Below, piece after piece: positions 1-64,000 of a stretch of DNA of 64,000 bases; the stretch's first letter is position 1, and the number at the start of each line of letters is the position of its first letter. This stretch comes from Xylanimonas ulmi. Its GTDB lineage: Bacteria; Actinomycetota; Actinomycetes; Actinomycetales; Cellulomonadaceae. The position numbers and the translations under genes were made by a program. The notes under the pieces were generated by a model, which did not search any database, had not been told where the DNA came from, and saw nothing but the letters and a program-made list of their open reading frames with translations. The stretch covers positions 2,542,001 through 2,606,000 of the forward strand of contig NZ_SGWX01000001.1 in NCBI RefSeq assembly GCF_004216535.1, written 5' to 3'.

Positions 1-260
1 CGGTCCTACACGTTGTGGCGTCCTGCGCTACTACAAAAGCCCCCGCCCAGTGCTATTCAAGTTGCCCTCGAGGCCTCGCCCTCCTGTCATGCCAGGATGG
101 GGGCAACTCGTTCTGGTCTGTATTGGGTTCCCGCGACGGAGGACTGCGTTGCCGCTGAAGCGACCCGCCTAGGAGCGGTCGGCGCGATAGGACGCATTGA
201 AAGTTCGTTTAGATTGAACACTAGTTTATCACAATCGCCCATCGCTCTTTGGAGATCGCC
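1..260. other. Leading flank with no supportable gene
   Basis: I see no convincing coding sequence here. The short open frames lack a ribosome binding site and family resemblance. The stretch from about 195 to 240 is AT-rich compared with the rest of the window and probably holds the promoter of the gene that starts at 261. An upstream gene may end before the window begins. Confidence 0.5.
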
Positions 261-1076
261 TTGAATACCCGGTACTACGGCCACACCAGATTCAGCGCAC
301 TCATTCCAGGCAGTCGTGCCTGGCTAGTCTCCCCAGACCGCGCGAAGGAGGATGCCTACCGGGAATCCCTCTTCGCGCCGGGTCGACTAGACGCGCGAGC
401 TTCGATCCTTCTCGACTTCGCAATGCCCATTTACCAGGAGATGTCCGAGGACTTCGACTATCGGCACATAGTTCACTATACCGACAGTCTGCCCGAACCG
501 TGGAAGTCACGACTGTTTGAGGCGTCTGAGAGGTACCCGGTAATGTTGCTGGACCGCGTTGAGCGGAAGATCGATGCGTCGTCAGTGATAGCCGAGGACT
601 TGAAGGATCGCGCAGAGAGCTCTCTCGTTGTCCGATTCCGGGTGGATGATGACGACCTGTTGAGCGTGAACTATCTGCACCGCCTAAGCCGATTCGTCAC
701 CGCGGATCACCTCGGCTGGTCTGTTTCGTTTGGGCGAGGAGTTGGTGCGCTCTTCACCCAGGATCATCACCATGAGTTCAGGATCGTCCACGCGGCCCTT
801 CCCTCTCAGGGTCAAGCGTATATTGGCAAGTTCGACGCGTTCACGCATGAACTCTGGCTGCCAGAAGCAAACCGCGGCCATCACGTCCAGGATCTCCTTA
901 CCCCGGTCATTGTCGATTCTCGCCAGATCAATTATCTTCGAACGTATGACGATAATCAAGACTCACTCGTGGGCAAATCGGCGACCGCCTGGAGTCGCCT
1001 TTCCAAGCACCCGCCGCTCACCGACCTCAAGATGCTGTCGCAGGAGTTTCCCACTGTGATCCTGGAGACAGCATAG
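261..1076 (+). CDS. Putative rhamnosyltransferase-like glycosyltransferase
   Basis: About 271 residues, resembling the putative rhamnosyl transferase family (Pfam PF11316) found in surface-polysaccharide clusters. Such enzymes are thought to transfer a deoxyhexose from a nucleotide sugar in the cytoplasm; this activity is family-level inference. The central FRVDDDDLLSVNYL stretch looks like the acidic metal/nucleotide-sugar site of a GT-A fold. I chose the TTG at 261 because GGAG at 251-254 is well spaced before it; a TTG at 249 would overlap that site. The gene precedes an alpha/beta hydrolase on the same strand with a 69-base gap, so they are probably co-transcribed. Its base composition is clearly less GC-rich than the housekeeping genes to the right, consistent with transfer. 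It could be another GT-A transferase of different sugar specificity. Confidence 0.65.
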   Translation: MNTRYYGHTRFSALIPGSRAWLVSPDRAKEDAYRESLFAPGRLDARASILLDFAMPIYQEMSEDFDYRHIVHYTDSLPEPWKSRLFEASERYPVMLLDRVERKIDASSVIAEDLKDRAESSLVVRFRVDDDDLLSVNYLHRLSRFVTADHLGWSVSFGRGVGALFTQDHHHEFRIVHAALPSQGQAYIGKFDAFTHELWLPEANRGHHVQDLLTPVIVDSRQINYLRTYDDNQDSLVGKSATAWSRLSKHPPLTDLKMLSQEFPTVILETA

Positions 1077-1145
1077 CAGTTCGTGCGACTTGTGACCGAT
1101 CGCATTGTTGGCTAGTTTACTATTGGAGATTGAAGGGTTCTGGCA

Positions 1146-2024
1146 TTGTCTAGTATTGTAATTGACGAGCGGCTCGTCTCTTCGACGAACGGGATGGGCG
1201 TGCCGGTGACGGTTCTGGCTCCCGAAGCCTCGTTCTCGCCAAGTCCCGCGAACGGTCCCTCTAGATACGCCCAGTTCCTCCGCCCGGGCTGCCCCCTAGA
1301 AGCACTTCTTATCAACCGTGGATCCGATGTGCTTCTCGTCGGCCTGCATGGCGCTACCGACCGAAGCAAGTATCTACTGCCCCGGTTTGAGTGGCTTCGT
1401 ACGATGCTTGGGATGAGTTTCAATGCGCTTCTCTTGTCTGACCCAGCCCTGCATTTATCCGCGGATCTCGAACTGTCGTGGTATATAGGATGGAAGGGAC
1501 TCAGTCTTCCTCTCGTTGTCTCCGACTGGGTTCGGATCGCAGCAAGTACCCTGGGGGTCGACAAGGTCGTCTTCTTCGGTTCTTCCGGTGGGGGTTTCGC
1601 TGCGATGCAAGTCGCATCACATGTGCCAGGATCGACTGCCGTCGCATTCAACCCTCAGACAAGGATTGATCGCTATTACTCCAGCGCGAAAGGCCGGTTT
1701 CTCAACACCGTGATGGGAAGCGCCGACGGTAAGTGGCCGAGCGACTTGGATTCACAGGACCCTCAGTTCTCACTTGTGGCGCGCTACGCATCGGCGCAAC
1801 CGTGCCAGACCTACTTCTGGCAGAATCGAAACGACCGACATCACGTTGATAATCACTATCTCCCCTTTCGGAGAGAGATTGAGGGCGGTCCGAACAAGTG
1901 CGCGTTTCGCTTTATCGAATATGACGGACCGGCTCGGCATTCCGCACCCACACAGTCTCTCCTTGTCGATGCGATCTCGCAAGCCATAGGTTCGCCGGAG
2001 GACTGCAGGGATAGGCGACCGTGA
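1146..2024 (+). CDS. Alpha/beta hydrolase-fold protein of a polysaccharide locus
   Basis: A 292-residue protein with a nucleophile elbow GSSGGG near residue 141 and a preceding strand DKVVFFGSS, the hallmark of serine alpha/beta hydrolases. The N-terminal third contains LLVGLHGATDRSKYLLPRF, likely the oxyanion-hole region. A late His in the segment ARHSAPTQ may complete the triad. No signal peptide is visible, so it is probably cytoplasmic. The TTG start at 1146 follows GAAGGG at 1132-1137. It lies downstream of a rhamnosyltransferase-like gene, and a role as esterase/acyl hydrolase in surface glycan modification is inference. Fourteen bases after its stop an IS256-type end sequence begins, so whatever originally followed has been replaced. 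GC content is lower than in the core region. Confidence 0.6.
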   Translation: MSSIVIDERLVSSTNGMGVPVTVLAPEASFSPSPANGPSRYAQFLRPGCPLEALLINRGSDVLLVGLHGATDRSKYLLPRFEWLRTMLGMSFNALLLSDPALHLSADLELSWYIGWKGLSLPLVVSDWVRIAASTLGVDKVVFFGSSGGGFAAMQVASHVPGSTAVAFNPQTRIDRYYSSAKGRFLNTVMGSADGKWPSDLDSQDPQFSLVARYASAQPCQTYFWQNRNDRHHVDNHYLPFRREIEGGPNKCAFRFIEYDGPARHSAPTQSLLVDAISQAIGSPEDCRDRRP

Positions 2025-2039
2025 GAATGTCCGCCTCGG

Positions 2040-2058
2040 GGGTCTGTACGGTCTGCGG
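2040..2058. repeat. Orphan IS256-type terminal sequence
   Basis: The 19 bases GGGTCTGTACGGTCTGCGG are the exact reverse complement of 3975-3993, the right end of the IS256 element at 2600-3993. No IS256 body follows here; an ISL3-type end begins at once. It is probably a relic of another copy of the element. Confidence 0.75.
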
Positions 2059-2521
2059 CTCTGGCGCACTTTCGGTGGTGTCCGATGGCGGTCGGCGGAT
2101 CTGTAATGATCTGCCGTGCTCGATGCGTCGGTGCTGGTCAGGGCGGTGTTCGCGGGGCTGGACGGGCTGGTCGTCCAGGACGTGGAGGAGGGCGAGGGCG
2201 GGCTCGTCCTCGCCGTGACGACACGTGGCGGGCCAGCGGGTTGCCCGGTCTGTGGTCAGCCGTCGACGCGGTTGCATGCCTGGCACGAGCGCGCGCCGGC
2301 TGACCTGCCCGTCGCTGGGCTGCGGGTCGTGCTGCGGGTCCGGGTGCGGCGCCTGGTCTGCCAGTCGCCGCACTGCCCGCGCAGGACGTTCCGTGAGCAG
2401 GTCCCGGGCGTGCTCGAGCGTTATCAACGGCGCACGGCCCGGCTGACCGAAGCCCTCGAGGCCGTGGTGACCGAGCTCGCGGGGCGCGCCTCGGCCCGGC
2501 TCGCCCCCGCTCTCGGCATGC
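2057..2521 (+). mobile_element. Truncated ISL3-family element (left end plus 5' of transposase)
   Basis: Starting at 2057 the sequence GGCTCTGGCGCAC resembles ISL3-family terminal repeats, which commonly begin GGCTCT. It is followed by the beginning of an ISL3 transposase. Homology stops near 2521 and no right end is present, so the element is a fragment of about 465 bases. Confidence 0.6.
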
Positions 2522-2544
2522 TGTCAACGACGGCCCAAGACTGA
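2116..2544 (+). pseudogene. ISL3-family transposase, truncated after the zinc-binding N-terminus
   Basis: The reading frame begins at a GTG and encodes 142 residues. The paired cysteine motifs, CPVC near residue 41 and CQSPHC near residue 79, match the zf-ISL3 domain that binds the element's ends. After GMLS near residue 137 the frame runs into unrelated sequence and stops. Full ISL3 transposases are over 400 residues and carry a DDE catalytic core, absent here. The product cannot transpose, although a DNA-binding fragment could still be made. Confidence 0.75.
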
Positions 2545-2599
2545 CCCCTTATCGTCGTCTGAAAGTTGACCCCTCCGGTGGTGGTTGTGTCCTACTTGT
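2528..2599. other. IS debris between ISL3 fragment and IS256 element
   Basis: This 70-base stretch holds two TGACCCCT copies (2541-2548 and 2568-2575) of the kind seen in the multiple-repeat ends of IS21-family elements. With no coding sequence left, assignment to IS21 is a guess. It separates the truncated ISL3 transposase from the left inverted repeat of the IS256 element. Confidence 0.3.
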
Positions 2600-3993
2600 G
2601 GGTCTGTAAAGCCAGCGGTGTATCTCTGGGTGTTGTTGGTCAGCGGCGGCCGGCGGTGAGCCGACCGTCGAAGGTGATGTCGAACGCGTTCAGCGCGCCC
2701 TTCCAGCGTTGGGTCCAGCGGGCTCGTCCCCTGCCGGTGGGGTCCAGGGCCATGACGGCGAGGTAGACGCACTTGAGCGCGGCCTGCTCGTTCGGGAAGT
2801 GCCCGCGGGCACGCACGGCCTTACGGATCCGGGCGTTGACCGACTCGATCGCGTTCGTCGTGCACACGATCCGGCGGATCTCCCGGTCGAACTGGAGGAA
2901 CGGGACGAACTCGGCCCACGCGTTCGTCCACAGCCGCACGATCGCGGGGTACTTGGCGCCCCACTTCTCGGAGAACTCCAAGAAGCGTTCCTCGGCCCCC
3001 TCGACGGTCGCGGCCTGGTAGACGGGCTTCAGGTCCCGGGAGATCGCGTCCCAGTCCTGCCGGGCGGCGTACCGGAAGCTGGCCCGCATCAGATGCACGA
3101 CGCAGGTCTGCACGATGGTGTCCGGCCACACGGCGCTCACGGAGTCGGGCAGCCCCTTCAGGCCGTCACACACGAGCATGAGGAGGTCCTGCACGCCGCG
3201 GTTCTTGATCTCGGTCAGGACCTGCTGCCAGTACTTCGCGCCCTCACCACCGTCCCCGGCCCACAGCCCCAGGATGTCCCGGTTCCCGTCGACGGTCACG
3301 GCCAGTGCGACGTAGATCGGCCGGTTGGCGACCTGCCCGTCACGCACCTTGACGTGGATGCAGTCAACGAACACCACCGGATACACCGGGTCCAGGGGCC
3401 GGGACTGCCATTCGGCCATCCCGTCCAGGACCTTGTCCGTGATCGTCGAGATCGTCGTCTTCGACACCTCCGAGCCGTACACGTCGGCCAGGTGCGCGCT
3501 GATGTCCCCGTGCGTCATCCCCCGAGCCGACAACGACAGCACGATGTCCTCGATCGACCCCAACCTGCGCTGCCGCTTGGCGACCACGACCGGCTCGAAC
3601 GTCCCCGCCCGGTCCCGGGGCACCTCGACCTGCACCGGGCCGCCCTTGGTCAGCACCGTCTTCGCACGGGTGCCGTTACGGGCGTTGCCGTCCGTCGAGG
3701 CGCCCTTCTCGTGCTTCTCGTAGCCCAGGTGAGCAGTCAGCTCACCCTCGAGCGCGGACTCCAGGACCAGCTTCGTCAGCTGCGCCAACAACCCGTTCTC
3801 CCCATCGATGCCCAGCCCGGACGCCTGCGCGTCACCAACCAGCTGAGCGATCAGCGTCTTGTCCAACTGCGGCGCCTGCGGCGTCGTCGTCACGTGCACC
3901 TGCTCCTCGCTGATCGCCTCCGCGACCATGTCGACCTGCGTACTCATCCGTGTTCCTCCTGGTCAGGAGATACACCGCAGACCGTACAGACCC
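2600..3993 (-). mobile_element. IS256-family insertion sequence, copy 1
   Basis: A 1394-base element bounded by imperfect inverted repeats. Read inward, both ends begin GGGTCTGTA, then differ for six bases, then share GCGGTGTATCTC. It encodes one transposase on the minus strand. The flanking eight bases (2592-2599 and 3994-4001) do not match, so no target duplication survives. This implies recombination or deletion after insertion. Confidence 0.85.
2640..3947 (-). CDS. IS256-family (mutator-type) transposase, copy 1
   Basis: A full-length 435-residue transposase of the IS256/MULE-like DDE family. The catalytic acidic residues are visible in VVFVDCIHVKVR (first Asp), MLVCDGLKGL (second Asp) and TTNAIESVNARIR (Glu). 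The C-terminus ITFDGRLTAG is typical. The ATG start is preceded by AGGAGGAA. It cuts and joins the element ends through a circular intermediate in known family members. Length and motifs suggest it is active. It resembles the second copy at 7120-8421 without being identical, so the two arrived separately or diverged long ago. Confidence 0.95.
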   Translation of the reverse strand: MSTQVDMVAEAISEEQVHVTTTPQAPQLDKTLIAQLVGDAQASGLGIDGENGLLAQLTKLVLESALEGELTAHLGYEKHEKGASTDGNARNGTRAKTVLTKGGPVQVEVPRDRAGTFEPVVVAKRQRRLGSIEDIVLSLSARGMTHGDISAHLADVYGSEVSKTTISTITDKVLDGMAEWQSRPLDPVYPVVFVDCIHVKVRDGQVANRPIYVALAVTVDGNRDILGLWAGDGGEGAKYWQQVLTEIKNRGVQDLLMLVCDGLKGLPDSVSAVWPDTIVQTCVVHLMRASFRYAARQDWDAISRDLKPVYQAATVEGAEERFLEFSEKWGAKYPAIVRLWTNAWAEFVPFLQFDREIRRIVCTTNAIESVNARIRKAVRARGHFPNEQAALKCVYLAVMALDPTGRGRARWTQRWKGALNAFDITFDGRLTAGRR

Positions 3994-4035
3994 GGGCTTG
4001 ACCGGTTGCCGCCCGGGTATGACAGAATTCATGAT

Positions 4036-5511
4036 GTGATCCTGAGCCAGGCCTGGAATGAACCTCGGGTAAGCGACTCGCAGATCCCACCGCGCGAGGA
4101 CCTTGAGCACCTGCTCTTCGCGCGCGGTTACCTGCTTTCTTGCACACCGCGGCCCGCACCTGCCAGTCACTGGCGAGCCCGCCAGGTCGGTAGTTGGCAT
4201 TTGCTCTGGGACCCCCGACTCACGGTGAGTTTCGCCGAACTCGACGGGCGCAGCATCGTCGTCGTTGGCGAAGCCATCGACCTTCTCCGCATGGTCACCG
4301 GCCCGCCGGTTGCCGCCAACCTACTCGAGGCATGGGAGCATTCCCGCGAGCGGCTCGACGCGGCCCTGGAGCTGCTTGCGGGTCGCTTCGTCATCCTCGG
4401 CCAGGCGTCTGAGGGGGACTTCTTCCAAACCGATGCCGCCGCCCTGCTCTCCGCCTTCTATTCGGCCACGCACCAAGTGATCTCTTCGCATCAGAACCTC
4501 GTCGCTGAGACGGTCGGGGGACTTGACCTGACCGAGCTCCGAGGCCCTTTGGCAGGGCTCGGAACCCGGTTCGTCGGCGTGCGCATGCTGACCGCCAACA
4601 CTGAGTTGAACCTCCGGGACTTCTCGGTGGCCCGTATCGGCCCGCGGCCGACCGACGAAGCCGAGCCGCGCGAGGTCGCCACGGAGGTGCTCGATCTCAT
4701 GCGTCGCCAATACCGGTTCCTGCGACGCCCCGGCGGCGGTCCGCTCGTGTCTCTCACCGCTGGCCTGGACAGCCGCATCACTCTCGCAGCGATGCGTGAG
4801 ATGGTGCCCGAGACCCTGTTCTTCACCTACGAGAAGCGCTACAATCTCGCGGACGGCTCGGACTGCGACATGGCGACAGCGACAGAACTATCAGACCACC
4901 TGGGCCTGGACCACAAGGGATACACCATTCTGGCGGCGGATATCCCGCGGCGACTCAAAGCATTACTCCGCCGCAACACAGAACTATCGCACGGGCGCGC
5001 GGTCGCTGCCTCGTACCTCCGCGAACTGCCCGCCGATCGCCTTCATGTGCGTTCGAATCTCTACGAGGTCGCCCGCGGCTTCTACCGCAAGAAGGAACGC
5101 CCCCAGGTCGGCCCCGCTCTCTTCGCCCAACTCATCTCGAAGAATGCAGACGTGGCGCCCGCGGTCGTCGAAGCGTTCGAGGAGATGTCCGCCGTCACGG
5201 GCATCCTTGACGTCCCTGGCTACGACCCGCTGGACCTATTCTATTGGGAGTTCCGTATGGGCAGTTGGTTCCATAAGGTTTTGCTCGAGTCTGACATTGC
5301 CCATGACACCCACATCCTGTTCAACGCCCGGGTGATCCTGCGGCTGATGCTCTCCGTCTCCGCCCGCGACCGCGTGCAGGCGACCGTGTTCGACCACATC
5401 GTCGACCTCGCCTGGCCAGCTGTCTACGACCTGCCCATCAATGGCAGACGGCGCCGGCTACCGTTTGCCGCGGAGGCCCACCCCGTGTCCGGGTCTCAGT
5501 TTCCCCTGTAG
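4036..5511 (+). CDS. Asparagine-synthase-like ATP-dependent amidotransferase
   Basis: The C-terminal half is a PP-loop ATP-pyrophosphatase domain: SLTAGLDSRITLAA near residue 238 replaces the canonical SGGxDS. The N-terminal half keeps recognisable strands of a class II glutaminase fold but starts without the catalytic Cys2, so ammonia would have to come from elsewhere. Asparagine-synthase-like proteins in polysaccharide clusters can amidate sugar carboxyls (WbpS-type), and WecC nearby makes a uronate; the link is inference. The frame is open into the neighbouring IS256 end. I chose GTG 4036 (491 residues) as the first plausible start outside the element, but no good ribosome binding site precedes it and the true N-terminus may have been altered by the insertion. 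It sits alone between IS elements. Confidence 0.6.
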   Translation: MILSQAWNEPRVSDSQIPPREDLEHLLFARGYLLSCTPRPAPASHWRARQVGSWHLLWDPRLTVSFAELDGRSIVVVGEAIDLLRMVTGPPVAANLLEAWEHSRERLDAALELLAGRFVILGQASEGDFFQTDAAALLSAFYSATHQVISSHQNLVAETVGGLDLTELRGPLAGLGTRFVGVRMLTANTELNLRDFSVARIGPRPTDEAEPREVATEVLDLMRRQYRFLRRPGGGPLVSLTAGLDSRITLAAMREMVPETLFFTYEKRYNLADGSDCDMATATELSDHLGLDHKGYTILAADIPRRLKALLRRNTELSHGRAVAASYLRELPADRLHVRSNLYEVARGFYRKKERPQVGPALFAQLISKNADVAPAVVEAFEEMSAVTGILDVPGYDPLDLFYWEFRMGSWFHKVLLESDIAHDTHILFNARVILRLMLSVSARDRVQATVFDHIVDLAWPAVYDLPINGRRRRLPFAAEAHPVSGSQFPL

Positions 5512-5983
5512 TTCCGGTTGGTGATGGTTAGCGCGGCTGGTGGCGAACTGGCCGTCGAATGTGAGAGCGTTATTCAGGCGCGGGGAGCGTCCCATGGACG
5601 GGCGCGGTCCTGACCTGCGTCGTCGCAGGTCACGGTCAGTTTCAGGGCTCCGGCATTCTCGATCCACTGTGATGTCTGTGAGTCTTCGGGTGGCTGGTCT
5701 GGGGCTGGCTGCTGAGGATGGCGTCGGTCGTCTGGCTTGGGCGTGACTCTTGTGATGTCTGGCCTCCCGTGAGGAGTGCCCTTCCTGAGATCTGTCCGCC
5801 TGGGCCAGGTGGCCGACGCCGTTCCGGCCCGCCTTGGTGGCTTGATCAGAAGACTGTCCGACCCTTTGCGGTGACGCGGGTGTCGTGACTCATCACAGAC
5901 CTGCCCTGATGCGACTTCCTCCCGGACCGGCGCCGGCCATCGACGGCCGGACCGTTCCGGAGCGAGGAAGGACACCGACCGTC
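5512..5983. other. 472-base gap: IS scrap, hairpin, and probable IS110 non-coding left end
   Basis: Beyond the IS256 scrap, a hairpin with 9-base arms lies at 5611-5632 (TGACCTGCG, loop TCGT, CGCAGGTCA); it could terminate the asparagine-synthase-like gene. The remainder up to the IS110 transposase start carries no credible gene. In the IS110 group the region upstream of the transposase encodes the bridge RNA, so 5700-5980 is the expected place for one. The exact left boundary of the element cannot be set from sequence alone. Confidence 0.4.
5524..5590 (-). pseudogene. Remnant of an IS256-family transposase C-terminus
   Basis: Read on the minus strand this segment encodes RLNNALTFDGQFATSRAN, which lines up with the last residues of the two intact IS256 transposases in the window (LNAFDITFDGRLTAG and LNAFAITFAGRLEPAN). 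No more of the gene is recognisable upstream in any frame. It is a decayed fragment. Confidence 0.4.
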
Positions 5984-7123
5984 GTGACTATCGTTGCGCA
6001 CGCTCATCCGTTCGTCATCGGCGTGGACACCCACGCCAAGAAGCATGCCTTGTCGATCCTCGCGGCGCCTGTCGGCGAGGTCGTCGACAACGGGGAGTTC
6101 CCCACCACGACCGCCGGGATCGGCCGCGCGATCGCGTGGGCTGGCCGCCGCACGCGTGGAGGCCAGGACGTGCTGTGGGTGGTGGAGTGCTCCGCCACTT
6201 ACGGCGCGCAGCTCGCCAACGCGGTGCGCGCCGCCGGCTTCCAGGTCGTCGAGGCCGCCCGCATGAGCGCCAGGGCCAGCCGCGGGGTGGGCAAGTCCGA
6301 CCCGCTCGACGCTCGTCGGATCGCCGCCGCGGTCCTTCCGCTGGAGACCAGCAGGCTGCGCCGCCTGCGTGAGGGCCAGGGCGTGCGGGCCGCTCTGCGC
6401 GTCGCGATCGCCGCGCGCGACACCATGTCCGGCGAGCGCACCGCGGCCCTCAACACGCTGACGGCGCTGGCGCGCGTCATGGATCTGGGGATCGACGCCC
6501 GCAAGCCCTTGACCACCGCCCAGGTCCTGGAGGCCTCGAGGTGGCGTACCCGGGCCGAGGACGTGGCCGCCGCGACCGCGCGCGCTGAGGCCGTCCGTCT
6601 GGCCAGACGCGTGGTCGAACTCGAGGACGACCTGACCGAGAACACCAAGACCCTGACCGACCTGCTGCGCCAGAGCCCGGCCCGGGTGCTGCTCGAGATG
6701 CCCGGGATCGGCCCGGTGACCGCCGCGGTCGTGATGGCGGCCTGGTCCCACCCCGGGCGGCTGCGTGACGAGGCGGCCTTCGCCTCGCTCGCCGGGGTCA
6801 ACCCGATCCCGGCGTCCTCCGGGAACACGGTGCGCCACCGCCTCAACCGCGGGGGCGACCGCCGCCTGAACCAGGCGCTGCACATGGCCGTGGTCGTCCG
6901 TATGCGCTGGGACACCGAGACCAAGGCCTACGTCGAGCGGCGCACCGCCGAAGGACGCACCAAACGCGAGATCCGCCGCAACCTCAAGCGCTACCTCGCC
7001 CGCCAGGTCTTCCGCGCGCTCACCACCGCGTCCCGAACGCCAGCTCCAACGCTGACCCCTGCCACCTCGACTTGCGGAATAGGGACTTCCGCAGGAACGG
7101 TGGGTGAGCCCAGCGGTTTCTAG
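5984..7123 (+). CDS. IS110-family transposase (DEDD recombinase)
   Basis: About 379 residues from a GTG at 5984, preceded by GAGGAAGGA. The N-terminal RuvC-like DEDD domain begins FVIGVDTHAKKHALSI, with ECSATYG and KSDPLDARRIA as later acidic motifs. The C-terminal transposase_20 domain contains LLEMPGIGPVTAA and the FASLAGVNPIPASSGN segment with its serine. IS110 enzymes insert by RNA-guided recombination using a bridge RNA. The last roughly 14 codons and the stop lie inside the adjoining IS256 element, which begins at 7081, so the natural C-terminus has been replaced. The two catalytic domains appear intact; whether the hybrid tail matters is unknown. An in-frame GTG/ATG further upstream (5885) is less likely because the extra residues do not look like the family. 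Confidence 0.85.
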   Translation: MTIVAHAHPFVIGVDTHAKKHALSILAAPVGEVVDNGEFPTTTAGIGRAIAWAGRRTRGGQDVLWVVECSATYGAQLANAVRAAGFQVVEAARMSARASRGVGKSDPLDARRIAAAVLPLETSRLRRLREGQGVRAALRVAIAARDTMSGERTAALNTLTALARVMDLGIDARKPLTTAQVLEASRWRTRAEDVAAATARAEAVRLARRVVELEDDLTENTKTLTDLLRQSPARVLLEMPGIGPVTAAVVMAAWSHPGRLRDEAAFASLAGVNPIPASSGNTVRHRLNRGGDRRLNQALHMAVVVRMRWDTETKAYVERRTAEGRTKREIRRNLKRYLARQVFRALTTASRTPAPTLTPATSTCGIGTSAGTVGEPSGF

Positions 7124-8473
7124 TTGTTCGCCGGCTCGAGTCGGCCAGCGAAGGTGATGGCGAACGCGTTCAGTGCGGGCTTCCACCTGATCATCCAGCG
7201 TGCCCTGCCGCCCCCGGTCGGGTCCAGGGACCGGGTGACCAGGTAGAGGCACCGTAGCGCGGACGCCTCGTTGGGGAAGTGCCCGCGGGCGCGCACGGCC
7301 CGTCGGTACCGGGCGTTGATCGACTCGATCGCGTTCGTCGTGCAGATCACGCGGCGGATCTCCACGTCGTAGGCGAGGAAGGGCACGAACTCAGCCCACG
7401 CGTTCTCCCAGAGCTTCACGATGGCCGGGTAGCGCCCGCCCCACTCTTGTGTGAACTCCGCGAACCGCTCCCGAGCGGCGGCCTCCGTGGGCGCGGTGTA
7501 GACCGGCTTGAGCGCCTTGACGATGCCGTCGCGGTGTTGCCGGCCGGCGTAGCGGAACGAGTTGCGGATCAGGTGCACGACGCACTGCTGGACGATCGTG
7601 CGCTCCCACACGGTGGTGATCGCGTCGGGCAGGCCCTTGAGCCCGTCGCACACAGCGATCAGGACGTCGTCCACGCCGCGGTTCTTGATCTCGGTGAGGA
7701 CCTGGAGCCAGAACCGTGCCCCTTCGGCGCCGTCACCGGCCCAGATCCCCAGGATGTCCCGCTCACCGTCCGTGGTGACGCCCATGACGACGTAGAAGGA
7801 GGTGTTACGCACCTGCCCGTCACGGACCTTGACGACGATCGCGTCGACGAAGATCACCGGGAAGACGCGGTCGAGCGGCCGGTTGGCCCACTCGGCCATC
7901 TCCCCAGACACCTTCTCCGCGATGCGGCCGATGGTGTCCTGGGAGACCTTCGCGCCGTACACATCGTCGAAATGCGCGGCGATCTCTCCGGTCGTCAGCC
8001 CACGCGCGGACAAAGACAAGACGAGCGCGTCGATACCGTCCAAACGGCGCTTGCGCTTGGGCACGACGACCGGCTCGAATGTGCCCTCCCGGTCCCGCGG
8101 GACCTCGATCTCGACCGGGCCGATCTCCGTGAGCACGGTCTTGGCGCGGGTGCCGTTGCGCATGTTCGTCCCCGCCGGGACGCCGCCGTGCTCGTGACCG
8201 AGGTGCTCGGTCATCTCGGCCTCCAACGCCGTCTGAAGCACCTGCCTGGTCAGCGAGGCGAGCAGCCCGCCGGGCCCAACCAGAGAGACTCCCTGGGACT
8301 TGGCCTGCGCGAGCAACTGCTGCGCGAGCTCGCGCTCATCGATGATCTCTCCGGTCACCTGATCGATCATCAGATCCGGGTCCTGCTCGACCGCCGCAGC
8401 GGTCATGGTCGTGTCTGTCACAGCCCTACCTCTCGGTCAGGCTGAGCCACCCACCGTTCCTGCGGAAGTCCCT
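7081..8473 (-). mobile_element. IS256-family insertion sequence, copy 2
   Basis: A 1393-base element with perfect 26-base inverted repeats: 7081-7106 begins AGGGACTTCCGCAGG, and 8448-8473 is its exact reverse complement. It carries one minus-strand transposase. The eight bases outside each end do not match. IS110 sequence lies to the left and an unrelated transposase remnant to the right, so the original target duplication is gone. Confidence 0.92.
7120..8421 (-). CDS. IS256-family transposase, copy 2
   Basis: A complete 433-residue mutator-type transposase. The catalytic triad is visible in VIFVDAIVVKVR, IAVCDGLKGL and TTNAIESINARYR. It belongs to the same family as the copy at 2640-3947 but differs at many positions and has different terminal repeats, so the two are separate IS types. 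The ATG start at 8421 is followed by an N-terminal region rich in helices expected to bind the ends. Its stop codon overlaps that of the IS110 transposase on the other strand (7120-7123), making the two transposase genes convergent. It looks functional. Confidence 0.95.
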   Translation of the reverse strand: MTDTTMTAAAVEQDPDLMIDQVTGEIIDERELAQQLLAQAKSQGVSLVGPGGLLASLTRQVLQTALEAEMTEHLGHEHGGVPAGTNMRNGTRAKTVLTEIGPVEIEVPRDREGTFEPVVVPKRKRRLDGIDALVLSLSARGLTTGEIAAHFDDVYGAKVSQDTIGRIAEKVSGEMAEWANRPLDRVFPVIFVDAIVVKVRDGQVRNTSFYVVMGVTTDGERDILGIWAGDGAEGARFWLQVLTEIKNRGVDDVLIAVCDGLKGLPDAITTVWERTIVQQCVVHLIRNSFRYAGRQHRDGIVKALKPVYTAPTEAAARERFAEFTQEWGGRYPAIVKLWENAWAEFVPFLAYDVEIRRVICTTNAIESINARYRRAVRARGHFPNEASALRCLYLVTRSLDPTGGGRARWMIRWKPALNAFAITFAGRLEPANN

Positions 8474-8747
8474 CCTTCCGGATGGTCAAGTCCGACCTGC
8501 GCGCCCGACCGATCTTCCACCACGAACGCGACGCGATCGAGGCCCACCTCACCGTCGTGTTCGCCGCTCTCGCCGTCTCCCGCCACTTTCAGAACGTCAC
8601 GGGCGTGAGCATCAAGAAGATCGTCAAGACCCTCCGCCAGGTCCGCTCAGCGACCGTCGAGACAACGGCCAGCGGCTCACAATCGACCCGCAACTCCCCG
8701 ACGACGCCCGCACCATCATCGACAAGATCACGCCAACTGGTCACTAA
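8474..8747 (+). pseudogene. C-terminal remnant of an IS4/IS1634-like transposase
   Basis: Immediately after the IS256 end the plus strand encodes FRMVKSDLRARPIFHH, then ERDAIEAHLTVVFAALAVSR and TGVSIKKIVKTLR. These are typical of the C-terminus of DDE transposases in the IS1634/IS4 group. The frame shifts at about 8655-8663, after which NGQRLTIDPQLPDDARTII continues to a TAA at 8745-8747. Only about 90 codons remain. Its end overlaps the stop of the minus-strand glycosyltransferase gene, so this element once inserted at or into the end of that gene. Confidence 0.7.
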
Positions 8748-11104
8748 CCGAAGTGGCACGAGTCAGGTCCGAGATGTGCCAAATTCAGCGTGCTCAAGAA
8801 ATCCGCCACGCCAGACCAGTCCTCGAGGATTTGTGAGGAATCTACCACGGAACGAAGTTTCACCGCTACGTTATGTGAAACAGGCGCCCATTGTGGGCCA
8901 TGTCCGAGCAAGAGCTGCACGTTGCTCGCGACTACTGAAGCATCGTAGTGTCGCTCTCCAGTTGTGTATTCGAATGGGGCCTGATCTGCCACAATAACCG
9001 CGCGCTCGACAGACACCGACGAGTGCAAGAACTGGTCGATTTGCATAGCCCTGGGCGTCCGAACGATGCCGACGCGCCCGACCACAGAGTCCGTTGTTGA
9101 GATACGAGCAAGTAACCCCCGGGTGGCAAGTCGATCGAGCTCCTGCGTGTGGCGAGCATTCCCTCTCTGCATCGGGTCATCGATTTCGATCATCCCAATC
9201 GAGTATCCCGCTTCTGTCAACTCCGCCAACTCAACGAGAATGGAGTCATACGATGCCCGAGGCTGCCTTCGAAAGTCTGCGACATATATTACATCGCACG
9301 ACAAAATGCCGTCCCTTGATGGGAGGAATCCAAGCGGAGCAGGAAACGATCGAGCGTCAGGGTTCATCTCCAAATAGAGACTTCCACCACCCTGCTGCAA
9401 GCCGTGCCAGCCTGAGTACGCCTGCCTATAGACCTGTCGCGAATGGCTCTCGAAACCCATGCCCATGTCGCTCGCTGTGAGATTCCCGTCGCCCAGAAAG
9501 GAGAGCGCAAGCGGTGCGGGTGACACGGTCTCGATCTTGAAGTCGAATGCCAACTGCACGCGCTCTAGAAACTCGTTGTCAGCTCCCTTGCGCACCGTGT
9601 CCCAGAATCCGACGACCTTTTGAACTTCTTCGCGCCTGAACATCGCGCACGCGAAACTGGGATGAATAACGCGATCCGGCCCCCAACGAACAATAAACCT
9701 CAAGTCGCGGTCTACCCGAGCCCAGTTCGCTAGGCAAGCAACTGGTGCCCCCTCGCGCTCCATGTAGCGAACTTGAGTCTCGATTCGCTGCGGATGATGC
9801 CAATCGTCCTTATCAACAATCGTCACGTACTTCCCCTGCGCAAGCGAGTAGCCAACGTTGCGCGCCCAGTACGCTCCTCGATTCTCTTCGTTCAGGACGA
9901 GCCGAATCCGATCGCTTTGCGAGGCCCATCGCTTGAGCCGTTCGACGTAGTCAGTTTCTTGCCCGCTGCTATCAGACGCCGGAGAACCGTCATCGACGAT
10001 AATCAACTCCAGATTGCGCCACGTCTGGCTCAGGACCGACGCGATTGCGACGTCAGTTTCATCGTTTGGCTCGTAAATGGGCATGATCACGCTCACCAAC
10101 ACGCTCTGCGGGTCTGCCGCGCGCGTCCCCGCACCCGTGAGTCGGTAAAAGGGTTCGGCTTCCCCTTCTCGCAATTCAATTCCAGCCAGATCATTCTCTA
10201 CGTACATCCTGTTAATCAACGCGAGCCACTCTTGCTCTGTGCCATCACCCGACGCGTGCGGGTTCATCGTGTTCGCGACGAGCAACGCCTGATTCCTGCG
10301 GCGACCGGTATCCTTAGCGCGGACTACCAGAATGCGTCGTGCCTCCTTGGTGTTACCGGCTCGTGTGAGCAGGTCTCCGTAGATCGACCGATCGACATCT
10401 GAAAGTGCAGGTAGACCGAACTCTCTCACCGCATGCCCGTACCCCTCCAATGCAATCTTCTCGGCATTCGGGATTCTTGGCTTTTGTGTAGCAATAGCCT
10501 GCATGAACCCAAGGTAGGCAGGCGCATTCCACTTGACCGCCGCGTCTTTGATAAGTCTTCGCCCGCGATGGTTCGCACCGCCATTGACCCGTTCCGCGAG
10601 TTCTCGCGCGCCAAAGGCTCCCGCAGTAGCTGCGTACGCAAGCACGTCGAGCGCACCTCTTGACCGTGTACGCTTCGCTAGTTTCACGAAGCTACCCAAG
10701 CCAATCTCGCCCGAGATCAGTCTTCGAGCCCACCACTGCGTTGCAGTCAACGTCCATGGATCACCTCCCAAATGATTCAAGACGCTGCGCTCATCCTCTT
10801 GCCGCTTGAGTCGCTGGTCCCCCGCGCCGAAGCCGCCCTGCGCCCTTACGAGAGCCTTCTGGCCTCTTAGGACACGGGCTCCAGCTCGTTCCATTCGAGC
10901 CGAAAGCAGGTGCCCTATAGAGAGAGTGAACGCTCCGGAGACTGCGGCTATCAGAATTGTTGCGATAATCCCGAGGCGAACATGCCCCACCGAAGTGAGC
11001 GCAACTCCAGCGAGAGCCAGCGTGACCACAGTTGTGATGCCCGCCTTTACACCACCTCCCATGGATCTCGCGATTCCGATTAGTGCCCTCATCCGATCTG
11101 CCAC
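8744..11104 (-). CDS. Membrane-anchored family 2 glycosyltransferase
   Basis: A 786-residue protein. Two hydrophobic helices near residues 20-40 and 45-70 anchor it to the membrane. A helical region of unknown function follows (about 100-320). A GT-A family 2 domain begins near residue 338 with VSVIMPIYEPNDETDVAI and has IIVDDGSP and the acidic motif VDKDD. The GTG start at 11104 is preceded by GGAG with seven-base spacing. It is the last gene of a minus-strand operon, 89 bases after the GT28-like gene. Its stop overlaps a transposase remnant, so the natural C-terminus may have been trimmed or replaced. Base composition is lower in GC than the core genes. The role is probably a polysaccharide or teichoic-acid-like polymer transferase; substrate unknown. 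Confidence 0.8.
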   Translation of the reverse strand: MADRMRALIGIARSMGGGVKAGITTVVTLALAGVALTSVGHVRLGIIATILIAAVSGAFTLSIGHLLSARMERAGARVLRGQKALVRAQGGFGAGDQRLKRQEDERSVLNHLGGDPWTLTATQWWARRLISGEIGLGSFVKLAKRTRSRGALDVLAYAATAGAFGARELAERVNGGANHRGRRLIKDAAVKWNAPAYLGFMQAIATQKPRIPNAEKIALEGYGHAVREFGLPALSDVDRSIYGDLLTRAGNTKEARRILVVRAKDTGRRRNQALLVANTMNPHASGDGTEQEWLALINRMYVENDLAGIELREGEAEPFYRLTGAGTRAADPQSVLVSVIMPIYEPNDETDVAIASVLSQTWRNLELIIVDDGSPASDSSGQETDYVERLKRWASQSDRIRLVLNEENRGAYWARNVGYSLAQGKYVTIVDKDDWHHPQRIETQVRYMEREGAPVACLANWARVDRDLRFIVRWGPDRVIHPSFACAMFRREEVQKVVGFWDTVRKGADNEFLERVQLAFDFKIETVSPAPLALSFLGDGNLTASDMGMGFESHSRQVYRQAYSGWHGLQQGGGSLYLEMNPDARSFPAPLGFLPSRDGILSCDVIYVADFRRQPRASYDSILVELAELTEAGYSIGMIEIDDPMQRGNARHTQELDRLATRGLLARISTTDSVVGRVGIVRTPRAMQIDQFLHSSVSVERAVIVADQAPFEYTTGERHYDASVVASNVQLLLGHGPQWAPVSHNVAVKLRSVVDSSQILEDWSGVADFLSTLNLAHLGPDSCHFG

Positions 11105-11193
11105 CCTGGCGCTCCGTTCTCAGTGTCTTATTCCTCATACGCGTCGGGCGAGACGGCGCGACGACGTTCGGCGAACTCTAGCCCTGCGTTCAC

Positions 11194-12621
11194 TCATTGG
11201 TGTCGGCAAAACGAGAGAATACGCTCTCCGGCTTCATCGGCGCCGTTATCCACATTTAGCGAGTCGATCACGGCCCTCAGGCACTCCCTAGTCTTCTCCT
11301 GTGAGATCTGCGAGACCATCTCCGCGATACTCCCCATTCCGCGAGCGCAAAGGCCTGCACCGATGTCTGCTATGGACTCAGCTCGTCTCACCTGATCGTC
11401 GGTGAGAGTGGTATTACTCGGGACGAAGATCCCCGGTACTCCCGAATGGAGGCTCTCGTGAACGGAATTGTAGCCAGCGCCCGTAATTGTAAACTCCCAG
11501 GCGGCCGCAAAGTCGACCAGTGGGAATGGGGCATCGAGTATTGCAGCGCCTACTATTCCATCCGCTCGAAAGAGCGGTGACCTCGCGACAACCGGCAAGA
11601 TGCCGTTCTCCGCGGAAACTGCTTCAACGGCTGCCCTAGTCGCCGATCCATCGCCATTCCCGCCCGAAAGTTGGATGAGTGCGTATCGACGTTCAGGATC
11701 GAGTCCCAACATCCTCAGTGCGTCGTCGCGCGAGGGCCGATTCGTGGATGCCAGCGAGATTGGAGAGACCCATGTCGCATCACGGAATGGCTCTGGAGCC
11801 GTCTCTTTTGATTCGCCGATGTCGCCCGGAGTGATCACCTCGCTGACGATCTCATTCCATCGCTTGACCTGACGCAAATCGACCCCTGCCCGCCACAGCC
11901 CGCGGCGCAACCACACAAGGGGTACATCAACGAACTCCGCGACATCGGTCAGTGGAGCGTAGACCGATGTTCCATCAAAGACAATCACATCCGGACGATG
12001 CACTTCCGCTTCCTCGAGGAGGCGGCGAGTGAAACTCCGTCGCCACCATTCGACTCCTCGTTCCGTCTGCGAGGGGCTCGGGAAGTACCCCACGTCGTAC
12101 CCTGACCTGCGAACTATATCGGCGGCTGTGGACAGAGTGAGTATACGCCCACTCAACACGTTCTCCGAATGACGTAGTATCGCGGCGCATCGGGCAATGT
12201 GCCCCATTCCAGAGCCGTTGCTCGTCACGAATAGAACATGGGGCGCTCTCCTCGATTCTGACTCTTCCCCAACTTGCGGCATCACTCCGCGGAGGCTTGC
12301 GGCCGCCGCCGCGACGCGCCCGGTTCGTTCGATGCGCTCAAGGGTGCGCTCCTGGTGCGACGTCCTAGTCCCGAGCTCTCGCGCGCTTCTCGCAAGCTGC
12401 TCGAGTTTGCCGTGAAGGTTCCGTTCCGTTCGCGCGGTGCTCCACGCGTTCGTCACAAGTCCAAACATCGCCAGAAACAATAGAATAGCGAACGTCGCAC
12501 CGAACAGCGTTAAGCGATTCGGGGTTGTGACGGCCACCGCGACCGCTGCGGACGTCACCACCGCGACAAGCACCGTTGCCAGAGCGAGCTGACGCACCCT
12601 CACCTGACGCCGAGCCGTCAA
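11194..12621 (-). CDS. Membrane-anchored MurG/GT28-like glycosyltransferase
   Basis: About 475 residues. Two N-terminal transmembrane helices (about 11-30 and 37-58) are followed by a short coiled coil (65-105). A GT-B fold opens with HVLFVTSNGSGMGHIARCAA, the glycine-rich acceptor loop seen in MurG and related transferases. The C-terminal half has IQLSGGNGDG and EFTITGAGYNSVHESLHSGV, matching the nucleotide-sugar-binding half of GT28 enzymes. The TTG start overlaps the TGA stop of the wecC gene (TTGA), which implies translational coupling. It probably transfers a HexNAc-type sugar during assembly of the surface glycan; the specificity is not readable. GC content is lower than in the core region. 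Confidence 0.75.
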   Translation of the reverse strand: MTARRQVRVRQLALATVLVAVVTSAAVAVAVTTPNRLTLFGATFAILLFLAMFGLVTNAWSTARTERNLHGKLEQLARSARELGTRTSHQERTLERIERTGRVAAAAASLRGVMPQVGEESESRRAPHVLFVTSNGSGMGHIARCAAILRHSENVLSGRILTLSTAADIVRRSGYDVGYFPSPSQTERGVEWWRRSFTRRLLEEAEVHRPDVIVFDGTSVYAPLTDVAEFVDVPLVWLRRGLWRAGVDLRQVKRWNEIVSEVITPGDIGESKETAPEPFRDATWVSPISLASTNRPSRDDALRMLGLDPERRYALIQLSGGNGDGSATRAAVEAVSAENGILPVVARSPLFRADGIVGAAILDAPFPLVDFAAAWEFTITGAGYNSVHESLHSGVPGIFVPSNTTLTDDQVRRAESIADIGAGLCARGMGSIAEMVSQISQEKTRECLRAVIDSLNVDNGADEAGERILSFCRHQ

Positions 12622-13859
12622 CTGAGCACACCTCGCGTATCGATCACTTGGGCGCTGGCGGCGAGCAGTCCCACCGCGTTTCGGAACGCGCTGTGGTCGA
12701 CAAGGACGACCACCACGTCAGCGGCATCGAGCGCAGTCTCTAGGTCAGTCAGGCAGAGGTTCTTCGCGTCGCCAAGGCTGGCGGGCAGTGTCTTGATGTG
12801 AGGCTCTACGGCTAAGATCTGGGCATTGGCTACATGAGCGAGGTCACGGACGACTTCGATCGCTGGCGACTCACGGAGATCGTCGATATCTGCCTTGAAA
12901 GCCAGCCCAAGCGCCGCGATGGTCGGCGAGTTTATCCCCGTCACAGCCTCTAGCACCTTTTCTACGACCCACCGGGGCTTGGTGTCGTTCACCATTCGAG
13001 CGGTCCGGATCAAACGCGCAGACTCAGGTGCCGCGTCCACGATGAACCACGGATCGACTGCGATGCAGTGTCCGCCGACTCCGGGCCCGGGGCTCAGGAT
13101 GTTGACGCGCGGATGGTGATTTGCCAGTTTGATGAGTTCCCATACGTCGATCTGGAGCTTGTCGGCGATGAGCGAGAGCTCGTTGGCGAACGCGATATTG
13201 ATGTCTCGGTAGGCGTTCTCCACGAGCTTTGTCATCTCGGCGGTCGTCGAGTCAGTGACTAGGAGCTGCCCCTTGCAGAATACCGAGTAGAGGTCCCGGG
13301 CACGCTCCGTCGCCGTCGCCGTGAGACCGCCGATGACTCGGTCGTTCTCGACCAGTTCGACGATCACCCGACCAGGCAATACCCTTTCGGGGCAGTGGGC
13401 GAAGTGGATCGCTGGCCGGCCATCCGCTCCATCCACGCTAAGGTCCGGGCGGATCGCGAGGACCCACTCTGCGACCCCACTGGTCGCACCAGGCGGGGAT
13501 GTTGACTCCAGGACGACGAGCTCGCCTCCGCGGAGGAGCGGGGCAACGGCCTCAGCAGCCGCCTTCACGTAAGAGAGATCGGGCTTGTGGTCGTCGGCGA
13601 ACGGAGTGGGTACAGCGAGGATGAACGCGTCGGCCGGCTCCGGTGTAGAGGCAGCCCGAAGCCTGCCTCTACCGACCGCGCCCGCAAGGAGCGTGCCTAG
13701 GTCTGGCTCAACGAATGGGACCTTTCCCTCGTTGACGGCGTCGACCGTCGTTGGGTTAATGTCGACGCCCACTACGTCGACGTCGTTGGCCGCCAGGATG
13801 GCGGCAGTAGGCAGTCCGATGTAACCGAGCCCGATAACCACAACCGTGCTGAACCCCAT
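12618..13859 (-). CDS. wecC: UDP-N-acetyl-D-mannosaminuronic acid dehydrogenase
   Basis: A 413-residue member of the UDP-glucose/GDP-mannose dehydrogenase family, closest in pattern to WecC. It oxidises UDP-ManNAc twice at C6 with NAD to give UDP-ManNAcA. The Rossmann motif VVVIGLGYIGLPTAA is at residues 6-20. The catalytic cysteine is Cys265 in PGVGGHCIAVDPWFI. The C-terminal domain includes GLAFKADIDDLRESPA. I chose the ATG at 13859, ten bases after the stop of the upstream glycosyltransferase, because the frame open further upstream is only the shadow of that gene. No wecB (UDP-GlcNAc 2-epimerase) lies in the window. A UDP-glucose dehydrogenase role is less likely given the WecC-type spacing. 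It is the second gene of a four-gene operon. Confidence 0.85.
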   Translation of the reverse strand: MGFSTVVVIGLGYIGLPTAAILAANDVDVVGVDINPTTVDAVNEGKVPFVEPDLGTLLAGAVGRGRLRAASTPEPADAFILAVPTPFADDHKPDLSYVKAAAEAVAPLLRGGELVVLESTSPPGATSGVAEWVLAIRPDLSVDGADGRPAIHFAHCPERVLPGRVIVELVENDRVIGGLTATATERARDLYSVFCKGQLLVTDSTTAEMTKLVENAYRDINIAFANELSLIADKLQIDVWELIKLANHHPRVNILSPGPGVGGHCIAVDPWFIVDAAPESARLIRTARMVNDTKPRWVVEKVLEAVTGINSPTIAALGLAFKADIDDLRESPAIEVVRDLAHVANAQILAVEPHIKTLPASLGDAKNLCLTDLETALDAADVVVVLVDHSAFRNAVGLLAASAQVIDTRGVLS

Positions 13860-13869
13860 GGCCCCTGAC

Positions 13870-15765
13870 CTAGACAAAGACGTGCGCGTCGCCGCGCCCG
13901 TACCACTGGACCTCGCCACCCGCGAGTAGCTCGGCATCTGACACTCCCTCGGCACGCGCGGCCCCGCGCTGCACCTGGATGAATCCGAAGCGGTCCGCCG
14001 AGTAGATCGCCCCGTCCGCTTTGACGACTTTCTGCAGGAATCCTGTGCCCTCCCGATGCCGAAGAGCGCTGGACGGCACCGTCCGCGCCACCTCGCGACG
14101 CGCGACGATCGTCTGCCACAGGACAAAGTCGGTGAACTGGTGCTCCTTATCCGCGAACCTCAGAATCGTCGCGTCCCATGCTTCGATATGCGCGTAATGC
14201 GCTTGCTTGCCCACCACGTCGGCGGCCGAGTACACAAGCGCGTCCAGTTGGTCGCGCAGGTAGTGGGGCCCGTAGAGATCGGAGTCGTCGATCGTCGCAA
14301 CGGCGTCGCCGTCGGCCGCCTGAATCAGCCGGCGCCGACAGGTCGCCCTCGGGGTATCGTGCTCAGCCGAGAGGACCACCAAATCAGCGACTCCCAGGTC
14401 CTTGGCCTGCATGCGCAGGTCATGCTCAGCCACCTCGAACCCACGGGTCAGAAGAATTGCCTGAAGCACCACATCTCGCTGGCCGCCGAGGGTGCTGAGC
14501 ACGCGTTGGAGCCGCTCCGGGTGACCAACAGACACGAGCGCAGTGACTGATGCCCGCGGACGTTCCGCCGTGTCGGACAGTCCGACGTCGTACAGCACCC
14601 GCTGCGCGCGCGATGCGTACGTGTGCTCGCGCCAGATGCGCCGCTGTGCGCGGTGGACCGCGCGATCACGCAACTCCGACGACCGCACAATCGCGCGGAG
14701 CAGATGGCCCGCGTGCGCACGATCTGTCGCAACGAAGACCTCGTCTGCGGGAAAGAACTCGCCCACGGCCGCCGACGGCGTCGTTACCACCGGGGTTCCG
14801 CAGGCGGCGATCTCAAAGATGCGCCTCGCGCACATCGACGGCGAGTCGACCACGGAGTTCACGCTGAGGAACGCCTTGTATTCACGGTATGCGGTCAGCA
14901 TCCGTGGGTAGTCAAGTGAGCCCATGACACGCCACACGTATGGTTCAGGGAAGACGTAGTTGCGTCCGAGTCCTTGCACACGAGAGAAGATCTCGAGTCC
15001 ATGCTTCATCGCACCTTCTACGTCGATGGCCCCGCCCAAAAGCGCGTCCATCTGCTCGCGACGCTCGGGGTACTTGTGCGCGTAATACGTGCCGGCGAAC
15101 GCAACGTCCCGCGTCGGCCCACCTCCATGCGTGCGGACCGGGTTGTGGATCGCCGCCTGTGCCGCAAACGGCAGCACGCCAACGCGATCGTGCCCAAGCT
15201 GCTCGACGTACCTGCGGACGCACTCGACGTCTGTCGTGTAAACACGGTCAAACAGTGCCGCTGTCGCTAGATAGCCGTTGAAGTGCGGCGGATCCTCCTT
15301 GTTCCAGAAGACCGTGGGGACACCATCGGCACGGAAAGCCTCGACGAGTTCGCGCAGTTCGGCACTCGGAGCTTCAACGCCCTGGAGGTGGCCCCGCCAA
15401 TCTCCCCCGTTTCCGCGCCAAGCAGACTCGACAAACAGGAGGTCCAGACCCTCGGTCAAGCGCTCGCGCCATGAGTCTCGCTTCAGCGCGACCTGGCGCC
15501 ACTCAGGACCGAACGCCATCTGCGAGAAGTCGTCGAGGATCACACCGACGCGCACGGCGCGTGACGGCTCACGCTGCGGGATGGGCCACGGATCGAAGGT
15601 GAGCCGCTGCTCGACCGGGAACGTCTCACGCCGGAGCCTCTTGCGCAGGAACCCGACGTGCTCAAGCAACCGTCGAAGATGCTTCCCCGACGACCTCAAC
15701 CCCCCGTGCCGCAGGTGCCACAACGCCGTGCGAACCGCGCGAAAGCGTTGGTTGACTGGGGTCAC
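13870..15765 (-). CDS. Two-domain glycosyltransferase: CgeB/YkvP-like plus GT2-like C-terminus
   Basis: A 631-residue protein. Residues about 70-400 resemble the CgeB/YkvP-type transferases with a Glyco_trans_1_2 domain: VRVGVILDDFSQMAFG, DVAFAGTYYAHKYPERR and FEIAACGTPVVTTPS are diagnostic. From about residue 405 a second, GT-A-like domain follows, with ALVSVGHPERLQRVLSTL and the acidic motif TIDDSDLYGPHYLRDQLDAL. This suggests one chain adds two residues or makes a disaccharide repeat. The GTG start at 15765 follows GGATG. It is the first gene of the minus-strand glycan operon, followed ten bases later by wecC. No signal peptide or membrane helix is visible, so it is probably cytoplasmic. 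Confidence 0.75.
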   Translation of the reverse strand: MTPVNQRFRAVRTALWHLRHGGLRSSGKHLRRLLEHVGFLRKRLRRETFPVEQRLTFDPWPIPQREPSRAVRVGVILDDFSQMAFGPEWRQVALKRDSWRERLTEGLDLLFVESAWRGNGGDWRGHLQGVEAPSAELRELVEAFRADGVPTVFWNKEDPPHFNGYLATAALFDRVYTTDVECVRRYVEQLGHDRVGVLPFAAQAAIHNPVRTHGGGPTRDVAFAGTYYAHKYPERREQMDALLGGAIDVEGAMKHGLEIFSRVQGLGRNYVFPEPYVWRVMGSLDYPRMLTAYREYKAFLSVNSVVDSPSMCARRIFEIAACGTPVVTTPSAAVGEFFPADEVFVATDRAHAGHLLRAIVRSSELRDRAVHRAQRRIWREHTYASRAQRVLYDVGLSDTAERPRASVTALVSVGHPERLQRVLSTLGGQRDVVLQAILLTRGFEVAEHDLRMQAKDLGVADLVVLSAEHDTPRATCRRRLIQAADGDAVATIDDSDLYGPHYLRDQLDALVYSAADVVGKQAHYAHIEAWDATILRFADKEHQFTDFVLWQTIVARREVARTVPSSALRHREGTGFLQKVVKADGAIYSADRFGFIQVQRGAARAEGVSDAELLAGGEVQWYGRGDAHVFV

Positions 15766-15892
15766 TGGAGCATCCTAGTGATTTGCGGAGGCACCTAAAT
15801 CCTGCCTGACGGGTGAAGATCCGCAAGTCGTCCAGACAACTTCCGCGGAACCGTCAGTATCATGCCATAAAGTCGCCTCGGAACACGAAAGA

Positions 15893-15932
15893 CCCCGGCG
15901 AACTGGCCCTATGGAGGGCCGGCGCGCCGGGG
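15893..15932. terminator. GC-rich hairpin between PTS and polysaccharide operons
   Basis: An eight-base outer stem (CCCCGGCG with CGCCGGGG) encloses a second stem (GGCCCT with AGGGCC around ATGG). No U-run follows on either strand. Position after the last PTS gene on the minus strand suggests a terminator for that operon. Confidence 0.55.
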
Positions 15933-15975
15933 CCGGTCGTCAGCGTGTGGTGAGCCGCCTGGCGGCTCGGATCGT

Positions 15976-16443
15976 TTACGCAGCCGCTGCCGGCACCTCC
16001 AACAGCGCCTCGCCCGCCGCGACGCTCGCCCCCACCGCGGGGAGCACGGCAGCGCCGTCGGCGCCGACGTCGAGCGCGACGACGGGCACGACGGCGGAGC
16101 GCCCGCCGGCGGCGACGGCGGCCGGGTCCCAGGTCACGACGGGCTGGCCGGCGGCGACGACGTCGCCCTCGGCGACGTGGAGCGTGAACCCCTCGCCCTC
16201 CAGTTGGACGGTGTCGATGCCCAGGTGCACCAGCACGGCGCGCCCGCCCGGCTCGCTGACCACGAACGCGTGCGGGTGGAGCTTGACGATGGTCCCGGCG
16301 ACGGGCGAGACGGCCTCCCGCCCAGCCTCCGGAGAGGGGTCGATCGCGACGCCGGGCCCCACGAGTCCAGCGGAGAACACGGGGTCGGGCACGTCACCGA
16401 GAGCCCGCACGGTGCCGGCGACGGGGGCGAGAACGGTCACCAT
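15976..16443 (-). CDS. PTS glucose-family EIIA component
   Basis: A 155-residue single-domain EIIA of the glucose/GlcNAc (Crr) type. It accepts phosphate from HPr and passes it to EIIB. The phosphorylated histidine is His73 in AVLVHLGIDTVQL; the partner His58 lies in KLHPHAFVV, 15 residues earlier as in E. coli Crr. The ATG at 16443 overlaps the TAA of the upstream EIIB gene, so the two are translationally coupled. It is the last gene of the minus-strand half of the GlcNAc locus. With EIIB and EIIC encoded separately, the transporter is split into single domains. Confidence 0.9.
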   Translation of the reverse strand: MVTVLAPVAGTVRALGDVPDPVFSAGLVGPGVAIDPSPEAGREAVSPVAGTIVKLHPHAFVVSEPGGRAVLVHLGIDTVQLEGEGFTLHVAEGDVVAAGQPVVTWDPAAVAAGGRSAVVPVVALDVGADGAAVLPAVGASVAAGEALLEVPAAAA

Positions 16444-16673
16444 TAGCGCAGGTCCTCGATGTCGGAGGCGATGTTGTCGGCGTCGGGCCCGACGATGACC
16501 TGCACGGACACGCCCTGCTTCAGGACGGCGATCGCGCCGGCGGCGGTCAGGGCCTTCTCGTTGACCAGGGCGGGGTCGTCCACCTCGACGCGCAGGCGCG
16601 TGATGCACGCCTCCAGGTCGACGATGTTGGCGTCACCGCCGAGGCCGTCGAGGATCTGCTGGGCTTTGGACAT
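16443..16673 (-). CDS. PTS EIIB component, paralogue 1 (GlcNAc/glucose type)
   Basis: A 76-residue EIIB with the phosphocysteine at Cys23 in VDLEACITRLRVEV. EIIB relays phosphate from EIIA to the sugar at EIIC. The ATG at 16673 is preceded by GAAGGAG; in-frame codons further upstream are ignored because this site fits best. It overlaps the EIIA gene and lies 63 bases after the second EIIB. The two EIIB proteins share the IGPE/VGPD-type end and the CxTRLR core but are clearly different, so they may serve different EIIC partners. Confidence 0.9.
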   Translation of the reverse strand: MSKAQQILDGLGGDANIVDLEACITRLRVEVDDPALVNEKALTAAGAIAVLKQGVSVQVIVGPDADNIASDIEDLR

Positions 16674-16736
16674 GTCTCTCTCCTTCATTGCGCGCCGCAT
16701 CGATGCGACGCCGGTGGGGTCGGCTAGAAGCCTGGT

Positions 16737-16982
16737 CTACATCAAGTCTTCGAGCGCGGTGGCGAGGTTGTCGACCTCAGGTCCGATGACGATCTGGACG
16801 ACCCTGCCGGTGCGCATGACGCCGTGCGCTCCCGCGGCGCGCAGCGCTTGGCAGTTGACGAGGGCGGGGTCCTCCACGAGGGCGCGCAGGCGCGTGGTGC
16901 AGGGGTCGATCTCGACGACGTTGGCGACGCCGCCGATTGCCTCGAGCACGGCTCGGGCCTTGCGGGTAGTAGGGGACGTCAT
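16737..16982 (-). CDS. PTS EIIB component, paralogue 2
   Basis: An 81-residue EIIB domain with Cys28 in EIDPCTTRLRALV as the phosphorylation site. GGAGGAACG precedes the ATG at 16982. It begins 15 bases after the regulator gene stops, so it is in the same transcript. A second stand-alone EIIB next to the first is unusual when only one EIIC is encoded here. It may serve an EIIC located elsewhere or modulate GlcNAc phosphotransfer. Confidence 0.88.
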   Translation of the reverse strand: MTSPTTRKARAVLEAIGGVANVVEIDPCTTRLRALVEDPALVNCQALRAAGAHGVMRTGRVVQIVIGPEVDNLATALEDLM

Positions 16983-16997
16983 CGTTCCTCCGGGGTG

Positions 16998-17789
16998 TTA
17001 CCCGCGTCCGGCTGACGCCGAGTCGCGGCGGCGTTCGCGTGGCACGAGCGTAGGGCGGGGCTCGCGCAGCGGCACGACGAGCGTGTGCCGGTCGCCGCGC
17101 GTGCAACTCTGGGCGTACATGACGGGGACGTCGCCGCTGAAGGTGACACGTCGGGTGCGCAGCACCGCGTGCGGCAAGGTGACGTCGAGGAGCGCCGCCT
17201 CGCGGTCCGAGGCGAGGCCCGCCGCGATGGCGTCCTCACCCCAGGTCGGGGGCAGGTTCGCGGCGCGCAGGGCCGCGTACAGCGAGTCGGGCACACCGTC
17301 GTCGAGCAGCGCGGGGGCCACGTCCACGGGGATCCAGCTCTCCTCGATGGAGAACGGGAATCCGTCAGCCGTCCGCAGGCGCTCGAAGTGGTGCAGCCGC
17401 GCCCCGGGCTCGACGCCGAACGTGTCGACGAGCCAGGACTCGGCCTCGATGTCCTCGGCGAGCAGCACCAGCGCACCGGGCTCCAGCCCCCGGTGGCGCA
17501 TCTCCTCGCCGAAGGTGGTCAGCCGCAGCTCGAACTCGCTGTGCATGCGGTCCGCCACGAACGTCCCCCGGCCGTGCTCACGGCGCAGCGTGCCCTCGCT
17601 GACCAGACCGTCGATCGCTTGGCGCACGGTCATGCGGGAGATGCCGAACCTCTGGGTGAGGAACCGCTCGGACGGGATGAGGTCGCCCACCTGGAGCTCG
17701 TCGGCGATGAGCCGCTCCAGGTACTCACGCACCTGCAGGTGCTTGTAGGCGGTTATCGCCGGCCCGCTCGAGGACGTCGTGGGGATCAC
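16998..17789 (-). CDS. GntR-family (HutC/UTRA) regulator of GlcNAc use, DasR-like
   Basis: A 263-residue regulator. The N-terminal winged helix (about residues 15-85) contains SERFLTQRFGISRMTVRQAI, and the recognition helix is followed by the wing REHGRGTFV. A UTRA ligand-binding domain fills residues about 90-245. DasR/NagR members bind GlcN-6-P or GlcNAc-6-P and release dre operators. Two dre-like sites lie just upstream at 17844-17884, and the neighbours are GlcNAc PTS genes, so the assignment is well supported. It is the first gene of the minus-strand half and is probably self-regulated through the shared operators. It is divergent from the EIIC gene. Confidence 0.88.
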   Translation of the reverse strand: MIPTTSSSGPAITAYKHLQVREYLERLIADELQVGDLIPSERFLTQRFGISRMTVRQAIDGLVSEGTLRREHGRGTFVADRMHSEFELRLTTFGEEMRHRGLEPGALVLLAEDIEAESWLVDTFGVEPGARLHHFERLRTADGFPFSIEESWIPVDVAPALLDDGVPDSLYAALRAANLPPTWGEDAIAAGLASDREAALLDVTLPHAVLRTRRVTFSGDVPVMYAQSCTRGDRHTLVVPLREPRPTLVPRERRRDSASAGRG

Positions 17790-17843
17790 CTTCCTGGGGA
17801 TGAGACCGAACGACTACTCCGAGCCGTTCGAGTTGACACAGTA

Positions 17844-17859
17844 TCTGGTCTGGACCACC
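17844..17859. promoter_or_regulatory. dre-like operator 1
   Basis: TCTGGTCTGGACCACC resembles the DasR-responsive element AGTGGTCTAGACCACT known from Streptomyces. It is a near-palindrome between the divergent regulator and EIIC genes, and follows TTGACA at 17833-17838, a possible -35 box. Confidence 0.75.
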
Positions 17860-17868
17860 CTGGGCGCA

Positions 17869-17884
17869 AGTGGTCCAGACCAGA
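17869..17884. promoter_or_regulatory. dre-like operator 2
   Basis: AGTGGTCCAGACCAGA matches the dre consensus at nearly all positions. It lies 25 bases from the first site and 37 bases before the EIIC start, well placed to block transcription of the plus-strand operon. Confidence 0.8.
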
Positions 17885-17920
17885 CCTCTGCCAAGGCCCC
17901 ACGATCAGACCAAGGACGGT

Positions 17921-19209
<1,289 letters not shown>

Positions 19210-19210
<1 letters not shown>

Positions 19211-20916
19211 TGAGCGGCGAGACCCCCACGGGGGCGGCGTCCGGGACCACGCTGACCGGCGCGCCGGTCAGCCCCGGCGCCGCCGCCGGCGTCGTCGCGA
19301 CCATGCAGGCGCCGGTCGGTGAGCCCGCCGCGAGCCAGCTCACCGAGGCTGACGTCGAGGCGGCGGTCGCGCGGATCGCGGCGGCGTCGAGCGCCGTCCA
19401 GACGGAGCTCATGCGCCGCGCGCAGTCCGCCAAGGGCGCCGGCGTCGACGTGCTCACCGCGACGGCCGCCATGGCCGCCGACCCGATGCTCATCGGCGAC
19501 GCCACGCGCCGCGTGCGCGAGTCCCACCTGTGCCCCGAGCGGGCCGTGTGGGACGCCGCCGAGTCCGTGGCCGCGCAGCTCGAGACGCTCGGCCCGCCCC
19601 TGTCGGAGCGGGCGCGCGACGTGCGCGACGTGCGCGACCGCGTCATCGCCGACCTCACCGGCCGCCCCGCCCCCGGCGTGCCCGAGCCCGGCGAGCCGTT
19701 CGTGCTCGTCGCGGTCGACCTCGCCCCCGCCGACACCGCGCTGCTCGACCCCGACAGCGTGCTCGCCCTGGTCACCGCCGAGGGCGGCCCGACGTCGCAC
19801 ACCGCCATCCTCGCCCGGTCGCTCGGCATCCCCGCCGTGGTGGCCGTGGCCGGGGCGACCGCCCTGACCGACGGGCAGGTCGTCGTCGTGGACGGCACCG
19901 CCGGCACCGTCATGGTCAATCCGGACGAGGCCACCGTGGCGGCCGTGCGCGCCCGGCCGCGGCGCGCCGCGCGCACCTTCGACGGCGTCGGGCAGACCGC
20001 CGACGGCGTGCGGGTGCAGCTCCTGGCCAACGTCGCCGACCCCGAGGCCGCGCGCGCCGCGGCCACCTCCGGGGCCGAGGGCGTGGGGCTGTTCCGCACC
20101 GAGTTCTGCTTCCTGGGCCGGGCCACCGAGCCCACGGTCGCCGAACAGGTCGAGGCCTACCGCGGCGTGCTGGCCGCGTTCGCGGGCAAGAAGGTCGTGG
20201 TGCGCACGCTCGACGCGGGCGCCGACAAGCCGCTGCCGTTCGTCACCGCAGACTCCGAGCCGAACCCCGCCCTCGGCGTGCGCGGCCTGCGCACCGCGGC
20301 GGCCTACCCCGGCGTGCTCGACCGGCAGCTCGAGGCCATCGCCTCGGCCGCCGCGGCCGAGGACGCCGAGGTGTGGGTCATGGCGCCCATGGTGGCCACG
20401 GCCGACGAGGCCCGCGAGTTCGTCGCCTCGTGCCGCGCGCACGGCGTCACGACGGCCGGCGTCATGGTCGAGGTCCCGGCCGCGGCGCTGCGCTCGGCGG
20501 CGATCTTCGAGCACGCTCAGTTCGCCAGCCTCGGCACCAACGACCTGGTCCAGTACACGATGGCCGCCGACCGCATGCTCGGCGACCTCGCCGCGCTGTC
20601 CACCCCGTGGCAGCCGGCCGTGCTCGACCTGGTCAAGGCGACGTGCGACGGCGCGGTCGAGCGCCACCGCCCGGTCGGGGTGTGCGGCGAGGCCGCCGCC
20701 GACCCCGTGCTCGCCCCGGTGCTCGTGGGCCTCGGCGTCACGTCGCTGTCCATGACCCCGCGGGCCCTGCCCGACGTCGCCGCGGTGCTCGCCGCCGTCG
20801 ACTCGGCCGAGTGCCGGGAGCTGGCCGCGATCGCCCTGCGGCACGCCACCGCCAGGGCTGCGCGCGACGCCGTCCGCGAGCGCCTGCGCCCGGTGCTCGA
20901 ACCGCTCGGGCTGTGA
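19210..20916 (+). CDS. ptsI: PTS enzyme I (phosphoenolpyruvate-protein phosphotransferase)
   Basis: A 568-residue enzyme I, the first component of the PTS phosphorelay, transferring phosphate from PEP to HPr. The phosphohistidine is His197 in GGPTSHTAILARSLGIP. The PEP-binding C-terminal barrel has GVGLFRTEF, the VRTLDAGADKPLP segment and the cysteine-containing GVCGEAAADP. The ATG overlaps the EIIC stop codon (TGATG). Enzyme I is a general component, and its location inside a dre-flanked GlcNAc operon implies the whole PTS is tuned to amino sugar supply, as in Streptomyces. Confidence 0.95.
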
Positions 20917-20973
20917 CCTGGCCCCACGCCGGTCCGTCCAGCGCGCACTACCCGACCAACTGAAGGAAGACCG

Positions 20974-21243
20974 ATGCTCGAACGTCCTGTCACCGTCGCC
21001 ATCGCCGAGGGTCTGCACGCACGTCCCGCGGCGCTGTTCGCGCAGCTCGCCGCAAGCCAGCCCGTCGCGGTCCAGATCACGCGTCCCGGGGGCGACCCCG
21101 TGCCCGCGGCCAGCGTGTTGGGCGTCATGGCCCTGGGCGCCAAGGCCGGCGACCGGGTGACGCTGTTCGCTGAGGAGGACGACGCCGCCAGCGCCTCGCT
21201 GGAGACGCTGGCGCAGTTCCTCCAACAGCAGGAGATCGCCTGA
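20974..21243 (+). CDS. ptsH: PTS phosphocarrier protein HPr
   Basis: An 89-residue HPr. The phosphorylated residue is His15 in EGLHARPAA. Ser47, at the position of the HPr-kinase site, is present, but that kinase is normally absent from actinobacteria. It shuttles phosphate from enzyme I to EIIA. AAGGAAG lies before the ATG, and the stop overlaps the nagB start. It is 57 bases after ptsI in the same operon. Confidence 0.95.
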   Translation: MLERPVTVAIAEGLHARPAALFAQLAASQPVAVQITRPGGDPVPAASVLGVMALGAKAGDRVTLFAEEDDAASASLETLAQFLQQQEIA

Positions 21244-22025
21244 TGGAGGTCGTGATCGCTCCAGCCGGGAGGCTGGCCGTGCTCGCGGCCAACGCCATCG
21301 AGGCGCTGTTGCGGCGCAAGCCTGACGCGGTGCTCGGCCTGGCGACCGGGTCGAGCCCGCTGCGGGTCTACGACGAGCTGGCCCGTCGGCACGTCGAGGC
21401 GGGCCTGTCGTTCGCCCAGGCGCGCGGGTTCATGCTCGACGAGTACGTCGACCTGCCCACCGACCACCACGAGCGCTACCGCAACGTCATCGAGCGCGAG
21501 ATCGCCTCACGCGTCGAGTGGGCGCCCGAGCAGGTCTCGGGCCCGGACGGCGGCGCGGACGACCTGCCCGCCGCATGCGAGGCGTACGAGCGGGCCATCG
21601 CCGCGGCGGGCGGCGTGGACCTGCAACTGTTGGGTGTCGGCACCGACGGGCACATCGGGTTCAACGAGCCCGGCTCGTCGCTCGCCTCGCGCACGCGCAT
21701 CAAGACGCTGACGCACCAGACCCGGGCCGACAACGCCCGGTTCTTCGGCGGCGACGTCGACCTGGTGCCGCGCCACTGTGTGACGCAGGGGCTGGGCACC
21801 ATCATGGCGGCGCGTCACCTGGTGCTGCTGGCCACCGGCAAGCAGAAGGCCGAGGCCGTGCACCAGCTGGTCGAGGGGCCGGTCTCGGCGATGTGGCCGG
21901 CGTCGGTCATGCAGTTGCACCCGCACGCGACGGTGCTGGTCGACGACGCCGCGGCCTCACGGCTGCAGCTCGGCGACTACTACCGCCAGACGTACGCCGA
22001 CAAGCCCTCCTGGCAGGGCCTTTAG
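21243..22025 (+). CDS. nagB: Glucosamine-6-phosphate deaminase
   Basis: A 260-residue NagB of normal length. It converts glucosamine-6-phosphate to fructose-6-phosphate and ammonia. The substrate phosphate loop GLATGSSPLRVYDEL, the catalytic Asp66 in FMLDEYVD and the GTDGHIGFNEPGSS segment with Asp135, His137 and Glu142 are all present. Its ATG overlaps the HPr stop. It finishes the plus-strand operon, so imported GlcNAc-6-P still needs a deacetylase (NagA), which is not in this window and must be encoded elsewhere. A triple hairpin follows. Confidence 0.95.
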   Translation: MEVVIAPAGRLAVLAANAIEALLRRKPDAVLGLATGSSPLRVYDELARRHVEAGLSFAQARGFMLDEYVDLPTDHHERYRNVIEREIASRVEWAPEQVSGPDGGADDLPAACEAYERAIAAAGGVDLQLLGVGTDGHIGFNEPGSSLASRTRIKTLTHQTRADNARFFGGDVDLVPRHCVTQGLGTIMAARHLVLLATGKQKAEAVHQLVEGPVSAMWPASVMQLHPHATVLVDDAAASRLQLGDYYRQTYADKPSWQGL

Positions 22026-22027
22026 TC

Positions 22028-22143
22028 GCGGGCGTCCCGTCCACGCCCGCTGTCGCCGGTGGCCGGCGTCCCGTCAACGCCCGGCCACCGGAGACGCCGC
22101 GACGGCGGCCGGCCGCTCTCCGGGGGAGCGGCCGACCGCCGTC
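22028..22143. terminator. Three consecutive hairpins between nagB and the purine permease
   Basis: Stem-loops at 22028-22050 (GCGGGCGT with ACGCCCGC), 22056-22091 (CCGGTGGCC with GGCCACCGG) and 22101-22143 (GACGGCGG and CGGCCGCTC pairing with GGAGCGGCCG and CCGCCGTC). They sit between convergent genes and probably terminate both. No U-tract is seen. Confidence 0.7.
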
Positions 22144-22167
22144 GTCGGTTGTGGGTGGCGGGGTCGG

Positions 22168-23625
22168 TCAGAACCCGACCCAGTCGCGCAGCGGACCCTG
22201 CAGGAAGTACAGGACGAACAGCACGGCCGCGCCGTACAGGAACGGGTGCACCGCCTTGCCCTTGCCCACCACGAGCTTGATGACCACGTACGAGATGATG
22301 CCCGCGCCGATGCCCGCGGTGATCGAGTAGGTGAACGGCATGAGCACGATCGTCAGGAACGCGGGCAGCGCGACCTCGTGGTTCTTCCAGTCGATGCCGG
22401 TGACCTGCGTGAGCATGAGGAAGCCGACGACGACGAGGGCCGGGGTCGCGGCCTCGTAGGGCACCATCTCGACCACGGGCGCCGCGAACATCGCGAGCAG
22501 GAACGCCAGGCCCGTGACCACCGACGCCAGGCCCGTGCGGGCGCCGTCGCCGACGCCCGCGGCCGACTCGATGTACGAGGTGTTCGAGGACACCGAGCCC
22601 ACACCACCCGCGGCGGCGGCGACCGAGTCCACGATGAGGATCTGGCGCGTCTTGGGCGGGTTGCCCTCGGCGTCGAGCAGACCGGCCTCGCCGCCGACGG
22701 CCACCATGGTGCCCATCGTGTCGAAGAAGTCGGCCAGCATGAGCGTGAAGACCAGCAGGATCACCGCGACGACGCCGATGTTGCGGAACGAGCCAAGCAG
22801 CGAGAAGTTGCCGAGGATGCCGAAGCTGGGCAGGCCCCAGCCGTCGGCCAACTGCGGGATGTTGAGCTTCCAGCCGCCCGGGTTGTCGGCCGACTGCCCG
22901 CCGAGCGAGCCGATGGCCTCCACGACGACCGCGAGCACGGTGCCCGCGACGATGGCGATGAGGATCGCGCCGCGCACCTTGCGGATCATGAGGATGATCG
23001 CCAGGAACAGGCCGATGACGAACACAAAGATCGGCCACGAGCTCAGTGAGCCGCCGATGCCCAGTTCGACGGGCGTGGCGAGCGAGGCGGGGATGCGCAC
23101 GAAGCCCGCGTCCACGAACCCGATGAACGCGATGAACAGGCCGATGCCGACCGAGATCGCGACCTTGATCTCGTGCGGCACAGCCTTGAAGACCGCCTCA
23201 CGGAACCCGGTGAGCACCAGGATCAGGATGATGAGGCCTTCGAGCACGATGATGCCCATGGCGTCGGCCCAGGTCATGCCCGGGATGGTGGCGATCGAGT
23301 AGGCGACGACGGCGTTGAGGCCGAGGCCGGCGGCGAGCGCGAGCGGGAAGTTCGCGAACACGCCCATGAGGATGGTCATGACGCCCGCGACCAACGCCGT
23401 GACGGCGGCGATCTGGGCGGTGTCGCCTCCGGCGAGCAGCTCACCCGTGCCGTCCGGGACGTTGCCCAGGATGATCGGGTTGAGCACGATGATGTACGCC
23501 ATCGCGAAGAAGGTGACGAGGCCGCCGCGGATCTCGGTCCCGATGGTCGAGCCGCGTTCGGTGATCTTGAAGAAGCGATCGATCGCGCCCAGCCCGTTGG
23601 CCGGCGCGGTGGTCGTGTTGGCCAT
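22168..23625 (-). CDS. NCS2/AzgA-family purine permease (adenine/guanine/hypoxanthine)
   Basis: A 485-residue permease with about 12-14 hydrophobic segments. Features of the AzgA subfamily (PbuG/AdeQ type) include FFAMAYIIVLNPIIL, ADFFDTMGTMVAVG and SVSSNTSYIESAAGVGDGAR. It imports purine bases with protons. The ATG at 23625 is chosen because the protein begins MANTTTAPANGLGAID, the usual place relative to FFKI; the longer open frame upstream is not conserved in type. It is transcribed convergently with nagB and alone. Xanthine/uracil specificity is less likely. Confidence 0.92.
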   Translation of the reverse strand: MANTTTAPANGLGAIDRFFKITERGSTIGTEIRGGLVTFFAMAYIIVLNPIILGNVPDGTGELLAGGDTAQIAAVTALVAGVMTILMGVFANFPLALAAGLGLNAVVAYSIATIPGMTWADAMGIIVLEGLIILILVLTGFREAVFKAVPHEIKVAISVGIGLFIAFIGFVDAGFVRIPASLATPVELGIGGSLSSWPIFVFVIGLFLAIILMIRKVRGAILIAIVAGTVLAVVVEAIGSLGGQSADNPGGWKLNIPQLADGWGLPSFGILGNFSLLGSFRNIGVVAVILLVFTLMLADFFDTMGTMVAVGGEAGLLDAEGNPPKTRQILIVDSVAAAAGGVGSVSSNTSYIESAAGVGDGARTGLASVVTGLAFLLAMFAAPVVEMVPYEAATPALVVVGFLMLTQVTGIDWKNHEVALPAFLTIVLMPFTYSITAGIGAGIISYVVIKLVVGKGKAVHPFLYGAAVLFVLYFLQGPLRDWVGF

Positions 23626-23732
23626 GCGCACATGGTGCCAGTCGCGTGAAGGAGCCGTGAAACCGATGTCGGCGTGGCGCGCACAGCCGCCTGCGCGCCC
23701 CGCCAGCCCCAGCCCGGCCCAGCCCGCCGCGC

Positions 23733-25229
23733 TCAGTAGGCGCCGGCGCCGCCGAACACGGCCTTGGCCGTGCGCGCGAGGATCATCAGGTCGCCGAACG
23801 GCGTCCAGTTCTCGGCGTAGTACACGTCGAGCCGCACGCACTCCTCCCACGGCAGGTCGGAGCGTCCGCCCACCTGCCACAGGCCCGTCAGGCCCGGCTT
23901 GACCAGCAGCCGACGGCGCATGCGCGCCTCGTACTTACTGACCTCCGACGGCAGCGGCGGGCGCGGGCCCACCAGGCTCATATTGCCCGACAGCACGTTG
24001 AACAACTGCGGCAGCTCATCGATCGAATAGCGGCGCAGCACCCGGCCGACCGGCGTCACGCGCGGGTCGTCGCGGCGCTTGAACAGCACGCCGGCGCCGT
24101 CGTCGCCGTCGGCCGCGACCTGGGCGACCATGCGCTCGGCGCCCACGACCATGGTGCGGAACTTGAGCATGCGGAACGTGCGCCCGCCGCGCCCCACCCG
24201 ATCCTGCCGGAAGAACACCGGACCCTTGCTGGTCGCCTTGACGGCCACCGCCGTCACCACCAGGACCGGCAGCACCAGCACCGTCAGCATGGCCGCGCCC
24301 GCCCAGTCCATGACCGCCTTGAGCAGGAACTTCGGCCCGGCGAACCGCGGGGCGTCCACATGCAGCAGGCTCACCCCCGCCGCGGGTGTGACCGTGATGC
24401 GCGGCCCGGCGACGTCGGCCAACTCGGCCGTGAGCATGAGGTCCACGCCCACCGGCTCCAGCTCCCAGCCCAGGCGGCGCACGACGTCGGCCGTGACCGC
24501 GTCCGAGCCGCTGACGGCGACGCAGTCGGCGCCGACCTGCGCCGCGATGGCGCCGGCCGTCTTGAGGTCGCCCAGCACGGGCACGCCGTCGATCTCCTCG
24601 CCCGCGCGCACCGTGCCGGACGGGACGCACACGCCCACGACGCGGTAGCCCGAACTGGGCCGGCCGTTCATCTCGCGGATCAGGCGCTCGGCCTGGTCCC
24701 GCAGGCCGATGGCCAGCACCGCCGTCGTCATGTGCCGCTCGGTGCGGTGGCGGTGCAGCCAGCCCCGCCACGCGTACCGCGTCGCGAGCAGACCGACCAG
24801 CCCGACCGGCAGCGCGACCACCAGGTAGGTGCGGGCGCCCTCCATCTTGATCAGGAACGCCACGACGGCGACGAGGCTGAACAGCTTCCAGGACGCGTCG
24901 AACACGCGGTGGAACTCCAACGGCCCCGAGCCGAAGGTGCGCGGGTCGTACGTCCTGTCGGCGGCCAGCGCCACGTACCACAGCAGGCCGAGCACGGCGG
25001 CTGTCGCGACGCGCGTGGCCGGACCTGCGGAGACGTGCGCCTCGCCCGCGTGAACCCACGCGGCGAGCGCGACCGAGGCGACGATGACGAGCACGTCGGT
25101 CATCGCGAGGCGGCGGCGGTAGGCCCGGTACCACGGGCTCAGCCCGAAGGCGGCCCGGGTCATCTGCAGGCCGCGGGCGCGCAATGCCGCACGTGGGCTT
25201 GCGAGGTGGCTCTGAGTGACGGTGCTCAC
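23733..25229 (-). CDS. Polyprenyl-phosphate sugar-1-phosphate transferase (WbaP/WcaJ type)
   Basis: A 498-residue membrane enzyme that starts lipid-linked glycan assembly by transferring a sugar phosphate to undecaprenyl phosphate. The N-terminal half has about four membrane helices and a CoA-binding-like nucleotide fold (about 150-280). A single helix near 300 precedes the catalytic domain with RTFRMLKFRTMV, SIDELPQLFNVLSGNMSLVG, PRPPLPSEV and KPGLTGLWQVGGRS. The GTG at 25229 has AAGGGGAT before it. It could prime the polysaccharide made by the left-hand locus, but it lies about 8 kb away across the PTS genes. The sugar specificity is not readable. Confidence 0.92.
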   Translation of the reverse strand: MSTVTQSHLASPRAALRARGLQMTRAAFGLSPWYRAYRRRLAMTDVLVIVASVALAAWVHAGEAHVSAGPATRVATAAVLGLLWYVALAADRTYDPRTFGSGPLEFHRVFDASWKLFSLVAVVAFLIKMEGARTYLVVALPVGLVGLLATRYAWRGWLHRHRTERHMTTAVLAIGLRDQAERLIREMNGRPSSGYRVVGVCVPSGTVRAGEEIDGVPVLGDLKTAGAIAAQVGADCVAVSGSDAVTADVVRRLGWELEPVGVDLMLTAELADVAGPRITVTPAAGVSLLHVDAPRFAGPKFLLKAVMDWAGAAMLTVLVLPVLVVTAVAVKATSKGPVFFRQDRVGRGGRTFRMLKFRTMVVGAERMVAQVAADGDDGAGVLFKRRDDPRVTPVGRVLRRYSIDELPQLFNVLSGNMSLVGPRPPLPSEVSKYEARMRRRLLVKPGLTGLWQVGGRSDLPWEECVRLDVYYAENWTPFGDLMILARTAKAVFGGAGAY

Positions 25230-25444
25230 GCGATCCCCTTGCGTGGAGGCTGGTGTTCCCGACTCTAGGGCTGCTCCCACACGTCCCGGCAGGCGCATCG
25301 GGGCCTTTCACCCTGGCCCCCAGCGCAGTTCACCCGCGTCATCCGGCGGCGGCGATCGCGGTGTGCCGGGTCCGAGCGCGACGCGTCACAGGTCGCGGGG
25401 AGCGAGCCCGGCGGCGGCGCGATCCCGCGCCCTAGACTGGCGGC

Positions 25445-25681
25445 GTGCCCTCGCTCGTGCGCATCCTCACCCACCCCGAGTCGCGTCGTCCGGGGCCGCC
25501 GCCGCTGAACGTCGACCTGCGCAAGGTCGTGCTCGCGGGCCTCGCGGCGTGGGCGCTCGCCCTCATCGTCGCGGTGATCCTCGTCGTGGCCGACGTCCAG
25601 GAGTGGCCGGCGATCGCGGTGTGCGTCAGCGGCCTCGCCCTCGGTGGCCTGGGCCTCCTGTGGGCCCGCAAGCAGCGCTGA
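25445..25681 (+). CDS. Small membrane protein, DUF2530 family
   Basis: A 78-residue protein beginning at a GTG. Two hydrophobic helices (about 27-50 and 55-73) are preceded by the PPPLNVDLRKVVLAG segment typical of DUF2530, an actinobacterial family with no established role. It ends in a basic tail WARKQR, predicted cytoplasmic. It is divergent from the sugar transferase and convergent with the GHKL ATPase gene, so it is probably transcribed alone. Confidence 0.7.
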   Translation: MPSLVRILTHPESRRPGPPPLNVDLRKVVLAGLAAWALALIVAVILVVADVQEWPAIAVCVSGLALGGLGLLWARKQR

Positions 25682-25710
25682 CCCCGACCGCAGGCTCAAT
25701 CACCGCGGGC

Positions 25711-28700
25711 TCAACCGCCCCAGGCGAGCGACGTCCACACCGCCTGCGCATCCTCCGGCTGCGCCAGCGCTCGCGCCAGGGCCGCCGCCAGGTGCGGGGC
25801 GCCGAGCAAGTCCGCGAGCGCCCCGGCCAGCGCGTCCTCGCTCGTGGCGTGCGCGACGCCGTCGTGCGCCCAGTACGCGACCGGCACGCCCGCGACCGTG
25901 AGGCGGTCGTGGCGGCGCCACGACGCGGGCAGGCGCGGGTCGAGCGCCGCGACGCGCGCGTCGATCGGCTGCGGCTCACCACCGCCGTCGTGCCCGAAGT
26001 CCTGCCCGGCGTCGCCGGGCGCGGTGTCCGGCGCCCGATCCTGGGCCACCGGGAGGTCGAGCAGGTCCGCGAGCGCGTCGACGGCGCCGGGCGGCGCCGG
26101 GAGCACCGGCCCGAGCTGGGCCCAACGCGAGGCGGGGGCGACGACGACGTCGTCCGCGTCGGCCACCACGATGGCCCCGCCGCGGAGGGCAGGCAACCGG
26201 TCGGGCAGCGAGGCCAGTGCGCTCGCGCGGGCCTCGGGGGCGAGGTCGGCGGCGATCGCCGCGAGCCCACGCCACACGGCGAACGCGTCGGCCAAGGGCA
26301 GCGAGGCGCCCACGGGTGGGAGCGCGTCGAGCACGGTCGGCCAGTCGTCGGGGCCGACGTCACCGAGCGAGCCGACACCGCCGAGCGCGCGCAGCGCCTC
26401 GTCGTCGAGCCCGCGCGCCGCGGCGGGGACCGGGGGCAGGAGCGGGACGTCGTCGTGCAGTGCGAACGGCGCGCCCAGGCGCCGCCGCAGCCACCACGCG
26501 GTGTACGACGGCGCGGGTCCCGCGCCGCGCCGGGCGCCGGCGCCGGGGCGTGGGGCCGCGAGCAGCGTGCGGCGCAGGTCCGGGTCGGAGGCGATGCGGG
26601 CGAGCGCGTCGGGCCAGGATCCTTCCGCGACGGCGTCGAGGTCGGCGACGGCGTCGAGCTCGTCGAACAGGACGTCGGGGCCCCAGTGGTCGGCGAGCGC
26701 GCCGAGGTAGTCGGACCAGCCCGCGAGCCATCCCGCGGGGTCGTCCTCGTTGGCCGGGTCGGGCTCGTCGTCGGGGCCTGGCGTGACGACGTCGCGCACG
26801 GTGTACAGGTCGAGCCCGTCATGGGTGCCCGCGGCCCGCAGCGCGGCGGCGCCGAAGGCCGCGACCTCGCGCGGGTCGACGACGTCGAGGGCGTCGAGGT
26901 GGGTGGCGGCCCACGATCCCGGCAGCGCGGTCTCGCGCAGGGCTGCGAGCCCGCCGGCGACCACCCGCACGGGCATCTCGCCCACCCAGAACGGCGCGCC
27001 GCCTGAGCCTGAGCCTGCGCCAGAGCCCGCGCCCGCGCCCGCGCCCGCGAGCCAGAGGACCGCGTCGACGACGTCGGGCGCGCCGTCGGCGTCGAGCCCG
27101 CTGCCCCGCCCCGCGCGCTCGAAGGACACCGGGCCGGGCTCGCCGCCAGCGTCGAGCGCCTCCTGGGCCGCGGCGAGCGCCGTCGAGCGCACGGCCGGGT
27201 CCGCGAGCACCGCGCGCGGGTCGAACGGCGCCGCGCCGACACGCTCAAGCACGGGGTGCGTGGCCTCGGGGTGCACGACTCGCACGCCCAACGCCTCGGC
27301 CGCGCGCAACGCCGACGCCGCGGCGTCGGTCCCCTGCGGGTGCGGCCGCGCCGCGGCGGACGATCCAGTCGGCTCCGACGCGGTCGCCGGCATCACCAGC
27401 CCGCGCGCGCCGTGCGCCACGCGCCCATCCGCGAGCGGCACCGCGGCGCCCGCAAGCGCCTCACGGACCGCGGGGTCCGCCGCATGCGGCGCGAGCGCCG
27501 CGTAGACCGCCCGCCACTGCGCCGGCGCCATCCCACTCGGCAGGTCCTCAAGCAGGTCGGCCACCGGCGCCACCCGCGCGCCCAGGCGCCGGGCCGTGGT
27601 GTGCAGGGGCGTCGCGAGCGGAACCGCGCCGAGCACCGCGGCGACGTCGGCGTCCTGGCCGAGCGGCCCGACGAGCAGCACCGCGTCGCGTGGCGCGATC
27701 AGCGCGCCGTCGCCTGCGGGCAGCAGCGGCGTCGTGCGCAGCGCGTCGATGGCCGCCTCGCGGATCGCCGCGTCGACCTCGCCCGCCGGCAGGTCGCCCG
27801 GGACCAGGGCGAGCGCCTGCGCGCCGTGCTCGGCGGCGACGTCGGCGAGCAGCGCCGCGTACGCGCGCCCCGCCGCGGCCGCGAGGCGCTCGGTCGCGCG
27901 GCCGGGCAGCACGCGGCGGCGGCCCGGGTCGACCGGGAAGGTCGCCACCAGCAGGGCCGGGAACGTCAGCGGCACGTCGGTCGGGGTGGGCGCGTACAGC
28001 ACCCCGCGCCGCGAGGGCGCCGCGTCACCCGTCGACCCGAGCGCGCCGCCGCTCGACGCGGACCGCGGCAGCGCCCAGACCAGCGACCACGCGGTGCGGC
28101 GCTGCTCGGTGGGCAGGTCCGCGACGTCGTCGGCCGCGAGCTCGCCGTCGGCGTGGCGCGTGAGCCACCGGGACCCGACGTCGTCGAGCATGCGGCGACC
28201 CTCGCCGTCGACCTCGATCACCACCTGGGCGAGCGCGGGCAGCGCGAGCAGCAGCGCGTCGTCGACGGCGTCGAGTTGGGCGCGCACGGCCTCGACGGCC
28301 TCGCGGTCGCGCAGCGTGAGCTCGACGACGGCGCCGTCGCCCGGCGCGGGCTCGGCCGCGAAGGGCAGGCGCAGCACCGCGAGATGGCCGGGCGGCGTGT
28401 CGATCCCGGCCTCGCTGACCTGGGCGCGCGTCGCCGCGGCGGAGAACCGCACACCGCCCGTCGCCGAGCGGATCGTCACGTCGTCGCTCACGGCGCGCAC
28501 CGCGGCGAACCCGACGCCGAATCGGCCGACCTGGCCGGCGCCCTTCGACGACGCGCGCAACGAGGCGAGCGAGGCGACGGCGTCGGCGTCGAGCGGGGCG
28601 CCGGTGTTGGCGGCGCGCAGCACCGGCGCGTCGCCGGACTCGTCAAGCCTCAGCGTGAGGCGGCCGGGCACACCCGCGCGGGCCGCGGCGTCGGCAGCGT

Positions 28701-28854
28701 TCTGGGCGAGCTCGACGACGACGCGGTCGCGGTAGTAGCCGCGGGCGTGGTCCTCTTCGAGGTTGGCGTCCTCGCGCAGACGGGTGGGTGAGGCGCGCCA
28801 CGCGTCCAGGACGGCGCGGCGCAGCGCCTGCGTGCCGAACGGGTCGGCGGTCAC
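25711..28854 (-). CDS. Large sacsin-like GHKL ATPase protein of unknown function
   Basis: About 1047 residues. The N-terminal Bergerat fold (about 30-230) has an N-box VVELAQNAADAAARAG, a glycine turn AANTGAPLDADAV and a lid GQVGRFGVGFAAVRAVS, as in Hsp90 and sacsin N-domains, so ATP binding is likely. The rest has no motif I recognise apart from a low-complexity Ala/Gly/Ser run around residue 830. The GTG start overlaps the stop of the DUF3027 gene by four bases, so both are translated together. A longer open frame on this strand extends through DUF3027 but is only its shadow. Proteins of this layout recur in actinobacterial genomes without a known function. No signal peptide. Confidence 0.75.
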   Translation of the reverse strand: MTADPFGTQALRRAVLDAWRASPTRLREDANLEEDHARGYYRDRVVVELAQNAADAAARAGVPGRLTLRLDESGDAPVLRAANTGAPLDADAVASLASLRASSKGAGQVGRFGVGFAAVRAVSDDVTIRSATGGVRFSAAATRAQVSEAGIDTPPGHLAVLRLPFAAEPAPGDGAVVELTLRDREAVEAVRAQLDAVDDALLLALPALAQVVIEVDGEGRRMLDDVGSRWLTRHADGELAADDVADLPTEQRRTAWSLVWALPRSASSGGALGSTGDAAPSRRGVLYAPTPTDVPLTFPALLVATFPVDPGRRRVLPGRATERLAAAAGRAYAALLADVAAEHGAQALALVPGDLPAGEVDAAIREAAIDALRTTPLLPAGDGALIAPRDAVLLVGPLGQDADVAAVLGAVPLATPLHTTARRLGARVAPVADLLEDLPSGMAPAQWRAVYAALAPHAADPAVREALAGAAVPLADGRVAHGARGLVMPATASEPTGSSAAARPHPQGTDAAASALRAAEALGVRVVHPEATHPVLERVGAAPFDPRAVLADPAVRSTALAAAQEALDAGGEPGPVSFERAGRGSGLDADGAPDVVDAVLWLAGAGAGAGSGAGSGSGGAPFWVGEMPVRVVAGGLAALRETALPGSWAATHLDALDVVDPREVAAFGAAALRAAGTHDGLDLYTVRDVVTPGPDDEPDPANEDDPAGWLAGWSDYLGALADHWGPDVLFDELDAVADLDAVAEGSWPDALARIASDPDLRRTLLAAPRPGAGARRGAGPAPSYTAWWLRRRLGAPFALHDDVPLLPPVPAAARGLDDEALRALGGVGSLGDVGPDDWPTVLDALPPVGASLPLADAFAVWRGLAAIAADLAPEARASALASLPDRLPALRGGAIVVADADDVVVAPASRWAQLGPVLPAPPGAVDALADLLDLPVAQDRAPDTAPGDAGQDFGHDGGGEPQPIDARVAALDPRLPASWRRHDRLTVAGVPVAYWAHDGVAHATSEDALAGALADLLGAPHLAAALARALAQPEDAQAVWTSLAWGG

Positions 28855-29699
28855 TCCGCCTCGGGGGCCACTTCGGGGTCGGCGGGCGCGTCGCCCTGGC
28901 CCGGGGAGGCCTTCGCCTCGGCGGGCGGCGTGACGAGCTCCAGGGTCATCTCGTCGATCAGGGGGTCGGCGGCCGGCCAGTCGGACGGGCCTGACTCCAC
29001 GTCGGTCTCGGAGTGGGCGCCGCAGCCGTGGTCGAGCGAGACGACCTTGCCGTCGTCGGGCGACCACGGGTTGGCGCACACCGCGAACAGCTGCCCCAGC
29101 GGACCGGCGATCGGCACGAGGTAGCCGCACGACACGCACTCGGCGGCCGACGCCACCGCGCCCGCCGACGTCGGACCCTGCGAGCCGCGGTACCAGCGTT
29201 GCGCGGCGTCCTCGCGGCCCCGCGGCGACAGCACGCGCGCCCGGGCCAGCGCCAACTCCTCGATCGCCACCTCGTCGGCCTCGGGGTCGCCCGTGGGCTG
29301 ATACCCGGGCTCGAGCCGCGGGTCGTCGGCCTGGAACGGCATCACGTCGCCCGGGCCGATGTCGCCGGGGCGCAGCCGCTCCGACCACGGCAGCCAGGCC
29401 GGGGAGAGCAGCGCGCCATCGCCGGGCAGCAGCTCGACCTCGCACACCGTCGCGCTGCGCCCGCGCGGCACGCGCGCCAGCGTCACGACCCACGCCCAGC
29501 CCTGGTAGCCGCGCATCGCCGCGGCGAAACGGTGCGAGACCAACCGTTCGGCGTCGATCACCACGCCGAGGTGCTCACCCACGTCCGACGGAGACTCCGC
29601 GACCTGCTGCGCGGCCGCGCGCGCGAGATCGACGGCGCCCGACAGCACCGCCTCCTTGGCGGCACGACGGGGACGGGCCGGGGCCTCGGCAGCACTCAC
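28851..29699 (-). CDS. DUF3027 family protein
   Basis: A 282-residue protein of the actinobacterial DUF3027 family. Recognisable segments are MRGYQGWAWVVTLARVPRG and CEVELLPGDGALLSPAWLPW. Cysteines in AECVSCGYLVPI and a later VCAN, with His in DHGCGAHSE, resemble a zinc site. The C-terminus is acidic and Pro-rich. It overlaps the downstream ATPase gene by four bases (stop TGA inside GTGA) and lies 14 bases from the end of the cold-shock-domain gene. No function is known; its operon partners suggest a shared cellular process. Confidence 0.85.
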   Translation of the reverse strand: MSAAEAPARPRRAAKEAVLSGAVDLARAAAQQVAESPSDVGEHLGVVIDAERLVSHRFAAAMRGYQGWAWVVTLARVPRGRSATVCEVELLPGDGALLSPAWLPWSERLRPGDIGPGDVMPFQADDPRLEPGYQPTGDPEADEVAIEELALARARVLSPRGREDAAQRWYRGSQGPTSAGAVASAAECVSCGYLVPIAGPLGQLFAVCANPWSPDDGKVVSLDHGCGAHSETDVESGPSDWPAADPLIDEMTLELVTPPAEAKASPGQGDAPADPEVAPEAE

Positions 29700-29713
29700 A
29701 GACGTATTGTCCC

Positions 29714-30097
29714 TCAGGCCTCGAAGTCGTCGGCCACGGCGCGCAGCAGCTTCGCCACGCGCTCCCCGGCGTTGCCGTCGGGATAGCGGCCGTGCTTGAG
29801 CGCGTCGCCCACCCGGTCGAGCACCTTGATCAGGTCCTCGACGATGGTCGCCATCTCGGTGGGCGCCTTGCGCTTGGCCTTGGCGACCGACGGCGCGGCG
29901 TCGAGCACCTTGACCGCGAGCGCCGACGGGCCACGGCGGCCGTCGGCCACCCCGTAGTCGACGCGCGTGCCTGGCTTGGGGTTGCTGGCCTCCGCGGGCA
30001 GGACCGAGGCGTGCAGGAAGACCTCGCTGCCGTCGTCGCCGGCGATGAAGCCGAACCCGCGCGTCTCGTCAAACCACTTGACCTTGCCGGTGGGCAC
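29714..30097 (-). CDS. Cold-shock-domain protein with C-terminal extension
   Basis: About 127 residues. Residues 1-65 form a cold-shock domain with the RNA-binding motifs GKVKWFD and GFGFIAGDDG and later EVFLHASVL. The remaining half is a helical extension not found in CspA. I prefer the GTG at 30097, which has GAGG five bases before it; a GTG at 30130 would add 11 residues. It probably binds single-stranded RNA or DNA. It is the first gene of the series with DUF3027 and the GHKL ATPase, and is divergent from the helicase-associated gene. Confidence 0.85.
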   Translation of the reverse strand: MPTGKVKWFDETRGFGFIAGDDGSEVFLHASVLPAEASNPKPGTRVDYGVADGRRGPSALAVKVLDAAPSVAKAKRKAPTEMATIVEDLIKVLDRVGDALKHGRYPDGNAGERVAKLLRAVADDFEA

Positions 30098-30269
30098 CGT
30101 GACCTCGTTCTCGTCGCTGTCTCTCACCACCGCACGCGGGCGTGCGGGGCCGCGACCCGTGCGGGCCGGAGTCCCAGGCTACCGGCCGCCGCCCACCCAG
30201 GGACACCGAAGCGACCGCGGCGGGTCCTGGCGCGCCACGGCACGTCCGCACACGCGTAGCATCGTGAGG

Positions 30270-32882
30270 ATGGCCTCATTCTCCGACGCCGTGCGCGACC
30301 TGTCCGACGACGCGCTCGTTGGTCTGCTGCGCGCGCGTCCCGACCTGGCCTCCCCCTCCCCCTCGACGCTGCGCTCGCTCGCCGCGCGCGCCTCGTCGCG
30401 CACCTCGCTCGAGCGCGCGCTCGCGCAGGCCGACACCCCGACCATCCAGGCGCTGGAGGCCGTGCTCGCGCTTGAGGACGTGCTGCCCGCGGTGCGCGCC
30501 GACGACGTCGCCGCGGCCGTCGGCGCACGGGAGCCCGACGACGTCGCCGCCGTCGCGCGGCTGCTGGACGCGGCCGGCGCGCAGGCGCTGGTGTGGCTCG
30601 CCGCACCCGCCGACGCGGCGCCCGACTGCCCCGAGACGCCCGCCCCGGCGCTGCGCGCCGCGCCGGGGCTGAGCGAGCTGCTCGGCCCGTACCCCGCGGG
30701 GCTCGGCCCGGTGCGTGAGCACGCCGAGCACGCCGAGCACCCCGCGCCCGAGCGCCCCGAGCGCCTGCGCCCTGAGAGCCAGCGACCGGAACCGTCGGCC
30801 AGCGGCGCCACGCCCCACGCCGTCTCCGCAGCGCTCGACGTCGTCACGGCCCCCGCCCGCGCGGTGCTCGACGCGCTCGCCTGGGGACCCCCGATCGGCA
30901 CGCTCCCGCCCACCGGCACACCCGCGCGGGCGGGCGTCGACGAACTGCTGCGCGCCGGGCTGCTCACCGCGGGCGAGGGCGAGACGGTGGTGCTGCCGCG
31001 CGACGTCGGCCTCGCACTGCGCGGCGGGCGCACCCACGCCGACCCGCGCCTGGCCCCTCCCACGCCCGAGGGCCGCCGCCCCGTCACCGCCCAGACCGCC
31101 GACGCCGAGGCCGCGAGCGCCGCGCTCGACGCCGTCCGCCTCGTCGACACGCTGCTGACCTCCTGGCAGGAGACCCCGCCGCCGGTCCTGCGCTCGGGCG
31201 GCCTGGGCGTGCGCGACCTGCGCCGCGCCGCCCAGACGCTCGGCGTCGCGGAGGCGACCGCCGCATCCGTCGTCGAGCTGGCCGCCGCGGCGGGCCTGGT
31301 GGACACCGACGGCGGCGGCATCTCGCCCCCCGCGCGGCGGTCCGGCACGTGGGGCGCCTCGTCCGGCGTCGACGCCCCGCCGTCGTACGTGCCCACCACG
31401 CGCGCCGACGAGTGGGACGAGGCCGAGGCGGCCGAGCGCTGGGCCATGCTCGCCGTCGCATGGGCCGGCAGCCGCCGGATGCCCTGGCTCGCGGGCACCC
31501 GCGACGAGCGCGGGGCCACGCGCGCCCCGCTCAGCACAGACCTGAGCCGCGCCTGGGTGCGGCGCCTGCGCCTGCAGACCCTCGCGGCGCTCGCCCACCT
31601 GGAGGGCGTGTCCGCCACCCCCGACGACGTCGCCGTGGACCTCGCCTGGCGCTCCCCGCGCGCCGTGCCGCCGCGCGAGGCCGTCGACGGACTGCTGCGC
31701 GAGGCCGCCCTGCTCGGAGTGACCGGCGCGGGCGCGCTCGCCGCGACGGGCCGGGCGGTCCTCGCGCTGCTCGACGGCGGCGAGTCGGGTGACGCGGGCG
31801 AGGCCGTCGACGGGCAGGAGGCGGAGGCGGCGCTCGCGGGCACGCTGCGCGCCATGCTGCCCCCGGCCGTCGAGGAGGTGCTGCTGCAGGGCGACCTCAC
31901 GGGGATCGTGCCCGGGCGCCCCTCGCGCGAGCTGGCCGAGCTGCTCGACCGCGCGGCCGACGTCGAGTCACGCGGGGCGGCCACGACCGTCCGGTTCACG
32001 CCCACCTCGGTCACGCGCGCACTCGACGCGGGCCTGACGGGCGAGGAGCTGCTGGCCGAGCTCGCACGCCGCTCCCCCGTGCCCGTGCCGCAGCCGCTCG
32101 ACTATCTGGTGCGCGACACCGCGCGGCGGCACGCGTCGCTGCGCGTCGGGGCGGCGTCGTCGTACGTGCGCTCCGCCGACCCGGCCGCGCTGGCCGGGCT
32201 GGTCGAGGACCTGCGGCTGGCCGACCTGGGCCTGGTCCGGCTCGCGCCCACCGTCGTGGCCGCCGCTGTGCCCGCCGCCCGGCTCCAGGCGGCGCTGCGC
32301 GAGCGCGGCCTGCTCGCCGCGTTGGAGGGGCCCGACGGGCGCCCGCTCGGCCGGCTGGACCGCCCCGAGCGGATCGAGCGCGGCGGGGCCCGCGCCGTCC
32401 GCTCCCCGTACGCGACCGCGGGCGCCCCGACGTCGGACGGCCAACGACGCGCGCTGGTCGAGCGGCTTCGGCTGGCCGACGGCGCGGGGCGGCGCTCGCC
32501 TTTCGCCTCGACCGCGGCGGGCGTGGGCGGCGTCGCCATCTCGGCGCTGGGCCGCACGCCGCCGGCCGCCTCAGGCGGGCCGGGCGCGTCGCGCCAACCG
32601 AGCGGCCACGGCGCGGCGGCCACGCAGGACGCACCGCACGCGCCAGATGACGGCGCCGCGGGAACAGCCACGCCGGGCGACGCGTTGGCCCTGCTGCGCG
32701 ACGCGGTCCGCGACGGCGACCACGTGTGGCTTGAGCTCGTCGACGGCCACGGCCGTCCGCTGCGTCGGCGGGTCCGCCCGCTGCGTGTGGAGGCCGGACG
32801 CCTGCGCGCGCTCGACACCGCCCGTGACGCCGAGCTCACCGTGGCGGTCCACCGCATCTCGCACGTCGAGCCGGACTCGTGA
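30270..32882 (+). CDS. Helicase-associated (Helicase_C_3 / XPB-like N-domain) protein
   Basis: About 870 residues. The start, MASFSDAVRDLSDDALVGLLRARPDL, and the segment near residue 600 on (GNxR-like VPGRPSRELAEL, with RFTPTSVTRALDAGLTG) match the actinobacterial helicase-associated proteins (PF13625 type) that lie next to XPB. No Walker A motif is visible, so it is not itself a helicase. The C-terminal end resembles a small WYL-like beta domain (DGDHVWLELVDGHGRPL). GAGG precedes the ATG. It is followed 76 bases later by the XPB gene and the pair recurs in mycobacteria (Rv0862c-Rv0861c arrangement). It may be the accessory or targeting subunit of XPB. Confidence 0.75.
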   Translation: MASFSDAVRDLSDDALVGLLRARPDLASPSPSTLRSLAARASSRTSLERALAQADTPTIQALEAVLALEDVLPAVRADDVAAAVGAREPDDVAAVARLLDAAGAQALVWLAAPADAAPDCPETPAPALRAAPGLSELLGPYPAGLGPVREHAEHAEHPAPERPERLRPESQRPEPSASGATPHAVSAALDVVTAPARAVLDALAWGPPIGTLPPTGTPARAGVDELLRAGLLTAGEGETVVLPRDVGLALRGGRTHADPRLAPPTPEGRRPVTAQTADAEAASAALDAVRLVDTLLTSWQETPPPVLRSGGLGVRDLRRAAQTLGVAEATAASVVELAAAAGLVDTDGGGISPPARRSGTWGASSGVDAPPSYVPTTRADEWDEAEAAERWAMLAVAWAGSRRMPWLAGTRDERGATRAPLSTDLSRAWVRRLRLQTLAALAHLEGVSATPDDVAVDLAWRSPRAVPPREAVDGLLREAALLGVTGAGALAATGRAVLALLDGGESGDAGEAVDGQEAEAALAGTLRAMLPPAVEEVLLQGDLTGIVPGRPSRELAELLDRAADVESRGAATTVRFTPTSVTRALDAGLTGEELLAELARRSPVPVPQPLDYLVRDTARRHASLRVGAASSYVRSADPAALAGLVEDLRLADLGLVRLAPTVVAAAVPAARLQAALRERGLLAALEGPDGRPLGRLDRPERIERGGARAVRSPYATAGAPTSDGQRRALVERLRLADGAGRRSPFASTAAGVGGVAISALGRTPPAASGGPGASRQPSGHGAAATQDAPHAPDDGAAGTATPGDALALLRDAVRDGDHVWLELVDGHGRPLRRRVRPLRVEAGRLRALDTARDAELTVAVHRISHVEPDS

Positions 32883-32958
32883 CCGACGAGCGTCCCGCAA
32901 TGTCGGCTTCCCGGGCCGCAACACCGACAATCCGGGACGCTCGCGAAAGGAAGTGCCG

Positions 32959-34635
32959 ATGGCCAACGGGCCACTGATCGTCCAGTCGGACAAGTCGCTG
33001 CTGCTGGAGGTCGAGCATCCGCTCGCCGACGAGTGCCGCAGGGCCATCGCGCCGTTCGCGGAGTTGGAGCGCGCTCCCGAGCACGTGCACACCTACCGGC
33101 TGACCAACCTGGGGCTGTGGAACGCGCGCGCCGCGGGGCACGACGCCGAGCAGGTCGTCGACACCCTCATGACGTACTCGCGCTACCCGGTGCCGCACGC
33201 GCTGCTGGTCGACGTCGCCGAGACCATGTCGCGCTACGGGCGCCTGACCCTGCACGCCCACCCCACGCACGGGCTGGTGCTGCAGGCCTCCGACCGCGCG
33301 GTGCTCGCCGAGGTGCTCAAGTCCAAGCGCACCGCAGGCCTGCTGGGCGAGCGCGTCGACGACGAGACGGTCGTCGTCCACCCCTCCGAGCGCGGCCACC
33401 TCAAGCAGGTGCTGGTCAAGCTCGGCTGGCCGGCCGAGGACCTCGCCGGGTACGTCGACGGCGAGAAGCACCCCATCGACCTGTCGACGCAGGCCACCCC
33501 GATCGGAGAGGCCGGGGCGGCGAAGCACTGGGAGATGCGGCCCTACCAGGCGCACGCGGTCGACGCGTTCTGGTTCGGCGGCTCAGGCGTCGTCGTGCTG
33601 CCGTGCGGGGCGGGCAAGACCATCGTGGGCGCCGGCGCCATGGCCAAGTCGGGCACGACGACGCTCATCCTCGTGACCAACACCGTCAGCGCGCGGCAGT
33701 GGAAGGACGAGCTCATCCGCCGCACCACGCTGACCGAGGAGGAGATCGGCGAGTACTCGGGCACGCGCAAGGAGATCAAGCCGGTCACCATCGCGACCTA
33801 CCAGGTGCTGACCACCAAGCGCAAAGGGGTCTACGCGCACCTGGAGCTGCTCGACGCGCGCGACTGGGGCCTGATCGTCTACGACGAGGTACACCTGCTG
33901 CCCGCCCCGATCTTCCGCATGACGGCGGACCTGCAGGCCCGGAGGCGCCTGGGCCTGACCGCGACCCTGGTGCGCGAGGACGGGCGCGAGGACGAGGTGT
34001 TCTCGCTCATCGGCCCCAAGCGCTACGACGCGCCGTGGAAGGACATCGAGGCGCAGGGCTACATCGCCCCGGCCGACTGCGTCGAGGTGCGCCTGACCCT
34101 GCCCGAGTCCGACCGCATGACCTACGCCGTGGCCGAGCCCGAGGACAAGTACCGGCTCGCGGCGACGGCGTCGGGCAAGAACCTGGTCGTCGAGCGCATC
34201 GTCGAGCGGCACCCCGACGACCAGGTGCTTGTCATCGGGCAGTACCTGGACCAGTTGGAGGAGCTCTCGCAGCACCTGAACGCGCCGCTCATCACGGGCG
34301 CCACGACGGTGCGCGAGCGGCAGCGGCTGTTCGACGCGTTCCGCTCGGGTGAGGTGTCACGGCTCGTGGTCAGCAAGGTCGCCAACTTCTCGATCGACCT
34401 GCCCGAGGCGTCGGTGGCGATCCAGGTCTCGGGGTCGTTCGGCTCGCGGCAGGAGGAGGCCCAGCGCCTGGGCCGCGTCATGCGCCCCAAGCACGACGGG
34501 CGCACCGCCCACTTCTACGCCGTCGTCGCGCGCGACACCGTCGACCAGGACTTCGCCGCCCACCGCCAGCGCTTCCTGGCCGAACAGGGCTACGCCTACC
34601 GCATTGTGGACGCGGAGGACTTGGAGGCCGTGTAG
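32959..34635 (+). CDS. DNA repair helicase XPB
   Basis: A 558-residue superfamily 2 helicase of the XPB/ERCC3 type. The N-terminal DNA-damage-recognition domain is followed by Walker A VVLPCGAGKTIV (about 212-222), the DExH box IVYDEVHLLPAP (about 308), motif III LGLTATLVREDGRED with the XPB-specific RED, and motif VI EAQRLGRVMRPKHDGR. It unwinds DNA with 3'-5' polarity in known mycobacterial members. AAAGGAAG precedes the ATG at 32959. It is the second gene of the helicase pair. The 3' end of the gene recurs as a short repeat in the following intergenic region. Confidence 0.95.
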   Translation: MANGPLIVQSDKSLLLEVEHPLADECRRAIAPFAELERAPEHVHTYRLTNLGLWNARAAGHDAEQVVDTLMTYSRYPVPHALLVDVAETMSRYGRLTLHAHPTHGLVLQASDRAVLAEVLKSKRTAGLLGERVDDETVVVHPSERGHLKQVLVKLGWPAEDLAGYVDGEKHPIDLSTQATPIGEAGAAKHWEMRPYQAHAVDAFWFGGSGVVVLPCGAGKTIVGAGAMAKSGTTTLILVTNTVSARQWKDELIRRTTLTEEEIGEYSGTRKEIKPVTIATYQVLTTKRKGVYAHLELLDARDWGLIVYDEVHLLPAPIFRMTADLQARRRLGLTATLVREDGREDEVFSLIGPKRYDAPWKDIEAQGYIAPADCVEVRLTLPESDRMTYAVAEPEDKYRLAATASGKNLVVERIVERHPDDQVLVIGQYLDQLEELSQHLNAPLITGATTVRERQRLFDAFRSGEVSRLVVSKVANFSIDLPEASVAIQVSGSFGSRQEEAQRLGRVMRPKHDGRTAHFYAVVARDTVDQDFAAHRQRFLAEQGYAYRIVDAEDLEAV

Positions 34636-34830
34636 CGCAGGGTGGAGACCGAGGTCCGAGGCCTGGCCCAAAGCGCAGCGGACGGTGGGGGCCGAGGAAC
34701 GAGGCACCCGCCGGAAGCGGAGCGTAGGGCCAGGCCGACCGACAACACGAGGTATCCGCCCGGAGCGGAACGGACTCCAAGTCCGACCCAAAGAACACGA
34801 GGACTTGGAGGCCGCGCAGAGGCCGCGCAG
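34636..34830. repeat. Imperfect ~50-base tandem repeats after the XPB gene
   Basis: About four degenerate units, recognised by CGAGG at roughly 50-base spacing followed by GCCC/CCGCCCGGAGCGGAACGG-like text. GAGGACTTGGAGGCCG at 34616-34631, the last codons of XPB, recurs at 34799-34814. No gene is supported. The inverted pair AGGCCTGGCCC and GGGCCAGGCC (34661-34737) might form a long-loop hairpin. Confidence 0.6.
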
Positions 34831-34920
34831 CGTCCCCGGTCCGTCATCGCGCGCCTGGTCAGTGGGCGAATACCGTTCACCCCGATTGCGCCCGGTTGAC
34901 GCGGACGGCACGATCGAGGC

Positions 34921-37005
34921 GTGAGCCCTGCCGTCACGAGCACGCCGCGCCGCGCGCCCGCACCCCTCGCCGCCCTCGCCGTCGTCCTGCTGGGGGGCGC
35001 GCTCGCGCTCGCCCCGGCGCTCGCGCCCGACGCCGTCGCCCCCGCCGTGCTGAGCGCCGCGCACGCCGACCAGCCGCTGTCGACGCTCGACGGTGAGATC
35101 ACCGACCGGGTGGACGCGCTCGGCGAGCGCACGTCCGACGTGCAGGCGGCGCTCGACCGCGTCGCGGACGCCACGACGTACCGCCTGTTCGTGGTCTACG
35201 TCGACTCCTTCGACGGGCAGGACGGGCGCGGCTGGGCGAACCAGACGGCGAACGCGGCGCACCTGGGCCTCAACGACGTGCTGCTCGCGGTCGCGACCGA
35301 GGAGCGGTCGTTCGGCCTGTCGGTCGACAACAACACCTCGCTGACCACGCAGGACCAGGAGGCCATCGAGAACGCCGCCGTCGACAAGCTGCGGGCCGCC
35401 GCGAACGCCCCGGACGGCGAGGGCGACTGGGCCGCGGCGGCGATCGCGGCCGCGGACGCTCTGGTCGACGTCGCGGGCGGTGGCTCGGGCGGCGGTTCGG
35501 GCGCGGCGGCGCTCGCGGTGGGCGGCGTCGCCGTCGTCGGCGGTGTGGGCGGTTGGCTGTGGTGGCGCCGCCGGCGCAAGGCCGCGGGCCAGCAGGCGGC
35601 CACGAGCCAGGACGAGCTCGCGCGGCTGAGCACCGAGGAGCTCGACAAGCGCGCGGCGAGCGCGCTGGTCGAGATCGACGACGCGCTCAAGACGTCCGAG
35701 CAGGAGCTCGGGTTCGCCCAGGCCGAGTTCGGTGTCGAGGCGACACGCGAGTTCGAGGGCGTGCTCGCTCAGGCCAAGTCGGATGTGTCCGAGGCGTTCG
35801 TGCTGCGCCAGCACCTCGACGACGAGACTCCCGACCCCGAGGCGCAGCGCCGCGAGTGGCTCGCGCAGATCATCCGGTTGGTCGACGGGGCGGGCGACGC
35901 GCTCGACGCGCAGACGTCGTCGTTCGACGACCTGCGCAAGCTCGCCGAGCGCGCGCCGCAGGTGCTCGACGAGACCGCCCAGCGCGCCGACGAGATCACC
36001 GCGCGCATCGCGGTGTCGCACCAGGCCCTCGCCACCCTCGCGGCCACCTACCCGGCGTCCGCGCTCGTGTCGGTCATGTCCAACCCCGAGCAGGCCTCGG
36101 CGCTCGTCGAGGGCGCGCGCGCCGCCGTCGGGCAGGGGCGCGAGGCGCTGGAGCGCAAGGACCGCAACACCGCCGTCGCGCAGGCGCGCGGCGCGCAGAA
36201 CGCGCTGGGGCAGGCGGTGCGCCTGCTCGACGCCGTCGACAACGCGGGCCAGGACCTCGCCGAGGCGGGGCCCAAGCTCGACAAGGGCATCTTGTCGATC
36301 ACGCAGGACATCGCCGACGCCGCACGCCTGGCGCCGATCATCGCCGCGGCGGGTGACGCGACGGTCGACCCGGCGACGGCGGAGGCGCGCGCCGCGGTCA
36401 CCCAGGCGCAGACGGCCCGGCACGGCGGCGACCCGCTCGCCGCGCTCGCGCGCCTGACCGCGGCCGAGGCGGCGCTCGACAAGGCCCTGGAGCCGGCGCG
36501 CGCCAAGGCCGAGGCCGACGCCCGCGCGGCCGCCCTGCTGCGCGACACGCTCGGTCGCGTCGAGTCGCAGGTGCGCGCGACCGACGACTTCATCTCGACG
36601 CGCCGCCAGGCGGTGGGGCCCGACGCGCGCACGCGGCTGGCCGAGGCGATCCGGCTCATCGGCGAGGCGCACGCACTGCAGCAGTCCGACCCCTCCCGCG
36701 CGCTGGCCCGCGCGCAGGAGGCCGAGGCGCACGCGCGCGCGGCCGCCCAGCTCGCGCAGAACGACGTCTCGGGCTGGGGGCAGCAGCAGGGCGGTGGGCC
36801 GAATATCGGCGGCATGGTGCTCGGCGGCATCCTGATCGACTCGATCCTGCGCGGGTCGGGCGGCGGCATCGCCGGTGGGCGCCCACGCTCCGGCGGGGGC
36901 TTCGGCGGCGGGTTCGGCGGCGGCGGATTCGGCGGCGGGCGCTCGGGAGGCGGCGGCGGGAGCTTCGGCGGCGGACGCTCCGGGGGGCGCGGCGGCCGAT
37001 TCTGA
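34921..37005 (+). CDS. Secreted/membrane TPM-domain protein
   Basis: A 694-residue protein. A signal segment LAALAVVLLGGALALAPALA is followed by a TPM domain (about 50-180; YRLFVVYVDSFDG), an extracytoplasmic fold of YgcG/Psb32-type proteins. A membrane helix (about 200-220, VAVVGGVGGWLWW) precedes a basic stop-transfer run. About 420 residues of helical coiled coil follow in the cytoplasm. The C-terminus is a glycine-rich tail with repeated GGFGGG-type units. The GTG start at 34921 follows CGAGGC. It precedes a PspA gene with which it is probably co-transcribed; both would act at the membrane under envelope stress. Confidence 0.85.
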   Translation: MSPAVTSTPRRAPAPLAALAVVLLGGALALAPALAPDAVAPAVLSAAHADQPLSTLDGEITDRVDALGERTSDVQAALDRVADATTYRLFVVYVDSFDGQDGRGWANQTANAAHLGLNDVLLAVATEERSFGLSVDNNTSLTTQDQEAIENAAVDKLRAAANAPDGEGDWAAAAIAAADALVDVAGGGSGGGSGAAALAVGGVAVVGGVGGWLWWRRRRKAAGQQAATSQDELARLSTEELDKRAASALVEIDDALKTSEQELGFAQAEFGVEATREFEGVLAQAKSDVSEAFVLRQHLDDETPDPEAQRREWLAQIIRLVDGAGDALDAQTSSFDDLRKLAERAPQVLDETAQRADEITARIAVSHQALATLAATYPASALVSVMSNPEQASALVEGARAAVGQGREALERKDRNTAVAQARGAQNALGQAVRLLDAVDNAGQDLAEAGPKLDKGILSITQDIADAARLAPIIAAAGDATVDPATAEARAAVTQAQTARHGGDPLAALARLTAAEAALDKALEPARAKAEADARAAALLRDTLGRVESQVRATDDFISTRRQAVGPDARTRLAEAIRLIGEAHALQQSDPSRALARAQEAEAHARAAAQLAQNDVSGWGQQQGGGPNIGGMVLGGILIDSILRGSGGGIAGGRPRSGGGFGGGFGGGGFGGGRSGGGGGSFGGGRSGGRGGRF

Positions 37006-37102
37006 CCAGGACCGGCGTCAGCGGACCACGAACCGGCCGGCGCCCGAGCACCACGGCATCACCTGAGCACGGCCTCATCACTGACGAGAAAGGCACCATC
37101 CC

Positions 37103-37873
37103 ATGACCGCGAAGCAGAGCATCCTGGGGCGCATCGCCCAGCTCACCAAGGCCAACGTCAACGCGCTGCTGGACCGCGCCGAGGACCCGCAGAAGATGCT
37201 GGACCAGCTCGTGCGCGACTACACCAACAACATCGCCGAGGCCGAGCAGGCGATCGCGCAGACCATCGGCAACCTGCGCCTGGCCGAGCAGGACTTCAAC
37301 GAGGACGTCGCGGCCGCGCGCGAGTGGGGCGGCAAGGCCCTGGCCGCCTCGCGCCGCGCCGACGAGTACCGCGCCGCGGGAGACACCGCCAACGCCGACA
37401 AGTTCGACCAGCTCGCCAAGGTGGCGCTGCGCAAGCAGCTCGACGCCGAGTCCGAGGTCAAGCAGGCGCAGCCGATGATCGAGAGCCAGCGCCAGACGGC
37501 CGAGAAGCTCAAGACGGGCCTGGCCGCGATGAAGGACAAGCTGGGCGAGCTCAAGTCGCGGCGCGACTCGCTGGTCGCCCGCCAGAAGTCGGCCCAGGCG
37601 CAGCAGACCGTGCAGACCGCGATCAGCTCGATCAACGTGCTCGACCCGACGAGCGAGCTCGGCCGGTTCGAGGAGACGGTGCGCCGCGAGGAGGCCAAGG
37701 CGATCGGCCAGGCCGAGATCGCGGCGTCGTCGCTCGACGCGCAGTTCGAGGAGCTGACGAAGGCCGACGACGAGATCGAGCTGGAGGCCCGCCTGGCCGC
37801 GCTCAAGTCCGGCAGCACCCCGCCGGCGCAGATCTCGCCGACGTCGGTGACGCCGGACGCCGGGGCCTTCTGA
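37103..37873 (+). CDS. PspA/IM30-family membrane-stress protein
   Basis: A 256-residue helical protein of the PspA/Vipp1 family. MTAKQSILGRIAQLTKANVNALLDRAEDPQKML is the conserved N-terminus with the amphipathic membrane-binding helix, followed by long coiled coils through residue 230. These proteins oligomerise on stressed membranes. It lies 97 bases after the TPM gene and is probably in the same transcript. GAGAAAGG precedes the ATG. A perfect 12-base-stem terminator follows at 37909-37936. The usual PspF regulator partner is absent, as is common in actinobacteria. Confidence 0.92.
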   Translation: MTAKQSILGRIAQLTKANVNALLDRAEDPQKMLDQLVRDYTNNIAEAEQAIAQTIGNLRLAEQDFNEDVAAAREWGGKALAASRRADEYRAAGDTANADKFDQLAKVALRKQLDAESEVKQAQPMIESQRQTAEKLKTGLAAMKDKLGELKSRRDSLVARQKSAQAQQTVQTAISSINVLDPTSELGRFEETVRREEAKAIGQAEIAASSLDAQFEELTKADDEIELEARLAALKSGSTPPAQISPTSVTPDAGAF

Positions 37874-37908
37874 CCGACGCGACCTGCCGGCCCCGCCTGC
37901 GACCTGAG

Positions 37909-37936
37909 CGCCCGCTCGCCCCGTGGCGAGCGGGCG
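37909..37936 (+). terminator. Rho-independent terminator after pspA
   Basis: A perfect 12-base stem (CGCCCGCTCGCC and GGCGAGCGGGCG) with a CCGT loop is followed by TTCT. It ends the TPM-PspA transcript. Confidence 0.85.
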
Positions 37937-37954
37937 TTCTGCTGTCCGGGCAGC

Positions 37955-38020
37955 GGGCGGATCAGCGGCTGGGCGGATCAGCGGCTGGGCGGATCAGCGG
38001 CTGGGCGGATCAGCGGCTGG
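37955..38020. repeat. Four tandem copies of a 16-base repeat
   Basis: GGGCGGATCAGCGGCT is repeated four times without variation. The stop codon of the minus-strand amidotransferase gene (38010-38012) lies inside the last copy, so the array starts in the coding end and runs into the space between two convergent genes. Confidence 0.92.
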
Positions 38021-38783
38021 CGTGCGCGTCCACCTGCGCGGCGAACGCCCGCCCCAAGGTGATGACGAGCCCCGCCAGCTCGGCCGCGCTCGCGTTGAGC
38101 TGCGCGTCGACCTGCGCCGCGTCGACGTCGTCGTGCGCGCGCGCCCAGCCGAGCGCGATCGACTTGCCCGCCTCGGGGTGGAACTGGACGCCCAGCGCCG
38201 ACCCGACGCGGAACGCCTGGTACGGGTACTGATGCGACCAGCCCAGCCAGGTCGCCCCCGCCGGCAGGTCGCTGACCGCGTCGGCGTGCATGCTCACGGC
38301 GCGGGTGACGCCGTCGGCGGCGGTCGCGACGACGGCGCCGAGCACCGGGTCGGTGGCCGCGGCGTCGCGCCAGCGCACCTCGATGACGCCGGCCTCGCGC
38401 CCCGGAGGCGCGCCGACGACGACGGCGCCGCCGCAGGCCACCGCGAGCAGTTGCGCGCCCAGGCAGATCCCGAGGATCGGGACGTCCGCGCGCACGGCGT
38501 CGGCGATCAGGGCGCGGGTGGCGGGCAGCCACGGGGCCGCGGCGTCGTCGTAGGCCGACATCTGCCCGCCGAGCACCACCAGGCCCGAGCCGACGGCGTC
38601 GGGCGCCGGCACGGGCTCGCCCCGGTCCAGGCGCACCACGCGCACGCCGTCGCCCAGCACCGAGCCCAGGAGCCCGAGGGGGACGTCGGCCGAGTGCTGC
38701 AGGACGGTCAGGCGCGGCGGACGGGCGCGCTCGCCCTCCTGGGGCGAGGCGTCGCGGGTCAGCTCGGCGGATTCGACGGTCAT
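38010..38783 (-). CDS. Class I glutamine amidotransferase
   Basis: A 257-residue GATase1-like protein. The nucleophile elbow VPILGICLGAQLLA contains Cys107, and the His of the triad lies in LGVQFHPEAGKS. The early LQHSADVPLGLL resembles the GMP-synthase-like stand-alone amidotransferases (YfeJ-type). It could hydrolyse glutamine for an unknown synthetase or act as a peptidase-like hydrolase. The ATG at 38783 is the first of several; an upstream frame extending to 38912 is unlikely because it would overlap the divergent NYN gene. It is alone on its strand. Confidence 0.8.
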   Translation of the reverse strand: MTVESAELTRDASPQEGERARPPRLTVLQHSADVPLGLLGSVLGDGVRVVRLDRGEPVPAPDAVGSGLVVLGGQMSAYDDAAAPWLPATRALIADAVRADVPILGICLGAQLLAVACGGAVVVGAPPGREAGVIEVRWRDAAATDPVLGAVVATAADGVTRAVSMHADAVSDLPAGATWLGWSHQYPYQAFRVGSALGVQFHPEAGKSIALGWARAHDDVDAAQVDAQLNASAAELAGLVITLGRAFAAQVDAHASR

Positions 38784-38881
38784 GGCGCGACACCGTACTC
38801 GCGCGACGCCGCCCTGGACAGTCTGGGCCCGTCCCGCGCCCGGCGCCGCCATGTGGTCGCTCGCCCCTCTAGGCTGGCCAC

Positions 38882-39502
38882 ATGTCCCAGCCGCACGTCG
38901 CCGCACCCGCACCCACCCCTGCCCCGGCGCCGGGCGCCGGGGAGCCCGGCCGCAAGACGTACCTGCTCGTCGACGGTGAGAACATCGACGCGACGCTCGG
39001 CATGAACGTGCTGGGCCGGCGCCCCAACCCCGACGAGCGCCCGCGCTGGGACCGCATCACCGCGTTCGCGCACAAGGTGTGGGGGCAGGACGTCGTCCCG
39101 CTGTTCTTCCTCAACGCGACCAGCGGGCAGATGCCCATGCCGTTCGTGCAGGCGCTGCTGGCGATGGGCTACCGGCCCATCCCCCTGGCCGGCACCGGCT
39201 CGGAGAAGGTCGTCGACGTCGGTATCCAGCGCACGCTCGACGCGCTCGCCGACCGTGAGGGCGACGTGCTGCTGGCGAGCCACGACGGCGACTTCCTGCC
39301 CCAGATGGAGGCGCTGCTGGGAGCCGGGCGCCGCGTGGGCCTGCTGGCGTTCCGCGAGTTCGTCAACGCGCGGTTCGCGGACCTCGGGGCGCGCGGCCTG
39401 GAGACGTTCGACCTGGAGGGCGACGCCGATGCCTTCACCACGCTGCTGCCGCGCGTGCGGATCATCCCGCTCGCCGAGTTCGACCCGTTGCGCTACCTCT
39501 GA
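38882..39502 (+). CDS. NYN-domain protein (PIN-like ribonuclease)
   Basis: A 206-residue protein with a NYN domain after a Pro/Ala-rich 24-residue head. Acidic metal-site residues are visible in TYLLVDGENID, and DVLLASHDGDFLPQMEALLGA. NYN proteins are PIN-like nucleases acting on RNA, and the fold is found in RNA processing and in some immunity genes. It is divergent from the amidotransferase and upstream of a two-component system on the same strand, with 158 bases between. No partner is obvious. Substrate unknown. Confidence 0.85.
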   Translation: MSQPHVAAPAPTPAPAPGAGEPGRKTYLLVDGENIDATLGMNVLGRRPNPDERPRWDRITAFAHKVWGQDVVPLFFLNATSGQMPMPFVQALLAMGYRPIPLAGTGSEKVVDVGIQRTLDALADREGDVLLASHDGDFLPQMEALLGAGRRVGLLAFREFVNARFADLGARGLETFDLEGDADAFTTLLPRVRIIPLAEFDPLRYL

Positions 39503-39599
39503 GAACTCGTTTTCGAGAATCACCCGGAAGACGATTTCGCAGGCGCTCACCTCGCGTTTGGCGTCTTTCCGGGGCTGGCCAGCGTCGATGCGCGCCACA

Positions 39600-39629
39600 C
39601 CCAGGCGACACCCAGGCTTCTTCCCAGGC
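39600..39629 (+). promoter_or_regulatory. Three direct repeats upstream of the response regulator
   Basis: CCCAGGC occurs at 39600, 39611 and 39623, i.e. at 11- and 12-base spacing, about one helical turn. Spacing and position (about 32 bases before the start) suit tandem binding of an OmpR-type regulator to its own promoter. This is inference from spacing. Confidence 0.45.
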
Positions 39630-39660
39630 GCCGTCCAGAGATGCGTCGCACACTGACCCC

Positions 39661-40407
39661 ATGAGCACCACTTCCACGCCGGAGGCGCGGCTCGTCGTCG
39701 TCGACGACGAGCCGAACATCCGTGAGCTCTTGTCCACCTCTCTGCGGTTCGCCGGCTTCGAGGTCCACGCCGCCGCAGACGGCCAGGGCGCCCTCCAGCT
39801 CGTCCGCGACCTGGAGCCCGACCTGGTCGTCCTCGACGTCATGCTGCCCGATATGGACGGCTTCACCGTCACCCGCCGCATGCGCGAGACCGGCCGCCAC
39901 ACCCCCGTGCTGTTCCTCACCGCCAAGGACGACACGCAGGACAAGGTCCAGGGTCTGACCGTCGGCGGCGACGACTACGTCACCAAGCCGTTCTCGCTCG
40001 AAGAGGTCGTGGCCCGCATCCGCGCGGTGCTGCGCCGCACCAACGCCGCGCTGCCCGAGGAGGACGCCGTGCTGCGCGTCGGCGACCTCGAGCTCGACGA
40101 GGACTCGCACGAGGTGCGCCGCGCCGGCGTCGAGGTCGAGCTGTCCCCCACCGAGTTCAAGCTGCTGCGCTACCTCATGCTGAACGCGGGCCGCGTGCTG
40201 TCGAAGGCGCAGATCCTCGACCACGTGTGGCAGTACGACTGGGGCGGAGACGCCAACATCGTCGAGTCCTACATCTCCTACCTGCGCCGCAAGATCGACG
40301 CCCTCAAGGTCCCCGGCGCCGACGGCGACGAGTCCCTGCCGCCGCTCATCCACACCAAACGCGGCATCGGCTACCTGCTGCGGGCCCCCCAGGCGGCGCG
40401 CGTCTGA
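39661..40407 (+). CDS. OmpR-family response regulator
   Basis: A 248-residue regulator. The receiver domain (about 10-125) has acidic pocket VVVDDEPNI, phosphorylated Asp59 in LVVLDVMLPDMDG, switch Thr in FLTAKDD and Lys in YVTKPFS. A winged-helix DNA-binding domain (about 145-245) contains ELSPTEFKLLRYLMLNAGR and the ILDHVWQYDWGG and RGIGYLL motifs. It precedes its sensor kinase, with one base between stop and GTG start. It is similar in type to the PrrA/TcrX/TrcR group; the signal is unknown. Confidence 0.95.
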   Translation: MSTTSTPEARLVVVDDEPNIRELLSTSLRFAGFEVHAAADGQGALQLVRDLEPDLVVLDVMLPDMDGFTVTRRMRETGRHTPVLFLTAKDDTQDKVQGLTVGGDDYVTKPFSLEEVVARIRAVLRRTNAALPEEDAVLRVGDLELDEDSHEVRRAGVEVELSPTEFKLLRYLMLNAGRVLSKAQILDHVWQYDWGGDANIVESYISYLRRKIDALKVPGADGDESLPPLIHTKRGIGYLLRAPQAARV

Positions 40408-40408
40408 C

Positions 40409-42100
40409 GTGGCCTCCCAGGACACGACGAGGTCCGGGGCGTCCGGGGCCCCCACCGCCCCGGACGCTCCGGACGCCCCAGACGCCGGTGTGGACGCGGG
40501 GGTCGCCTCCCTCGCTCCACCCGCTCCCCCCGCCGCCCAGCCGGGCCTGCGCCCCGGCGACGTCGCGCCCGGCGGCGGCCTGTTGCTGCGGGCCAACGCC
40601 TGGCTCAACCGCGTCCCGCTGCGCGCGCGCCTCGTCGCGATCATCGCGGTGCTCCTGGCCACCGGCGTGGTGACGGCGTCGGCGGCGACGCAGGCCATCG
40701 TCTCGCGCTACCTCGTCCACCAGATCGACGAGCAGCTGGAGCGCATCGTCGGCAACCAGGCCGCGCTGCGCAACACGCTGAGCTCGACGGGCACGGGCCC
40801 GACCAACTACTTCGTGCTCGTGCGCACCGCCGACGGGCGTTCGCTGCCCATCGCCTGGGCGCCGACCGTCGCGCTCTCGGGACAGCCGAGGATCCCGTCG
40901 ATGTCGCTCGACGAGGTGGCCGACCAGGGGGACCAGCCGTTCACGGTGAGCGCGAAGGGCGGCACCAACCCGACCAAGTGGCGCGTGCGCGCGGTGGTCG
41001 CGCCCGTGCGCGTCGACGACGCGCCGCCCGTGCTGAGCGCGGTGTTCGTCGCTGTCCCGCTGTCGACCGTGCACGAGGCCTCGGCGATCCTGGCGCGCAC
41101 GCTGCTCGGCGCCGGCGTCAGCATCGTCCTGCTCGGCGCCGCCGCGGCTTGGGTGCTGGTCCACCGTTCGCTGCGCCCGCTGCGCCAGATCGAGACGACG
41201 GCGGCCGCGATCGCCGCGGGCGACCTGACCCAGCGCGTCCCGGCCGCGCCGCCGACCACCGAGGTCGGCTCGCTGGGCGCCTCGCTCAACGCGATGCTCA
41301 CCCAGATCGAGCACGCCTTCGCCGTGCGCGAGGAGTCCGAGCGGCGCATGCACCGGTTCGTCTCCGACGCGAGCCACGAACTGCGCACGCCGTTGGCCAC
41401 CATCCGCGGTTACGGCGAGCTGTACCGCATGGGCGCGCTCGACTCGGGCGACAAGGTCGACGACACCATGGGCCGCATCGAGGACGCGGCGCGCCGCATG
41501 GGCACCCTGGTCAACGACCTGCTCGAGCTCGCGCGCATGGACGAGGGCCGCCCGCTGCGCGCCGAGCGCGTCGATCTCGTCGCCATGGCCCACGACGCCG
41601 CGCAGGACCTGCGCGCGCTCGACCCCTCACGCACGGTGGGCGTCGTCGGGCTGGGCGCCGCGGCTGCGCCCGGCACGCCCGCGGCGCCGCCGCCGTCGTT
41701 GGTCGTCACGGGCGACGCCGACCGGCTGCGACAGGTGCTCACCAACCTGGTCGGCAATGTCGCCCGGCACACGCCCTCCGGCACCCCCGCCGAGGTCGCG
41801 CTCGGCGTCGTGCTCGACGACGCCGGCCCCGCGCATCCGTCCGCGGTGGTCGAGGTGCGTGACCACGGGCCGGGCGTGACCCCTGAGCAGGCCGAGCGGG
41901 TGTTCGAGCGGTTCTATCGCGCGGACTCCTCGCGCAACCGCGAGTCGGGCGGCTCGGGGCTCGGGCTGGCGATCGTGGCCGCCATCGTCGGGGCGCACGG
42001 CGGGCACGTGCAGACGCGCACGCCGCCCGACGGCGGATTGGCGGTGCGCGTGTGGCTACCGCTGGCCCCGACGACCGACGGGGCGGGCGCCTCCGCCTGA
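40409..42100 (+). CDS. Sensor histidine kinase
   Basis: A 563-residue membrane kinase, partner of the preceding regulator. Residues 1-60 are a Pro/Ala-rich head. Two membrane helices (about 73-95 and 228-250) bracket an extracytoplasmic domain of about 130 residues. A HAMP domain (about 250-305) and HisKA domain with phospho-acceptor His323 in SDASHELRTPLATIRGY follow. The ATPase domain has N-box LVGNVARHT, and the glycine loops EVRDHGPGVTPEQ and ESGGSGLGLAIV. The GTG start sits one base after the regulator's stop, so expression is coupled. Confidence 0.92.
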   Translation: MASQDTTRSGASGAPTAPDAPDAPDAGVDAGVASLAPPAPPAAQPGLRPGDVAPGGGLLLRANAWLNRVPLRARLVAIIAVLLATGVVTASAATQAIVSRYLVHQIDEQLERIVGNQAALRNTLSSTGTGPTNYFVLVRTADGRSLPIAWAPTVALSGQPRIPSMSLDEVADQGDQPFTVSAKGGTNPTKWRVRAVVAPVRVDDAPPVLSAVFVAVPLSTVHEASAILARTLLGAGVSIVLLGAAAAWVLVHRSLRPLRQIETTAAAIAAGDLTQRVPAAPPTTEVGSLGASLNAMLTQIEHAFAVREESERRMHRFVSDASHELRTPLATIRGYGELYRMGALDSGDKVDDTMGRIEDAARRMGTLVNDLLELARMDEGRPLRAERVDLVAMAHDAAQDLRALDPSRTVGVVGLGAAAAPGTPAAPPPSLVVTGDADRLRQVLTNLVGNVARHTPSGTPAEVALGVVLDDAGPAHPSAVVEVRDHGPGVTPEQAERVFERFYRADSSRNRESGGSGLGLAIVAAIVGAHGGHVQTRTPPDGGLAVRVWLPLAPTTDGAGASA

Positions 42101-42305
42101 CGGCGGACCGCGCGAGCGCCGTCGCGGGCCGACCACTCCCGGGCCGCGCGGGCGCCGTCGTAGGCCCACCGGTTCCGGTCCGAGCGTCGGCACGCGGCGC
42201 GGGGCCGCTACGATGGCGCGTCACCGTCGCTCGACCACGCGCCAGACGCGCCGAGTCGTAGGCTGATGAGGACACCCGTAGTCACCGACCGAAGGTCTGA
42301 TATTC

Positions 42306-43016
42306 ATGGGCGTCAACTGGACTGACGCACCGCAGTGGTTCCGCTCCTCCTTCGCCCGTGCGGCGCGTGGCGCCGGCGCCACCGCCACGGACGACGAGCT
42401 CGCCGACGCCGCCGAATCGCTCGTCGCCCGCTGGTCGACGCAGGCCCGCCACTTCCACAACCTCAAGCACCTGGCCACGACGCTGCACCGCGTGGACGAG
42501 CTCGCCCAGGAGACGCACGACGCCGACCTGGTGCGGCTGGCCGCCTGGTTCCACGGCGCCGTGTTCTCCTCCGACACCAAGGCGACGTACGAGCTCAAAG
42601 GCGGTGAGCAGACACCCGCGAGCGCCGAGCTCGCCCGCAAAGAGCTGACGCAGCTGGGTGTGCCCGCAGCGCGCGCCGACCGCGTGGCGGCGCTGGTCGA
42701 CTCGCTGCTGCGCCACCAGCCCGCGCCGGGCGACACCGACGCGCAGGTGCTCAACGACGCCGACATGTCGATGCTCGCCGTCGAGCCGCAGCACTACAAG
42801 AAGTACGCCGCCGCGGTGCGCGCCGAGTACGCGCACATCCCCCAGCGCGACTTCCTGCGCGCCCGCATCCGGATCCTCGAACGGCTGCTCAAGCGCGGGC
42901 GGATCTTCTTGAGCCCCATGGGCGCGGCATGGGAGAACCCGGCCCGCCAGAACGTCGAGGCGGAGCTGTCACGCCTCATCAAGGAGCAGGCGGCCCTCCC
43001 GCCCGAGGACGACTGA
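42306..43016 (+). CDS. HD-domain phosphohydrolase-like protein
   Basis: A 236-residue predicted metal-dependent HD-superfamily hydrolase. Metal ligands are suggested by HFHNLKHLATTL (about 49-60), AAWFHGAVF (about 80-88) and VLNDADMSMLAVEP (about 145-158). The second His-Asp of the classic HD pair is degenerate (FHG instead of HD), as in COG4339 proteins. It probably hydrolyses a phosphate-containing small molecule, unproven. The ATG at 42306 follows AAGG at 42292-42295. It is alone between the kinase and WXG100 genes. Confidence 0.8.
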   Translation: MGVNWTDAPQWFRSSFARAARGAGATATDDELADAAESLVARWSTQARHFHNLKHLATTLHRVDELAQETHDADLVRLAAWFHGAVFSSDTKATYELKGGEQTPASAELARKELTQLGVPAARADRVAALVDSLLRHQPAPGDTDAQVLNDADMSMLAVEPQHYKKYAAAVRAEYAHIPQRDFLRARIRILERLLKRGRIFLSPMGAAWENPARQNVEAELSRLIKEQAALPPEDD

Positions 43017-43105
43017 TCCCGCGGCGGTGAGCGCGGAGTGGTTGACCGCGCCGCCTCATCCACACCCTGTGGAAACCCGACCTGCGCCGACCGGCATCCT
43101 GCCTA

Positions 43106-43142
43106 CCGTCGTCGTGCCCGGACAGTCCGGGCACGACGACGG
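43106..43142. repeat. Perfect 18-base inverted repeat with one-base centre
   Basis: The left arm CCGTCGTCGTGCCCGGAC (43106-43123) and right arm 43125-43142 are exact reverse complements around an A at 43124. It lies 32 bases before the WXG100 gene. It could terminate the HD gene transcript, form a cruciform or bind a dimeric regulator. Confidence 0.92.
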
Positions 43143-43174
43143 CGGGCCGAGGCGCCCGCAGGACGGGGACGGAC

Positions 43175-43465
43175 ATGCGCTACGACGTCGACAGCGAGCG
43201 GGTGGCCCAGGCGGGCGCCGCGGTCAGCGGATCGGTGGGGGCGATCCGCGCTGAGGTGGGCGCGATGGTGCGCCACCTGCAGGACCTTCAGGCGAGCTGG
43301 CACGGCGGCGCGGCGTCGTCGTTCGCCGGCGTGATGGCCGAGTGGCAGGGCGCGCAGTCCAAGCTCGAGCACGCGCTCGACGCGATCCAGCAGGCGCTGT
43401 CGACGGCGGCGCGCACCTACGCGGACGCCGAGGCTCACGCGTCCCGCCTCTTCGCGACCCGCTGA
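43175..43465 (+). CDS. WXG100-family small secreted protein
   Basis: A 96-residue helical hairpin with the diagnostic SWHGGAASSF turn near residue 46 (WxG). Such proteins are substrates of type VII (ESX/Esx) secretion, usually exported as dimers. No YxxxD/E export signal is evident right after the second helix; YADAEAHASRL near residue 81 is a candidate (Y-A-D-A-E). No secretion ATPase is in the window, so it is an orphan substrate. AGGACGGGG precedes the ATG. Confidence 0.88.
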   Translation: MRYDVDSERVAQAGAAVSGSVGAIRAEVGAMVRHLQDLQASWHGGAASSFAGVMAEWQGAQSKLEHALDAIQQALSTAARTYADAEAHASRLFATR

Positions 43466-43519
43466 CCGCAGGCTACGCGCCACCCCCACCGGTGGTCTCG
43501 GCGCGAGCCGCCACCGGGC

Positions 43520-43587
43520 GGGACGCCGGGTAGACAGGGACGCCGGGTGGACAGGGACGCCGGGTGGACAGGGACGCCGGGTGGAAA
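43520..43587. repeat. Four tandem copies of a 17-base repeat
   Basis: GGGACGCCGGGTGGACA is repeated four times; the first copy has A for G and the last diverges at its end. It lies between WXG100 and the terminator of groEL. Confidence 0.9.
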
Positions 43588-43590
43588 CAG

Positions 43591-43630
43591 CGAGGCGCCG
43601 CCCCGATCCGAAGATCGGGGCGGCGCCTCG
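43591..43630 (-). terminator. Terminator hairpin of groEL
   Basis: A perfect 18-base stem (CGAGGCGCCGCCCCGATC) closes on CGAA. On the minus strand the loop is TTCG closed by C-G, the extra-stable UUCG tetraloop. The following CTGTTT is a weak U-tract. It ends the minus-strand groEL transcript. Confidence 0.9.
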
Positions 43631-43653
43631 TCCGTCCTACCGTGGGGCTGGAC

Positions 43654-45351
<1,698 letters not shown>

Positions 45352-45459
45352 TCAGGTCACGCGCGCAGACAGGCCTCACCGGTCGGCCGGATTTCTGGCT
45401 CACTCTCCGCGAACAGCGCCAGCCGACATCGCCGTGCGGCCGGGGCCACACACATCGGA

Positions 45460-45486
45460 CTGTCACTCGACACGGGAGAGTGCTAA
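45460..45486 (-). promoter_or_regulatory. CIRCE element 1 (HrcA operator)
   Basis: On the minus strand TTAGCACTC (complement of 45478-45486), nine bases, then GAGTGACAG (complement of 45460-45468). This is close to the consensus TTAGCACTC-N9-GAGTGCTAA. It lies 181 bases before groEL and would be the HrcA heat-shock operator. Confidence 0.85.
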
Positions 45487-45493
45487 CGCAATA

Positions 45494-45520
45494 TTGGCAC
45501 TCGCCCCTGGAGAGTGCAAG
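45494..45520 (-). promoter_or_regulatory. CIRCE element 2
   Basis: TTGGCACTC (45494-45502), nine bases, GAGTGCAAG (45512-45520): two mismatches in each half from the consensus. It sits eight bases beyond the first CIRCE. Together with the AATATTG between them these sites cover the likely groEL promoter. The rest of 45280-45654 holds no gene. Confidence 0.8.
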
Positions 45521-45654
45521 ACGCTCAGCCCCAGGCGAACCCTCAGCGAGCAGGCCGCGACATCGTTGACGACAGGCCCCGACGCCCGCCGCGCCCGAAC
45601 CGAGACGCCGAGGCGGAGCGGCGCCTTATGCGGCCCGGACGCGGCAGCGGCGGC

Positions 45655-45858
45655 TCACAGCGGGCGGACCTGCTCCGCCTGGGGGCCCTTGGACCCCTGG
45701 CCGACCTCGAACTCAACCTGCTGGCCCTCGTCGAGCGAGCGATAGCCGTCCGACTGGATCGCGGTGTAGTGGACGAACAGGTCCTGGCCGCCGGAGGTCG
45801 GGGTGATGAACCCGTAGCCCTTCTCCGCGTTGAACCACTTGACGGTGCCCTGCGCCAT
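45655..45858 (-). CDS. Cold-shock protein CspA family
   Basis: A 67-residue cold-shock protein of standard size. [15 protein letters not shown] and DLFVHYTAI are the RNP1 and RNP2 motifs. It acts as an RNA chaperone. AAGGAGAAG precedes the ATG at 45858; codons further upstream are in-frame but unneeded. A TAGGCT at 45914-45919 (minus strand) could be its -10 box, and an inverted repeat lies further upstream at 45933-45957. Single-gene unit upstream of groEL. Confidence 0.95.
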
Positions 45859-45932
45859 GAACTTCTCCTTGTGCTTCCCCAACCGGGGCCACCGATCGGC
45901 CTCGGGTGTGGGCGAGCCTAGTGGCACGGCTC

Positions 45933-45957
45933 ACATGTCGGAAGCGTCCTGACATGT
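45933..45957. promoter_or_regulatory. Inverted repeat upstream of the cold-shock gene
   Basis: ACATGTC and GACATGT are separated by 11 bases. The centre lies about 85 bases before the cspA start and just upstream of its possible -10 box. It could be an operator; the binding protein is unknown. Confidence 0.4.
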
Positions 45958-46046
45958 CCGTGGAGAGCGGATCCGTGCGGACCGCGCGGCAGCACTGGCG
46001 CAGGCGGGCCCGAGCCAGGCGCGCCGCCGGTCCGTGATCCTGACCG

Positions 46047-46742
46047 TCAGCCGGCCGGGGTCAACGCGCCCTTGATCACCACGACGACGTCGCCGCTGCG
46101 CACCGTCTGCTGCACGACCCGGTCGCTTGGGATCCCCAGCGCCGCGGCGATCGCGGTCGCCGTGTCCTGGCGGCCCTCGGTGTACCAGACCGTCGTCTCG
46201 GTCAGGCCCGAGCCACCCGCCGGGTAGTTCGCCGCCTCGACCTGCGTGAAGCCCTGCCCCGCCAGGGCGTCGCGGCCACGACCCGCCTCGCCCGCGGGGC
46301 CGCCGTCGTTGAGCACGCGGACGAAGGCGCCCTTGTCGGCCGCCGCCAGCAGCGTCGCCAGGTCGCTCGCGCCCCCCGTCGGCGCCTCGGTCGCCTCGCC
46401 CCCGGCCGGATCGGTCGCGTCACCCTCCGCAGGGTCGGTCACGTCGCCCTCGGCTGGGTCGGTCGCGTCACCCGTGGCCGGATCTGTCGCGTCGGTGTCG
46501 CCCGCGTCGCCGGGCGCCTCGGTCGCCTGCGTCGCCGTGCTGGTGTCGTCGGCCGAGCCGGGATCGCGCGACAGGAACATGACGCCCCCGACGGCCACCG
46601 CGACGGCCACCACCGCCACCAGCAGGAACGGCCAGACACCACGCCAGCGCGAGCGCGGAGCGCGGTGCACACCGACCGGCGCGTCGTCAGGTCCGCGGAC
46701 GTCGAACTCGTCGGGCGGGTAGGCGTACTGGCTGCGGGTCAC
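46047..46742 (-). CDS. LytR_C-domain membrane protein
   Basis: A 231-residue protein. A basic cytoplasmic N-terminus (about 1-35) is followed by one membrane helix (PFLLVAVVAVAVAVGGVMFL). A low-complexity linker of about 60 residues repeats DPAEGDATDPAGG-like units. A LytR_C domain (PF13399, about 130-228) carries FVRVLNDGGPAGEAGR and VVVIKGA. It is extracytoplasmic and is usually found with LytR-CpsA-Psr or cell-wall proteins. It starts 40 bases from DUF3263 and is probably co-transcribed. No catalytic domain is attached. Confidence 0.82.
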   Translation of the reverse strand: MTRSQYAYPPDEFDVRGPDDAPVGVHRAPRSRWRGVWPFLLVAVVAVAVAVGGVMFLSRDPGSADDTSTATQATEAPGDAGDTDATDPATGDATDPAEGDVTDPAEGDATDPAGGEATEAPTGGASDLATLLAAADKGAFVRVLNDGGPAGEAGRGRDALAGQGFTQVEAANYPAGGSGLTETTVWYTEGRQDTATAIAAALGIPSDRVVQQTVRSGDVVVVIKGALTPAG

Positions 46743-46782
46743 GGCGGACAGGGTAGCGGCTCAATCCGGACTCTTGGGGTGT

Positions 46783-47079
46783 TCAGACGCCATCCTCGCC
46801 GAGGCGTCGGGCCGATCGAGCGCGCTGCCGGGTCGCACGCAGCCGACGCAGGCGCTTGACCAGCATGGGGTCGGCGGCCAGTGCCTCGGGGGTGTCGATG
46901 AGGGCGTTAAGCACCTGGTAGTACCGCGTCGCCGACAGGTCGAACAGCTCCCGCACCGCCTGCTCCTTCGCCCCGGCGTACTTCCACCATTGGCGCTCGA
47001 AGGCGAGGATCTCGCGGTCCCGCTCGGACAGCTCCGCAGTGGCGGGCGCCACAACGGGTTGGACCATGGTCTCGCTCAT
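46783..47079 (-). CDS. DUF3263 family DNA-binding-like protein
   Basis: A 98-residue actinobacterial DUF3263 protein. The segment [20 protein letters not shown] followed by [20 protein letters not shown] is the family signature and looks like a helix-turn-helix. The C-terminus is strongly basic. It is upstream of a LytR_C gene in the same orientation and divergent from ung. Function unknown; a sigma- or nucleoid-associated role is guesswork. Confidence 0.88.
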
Positions 47080-47242
47080 ACGCTCCAGGCTAAGCCGTGA
47101 ACCACATCCATGTCATTCACCGCCCCGGACCGCACGTGCGGCCATGCTCGGGCGGCGCGCCCCTCACAGCGCACAGGCCCTCCCGCGCGCGCCCGCCCCG
47201 GCCGCTGGCGGGTCGATCACGACGCCCGGTAGCCTCGCCGTC

Positions 47243-47962
47243 GTGACGACGCCGACGACACCGCCGCGGCCCGACCTCGCGACGGGCGAACGGCCCCCGC
47301 TCACGGACGTGATCGACCCCGGCTGGGCCGGCGTGCTCGCGCCCATCGAGCCGCAGATCCATGCGATGGGCGACTTTCTGCGCGCCGAGCTCGCCGCCGG
47401 GCGCCAGTACCTGCCTGCGGGCGGCGACGTGCTGCACGCGTTCCGCCGACCGTTCGAGGCCGCCCGCGTCCTGGTGGTGGGCCAGGACCCCTACCCCACT
47501 CCCGGCCACCCGATGGGTCTGTCGTTCTCGGTCCAGCCCGATGTGCGCCCGGTCCCCCGCTCGCTCGCGAACATCTACACCGAGCTGATGGCCGACGTCG
47601 GCGCCCCGGCCCCGACGAACGGCGACCTGCGCCCGTGGGCCGACCAGGGCGTCATGCTGCTCAACAGGGTGCTGACCGTCGAGCCCGGACGACCCGCGTC
47701 GCACCGCGGCAAGGGTTGGGAGGCTGTGACCGAGGCGGCCATCCGCGCGCTCGTGGCCCGCGGCGGCCCGCTCGTGGCGATCCTGTGGGGGCGCGACGCC
47801 GCGTCCCTGCGTCCGTGGCTCGGGTCGGTGCCCTTCGTCGAGAGCGCGCATCCGAGCCCGCTGTCGGCGCACCGCGGCTTCTTCGGCTCACGGCCGTTCT
47901 CCCGGGTCAACGCGCTGCTCGAGCAGCAAGGCGGCGCGCCCGTCGACTGGCGCCTGCCGTAG
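47243..47962 (+). CDS. ung: Uracil-DNA glycosylase (family 1)
   Basis: A 239-residue UNG that removes uracil from DNA in base excision repair. The water-activating Asp82 is in [20 protein letters not shown], and the DNA-intercalating [13 protein letters not shown] loop is present with the catalytic His. [11 protein letters not shown] is also conserved. The GTG at 47243 is preferred because the longer frame upstream, although open, has no family-like residues. Divergent from DUF3263. Length normal. Confidence 0.95.
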
Positions 47963-48169
47963 CGCCCCACGCCGCGGTCCGCGCGCCCCACGCGGCGACC
48001 TCCACAGCCCGCTCTGCGGCTTGCACAGCTGGCGCGGCGGCCTGCGCAACCGGCGTCGCGGCCTGCGCGCCCCAGGCAACGGCGCCCGCCGCGCCCGGCA
48101 ACGGCGTCCACGCCCCAGGCGTGTCCGCCCGCCTGACGCACACGCGACGCGCGGGGGCATAATCGCGGC
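47963..48169. other. Intergenic GC-rich low-complexity stretch
   Basis: The 207 bases between ung and the SGNH gene include imperfect repeats of GCGGCCTGCGC type at 48020-48080, encoding Ala-rich nonsense in several frames. I see no gene. The promoter of the next gene should lie in the final 60 bases. Confidence 0.5.
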
Positions 48170-49174
48170 GTGAGCGAGCACGCACCGACGAACGCACCCA
48201 CCGCCCACGACGACGTCCCCGCCCCCCGCTGGACGCGCTACATCGCCGTGGGTGACTCGTTCTCCGAAGGGCTCTGGGACCCGTACCCGACCGACCCCAC
48301 CACCGACGATGCGCCCGAGGCCGCGCGCTCCACCGAGCGCACCACCGTGCGCTCCACCGAGCGCTCCACCGAGCGCACGACCGAGCGCACGGCCGCGAGT
48401 ACGACCGCGAGTACGACCGCGAGCGATGGCGTCACGGACGGGCCGGACGGCGACCCGGGCGCGGTTCAGCGCGGCTGGGCCGACCGACTCGCCGACACAC
48501 TGTCCGCGCGGCGGGTCGCGGCCGGCCTGGAGCCGCTGGAGTACGCCAACCTCGCCATCCGCGGGCGGCTGCTGCGCCCGATCGTGGGCGAACAGGTCCC
48601 GATCGCGCTCGACGCCCGGCCCGACCTCGTCTCGCTCGTGGCGGGCGGCAACGACATCCTGCGACCCGGCGTCGACGTCGACGACATCTCGCAGGCGCTC
48701 GAGGACGCCGTCGTCGCGATCCGCGCGAGCGGCGCCGACGTGCTGCTCGGCGCGGGCTTCAAGGCGGGTGGGGCGCTGAGCTTCACGCGCGGGCGCGTCG
48801 GCGTGTACAACGCGAACATCTGGTCGATCGCACGGCGGCATGGGGCGTACGTGCTCGACCTGTGGGGCATGCGCTCGCTGTTCGACCTGCGCCTGTGGGC
48901 CGAGGACCGCCTGCACCTGACCCCGGAGGGCCACCGCCGCGTCATGAACGCCGCATTGGAGGGCCTGCTGCTCGACCCCGTCGACCCCGACTACGACGCG
49001 CCGCTCGCCCCGGCCCCGCCGGCGCCGTTCGTCGAGAAGGCCAAGGCCGACGCCGAATGGGCGCGCGAGTACGTGGTGCCGTGGGTCAAGCGACGCATCA
49101 CGCACACCTCGAGCGGCGACGGGCGCACACCCAAGTGGCCCGCGCCTGTGCGCTGGCCCGTCTCGCGTGGCTGA
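48170..49174 (+). CDS. SGNH/GDSL-type hydrolase with repeat insertion
   Basis: A 334-residue SGNH-fold hydrolase, probably an esterase or lipase-like enzyme. Block I is YIAVGDSFSEG with the nucleophile Ser; block III is VSLVAGGNDIL; the catalytic Asp and His are in WAEDRLHLTPEGH. Between block I and the next core strand there is an insertion (about residues 50-88) rich in Ser, Thr, Glu, Arg and Ala repeats (STERTTV, STERSTERTTER). No signal peptide, so probably cytoplasmic. The GTG is at the chosen position. Alternative: a carbohydrate acetyl esterase; substrate not readable. Confidence 0.88.
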   Translation: MSEHAPTNAPTAHDDVPAPRWTRYIAVGDSFSEGLWDPYPTDPTTDDAPEAARSTERTTVRSTERSTERTTERTAASTTASTTASDGVTDGPDGDPGAVQRGWADRLADTLSARRVAAGLEPLEYANLAIRGRLLRPIVGEQVPIALDARPDLVSLVAGGNDILRPGVDVDDISQALEDAVVAIRASGADVLLGAGFKAGGALSFTRGRVGVYNANIWSIARRHGAYVLDLWGMRSLFDLRLWAEDRLHLTPEGHRRVMNAALEGLLLDPVDPDYDAPLAPAPPAPFVEKAKADAEWAREYVVPWVKRRITHTSSGDGRTPKWPAPVRWPVSRG

Positions 49175-49188
49175 GGGCTCCGGACGCA

Positions 49189-49596
49189 TCAGTACGACTT
49201 TCCCTCGGCGTACCGGCGTTGGCGCCACGCCCGGCCGTTGCCACGGTTGCGGCTCTTGAACGTCGGCAACTGGCTGTCGCAGTTGGGGCACACCAGGCGC
49301 AGGTTCTCGCGCCGGTTGTTCGAGGCGTCTCCGTCGATGTGGTCGAGCACGAACGCGAGCGGGCGCCCCTGCCAGGTGTCGTCTCCGCCGCAGACCGCGC
49401 ATCGGCGCTCCTGAGCGTCCAGCAGGTAGAGACGCACGTAGTGGCGACGGTTCCCGGAGATCGTGGTGGCCACCCCGGTGCGCAGCCACGCCTCCGTCTT
49501 CTGCTGGCGCTGATGCTCGCTCTGGCAGGCCAGGCTGCAATAGACCTTCTGGTGGTATCGCACCAGCGCGACACCGCATGACCGGCAAACCCTCAT
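49189..49596 (-). CDS. HNH endonuclease-like protein
   Basis: A 135-residue protein. The N-terminus has a zinc-ribbon-like set CRSCG and CSLAC. The HNH core is FVLDHIDGDASNNRRENLRLVCPNC, with two CxxC pairs around it. It probably nicks or cuts DNA. The ATG at 49596 is preceded directly by two GTTCGAAC palindromes, leaving no room for a ribosome binding site. It sits between an SGNH gene (convergent) and a tRNA, a common place for mobile elements. Similar proteins are found scattered in actinobacteria; it may be a selfish or DNA-processing gene. Confidence 0.8.
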   Translation of the reverse strand: MRVCRSCGVALVRYHQKVYCSLACQSEHQRQQKTEAWLRTGVATTISGNRRHYVRLYLLDAQERRCAVCGGDDTWQGRPLAFVLDHIDGDASNNRRENLRLVCPNCDSQLPTFKSRNRGNGRAWRQRRYAEGKSY

Positions 49597-49616
49597 GTTC
49601 GAACGGTAGTTCGAAC
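49597..49616. promoter_or_regulatory. Two perfect GTTCGAAC palindromes at the HNH start codon
   Basis: GTTCGAAC occurs at 49597-49604 and 49609-49616, spaced by GGTA and touching the HNH start codon. It could be a repressor site with leaderless translation. TTCGAAC also resembles tRNA T-loops, and a tRNA lies ten bases away. Confidence 0.45.
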
Positions 49617-49625
49617 CACTGACAG

Positions 49626-49698
49626 AGCCGCCTAGGGGACTCGAACCCCTAACCTTCGTGTTACAAGCACGCTGCGCTACCAATTGCGCCAAGGCGGC
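49626..49698 (-). tRNA. tRNA-Thr (anticodon TGT)
   Basis: On the minus strand the acceptor stem GCCGCCT pairs with AGGCGGC, the D-stem is GCGC around AATTGGTA, the anticodon loop is CTTGTAA (TGT, reading ACA) and the T-arm is AGGGG-TTCGAGT-CCCCT. The outer anticodon-stem pair is G-A, a mismatch. No CCA is encoded. Confidence 0.9.
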
Positions 49699-49774
49699 AC
49701 GCCCGCCAGGCGGGCGGGTACAGACTACCGGCCCCCGCCCGGCGTGCGGGCAGGGGCCGGAGCGGAGTCGCGGA

Positions 49775-50632
49775 CTACGGCGTGGCGTCGGCCACGGCCT
49801 GCGGCAGCGCCGTCGGGTCGGTCCAGTTGCCGTCCCACCGCTCGCCGTCGATCGTGATGGTCGGCGTGCCGAAGCCGCCGCTCTGCGGGTTGACCAGGGC
49901 GCTGTTGGCGGTCGCCGCGTTGGTCGCGGAGAAGACCCACTGGCCGAACGTGCGGCGCGCCTCACCCGACGCGATGGCGTCGGCGACGAGGTCAGGCACG
50001 CCGGCGCCCCGCGCCAGGTCGGCGATCTCGGCGTCGGTGTGCCCCGCGGTCTGCTCCTCGGGCTCGTTCGCGAACAGCGCCTCGTGGAAGTCGAGGAAGT
50101 TCGCGGGCGCCTGGTCCGCGACCCACGCCGCCGCCGAGGCGGCGCGCGTGGAGTACGCGGTGCCCTGCGACACACGGTCCAGGATCGAGACGGGGAACAT
50201 CACGACGTTGGCGGTGCCATCGGCGAGGAAGCCCTCAAGGGTGTCCTTGTTGAGGTCCTCGAACTGGCCGCAGATCGGGCACATGTAGTCGAAGTAGATG
50301 CCGACCTCGGGCACGCCGTCGGTCGGAGCCCCGCCCGCCGACCGATCGGCCGCGACCGGGATGCCGCCGTCGGCGCGGGCCGCCGAGGGCACGTTCTGGA
50401 CCTCGCTCAGCGCGATGTCGTCGACCGCGTTGGCCGCGTTCTCGCGGTGGTCGCGGATGAAGAGGAACGCCACGACGGCGAGCAGAGCGACCACGACGAC
50501 GCCCAGCACGCTCATGGTGATCAGGCGGGCGCGGCGATCGGCCGCCTCCTGCTTCTTCTTCAGGGCCAGGGCCTGGGCGCGGGCGGCCTCACGCCGCTGC
50601 GCCTTGCTCAGGTTCGGGCTGTTCGTCGACAT
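49775..50632 (-). CDS. Membrane-anchored DsbA-like thioredoxin-fold protein
   Basis: A 285-residue protein. A basic cytoplasmic head rich in Arg, Ala and Gln is followed by one membrane helix (about 38-60). The extracytoplasmic DsbA domain holds the redox motif CPIC (Cys118, Cys121) in GIYFDYMCPICGQFE, and a cis-Pro region FGTPTITIDGERW. It likely forms or isomerises disulfides in exported proteins. ATG at 50632 with AAAGGA before it; longer frames are only shadows. It lies upstream of tRNA-Thr and downstream of a Ser/Thr kinase on the same strand, with 100 bases between. DsbA without DsbB nearby is normal in actinobacteria, where VKOR serves. Confidence 0.9.
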   Translation of the reverse strand: MSTNSPNLSKAQRREAARAQALALKKKQEAADRRARLITMSVLGVVVVALLAVVAFLFIRDHRENAANAVDDIALSEVQNVPSAARADGGIPVAADRSAGGAPTDGVPEVGIYFDYMCPICGQFEDLNKDTLEGFLADGTANVVMFPVSILDRVSQGTAYSTRAASAAAWVADQAPANFLDFHEALFANEPEEQTAGHTDAEIADLARGAGVPDLVADAIASGEARRTFGQWVFSATNAATANSALVNPQSGGFGTPTITIDGERWDGNWTDPTALPQAVADATP

Positions 50633-50732
50633 CGCGGTCCTTTTGTCTCCGGGCGCTCCTGTGCCGGTTCGGCGCAGGCGCGCCCAGCCTAGCGGGGAGT
50701 CGGACGCGCCCGACTCGGGAGGCGACTGCCCG

Positions 50733-52670
50733 TCACAGCTGCGGCGGCCCCTGCGTGGGCCACCAGTGGATGGTCGGCGGCTGGTCGAGCAGTGGGCCCG
50801 CCAGGATCCAGGCCGCGATGAGGCAGGCGACCACGACGACGGCGGCGCCGATCCACCCCGGCGCAACGGTGCGCGCCAGCGCGCGCGCCCCCTCGCGCCC
50901 GATCGCGCCGGCGGGCCCGAACCAGGCGGTCACCGCGGCCAGCAGCATCGCGAAGGCGAGCACGCCGCAGAACACGATGGTCTCGTTCATCCCGCCGACG
51001 GAGCGCGCCTCGACGTCGGTGCGCGGCAGCAACATCACGCGGCCCGCCCCGAAGAGCCAGTACCCGCCCACGACGGCGAGCACACCCAGACACCCGGAGA
51101 CCAGCATCTGCGGGATGGCGCCGACGACCCCGCAGAACGCGTGCCAGGGCAGTTTGACGGCGGCCACCACGCCGTCCGAGGCGCGCCGCGCGCCGAACCG
51201 CTCGCGGCGCTCCTGCAGCGCCTGCGCGCCGTGCCCGGCGACGCGGCACAACACGACGAGCGCGGCGAGAGCGGCGAACGCGGCGCCCGGGCGGGTCGCG
51301 GCGAGCACCACCAGCGGCGCCAGGAATGCGGCGACGGTTCCGGTCCGCCGTCGGCGCACGGGCCGCGTGTACGCCTCGGGGGGCGCCGGCTCCTCGGCGA
51401 GGTCGTCGGGCCCGTCCGCCGCGATCGCCTCGAACGGCTGGTATCGCGCCTCACCGAGCGGCACGGCGCCGGTGGTGACCGGCACCGCCCGGGTGAGACC
51501 GTCGTGCGCGTCGACGCCGTGGCGTCCGACGGCGGGTGCGGACGCCCCCAGCACGAGCTGCGTGGGCGCGCCGACCAGCATCGTGGGCGCGGCGATGGCG
51601 CCCGTCTCGTCGAGCCCTGGCCCGTCGATCCCGGCGCCGTCGAGCCCGGCGCCGTCGAGCCCCGCGCCGTCTGCTCCGGATCCGTCCCGTCCGTGCGCGT
51701 CCGGTCCATACCCACCGCGGCCACCCCCCGGGTGGGCCGCGATGCGCTGGGTCGCGTCGTCCCCCACCACCGGCGCGCCCGCGACGCGCGCGGCGATCAC
51801 GGCGTCCTGCGAGTCGCGGCGCAGCGCGCGGGCGACCTGTGTGGGGCCCCAGCGCGCGCTCGGATCGGCCTGCAGCGCCCCCGCGAGCGCCCGCGCGGTG
51901 CGCGCGGGCAGCCCGACGAGGTCCGCGCGCCCCTCGCGCGAGCGCCGCAGCACCAGGTCCGTGGGGCGGACCCCGAACGGTGAGCGCCCGGTCGCGGCGA
52001 ACGCGAGCAGCGCCGCCCAGCTCCACCAGTCGGAGTCGGGGGTGGGCGCGCCGCCGTCGATGAGCTCGGGGGCGAGGTAGCCGGGCGTGCCGATGACGAA
52101 GCCGGGCGTGGTGAGCGTGGGTGAGGCTTGGCCGGTCTCACCGAGCGCCTGGGCGATGCCGAAGTCGATCAGCACGGGGCCGCGCGCGGTGACCATGACG
52201 TTGGACGGCTTGAGGTCGCGGTGCACGACGCCGGCCAGGTGCACGGCCTCGAGCGCCGCGGCGAGCTGGTCGGCCAGCTCGAACAGGTCGATGGGGTCGA
52301 GCGGGCCGCCGTCGTCGATCTCCGCCTCAAGGGTGCGGCCCTTGACGAGCTCGGTGACGACGAACGCGCCCTGCCCGTCGAGCTCGGCGTCCAGGACGCG
52401 GGCGACGGCGGGGTGGCGTAGGCGCTGCAGGGCCGTGACCTCGCGGCGCAGCCGCTCACGGGCGACGGGGTCACGGTCGAGGTGGGCGTGCAGCACCTTG
52501 AGCGCGACAGCCGAGCCGCCGCCGTCGACGGCCTCGTAGACGGCGCCCATGGCGCCGCGTCCGAGCAAAGAGCGGATGGTGTACCCGCCGAACTCGGTCC
52601 CCGCCGCGAGGCGCCCTGGCGTGTCGGCGGCGCCCGCGCCTCGCACTCCTTCGACGTCGACGTCACCCAT
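50733..52670 (-). CDS. Eukaryotic-type Ser/Thr protein kinase, membrane-bound
   Basis: A 645-residue Hanks-type kinase. The kinase domain (about 28-290) has the glycine loop [14 protein letters not shown], the ATP Lys in [21 protein letters not shown], and DFG in [11 protein letters not shown], and APE-like [11 protein letters not shown] low-complexity linker with repeated GLDGAG units (about 335-360) follows, then a Pro-rich part and about four C-terminal membrane helices. It therefore has more than one membrane span rather than the usual PASTA tail. It phosphorylates proteins at the membrane. The ATG at 52670 gives MGDVDVEGV. It is divergent from the trehalose gene. Confidence 0.92.
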
Positions 52671-52862
52671 GGCGACACGGTAACGGCGGGCCGCGGCGAA
52701 TGCGCGTGCGACAGGCGCGGATCTCGTCCGCGGCGCACGTCGGACAAGGTGGCGCGCGTCGCGTGACGGTGAGCAGGAACCGCCGCGTATTCCTCATCGT
52801 GCGACGGCCCGAGTAGGTTAGGAATCGTCAAGCAAGTGCCAGCCCCAACGGGAGGATTCCCA

Positions 52863-55403
52863 TTGACCGGCAAAGAAATGCCTGGTGACCACGAGCGATA
52901 CGACCTCGTGGTCGTCGCGAACCGCCTCCCCGTGGACTTTTCGGTGCGACCAGGCGGGGGCGTCGACTGGCAGCGTTCGCCGGGCGGGCTGGTCACAGCG
53001 CTCGAGCCGGTCATGCAGCACGCCGACGGCGCGTGGGTGGGGTGGTCGGGCGCGCCCGACCTGGAGTCCGAGCCGTTCGACGCCGACGGGATGCGCCTGG
53101 TCCCGGTCACCCTGAGCGAGTCGGAGATCGAGCGGTACTACGAGGGGTTCAGCAACGACACGCTGTGGCCGCTCTACCACGACGTCGTGGCGACCCCCAG
53201 CTACCACCGCCAGTGGTGGGACGCCTACCGGCGCGTCAACCAGCGCTTCGCCGACGCCGCGGCCGCCCAGGCCGCCGACGGCGCCGTGGTGTGGGTGCAC
53301 GACTACCAGCTCCAACTGGTGCCGAAGATGCTGCGCGACCAGCGCCCCGATCTGCGCATCGGGTTCTTCGACCACATCCCGTTCCCGCCCGTCGAGCTGT
53401 TCGGCCAGCTGCCCTGGCGCCGTCAGATCGTCGAGGGCCTGCTGGGCGCCGACCTGGTCGGCTTCCAGCGCGGCGGCGACGCCTCCAACTTCATCCGCGC
53501 GGTGCGCCGTCTGACGGACCACACCACGCGCGGCCCCATCGTCTCGATCGACGAGGGCCGCAGCCGCCAGGGCGGGCCCGCGGCCCGGCACGTGCGCGCC
53601 GGCGCCTTCCCCATCTCGATCGACTCGACGCGCTTCGACGCCCTGGCCCGCACGCCCGAGGTCCAGACGCGCGCCAAGGAGATCCGCGCCGAGCTGGGCG
53701 ACCCCGACGTCGTCATGCTGGGCGTCGACCGCCTCGACTACACCAAGGGCATCCGCCACCGCATCAAGGCCTACGGCGAGCTGCTCGACGACGGCCGCAT
53801 CGACGCCGCGCGCACCACGCTGGTCCAGGTGGCCAGCCCGAGCCGCGAGAACGTGGGCGCCTACCAGGAGCTGCGTGAGCACGTCGAGGTGCTCGTGGGC
53901 CGCATCAACGGCGAGTTCGGTGAGCTGGGCCATTCGGCCATCCACTACCTGCACCACTCCTACCCGGCCGAGGAGATGGCGGCGCTCTACCTCGCGGCCG
54001 ACGTCATGCTGGTCACGAGCCTGCGCGACGGCATGAACCTGGTCGCCAAGGAGTACATCGCGGCGCGCTCGGACGAGCAGGGCGTGCTGGTGCTCTCGGA
54101 GTTCACGGGCGCCGCCGACGAGCTCGGCTCGGGCCCCCTGCTGATCAACCCGCACGACATCGAGGGCACCAAGGACGCCATCGTCGCCGCGGCGCGCATG
54201 ACCGCGCGCGAGCAGCGTCGGCGCATGCGCCGCCTGCGCCGCAAGGTCATGGCCGACGACGTCGCGAAGTGGTCGCAGACCTTCCTCGGCGTGCTGCAGG
54301 CGATGCCGCGCCGCACCCCGGCGCCCGCCGCTCCGGCGCGCGCGCCCGAGCCGCACACGCTGGCCGACACTCGCACGCTGGCCGACTCGCGCGCGCTGGC
54401 CGACGCTCGCACGCTGGCCGAGCCCGTGGAGTCCGCCGCGGACGAGCAGCGCACGCTGGTCGAGCCGCGCACGCTGGTCGAGTCGGTCGAGTCCCCCTCG
54501 GGCGCGGCGCGTGTGGTCGCCCGCACCGAGCCCGACGACGGCGTGCCCGCGTCGCTGGGCCACGCGCTCGACGCGCTCGCGGCCGCCGACGACGCGACCG
54601 TCCTGGTCGGGCTCGACTTCGACGGCACGCTCGCGCCGCTCGTCGACGACCCGACCGCCTCGGCCATGACGCCGGCCGCGCGCGACGCCGTCGAGCGCCT
54701 GGCCGCGCTGCCCGCCTCGGCGCGCGTGCGCCTCGCGCTCGTCTCGGGTCGCGACCTGGCCGATCTGGCCGAGCGGGCCCGGCCGCCCGCGGGGGCGTAC
54801 CTGGTGGGCAGCCACGGCGCCGAGACCGGGCACGTGCGTCCCGACGGCACGCTGGAGGCGCTGCCCGTCGACCTCACGCCCGAGCAGGCGGCGGCGCTGG
54901 CGGCCGCCACGGCCGGGCTCGAGCAGGTCGCGGCGCAGTCGGAGGGCGCCTGGGTCCAGCACAAGCCGTCTGCGGCCGTGCTGCACACGCGCCTGAGCCC
55001 GCCCGACGCCGCCGCGGACGCGGTCGAGCGCGCGCGCGACGTCGTGGCCCGCCTGGGCCTGAAGGCCATGTACGGCAAGGACGTGGTCGAGGTCGCCGTC
55101 GTCGCCGCAGACAAGGGCAGCGCGCTCACGCGCCTGCGCGCCGCCGTCGGGCCCCACGACGCCCGGCCCGAGCCCGACGGCGTGGCCGGCGCCGCGCAGG
55201 TCCACGTGCTGTACGCGGGCGACGACACCACCGACGAGCACGCGTTCGCGGCGCTGGAGGCCGGTGACGTGGCGGTCAAGGTGGGCGACGGCGCGACCGT
55301 CGCGACGCACCGCGTCGCCGACGTCGACACCCTTGCGGCGGCGCTGCTGCGGCTCGCCGACGCCGCGGCGCGACGCTCAAAGGATCCCTTGACCGTCGCA
55401 TGA
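52863..55403 (+). CDS. Bifunctional trehalose-6-phosphate synthase/phosphatase (OtsA-OtsB fusion)
   Basis: A protein of about 846 residues making trehalose from UDP-glucose (or ADP-glucose) and glucose-6-phosphate. The GT20 OtsA domain (about 10-485) shows [41 protein letters not shown] and [19 protein letters not shown] linker (about 487-560) has [21 protein letters not shown] repeats. The C-terminal OtsB HAD domain (from about 580) begins [19 protein letters not shown] and ends with [16 protein letters not shown] at 52863 is favoured by GGAGG at 52851-52855; a GTG at 52836 would add nine residues but has no better site. Fused OtsAB is less usual than separate genes. Confidence 0.88.
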
Positions 55404-55628
55404 CGATCGATGGATCGATTCCGGGGCTCGAAGAGAGTAGGCTCGACTTCGCCACCTGCGGGCACCCGTGAGGTGGCGGAGCGACGCCGCCCAGATCACG
55501 ACGGCGACGTCGACAACTCAACAAGTGTCAAAGAAGATGCGGACGGCGTGTGAGCGCGCCGCAATCATCTGAGACCCGACCACAACGGATCGTCCGGCAC
55601 GTACCTGCCGGTGGAGGGAAACACTCAC

Positions 55629-56744
<1,116 letters not shown>

Positions 56745-56797
56745 GCGCACCGCACCAGGAACCGCTGAGGCGGACCTGAGGCAGCGAGTTCTTCACA

Positions 56798-56829
56798 GGG
56801 CGGGTCCGGCGTCTTCGCCGGGCCCGCCC
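56798..56829 (+). terminator. Terminator after the MsiK-like gene
   Basis: A 14-base stem with one G-U pair (GGGCGGGTCCGGCG and CGCCGGGCCCGCCC) and TCTT loop, followed by GTCGTTATGG. It terminates the upstream ATPase gene. Confidence 0.8.
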
Positions 56830-56853
56830 GTCGTTATGGCAGGTTAGGACCTC

Positions 56854-58086
56854 GTGGAGACCCTCCAGATCACCGCAGCGACCCCGGAGTCGGCGCTGCT
56901 CGACCTGCCCTGGCGCGTGCCGCTCGAGCAGTGGCCGGCCGATGTGCTGGCCGCGCTCCCCCGCGGCATCTCACGCCACATCGTGCGCTTCGTGAAACTG
57001 CGCAAGCGGGTGCTCGCCGTCAAGGAGACGCGCGACCACTACGCGTTCCGCGAGTACGAGCTGCTGCGCCGCCTGCAGAAGCTCGAGGTGCCCTGCGTGG
57101 TGCCGCTCGCCGTGGTGACCGGGCGGGTCGACGACGACGGTGAGCCGCTCGAGGCGGCCATCATCACCGAGCACCTCGCGTTCTCGCTGCCCTACCGGGC
57201 CGTGTTCAGCCAGTCGCTGCGCCCCGACACCGCCACGCGCCTCATCGACGCCCTGGCCGTCCTGCTGGTGCGCCTGCACCTGGTGGGCTTCTACTGGGGC
57301 GACGTGTCACTGTCCAACACGCTGTTCCGCCGCGACGCCGACCGCTTCGCCGCCTACCTGGTCGACGCCGAGACGGGTGACCTGCACCGTGAGCTCACCC
57401 CCGGGCAGCGCGCCTACGACCTCGACCTCGCCCGCACCAACATCATCGGCGAGCTGTTCGACCTGGAGGCCGGCGAGCTGCTCGACGAGGAGGTCGACGC
57501 GATCGGGATCGGCGACGCGCTCGTGGCCCGCTACGAGGAGCTGTGGGCGGCACTGACCCAGGTCGAGTCGTTCTCCGGTGAGGAGCGCTGGCGCGTCGAC
57601 GAGCGCATCCGGCGCCTCAACGACCTGGGCTTCGACGTCGGCGAGCTCGCGATCGTCACCGACATCGACGGCACTACGGTGCAGATCCAGCCCAAGGTCG
57701 TCGACGCCGGGCACCACTCGCGCCGCCTGCTGCGCCTGACGGGCCTGGACGTGCAGGACAACCAGGCTCGGCGCCTGCTCAACGACCTCGACGCCTGGCG
57801 GGCCGCGACCGACCGCCTCAACGACTCCGAGCAGTTGGTGTCGCACGACTGGCTGCTGCACTCGTTCGAGCCGACCATCGCCGCGGTGCCGCGTGAGCTG
57901 CGCCGCAAGCTTGAGCCGGCGCAGCTCTTCCACGAGGTCCTCGACCACCGCTGGTACATGTCCCAGCGGGAGGGCCGCGACGTGCCCATGCCCGAGGCCG
58001 CGGTGTCGTACGTCGACCAGGTGCTGCGCCACCGCCCGGACGAGCAGGCCCTCATCGGCGAGACCGGCGACGAGCTCTACGGCTGA
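56854..58086 (+). CDS. DUF4032 protein with kinase-like fold
   Basis: A 410-residue actinobacterial DUF4032 protein. The first half (about 40-210) resembles an aminoglycoside-phosphotransferase/LPS-kinase-like fold: FVKLRKRVLAVKETRDHYAFRE provides a possible ATP-binding Lys, LVGFYWGDVSLSNTLF resembles the catalytic HxD-x4-N loop with Asp and Asn, and AYLVDAETGDLH the Mg2+-binding DxE. The second half is helical and unknown. The GTG is weakly supported. It follows a terminator closely but has no obvious partners. Function unknown. Confidence 0.8.
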   Translation: METLQITAATPESALLDLPWRVPLEQWPADVLAALPRGISRHIVRFVKLRKRVLAVKETRDHYAFREYELLRRLQKLEVPCVVPLAVVTGRVDDDGEPLEAAIITEHLAFSLPYRAVFSQSLRPDTATRLIDALAVLLVRLHLVGFYWGDVSLSNTLFRRDADRFAAYLVDAETGDLHRELTPGQRAYDLDLARTNIIGELFDLEAGELLDEEVDAIGIGDALVARYEELWAALTQVESFSGEERWRVDERIRRLNDLGFDVGELAIVTDIDGTTVQIQPKVVDAGHHSRRLLRLTGLDVQDNQARRLLNDLDAWRAATDRLNDSEQLVSHDWLLHSFEPTIAAVPRELRRKLEPAQLFHEVLDHRWYMSQREGRDVPMPEAAVSYVDQVLRHRPDEQALIGETGDELYG

Positions 58087-58095
58087 CCCCACCGC

Positions 58096-58230
58096 TGGTG
58101 GTTGAGCCCGTCGAAACCACCCCACTCCCCTGGTTGACCCCGACGAAACCACCCCACCCCGGTGGTTGAGCCCGTCGAAACCACGGGACGAGTCAGACAG
58201 CGGTGGTTTCGACAGGCTCAACCACCCGTG
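58096..58230. repeat. REP-like repeat cluster downstream of DUF4032 and rlmB
   Basis: GGTGGTTGAGCCCGTCGAAA occurs at 58099 and 58160 with a degenerate copy between, and an inverted copy GTGGTTTCGACAGGCTCAAC at 58202. The same family appears at 59247-59314. These are intergenic palindromic repeats typical of some actinobacteria and can form hairpins between convergent genes. Confidence 0.85.
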
Positions 58231-58245
58231 GGGTGGGCGGCGGGG

Positions 58246-59238
58246 TCAGCTCGCGGCGCGGCGGGCCTTGGCGATCTCGTAGAGCGTGATGCTGGTCGCG
58301 ACACCGGCGTTGAGCGACTCGACGGCCGTCGAGTCGATCGGGATCGACGCGACGACGTCGCAGGCCTCGCGCACGAGGCGCCCCATGCCCTTGCCCTCCG
58401 ACCCGACGACGACCACGAGCGGGTCGGTCGCCAGGTGCAGCTCCCCGACTTCGGTGTCACCGTCGCCGTCGAGCCCGACGACGAAGCACCCGGCCTTCTT
58501 CAGCTCACCGAGCGCGCGCACGAGGTTGGTCGCGCGAGCCACGGGAACATGCGCCGCGGCGCCGGCCGAGACCTTCCACGCCGAGGCCGTCACGCCCGCC
58601 GCGCGGCGCTCGGGCACCAGGACGCCGTGCGCCCCGAACGCGCCCGCCGAGCGCAGCACGGCGCCGAGGTTGCGCGGGTCGGTGACGCCGTCGAGCGCGA
58701 CGATGAGCGCCGGGCGGCCGGACGCCTCCGCGGCGTCGAGCAGGTCGTCGGTGTCGCGGTACTCGTACGGCGGCACCTGCGCGGCGACGCCCTGGTGCAC
58801 CTGCCCGTCGGTGAGGCGGTCGAGCTCGGGCTTGGTGACCTCGAGCAGCGCGAGCCCGCGCTCCGAGGCGAGCTGCAGGATCTCGCGCGTGCGGTCGTCG
58901 TGGTCGACGCGCGTGGCGATGTACACGGTGGTCATGGGCACCTCGGTGCGCAGCGCCTCGAGCACCGAGTTGCGCCCGGCCACGACCTCGACGCCGTCGG
59001 TCGCACGCCTGGTGCCGCGCACGACGCCGCGCGAGGCGTCACGCTGCCGCTGGCCGGCCGCCCTCTGCTCCGCGGCCACCTTGCGCTTGTAGGCGGGGTG
59101 GTACTCGCGCTCCTCGGCCTTGGGGGTCGGCCCCTTGCCCTGCAGCGCGCGGCGCCCGTGGCCGCCCGTGCCGACCTGCGGGCCCTTCTTGCTGCCCGTC
59201 TTGCGGACCGCCCCGGGGCGCCTCGTGTTCCCAGCCAT
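58246..59238 (-). CDS. rlmB: 23S rRNA (guanosine-2'-O)-methyltransferase RlmB
   Basis: A 330-residue SpoU/TrmH-type RNA methyltransferase. An 80-residue basic N-terminal extension precedes the substrate-binding VEVVAGRNSVLEALR. SPOUT motifs are LDGVTDPRNLGAVLRSA, VVVGSEGKGMGRLVRE and SIPIDSTAVESLNAGVA. It methylates G2251 (E. coli number) in 23S rRNA. The ATG at 59238 gives MAGNTRRPGA, typical of actinobacterial members. It lies downstream of cysS in the same orientation, with an 86-base gap filled by repeats. This cysS-rlmB order is common. Confidence 0.92.
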   Translation of the reverse strand: MAGNTRRPGAVRKTGSKKGPQVGTGGHGRRALQGKGPTPKAEEREYHPAYKRKVAAEQRAAGQRQRDASRGVVRGTRRATDGVEVVAGRNSVLEALRTEVPMTTVYIATRVDHDDRTREILQLASERGLALLEVTKPELDRLTDGQVHQGVAAQVPPYEYRDTDDLLDAAEASGRPALIVALDGVTDPRNLGAVLRSAGAFGAHGVLVPERRAAGVTASAWKVSAGAAAHVPVARATNLVRALGELKKAGCFVVGLDGDGDTEVGELHLATDPLVVVVGSEGKGMGRLVREACDVVASIPIDSTAVESLNAGVATSITLYEIAKARRAAS

Positions 59239-59246
59239 GGTGTCTC

Positions 59247-59314
59247 TCCCAGCGGTGGTTGAGCCTGTCGAAACCACCAAACGTCGGTCGTGGTGGTCTC
59301 GACGGGCTCAACCA
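59247..59314. repeat. REP-like inverted repeats between cysS and rlmB
   Basis: GGTGGTTGAGCCTGTCGAAA with an inverted partner GGTCTCGACGGGCTCAACCA, members of the family seen at 58096-58230. They may form a stem-loop in the cysS-rlmB transcript. Confidence 0.85.
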
Positions 59315-59324
59315 CCAGGTCTTG

Positions 59325-60773
59325 TCAGTTCGCGAGCGTCCAGCGGGCGCCGTCGGGTCCGTCCTGGACCAGGATGCCCGCCGCGGCCAGGCGGTCGCGA
59401 ATCGCGTCGCTCGCCGCCCAGTCCTTCGCGGTGCGGGCCGCGGCGCGGGCCTCCAGCTCGGCGCCCACGAGTCTGTCGAGGGCGTCGTGCGCCGTGGACG
59501 ACGCCGCGTCGGCGCCGGCCCAGTGCGGGTCGGCGGGGTCGAGGCCGAGCACGTCGAGCATGCCGCGCACCGCGAGCAGCTCGGCGCGCACGGCGGCGTC
59601 GGCCTCGGGTGACGACGGCGCCGTCAGCGCCGTGTTGCCCGCGCGCAGGCGCTCGTGCACGACGGCGAGGGCCGCGGGCACGTTGAGGTCGTCGTCGAGC
59701 GCGGCCGCGAACGTCTCGGGCAATGTCACGGCGGCGACCGCGTCGGCGCTCGGCGCGCCGTCGCCCAGCCGTTCGGCGGCGCGCGCGACGAACCCGGCCA
59801 GGCGCTCCCACGTCGTGCGGGCCTCGGTGAGCGTGTCGGGGGCCCACTCAAGCATCGAGCGGTACTGGACCGCCACGACGGCCAGGCGCACGGCGGGCGC
59901 GGGCGCGGCCGCCAGGACCTCGGCGGCGAGCAGCCCGTTGCCGAGCGACTTGCTCATCTTGACGCCCGACTGCGTGATCCAGGCGCTGTGCATCCACCGG
60001 CGCGCGAACGGGTATCCCGCCGCGCGCGACTGCGCCTGCTCGTTCTCGTGGTGCGGGAAGCGCAGGTCGAGGCCGCCGCCGTGGATGTCGAACTCGTCGC
60101 CCAGGTAGCGCTGCGCCATGGCCGAGCACTCCAGGTGCCAGCCCGGGCGCCCGCGCCCCCACGGCGTGGGCCAGGACGCGGTGGCGGGCTCGTTCGACTT
60201 GGGGGCCTTCCACAGCGCGAAGTCGTGCGGGTCGCGCTTGGCGTGCCCGGGGCCCTGGGCGGCGTCGTCGGGCTCGGGCGCGAGGTCCTCGAGCCGTTGG
60301 CGGGTGAGCTCGCCGTAGGCGGGCCAGGAGCGCACGTCGAACCAGACGTCCCCGTCGCCCGTGGCGTAGGCGTGCCCGCGCTCGACCAGGCGCCCCATGA
60401 GCTCGACCATCTGCGTCACGTGCTGCGTGGCGCGTGGCTCGTACGACGGCGGCAGCACGCCGAGCGCGTCGTAGGCGGCGGTGAACTCACGCTCGTAGCG
60501 CGCGGCGTGCTCCCACCACTCGACGCCGGCCGCGGCGGCCTTGGCGAGGATCTTGTCGTCGATGTCGGTGACATTGCGCACGAGCGTGACCCGGTAGCCC
60601 GACCGGGTCAGCCAGCGTCGCAGCACGTCGAACGCGATCGCGGGGCGCAGGTGGCCGATGTGCGGGGCCGACTGCACGGTGGCGCCACACACGTAGATGC
60701 CGACCTGGCCGGGGGTCCGGGGCACGAAGTCGGACACCGTGCGCGTGGCGGTGTCGTACAGGCGTAGGGTCAC
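59325..60773 (-). CDS. cysS: Cysteine--tRNA ligase
   Basis: A 482-residue class I synthetase charging tRNA-Cys. HIGH-type motif SAPHIGHL (about 36-42), zinc ligand Cys29 in YVCGATVQ and [24 protein letters not shown], and KMSKS in [11 protein letters not shown] are present. The C-terminal helical domain is of full CysS length, which argues against the mycothiol ligase MshC, a shorter paralogue. GTG start at 60773. It precedes rlmB. Its upstream neighbour is a PLP enzyme rather than ispF. Confidence 0.95.
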
Positions 60774-60830
60774 GCGCCCAGGGTACCGGCCCCGGACCGT
60801 CTCACCTGGGTCGCGGGGCGCCGCACGCGC

Positions 60831-62045
60831 TCACGCGAACGCCCAGCCCTCTCCGCGGTAGGTCGGCACGACGTCGACGACCTCGTCGCCGCGCACCAGG
60901 TGCACGACCGCGAATCGCTCCATGAGCTCGCCCGCCTTCGCGTGCCGCAGCCACACGCGGTCGCCGACGCCCAGCGCCTGCGCCGCGCCCCGGCCGGCGC
61001 CGCGCCTGCGGCGCAGTGGCGTCTGCACCTCGCCCGCGCCCTCGCGGCGCGTCAGCGCCCAACCGGGCGTCAGCGGGCGCGGCAGCCGCGAGGCGCCCGC
61101 GGGGCCCGAGGCCACGTACCCGCCCGCGTACGCCGTCGCGTAGCCGCGCGCGGGCACGCGCACGACGTCGAGCCCGAAGAACGCCGCCGGCACGGGCCGG
61201 AACGCGCGGTACCCGTCGAACGTCGCCGGGACGTAGAGCCCCGAGCCTGCCGTCACCTCGGTCACCGCCGGGTCCGCCGCCGAGACCTCCAGCGAGCCGG
61301 TGCCGCCCGCGTTGACGAGGTCGAGGTCGTGCCCGACGGCGGCGCGCACCGCCGCCAGGACGGCGGCGCGCCGCCCGGGCAGCTCGCGCGCGGAGCGGCG
61401 CTTGACGGCCCGGATCACGGGCCCGGTGTCGGCGATCCCGGCGATCTGGGCCTCGTAGGTCATCAGCCCCCGCAGCCGCACGCCCGTGGTGCGCGCGACG
61501 CGGGCCGCGAGCCGCGCCACCTCCGGCGGCTCGCGCAGCGGCGAGCGCCGCGTGCCCGCGTGCACGGTGAGCGGCCCGAGGCGCAGGCGCAGCGAGGCGT
61601 CCACGTCGAGGCACACGCGCACGGGCGGCGCCTCGACCCCGGGCGCCGCGCCCAGCGCCTGCTCGACCAGGGCGAGTTGGGCGGCGTCGTCGAGCATGAG
61701 CGTCACGGCCGCGCGCGCGAGCGGGTCGCCGGCCAGGTCGCGCAGCGCGGCGGCGTCGAGAGTGGGGTACCCGACCAGCAGGTCGCCCACGCCCTCGCGC
61801 GCGAGCCACAGCGCCTCGGCGAGCGACGTCGTCATGACGCCCCGGAAGCCCGCGTCGAGGGCGCGGCGCACGAGCGCGCGCACGCGCACCGACTTGCCGG
61901 CCAGCCGCACGGGCGTGCCGCCTGCCCGCCGCAGCAGGTCGGCCGCGTTGGCGTCGAACCGGTCCAGGTCGACGACGGCGACCGGTCCGGCCACGCCGCG
62001 CGTCGCGCGTGTCAGGCGCTGTGCCAGGTCACCGGGCGTCTCCAT
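60831..62045 (-). CDS. Alanine-racemase-fold PLP enzyme (D-amino-acid deaminase/aldolase-like)
   Basis: A 404-residue fold-type III PLP enzyme. The N-terminal barrel has PVAVVDLDRFDANA and the PLP lysine Lys51 in RLAGKSVRVR. The C-terminal beta domain ends with VWLRHAKAGELMERF; the His/Cys region resembles the zinc site of D-serine dehydratase/D-threonine aldolase-like proteins. The true alanine racemase C-terminal catalytic tyrosine motif is not evident, so it is not Alr. It is divergent from an FAD-dependent oxidase, with 75 bases between; the pairing recurs in actinobacteria. Substrate unknown. Confidence 0.8.
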   Translation of the reverse strand: METPGDLAQRLTRATRGVAGPVAVVDLDRFDANAADLLRRAGGTPVRLAGKSVRVRALVRRALDAGFRGVMTTSLAEALWLAREGVGDLLVGYPTLDAAALRDLAGDPLARAAVTLMLDDAAQLALVEQALGAAPGVEAPPVRVCLDVDASLRLRLGPLTVHAGTRRSPLREPPEVARLAARVARTTGVRLRGLMTYEAQIAGIADTGPVIRAVKRRSARELPGRRAAVLAAVRAAVGHDLDLVNAGGTGSLEVSAADPAVTEVTAGSGLYVPATFDGYRAFRPVPAAFFGLDVVRVPARGYATAYAGGYVASGPAGASRLPRPLTPGWALTRREGAGEVQTPLRRRRGAGRGAAQALGVGDRVWLRHAKAGELMERFAVVHLVRGDEVVDVVPTYRGEGWAFA

Positions 62046-62120
62046 GCGCGGAGGCTACACCGCCGTGACCCACGTCACAGAAGGGCTGTGATCGCCGGGG
62101 CCAGGTGGCAGACTTCACCC

Positions 62121-63536
62121 GTGCCTGACAACGACGCCGCCCCCACATGGGAGAACTGGGCGCGCACGGCACGGGCGACGCCCGCCCGGCTGGCACACCC
62201 GCGCGACGAGGCCGGGGTCGCCGAAGTGGTGGCGCGGGCCGCCGCCGCGGGCCTGCGCGTGCGCGCTCGCGGCGCGGGCCACTCCTTCACCCCCGCCGCC
62301 ATGACCGACGGCGTCCTGCTCGACCTGGAGCGGCTGGCGGGCCTGGAGGCCGTCGAGCGGCGCCACGACGGCGCCGCGCGCGTCACAGTCCGCGCCGGCA
62401 CCCGACTGTTCCACCTGCACCACCTGCTCGCCTCGCACGGCTTGGCGATGACCAACCTCGGCGACATCGACCGCCAGAGCATCGCCGGAGCGATCTCGAC
62501 CGGCACGCACGGCACGGGACTCGCCTTCGGCGGCCTCGCGACCCAGGTCAGCGGCGTGCGTGTGGTCACCGCGGACGGCGCGGTGCGCGGCGGCGGGATC
62601 GACGACGCCGTCGGCTCACCCGAACGCGACCTGTTCGAGCTCGCGCGCCTGGGCCTGGGCACAGCCGGCGTGCTGACGGCGGTCACGCTGGAGGTCGTGC
62701 CCGCGTTCTGGCTGCGCGCCCGCGAGGAGCCCGCGCCGCTGGGTCCGTTGCTCGCCGACCTCGACACGTTCGCGCGCTCGGCCGACCACGCCGAGCTCTA
62801 CTGGTTCCCCGGCACGCGCCGAGCCCTGACCATCCGCAACCAGCGCCTGGCGCCCGACGACGCGGCGGCCTGGGCCACCGACCAGTCGGGGCTCAAAGGG
62901 CGGCTGCGTCTGCTGCGCCAGGAGGCCCGCGGCCTGGTCGACGAGGAGTTGCTGAGCAACGGCGCGTTCGAGGTCGTCAACCGCCTCGCGACCGCGGCGC
63001 CCGGCCTCACCGCAGGCCTCAACCGCATCTCGGCGCGCACGCTCGCCCCGCGCGAGCACGTGGCGCCCTCCTACCAGGTCTTCTGCCACAAGCGGCGGGT
63101 GCGGTTCCGCGAGATGGAGTACGCCCTGCCGCGCGCCGTGGTGGGCGAGGCGCTGACCGAGCTGGACCGGTGGCTGCGCCGCACGGGCGAGGCCGTGCCG
63201 TTCCCGGTCGAGGTGCGCTTCGCCGCGCCCGACGACGTGTGGCTGTCGACCGCGCGCGGGCGCGAGACCGCGTACGTCGCGGCGCACCAGTACGCGCGCA
63301 TGCCGCACCGGCGCTGGTTCGACGCCGCCGAGCGCATCCTCGTCGAGGCGGGCGGGCGGCCCCACTGGGGCAAACTGCACACGCGCACGGCCGAGGACCT
63401 CGCCGCGCACTACCCGCTCGACGACGTCGCCCGCGTGCGCCGCGCGCTCGACCCCGCCGGCGTGTTCGCGAACCCCTACGTCGACGCGGTGCTGGGCGCG
63501 CTCGCGCCGCCCGCCTCCGGGTCGGCCACGACGTAG
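62121..63536 (+). CDS. FAD-linked oxidase, D-arabinono-1,4-lactone oxidase/alditol oxidase-like
   Basis: A 471-residue VAO-family flavoenzyme. The N-terminal FAD domain has RVRARGAGHSFTPAAMTDG, where His54 is the residue that carries covalent FAD in related oxidases, and AGAISTGTHGTGLAFG. The C-terminal ALO domain ends HWGKLHT and DPAGVFANPYVDAVLG. It oxidises a sugar lactone or alditol with O2, giving peroxide. GTG at 62121. Divergent from the PLP enzyme; its last 61 bases overlap a convergent TetR gene. Confidence 0.88.
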   Translation: MPDNDAAPTWENWARTARATPARLAHPRDEAGVAEVVARAAAAGLRVRARGAGHSFTPAAMTDGVLLDLERLAGLEAVERRHDGAARVTVRAGTRLFHLHHLLASHGLAMTNLGDIDRQSIAGAISTGTHGTGLAFGGLATQVSGVRVVTADGAVRGGGIDDAVGSPERDLFELARLGLGTAGVLTAVTLEVVPAFWLRAREEPAPLGPLLADLDTFARSADHAELYWFPGTRRALTIRNQRLAPDDAAAWATDQSGLKGRLRLLRQEARGLVDEELLSNGAFEVVNRLATAAPGLTAGLNRISARTLAPREHVAPSYQVFCHKRRVRFREMEYALPRAVVGEALTELDRWLRRTGEAVPFPVEVRFAAPDDVWLSTARGRETAYVAAHQYARMPHRRWFDAAERILVEAGGRPHWGKLHTRTAEDLAAHYPLDDVARVRRALDPAGVFANPYVDAVLGALAPPASGSATT

Positions 63537-64000
63537 GTGGTCATGAGCTCGGCCAGCGCGTGGAAGCCCTCCAGCGCGCGCTCGTCGTCCTGATCGACCA
63601 ACCACGCCAGCTCGATGCCGTCGATGAGCGCCGTGATGGTGCGCGCGAGGCGCCTCACGTCGACCCGGTAGGTGACGCCCGTCGCCGCGGCGCAGGCCGT
63701 CGCAAGCGCGAGGGCCATCTGCGTGGACTGCTCCAGGTGCGTGCGCGCCGTCCCCAGCAACGCCGGGTTGCGGGCGCCGGTCGTGGCGATCTCCAGCAGC
63801 AGCAGCCGCACCTGCCGGAAGCGCTTGAGGCCCTGGAGCAGCGCGTCGGCGCACTGGTGCACCAGCGTCGGGAAGTCCAGACCCACCCCGGCGCCCGCCG
63901 TGATGGTGGCCTTGATCTGGTCGGTCGCCTCGACGCGGATGGACTGCCCCATCGCCTCGAGCAGCTCGTCCTTGTCGTGGAAGCAGTAGTGCACCGTGCC
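63476..64000 (-). CDS. TetR-family regulator (partial, cut by window edge)
   Basis: The visible 174 residues, with the true start beyond 64000. The first residues GTVHYCFHDKDELLEAM are the end of a TetR helix-turn-helix domain. The rest is the ligand-binding helical domain (LFxxLLLLEIATTGARNPALL and ITALIDGIELAWLV). A promoter-binding repressor or activator of neighbouring genes; targets unknown. The stop at 63476 overlaps the convergent oxidase gene by 61 bases. Confidence 0.85.
   Translation of the reverse strand, partial: GTVHYCFHDKDELLEAMGQSIRVEATDQIKATITAGAGVGLDFPTLVHQCADALLQGLKRFRQVRLLLLEIATTGARNPALLGTARTHLEQSTQMALALATACAAATGVTYRVDVRRLARTITALIDGIELAWLVDQDDERALEGFHALAELMTTYVVADPEAGGASAPSTAST

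Follow-up and report, generated by a model that had tools for sequence, protein, structure and literature searches.

In the window, the stretch of 64,000 nucleotides of Xylanimonas ulmi DNA that was analysed as a whole, a gene for a DUF3027 protein is followed by a gene for a 1047-residue sacsin/Hsp90-type ATPase, and this arrangement recurs in the class Actinomycetes beyond chance. Together with a CspB-type gene for an RNA-binding cold-shock protein, the two form an old, inherited gene neighbourhood. The component families are already known, and the new element is the pairing of DUF3027 with the ATPase, for which we found no description in the papers searched (the DUF3027, bacterial sacsin-like and Tiamat literature, with subscription papers mostly outside the scope). 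We tentatively propose, at slightly less than an even chance, that DUF3027 and the ATPase make up a two-protein clamp machine of the class, in which DUF3027 is the dedicated partner.

The DUF3027-ATPase gene pair and its neighbourhood

The features of the locus and of its divergent neighbours are as follows:

29714..30097, minus strand: CspB-type cold-shock gene with a C-terminal tail (PF00313 and 9xw3 matches; the open frame reaches 30130)
28851..29699, minus strand: DUF3027 gene, 282 aa (PF11228, 278 bits)
29013..29138, minus strand: Cys-rich, zinc-like part of DUF3027 with C188, C191, C208, C226 and H229 (conservation in 42 sequences)
28851..28854, minus strand: GTGA overlap of four bases, DUF3027 stop and ATPase start (gene ends)
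25711..28854, minus strand: sacsin/Hsp90-type ATPase gene, 1047 aa, GTG start (NF047352, predicted model)
28690..28713, minus strand: ATPase N box, E48 to D55 (E48, N52 and D55 invariant, 43 of 43 sequences)
28507..28527, minus strand: ATPase G2 box GRFGVGF, residues 110-116 (invariant in 43 sequences)
30270..32882, plus strand: Helicase_C_3 protein, divergent neighbour (PF13625, 130.1 bits)
32647..34635, plus strand: XPB-type helicase open frame (NF045503, 867.9 bits, from residue 109 onward), the true start of which is probably nearer 32970

These gene ends bear out three readings of the earlier note, namely the length of the ATPase, its four-base overlap with DUF3027, and the 14 bases that separate the cold-shock stop (29714) from the DUF3027 start (29699). 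A scan of positions 25300-30500 found no promoter or terminator, a result that means little at so high a GC content.

The cold-shock gene encodes one cold-shock domain (CSD; PF00313, E 1.2e-14 in Pfam) and a conserved C-terminal tail, which places the protein in the CspB type, and mycobacterial CspB (9xw3) is a full-length match (E 5.7e-30, residues 13-137 of the longer frame). Because 9xw3 aligns from residue 13 of that frame, the start at 30097 is likelier than the one at 30130. The literature search found no paper on Rv0871 with CspB. In the named loci of Streptomyces, about 4 kb separate DUF3027 from the CSD gene upstream of it, and the tight class-wide unit is therefore DUF3027-ATPase; CspB is an old neighbour of the pair that may or may not participate. 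Joint action of all three products from one transcript is thus conjectural, as is the RNP quality-control role that the earlier note suggested.

Linkage was assessed in 246 genomes of the class, in which "long" ATPase matches were counted. DUF3027 was found in 245 of the 246 (and in 59 of 59 relatives) and a long ATPase match in 124, with both present in 123 of these 124; in the remaining genome, G452, the ATPase match is merely partial. Conversely, 122 of the 245 genomes with DUF3027 are without a long ATPase match. Among the 100 of the 124 genomes for which a DUF3027 position was listed, 80 have the ATPase on the DUF3027 strand, downstream and no more than 1 kb away, 90 have it within 25 kb, and in 10, all from one family, the two genes are unlinked. 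They share a strand in 72 of the 80 named loci, and an in-frame overlap of four bases occurs in 34 of 90 same-strand pairs; the Kribbella and Actinopolymorpha loci have no DUF3027 within 10 kb. The divergence of DUF3027 is correlated with that of the ATPase (Mantel r 0.77, 40 loci). The earlier note had named a scattered distribution with no linkage in other genomes as what would count against its reading; the linkage is conserved in other genomes, most tightly for DUF3027 and the ATPase.

Linkage and correlated divergence are also expected from plain vertical inheritance, which counts against partnership as their sole explanation. The strongest rival holds that the genes (XPB, Helicase_C_3, CspB, DUF3027, ATPase) are inherited vertically as a neighbourhood that rearranges slowly, perhaps with a shared transcript, while their products work separately. 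The CSD gene, Helicase_C_3 (matched in 54 of the 80 named loci) and XPB are likewise conserved neighbours, about half of the genomes have DUF3027 without the ATPase, and one entire family has the two unlinked. We nevertheless regard this explanation as somewhat unlikely, since the one-strand order of DUF3027 and ATPase spans much of the class, with many four-base overlaps, whereas CspB drifts kilobases off.

The sacsin/Hsp90-type ATPase

The ATPase matches the sacsin N-terminal domain model NF047352 at 70.2 bits, above the NCBIfam cut-off of 50, while its Pfam matches stay under the Pfam cut-offs (HATPase_c 22.4 bits; SACS 16.2 bits vs 32.8); SACS (PF25794) is matched by 39 of 43 relatives at E 0.01 or better. 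Residues E48, N52, D55, G85 and the GRFGVGF motif are invariant in 43 sequences, with the catalytic-type Glu and Asn retained in all 43. In alignment, the G2 motif stands opposite GRFGIGF in sacsin and GQFGVGF in HtpG. N83, an Asn in 43 of 43 sequences, aligns with the Asp of the HtpG G1 box, and ATP binding is therefore not a given. Among solved structures, the best sequence relatives are HtpG (E 1.2e-5), TRAP1 and sacsin (E 2.7e-4).

The AlphaFold model of the protein is confident (mean pLDDT 88.7) and predicts an Hsp90 fold over residues 20-431, with Hsp90-like N-terminal and middle domains, that is, a Bergerat ATPase fold and an S5-type middle domain. TRAP1 is found by Foldseek at E 3e-7 and by VIA-align at Z 16.0 (277 aligned, rmsd 4.8), and human sacsin SR1 by VIA-align at Z 15.2 (173 aligned, rmsd 2.9). 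The NF047352 score, the motifs, the HtpG and sacsin matches and the predicted fold agree with the Hsp90/sacsin-type ATPase named in the earlier note. With Hsp90, HtpG and TRAP1 the protein shares the predicted N-terminal and middle domain fold, the N box and the G2 box, but it has no match to PF00183, carries Asn in place of the G1 Asp, and differs in kind over its long C-terminal part. Sacsin (SR1) likewise has Asn at G1 and GRFG in its G2 box. PMC3710099 describes sacsin as a chaperone. The ATPase differs from animal sacsin, in that paper's account, by a single ATPase module and a C-terminal half in which neither DnaJ nor HEPN nor any further Pfam family was found. The last 600 residues match no Pfam family, and a profile self-comparison of the C-terminal half yielded a single, weak signal without overlap (24.6% probability), from which we claim no internal repeats. 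SspH, a 142-residue HATPase-only protein according to PMC9137472, was rejected as a counterpart.

GyrB (Z 15.3) and topoisomerase VI (Z 15.1) tie with Hsp90 in VIA-align, and the fold therefore fits a DNA client as well as a protein one. The GHKL protein could work on DNA or RNA, like MutL, MORC and the type II topoisomerase ATPases, together with the XPB helicase, Helicase_C_3 and CspB, and the conserved neighbours do include nucleic-acid proteins. We consider such a nucleic-acid clamp improbable: HtpG, TRAP1 and sacsin are the closest relatives in sequence, no gyrase or MutL is found among the 60 of 132 matches to solved structures that were listed, and XPB is matched in only 34 of the 80 named loci, though the flanks often ended before XPB.

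We disfavour phage defence, at which the earlier note had hinted, and a Tiamat-like defensive role of the ATPase is very improbable. The TmtA model PDLC03964 does match the ATPase (E 5.1e-30) and 43 of 43 relatives, and PMC10482375 reports that Tiamat is enriched among Actinobacteria and lies nearly always on the chromosome. The match, however, spans residues 11-394 of 1047 and positions 16-415 of the model (400 of 1538), so that the likeness ends at a common N-terminal module of about 390 residues and does not extend over the full length. Ten neighbouring proteins of the window yielded a single PADLOC match, that of the XPB helicase to PbeA through its helicase region. The ATPase moreover sits in a conserved chromosomal neighbourhood, and its long matches occur only within the class and diverge in step with DUF3027, whereas defence genes are expected to be patchy.

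That the ATPase substitutes for HtpG, suggested by the lack of a PF00183 match anywhere in the window's genome, can practically be dismissed, as it is contradicted by co-occurrence instead of exclusion (ATPase in 35 of 50 genomes with a strong HtpG match vs 89 of 196 without; 246 genomes, kinship ignored).

The DUF3027 protein

The DUF3027 product matches positions 1-192 of the 193 in PF11228 (E 6e-83, 278 bits against a Pfam cut-off of 25), and SCO4330, ML2142 and Rv0877, DUF3027 signature proteins of actinobacteria, belong to the same Pfam family. The name DUF3027 is used for such signature proteins in PMC4255298 and PMC7781554, the latter giving Rv0877 for M. tuberculosis; the accessible parts of both give no mechanism. 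Rv0883c was discarded as the M. tuberculosis gene, since the Rv0883c papers treat another gene.

C226 is invariant in 42 sequences, and C188, C191, C208 and H229 are each kept in at least 90% of them. The "zinc-like" character noted earlier thus holds for the four near-invariant Cys, with zinc itself putative on this sequence evidence. The predicted model is reliable only over residues 11-92 or so, with the Cys part outside, and gives the N-terminal domain a helix-plus-sheet fold. Foldseek of this model against the PDB gave no match at E 0.001 or better; VIA-align gave Z 9.4 to a designed cystatin-fold protein (76 aligned, rmsd 2.7), Z 8.7 to another design, and for many unrelated helix-plus-sheet proteins Z values of about 5 to 7. 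We draw no function from these designs and unrelated proteins. Scavenger-receptor-type Cys-rich stretches, found in a profile search of solved structures (best E 2e-4, positions 205-228), were taken as chance resemblance.

Fourteen genomes of the class, from families f6 and f19, have a short DUF3027 with weak scores (E 2.1e-15 to 1.3e-26); in six of the 14 the listed match ends by profile position 103, and the two proteins read directly (L058, L059) are without the Cys motifs. All 14 fall outside the 124 genomes that have a long ATPase match, a coincidence that perhaps reflects one or two events in two families only and is no proof of a link. Insertions in SCO4330, the Streptomyces DUF3027 gene, are reportedly linked to reduced antibiotic production.

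A proposed clamp with a dedicated partner

The clamp reading starts from what is demonstrated, namely the gene order, its conservation, the motifs and the predicted fold. From these we infer that ATP would be taken up in the Bergerat pocket of a sacsin/Hsp90-type clamp, presumably a dimer, which would shut over a protein client via its N-terminal and S5-like middle domains and reopen once the ATP had been hydrolysed. DUF3027, translationally coupled to the ATPase in this lineage, would contact it as an adaptor or co-chaperone, and its C-terminal Cys-rich part probably holds zinc. DUF3027 must have a role of its own as well, because it occurs without the ATPase in about half of the genomes sampled. 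In a broader form, Actinomycetes would own an ATP-driven protein-remodelling machine apart from HtpG, made of a sacsin-type clamp and a Cys-rich (zinc) DUF3027 partner, encoded near CspB and an XPB helicase and found also in Streptomyces, which we regard as possible, if doubtful.

DUF3027 is near-universal in the sampled class genomes and sacsin-type ATPases are poorly understood, and a conserved, often translationally coupled pair offers a direct, testable partnership in easily engineered strains. If true, the clamp would allow sacsin-type ATPases to be studied in a genetically tractable bacterium and would assign a first function to a signature protein that nearly the whole class carries. 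A caution for defence annotation also follows: in many Actinomycetes, TmtA (Tiamat) models pick up the N-terminal module of a protein that is chromosomal and probably unrelated to defence, and the published Tiamat counts in Actinobacteria (PMC10482375) come from pipelines that apply thresholds of their own.

Conservation of the DUF3027-ATPase pair

Our strongest claim is that DUF3027 and the sacsin/Hsp90-type ATPase (P0001, 1047 residues) form a conserved, often coupled pair. The minus-strand layout described in the earlier note holds, with 14 bases between the cold-shock gene and DUF3027 and a GTGA overlap joining DUF3027 to the ATPase; the proposed cold-shock start at 30097 is supported because the alignment to mycobacterial CspB 9xw3 runs along the full protein, tail included (E 5.7e-30).

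Features of the locus
29714 (stop) to near 30097 (start), minus: cold-shock gene, one cold-shock domain (CSD), CspB-like along its length
28851-29699, minus: DUF3027 gene (PF11228, 278 bits)
25711-28854, minus: ATPase gene, NCBIfam sacsin N-terminal domain (NF047352)
Upstream of the three genes, divergent: Helicase_C_3 protein (profile match)
Upstream of the three genes, divergent: XPB-type helicase (profile match)

The linkage that the earlier note had looked to in other genomes was found. A DUF3027 position was listed for 100 of the 124 genomes with a strong ATPase match; the ATPase lies <1 kb downstream on the same strand in 80 of these, and the two genes fall within 25 kb, in any arrangement, in 90. 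The other ten, with the genes far apart or on separate contigs, all belong to family f87, where they are all the judgeable genomes and where ATPase frames run to ~1160-1740 residues (e.g., in genomes G326, G353 and G389). Among 80 loci picked by ATPase similarity, the fetched flank holds DUF3027 in 73 (on the ATPase strand in 72) and a CSD match in 65 (63 on that strand). Two Kribbella loci and one Actinopolymorpha locus have neither within full 10-kb flanks, and four loci without a visible DUF3027 (L097, L100, L123, L132) have short, uninformative upstream flanks. An in-frame 4-base overlap occurs in 34 of 90 same-strand pairs, mostly within the family to which the window belongs or in close relatives, and in 29 of them the ATPase match starts exactly at the overlap. 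The pairwise distances of the two proteins are correlated across 40 loci (Mantel r 0.77; none of 999 permutations reached this value), a pattern expected from shared vertical inheritance and by itself no proof of interaction. One of the 80 loci, L077, is titled Sphaerisporangium cinnabarinum and resembles Oerskovia/Cellulomonas loci in gene order and similarity; its label may be wrong.

In 39 of 40 loci centred on DUF3027, its strand also carries a CSD match upstream of it, mostly close inside the order and at about 3 to 5 kb in the nine loci from the rest of the class. CspB is tied to the pair by position alone. Helicase_C_3 and XPB matches occur in 54 and 34 of the 80 ATPase loci, respectively. 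Downstream of XPB (34921-37873, plus) lie a TPM-domain and a PspA/IM30 protein, with matches in the same neighbourhood in several of the 40 loci. A small DUF2530 protein (25445-25681, plus; PF10745, 28.7 bits) is convergent with the ATPase gene; such a match was seen in one of the 40 DUF3027-centred and none of the 80 ATPase loci.

The sacsin-type module of the ATPase

Next in strength is the assignment of the ATPase as a predicted sacsin/Hsp90-type clamp, in line with the Hsp90/sacsin-type ATPase of the earlier note. The protein passes the NF047352 cut-off (70.2 bits against 50), its Pfam matches falling below Pfam cut-offs, and its profile reaches HtpG at E 1.2e-5 and sacsin at E 2.7e-4 among the 60 of 132 matches to solved structures that were listed. 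E48, N52, D55, N83, G85, GRFGVGF (110-116), R312 and R313 are invariant in 43 sequences; by analogy with Hsp90, R312/R313 may serve as a middle-domain catalytic arginine. Where HtpG has the G1 Asp, the ATPase has N83, aligned to an Asn in sacsin; its GRFG box agrees with sacsin (GRFGIGF), whereas HtpG has GQFGVGF. The AlphaFold model is confident (mean pLDDT 88.7, pTM 0.65), and TRAP1 is the top Foldseek match (E 3e-7). VIA-align scores for TRAP1 (Z 16.0, 277 aligned, rmsd 4.8), GyrB (Z 15.3, 278, 5.4), human sacsin SR1 (Z 15.2, 173, 2.9) and topoisomerase VI (Z 15.1, 280, 4.5) are ties covering residues 20-431. Residues 20-431 are thus predicted to form an Hsp90-like N-terminal and S5-type middle module that carries sacsin-type motifs. 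In P0001, residues 430-1047 matched no Pfam family, and the C-terminal half gave a single weak GYD match (E 0.0041) in one of the 43 members.

DUF3027 and the distribution of both families

DUF3027 is present in all 59 relatives, in 245 of 246 class genomes (as a single match in nearly all of them), in 37 of 248 genomes of a phylum sample, all 37 of the same class, and in none of 14 controls. P0001 as a single query matched 33 of the 59 relatives; profile A1, built from 19 ATPases, matched 132 of the 246 class genomes, 124 with long or strong matches (E 3.9e-92 or better) and eight weakly (E 2.8e-27 to 4.2e-4). Both families look confined to the class, since all DUF3027 matches lie within it and the ten A1 matches that the phylum sample gave outside it (E 1.4e-28 at best) go no further than position 233 of the 1006 in the profile. 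Within it, DUF3027 looks almost universal and the full ATPase present in about half.

Across 42 DUF3027 sequences, H56, F58, Y65, G67, W68, W102, P104 and W105 form an invariant N-terminal block; of four cysteines, C226 is invariant and C188, C191 and C208 occur in at least 90%. The model (mean pLDDT 71.6) is good for approximately residues 11-92, helices with a four-stranded sheet, and poor elsewhere; it has no significant PDB match, and its predicted cystatin-like arrangement is a common build that carries no function. Short DUF3027 proteins occur in 14 genomes of two families, none with a strong ATPase match, which fits, without proving, a role of the Cys part in serving the ATPase; many genomes with full-length DUF3027 also lack the ATPase. 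At two loci (L058:9924-10199, minus; L059:9976-10245, plus), DUF3027 consists of the N-terminal domain and an acidic tail, without Cys motifs.

A published list of actinobacterial genes gives DUF3027 as SCO4330 and ML2142 (PMC4255298); elsewhere it is Rv0877, frameshifted in a BCG isolate (PMC7781554), and SCO4325 is named CspB (PMC9739823). In a transposon screen of mutants that made less actinorhodin or none, SCO4330 was among six genes hit by >5 insertions; it is absent from the plasmid table of the complementation set (PMC6585502). Polarity of these insertions on a downstream gene is conceivable. The literature searched on DUF3027, sacsin, Tiamat and the SCO and Rv genes gave no description of the pair.

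Candidate functions

We infer that the ATPase works as a chaperone-like machine and that DUF3027 is its partner. The long-standing proximity of CspB makes RNP quality control, also raised in the earlier note, a possibility. The note's hint of phage defence is unlikely: the best model of the Tiamat protein TmtA matches all 43 ATPase sequences, but the similarity ends at residue 394, and of ten neighbouring window proteins the XPB helicase alone hit a PADLOC model, through its helicase part (PbeA, E 1.4e-22). Replacement of HtpG fails because the ATPase co-occurs with a strong HtpG match in 35 of 50 genomes, against 89 of 196 without one. The window's genome gave no HSP90 match, and P0001 is its sole NF047352 match.

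Three proteins of 1566-1626 residues in other class genomes (L152:1357-6237, minus; L153:1237-5937, plus; L154:1500-6299, minus) share the N-terminal sacsin-type module and match TmtA better than the ATPase does (E about 1e-44), likewise N-terminally only. Their C-terminal parts match PbeA (helicase) and type IV restriction models, and they would be more plausible defence candidates than the ATPase.
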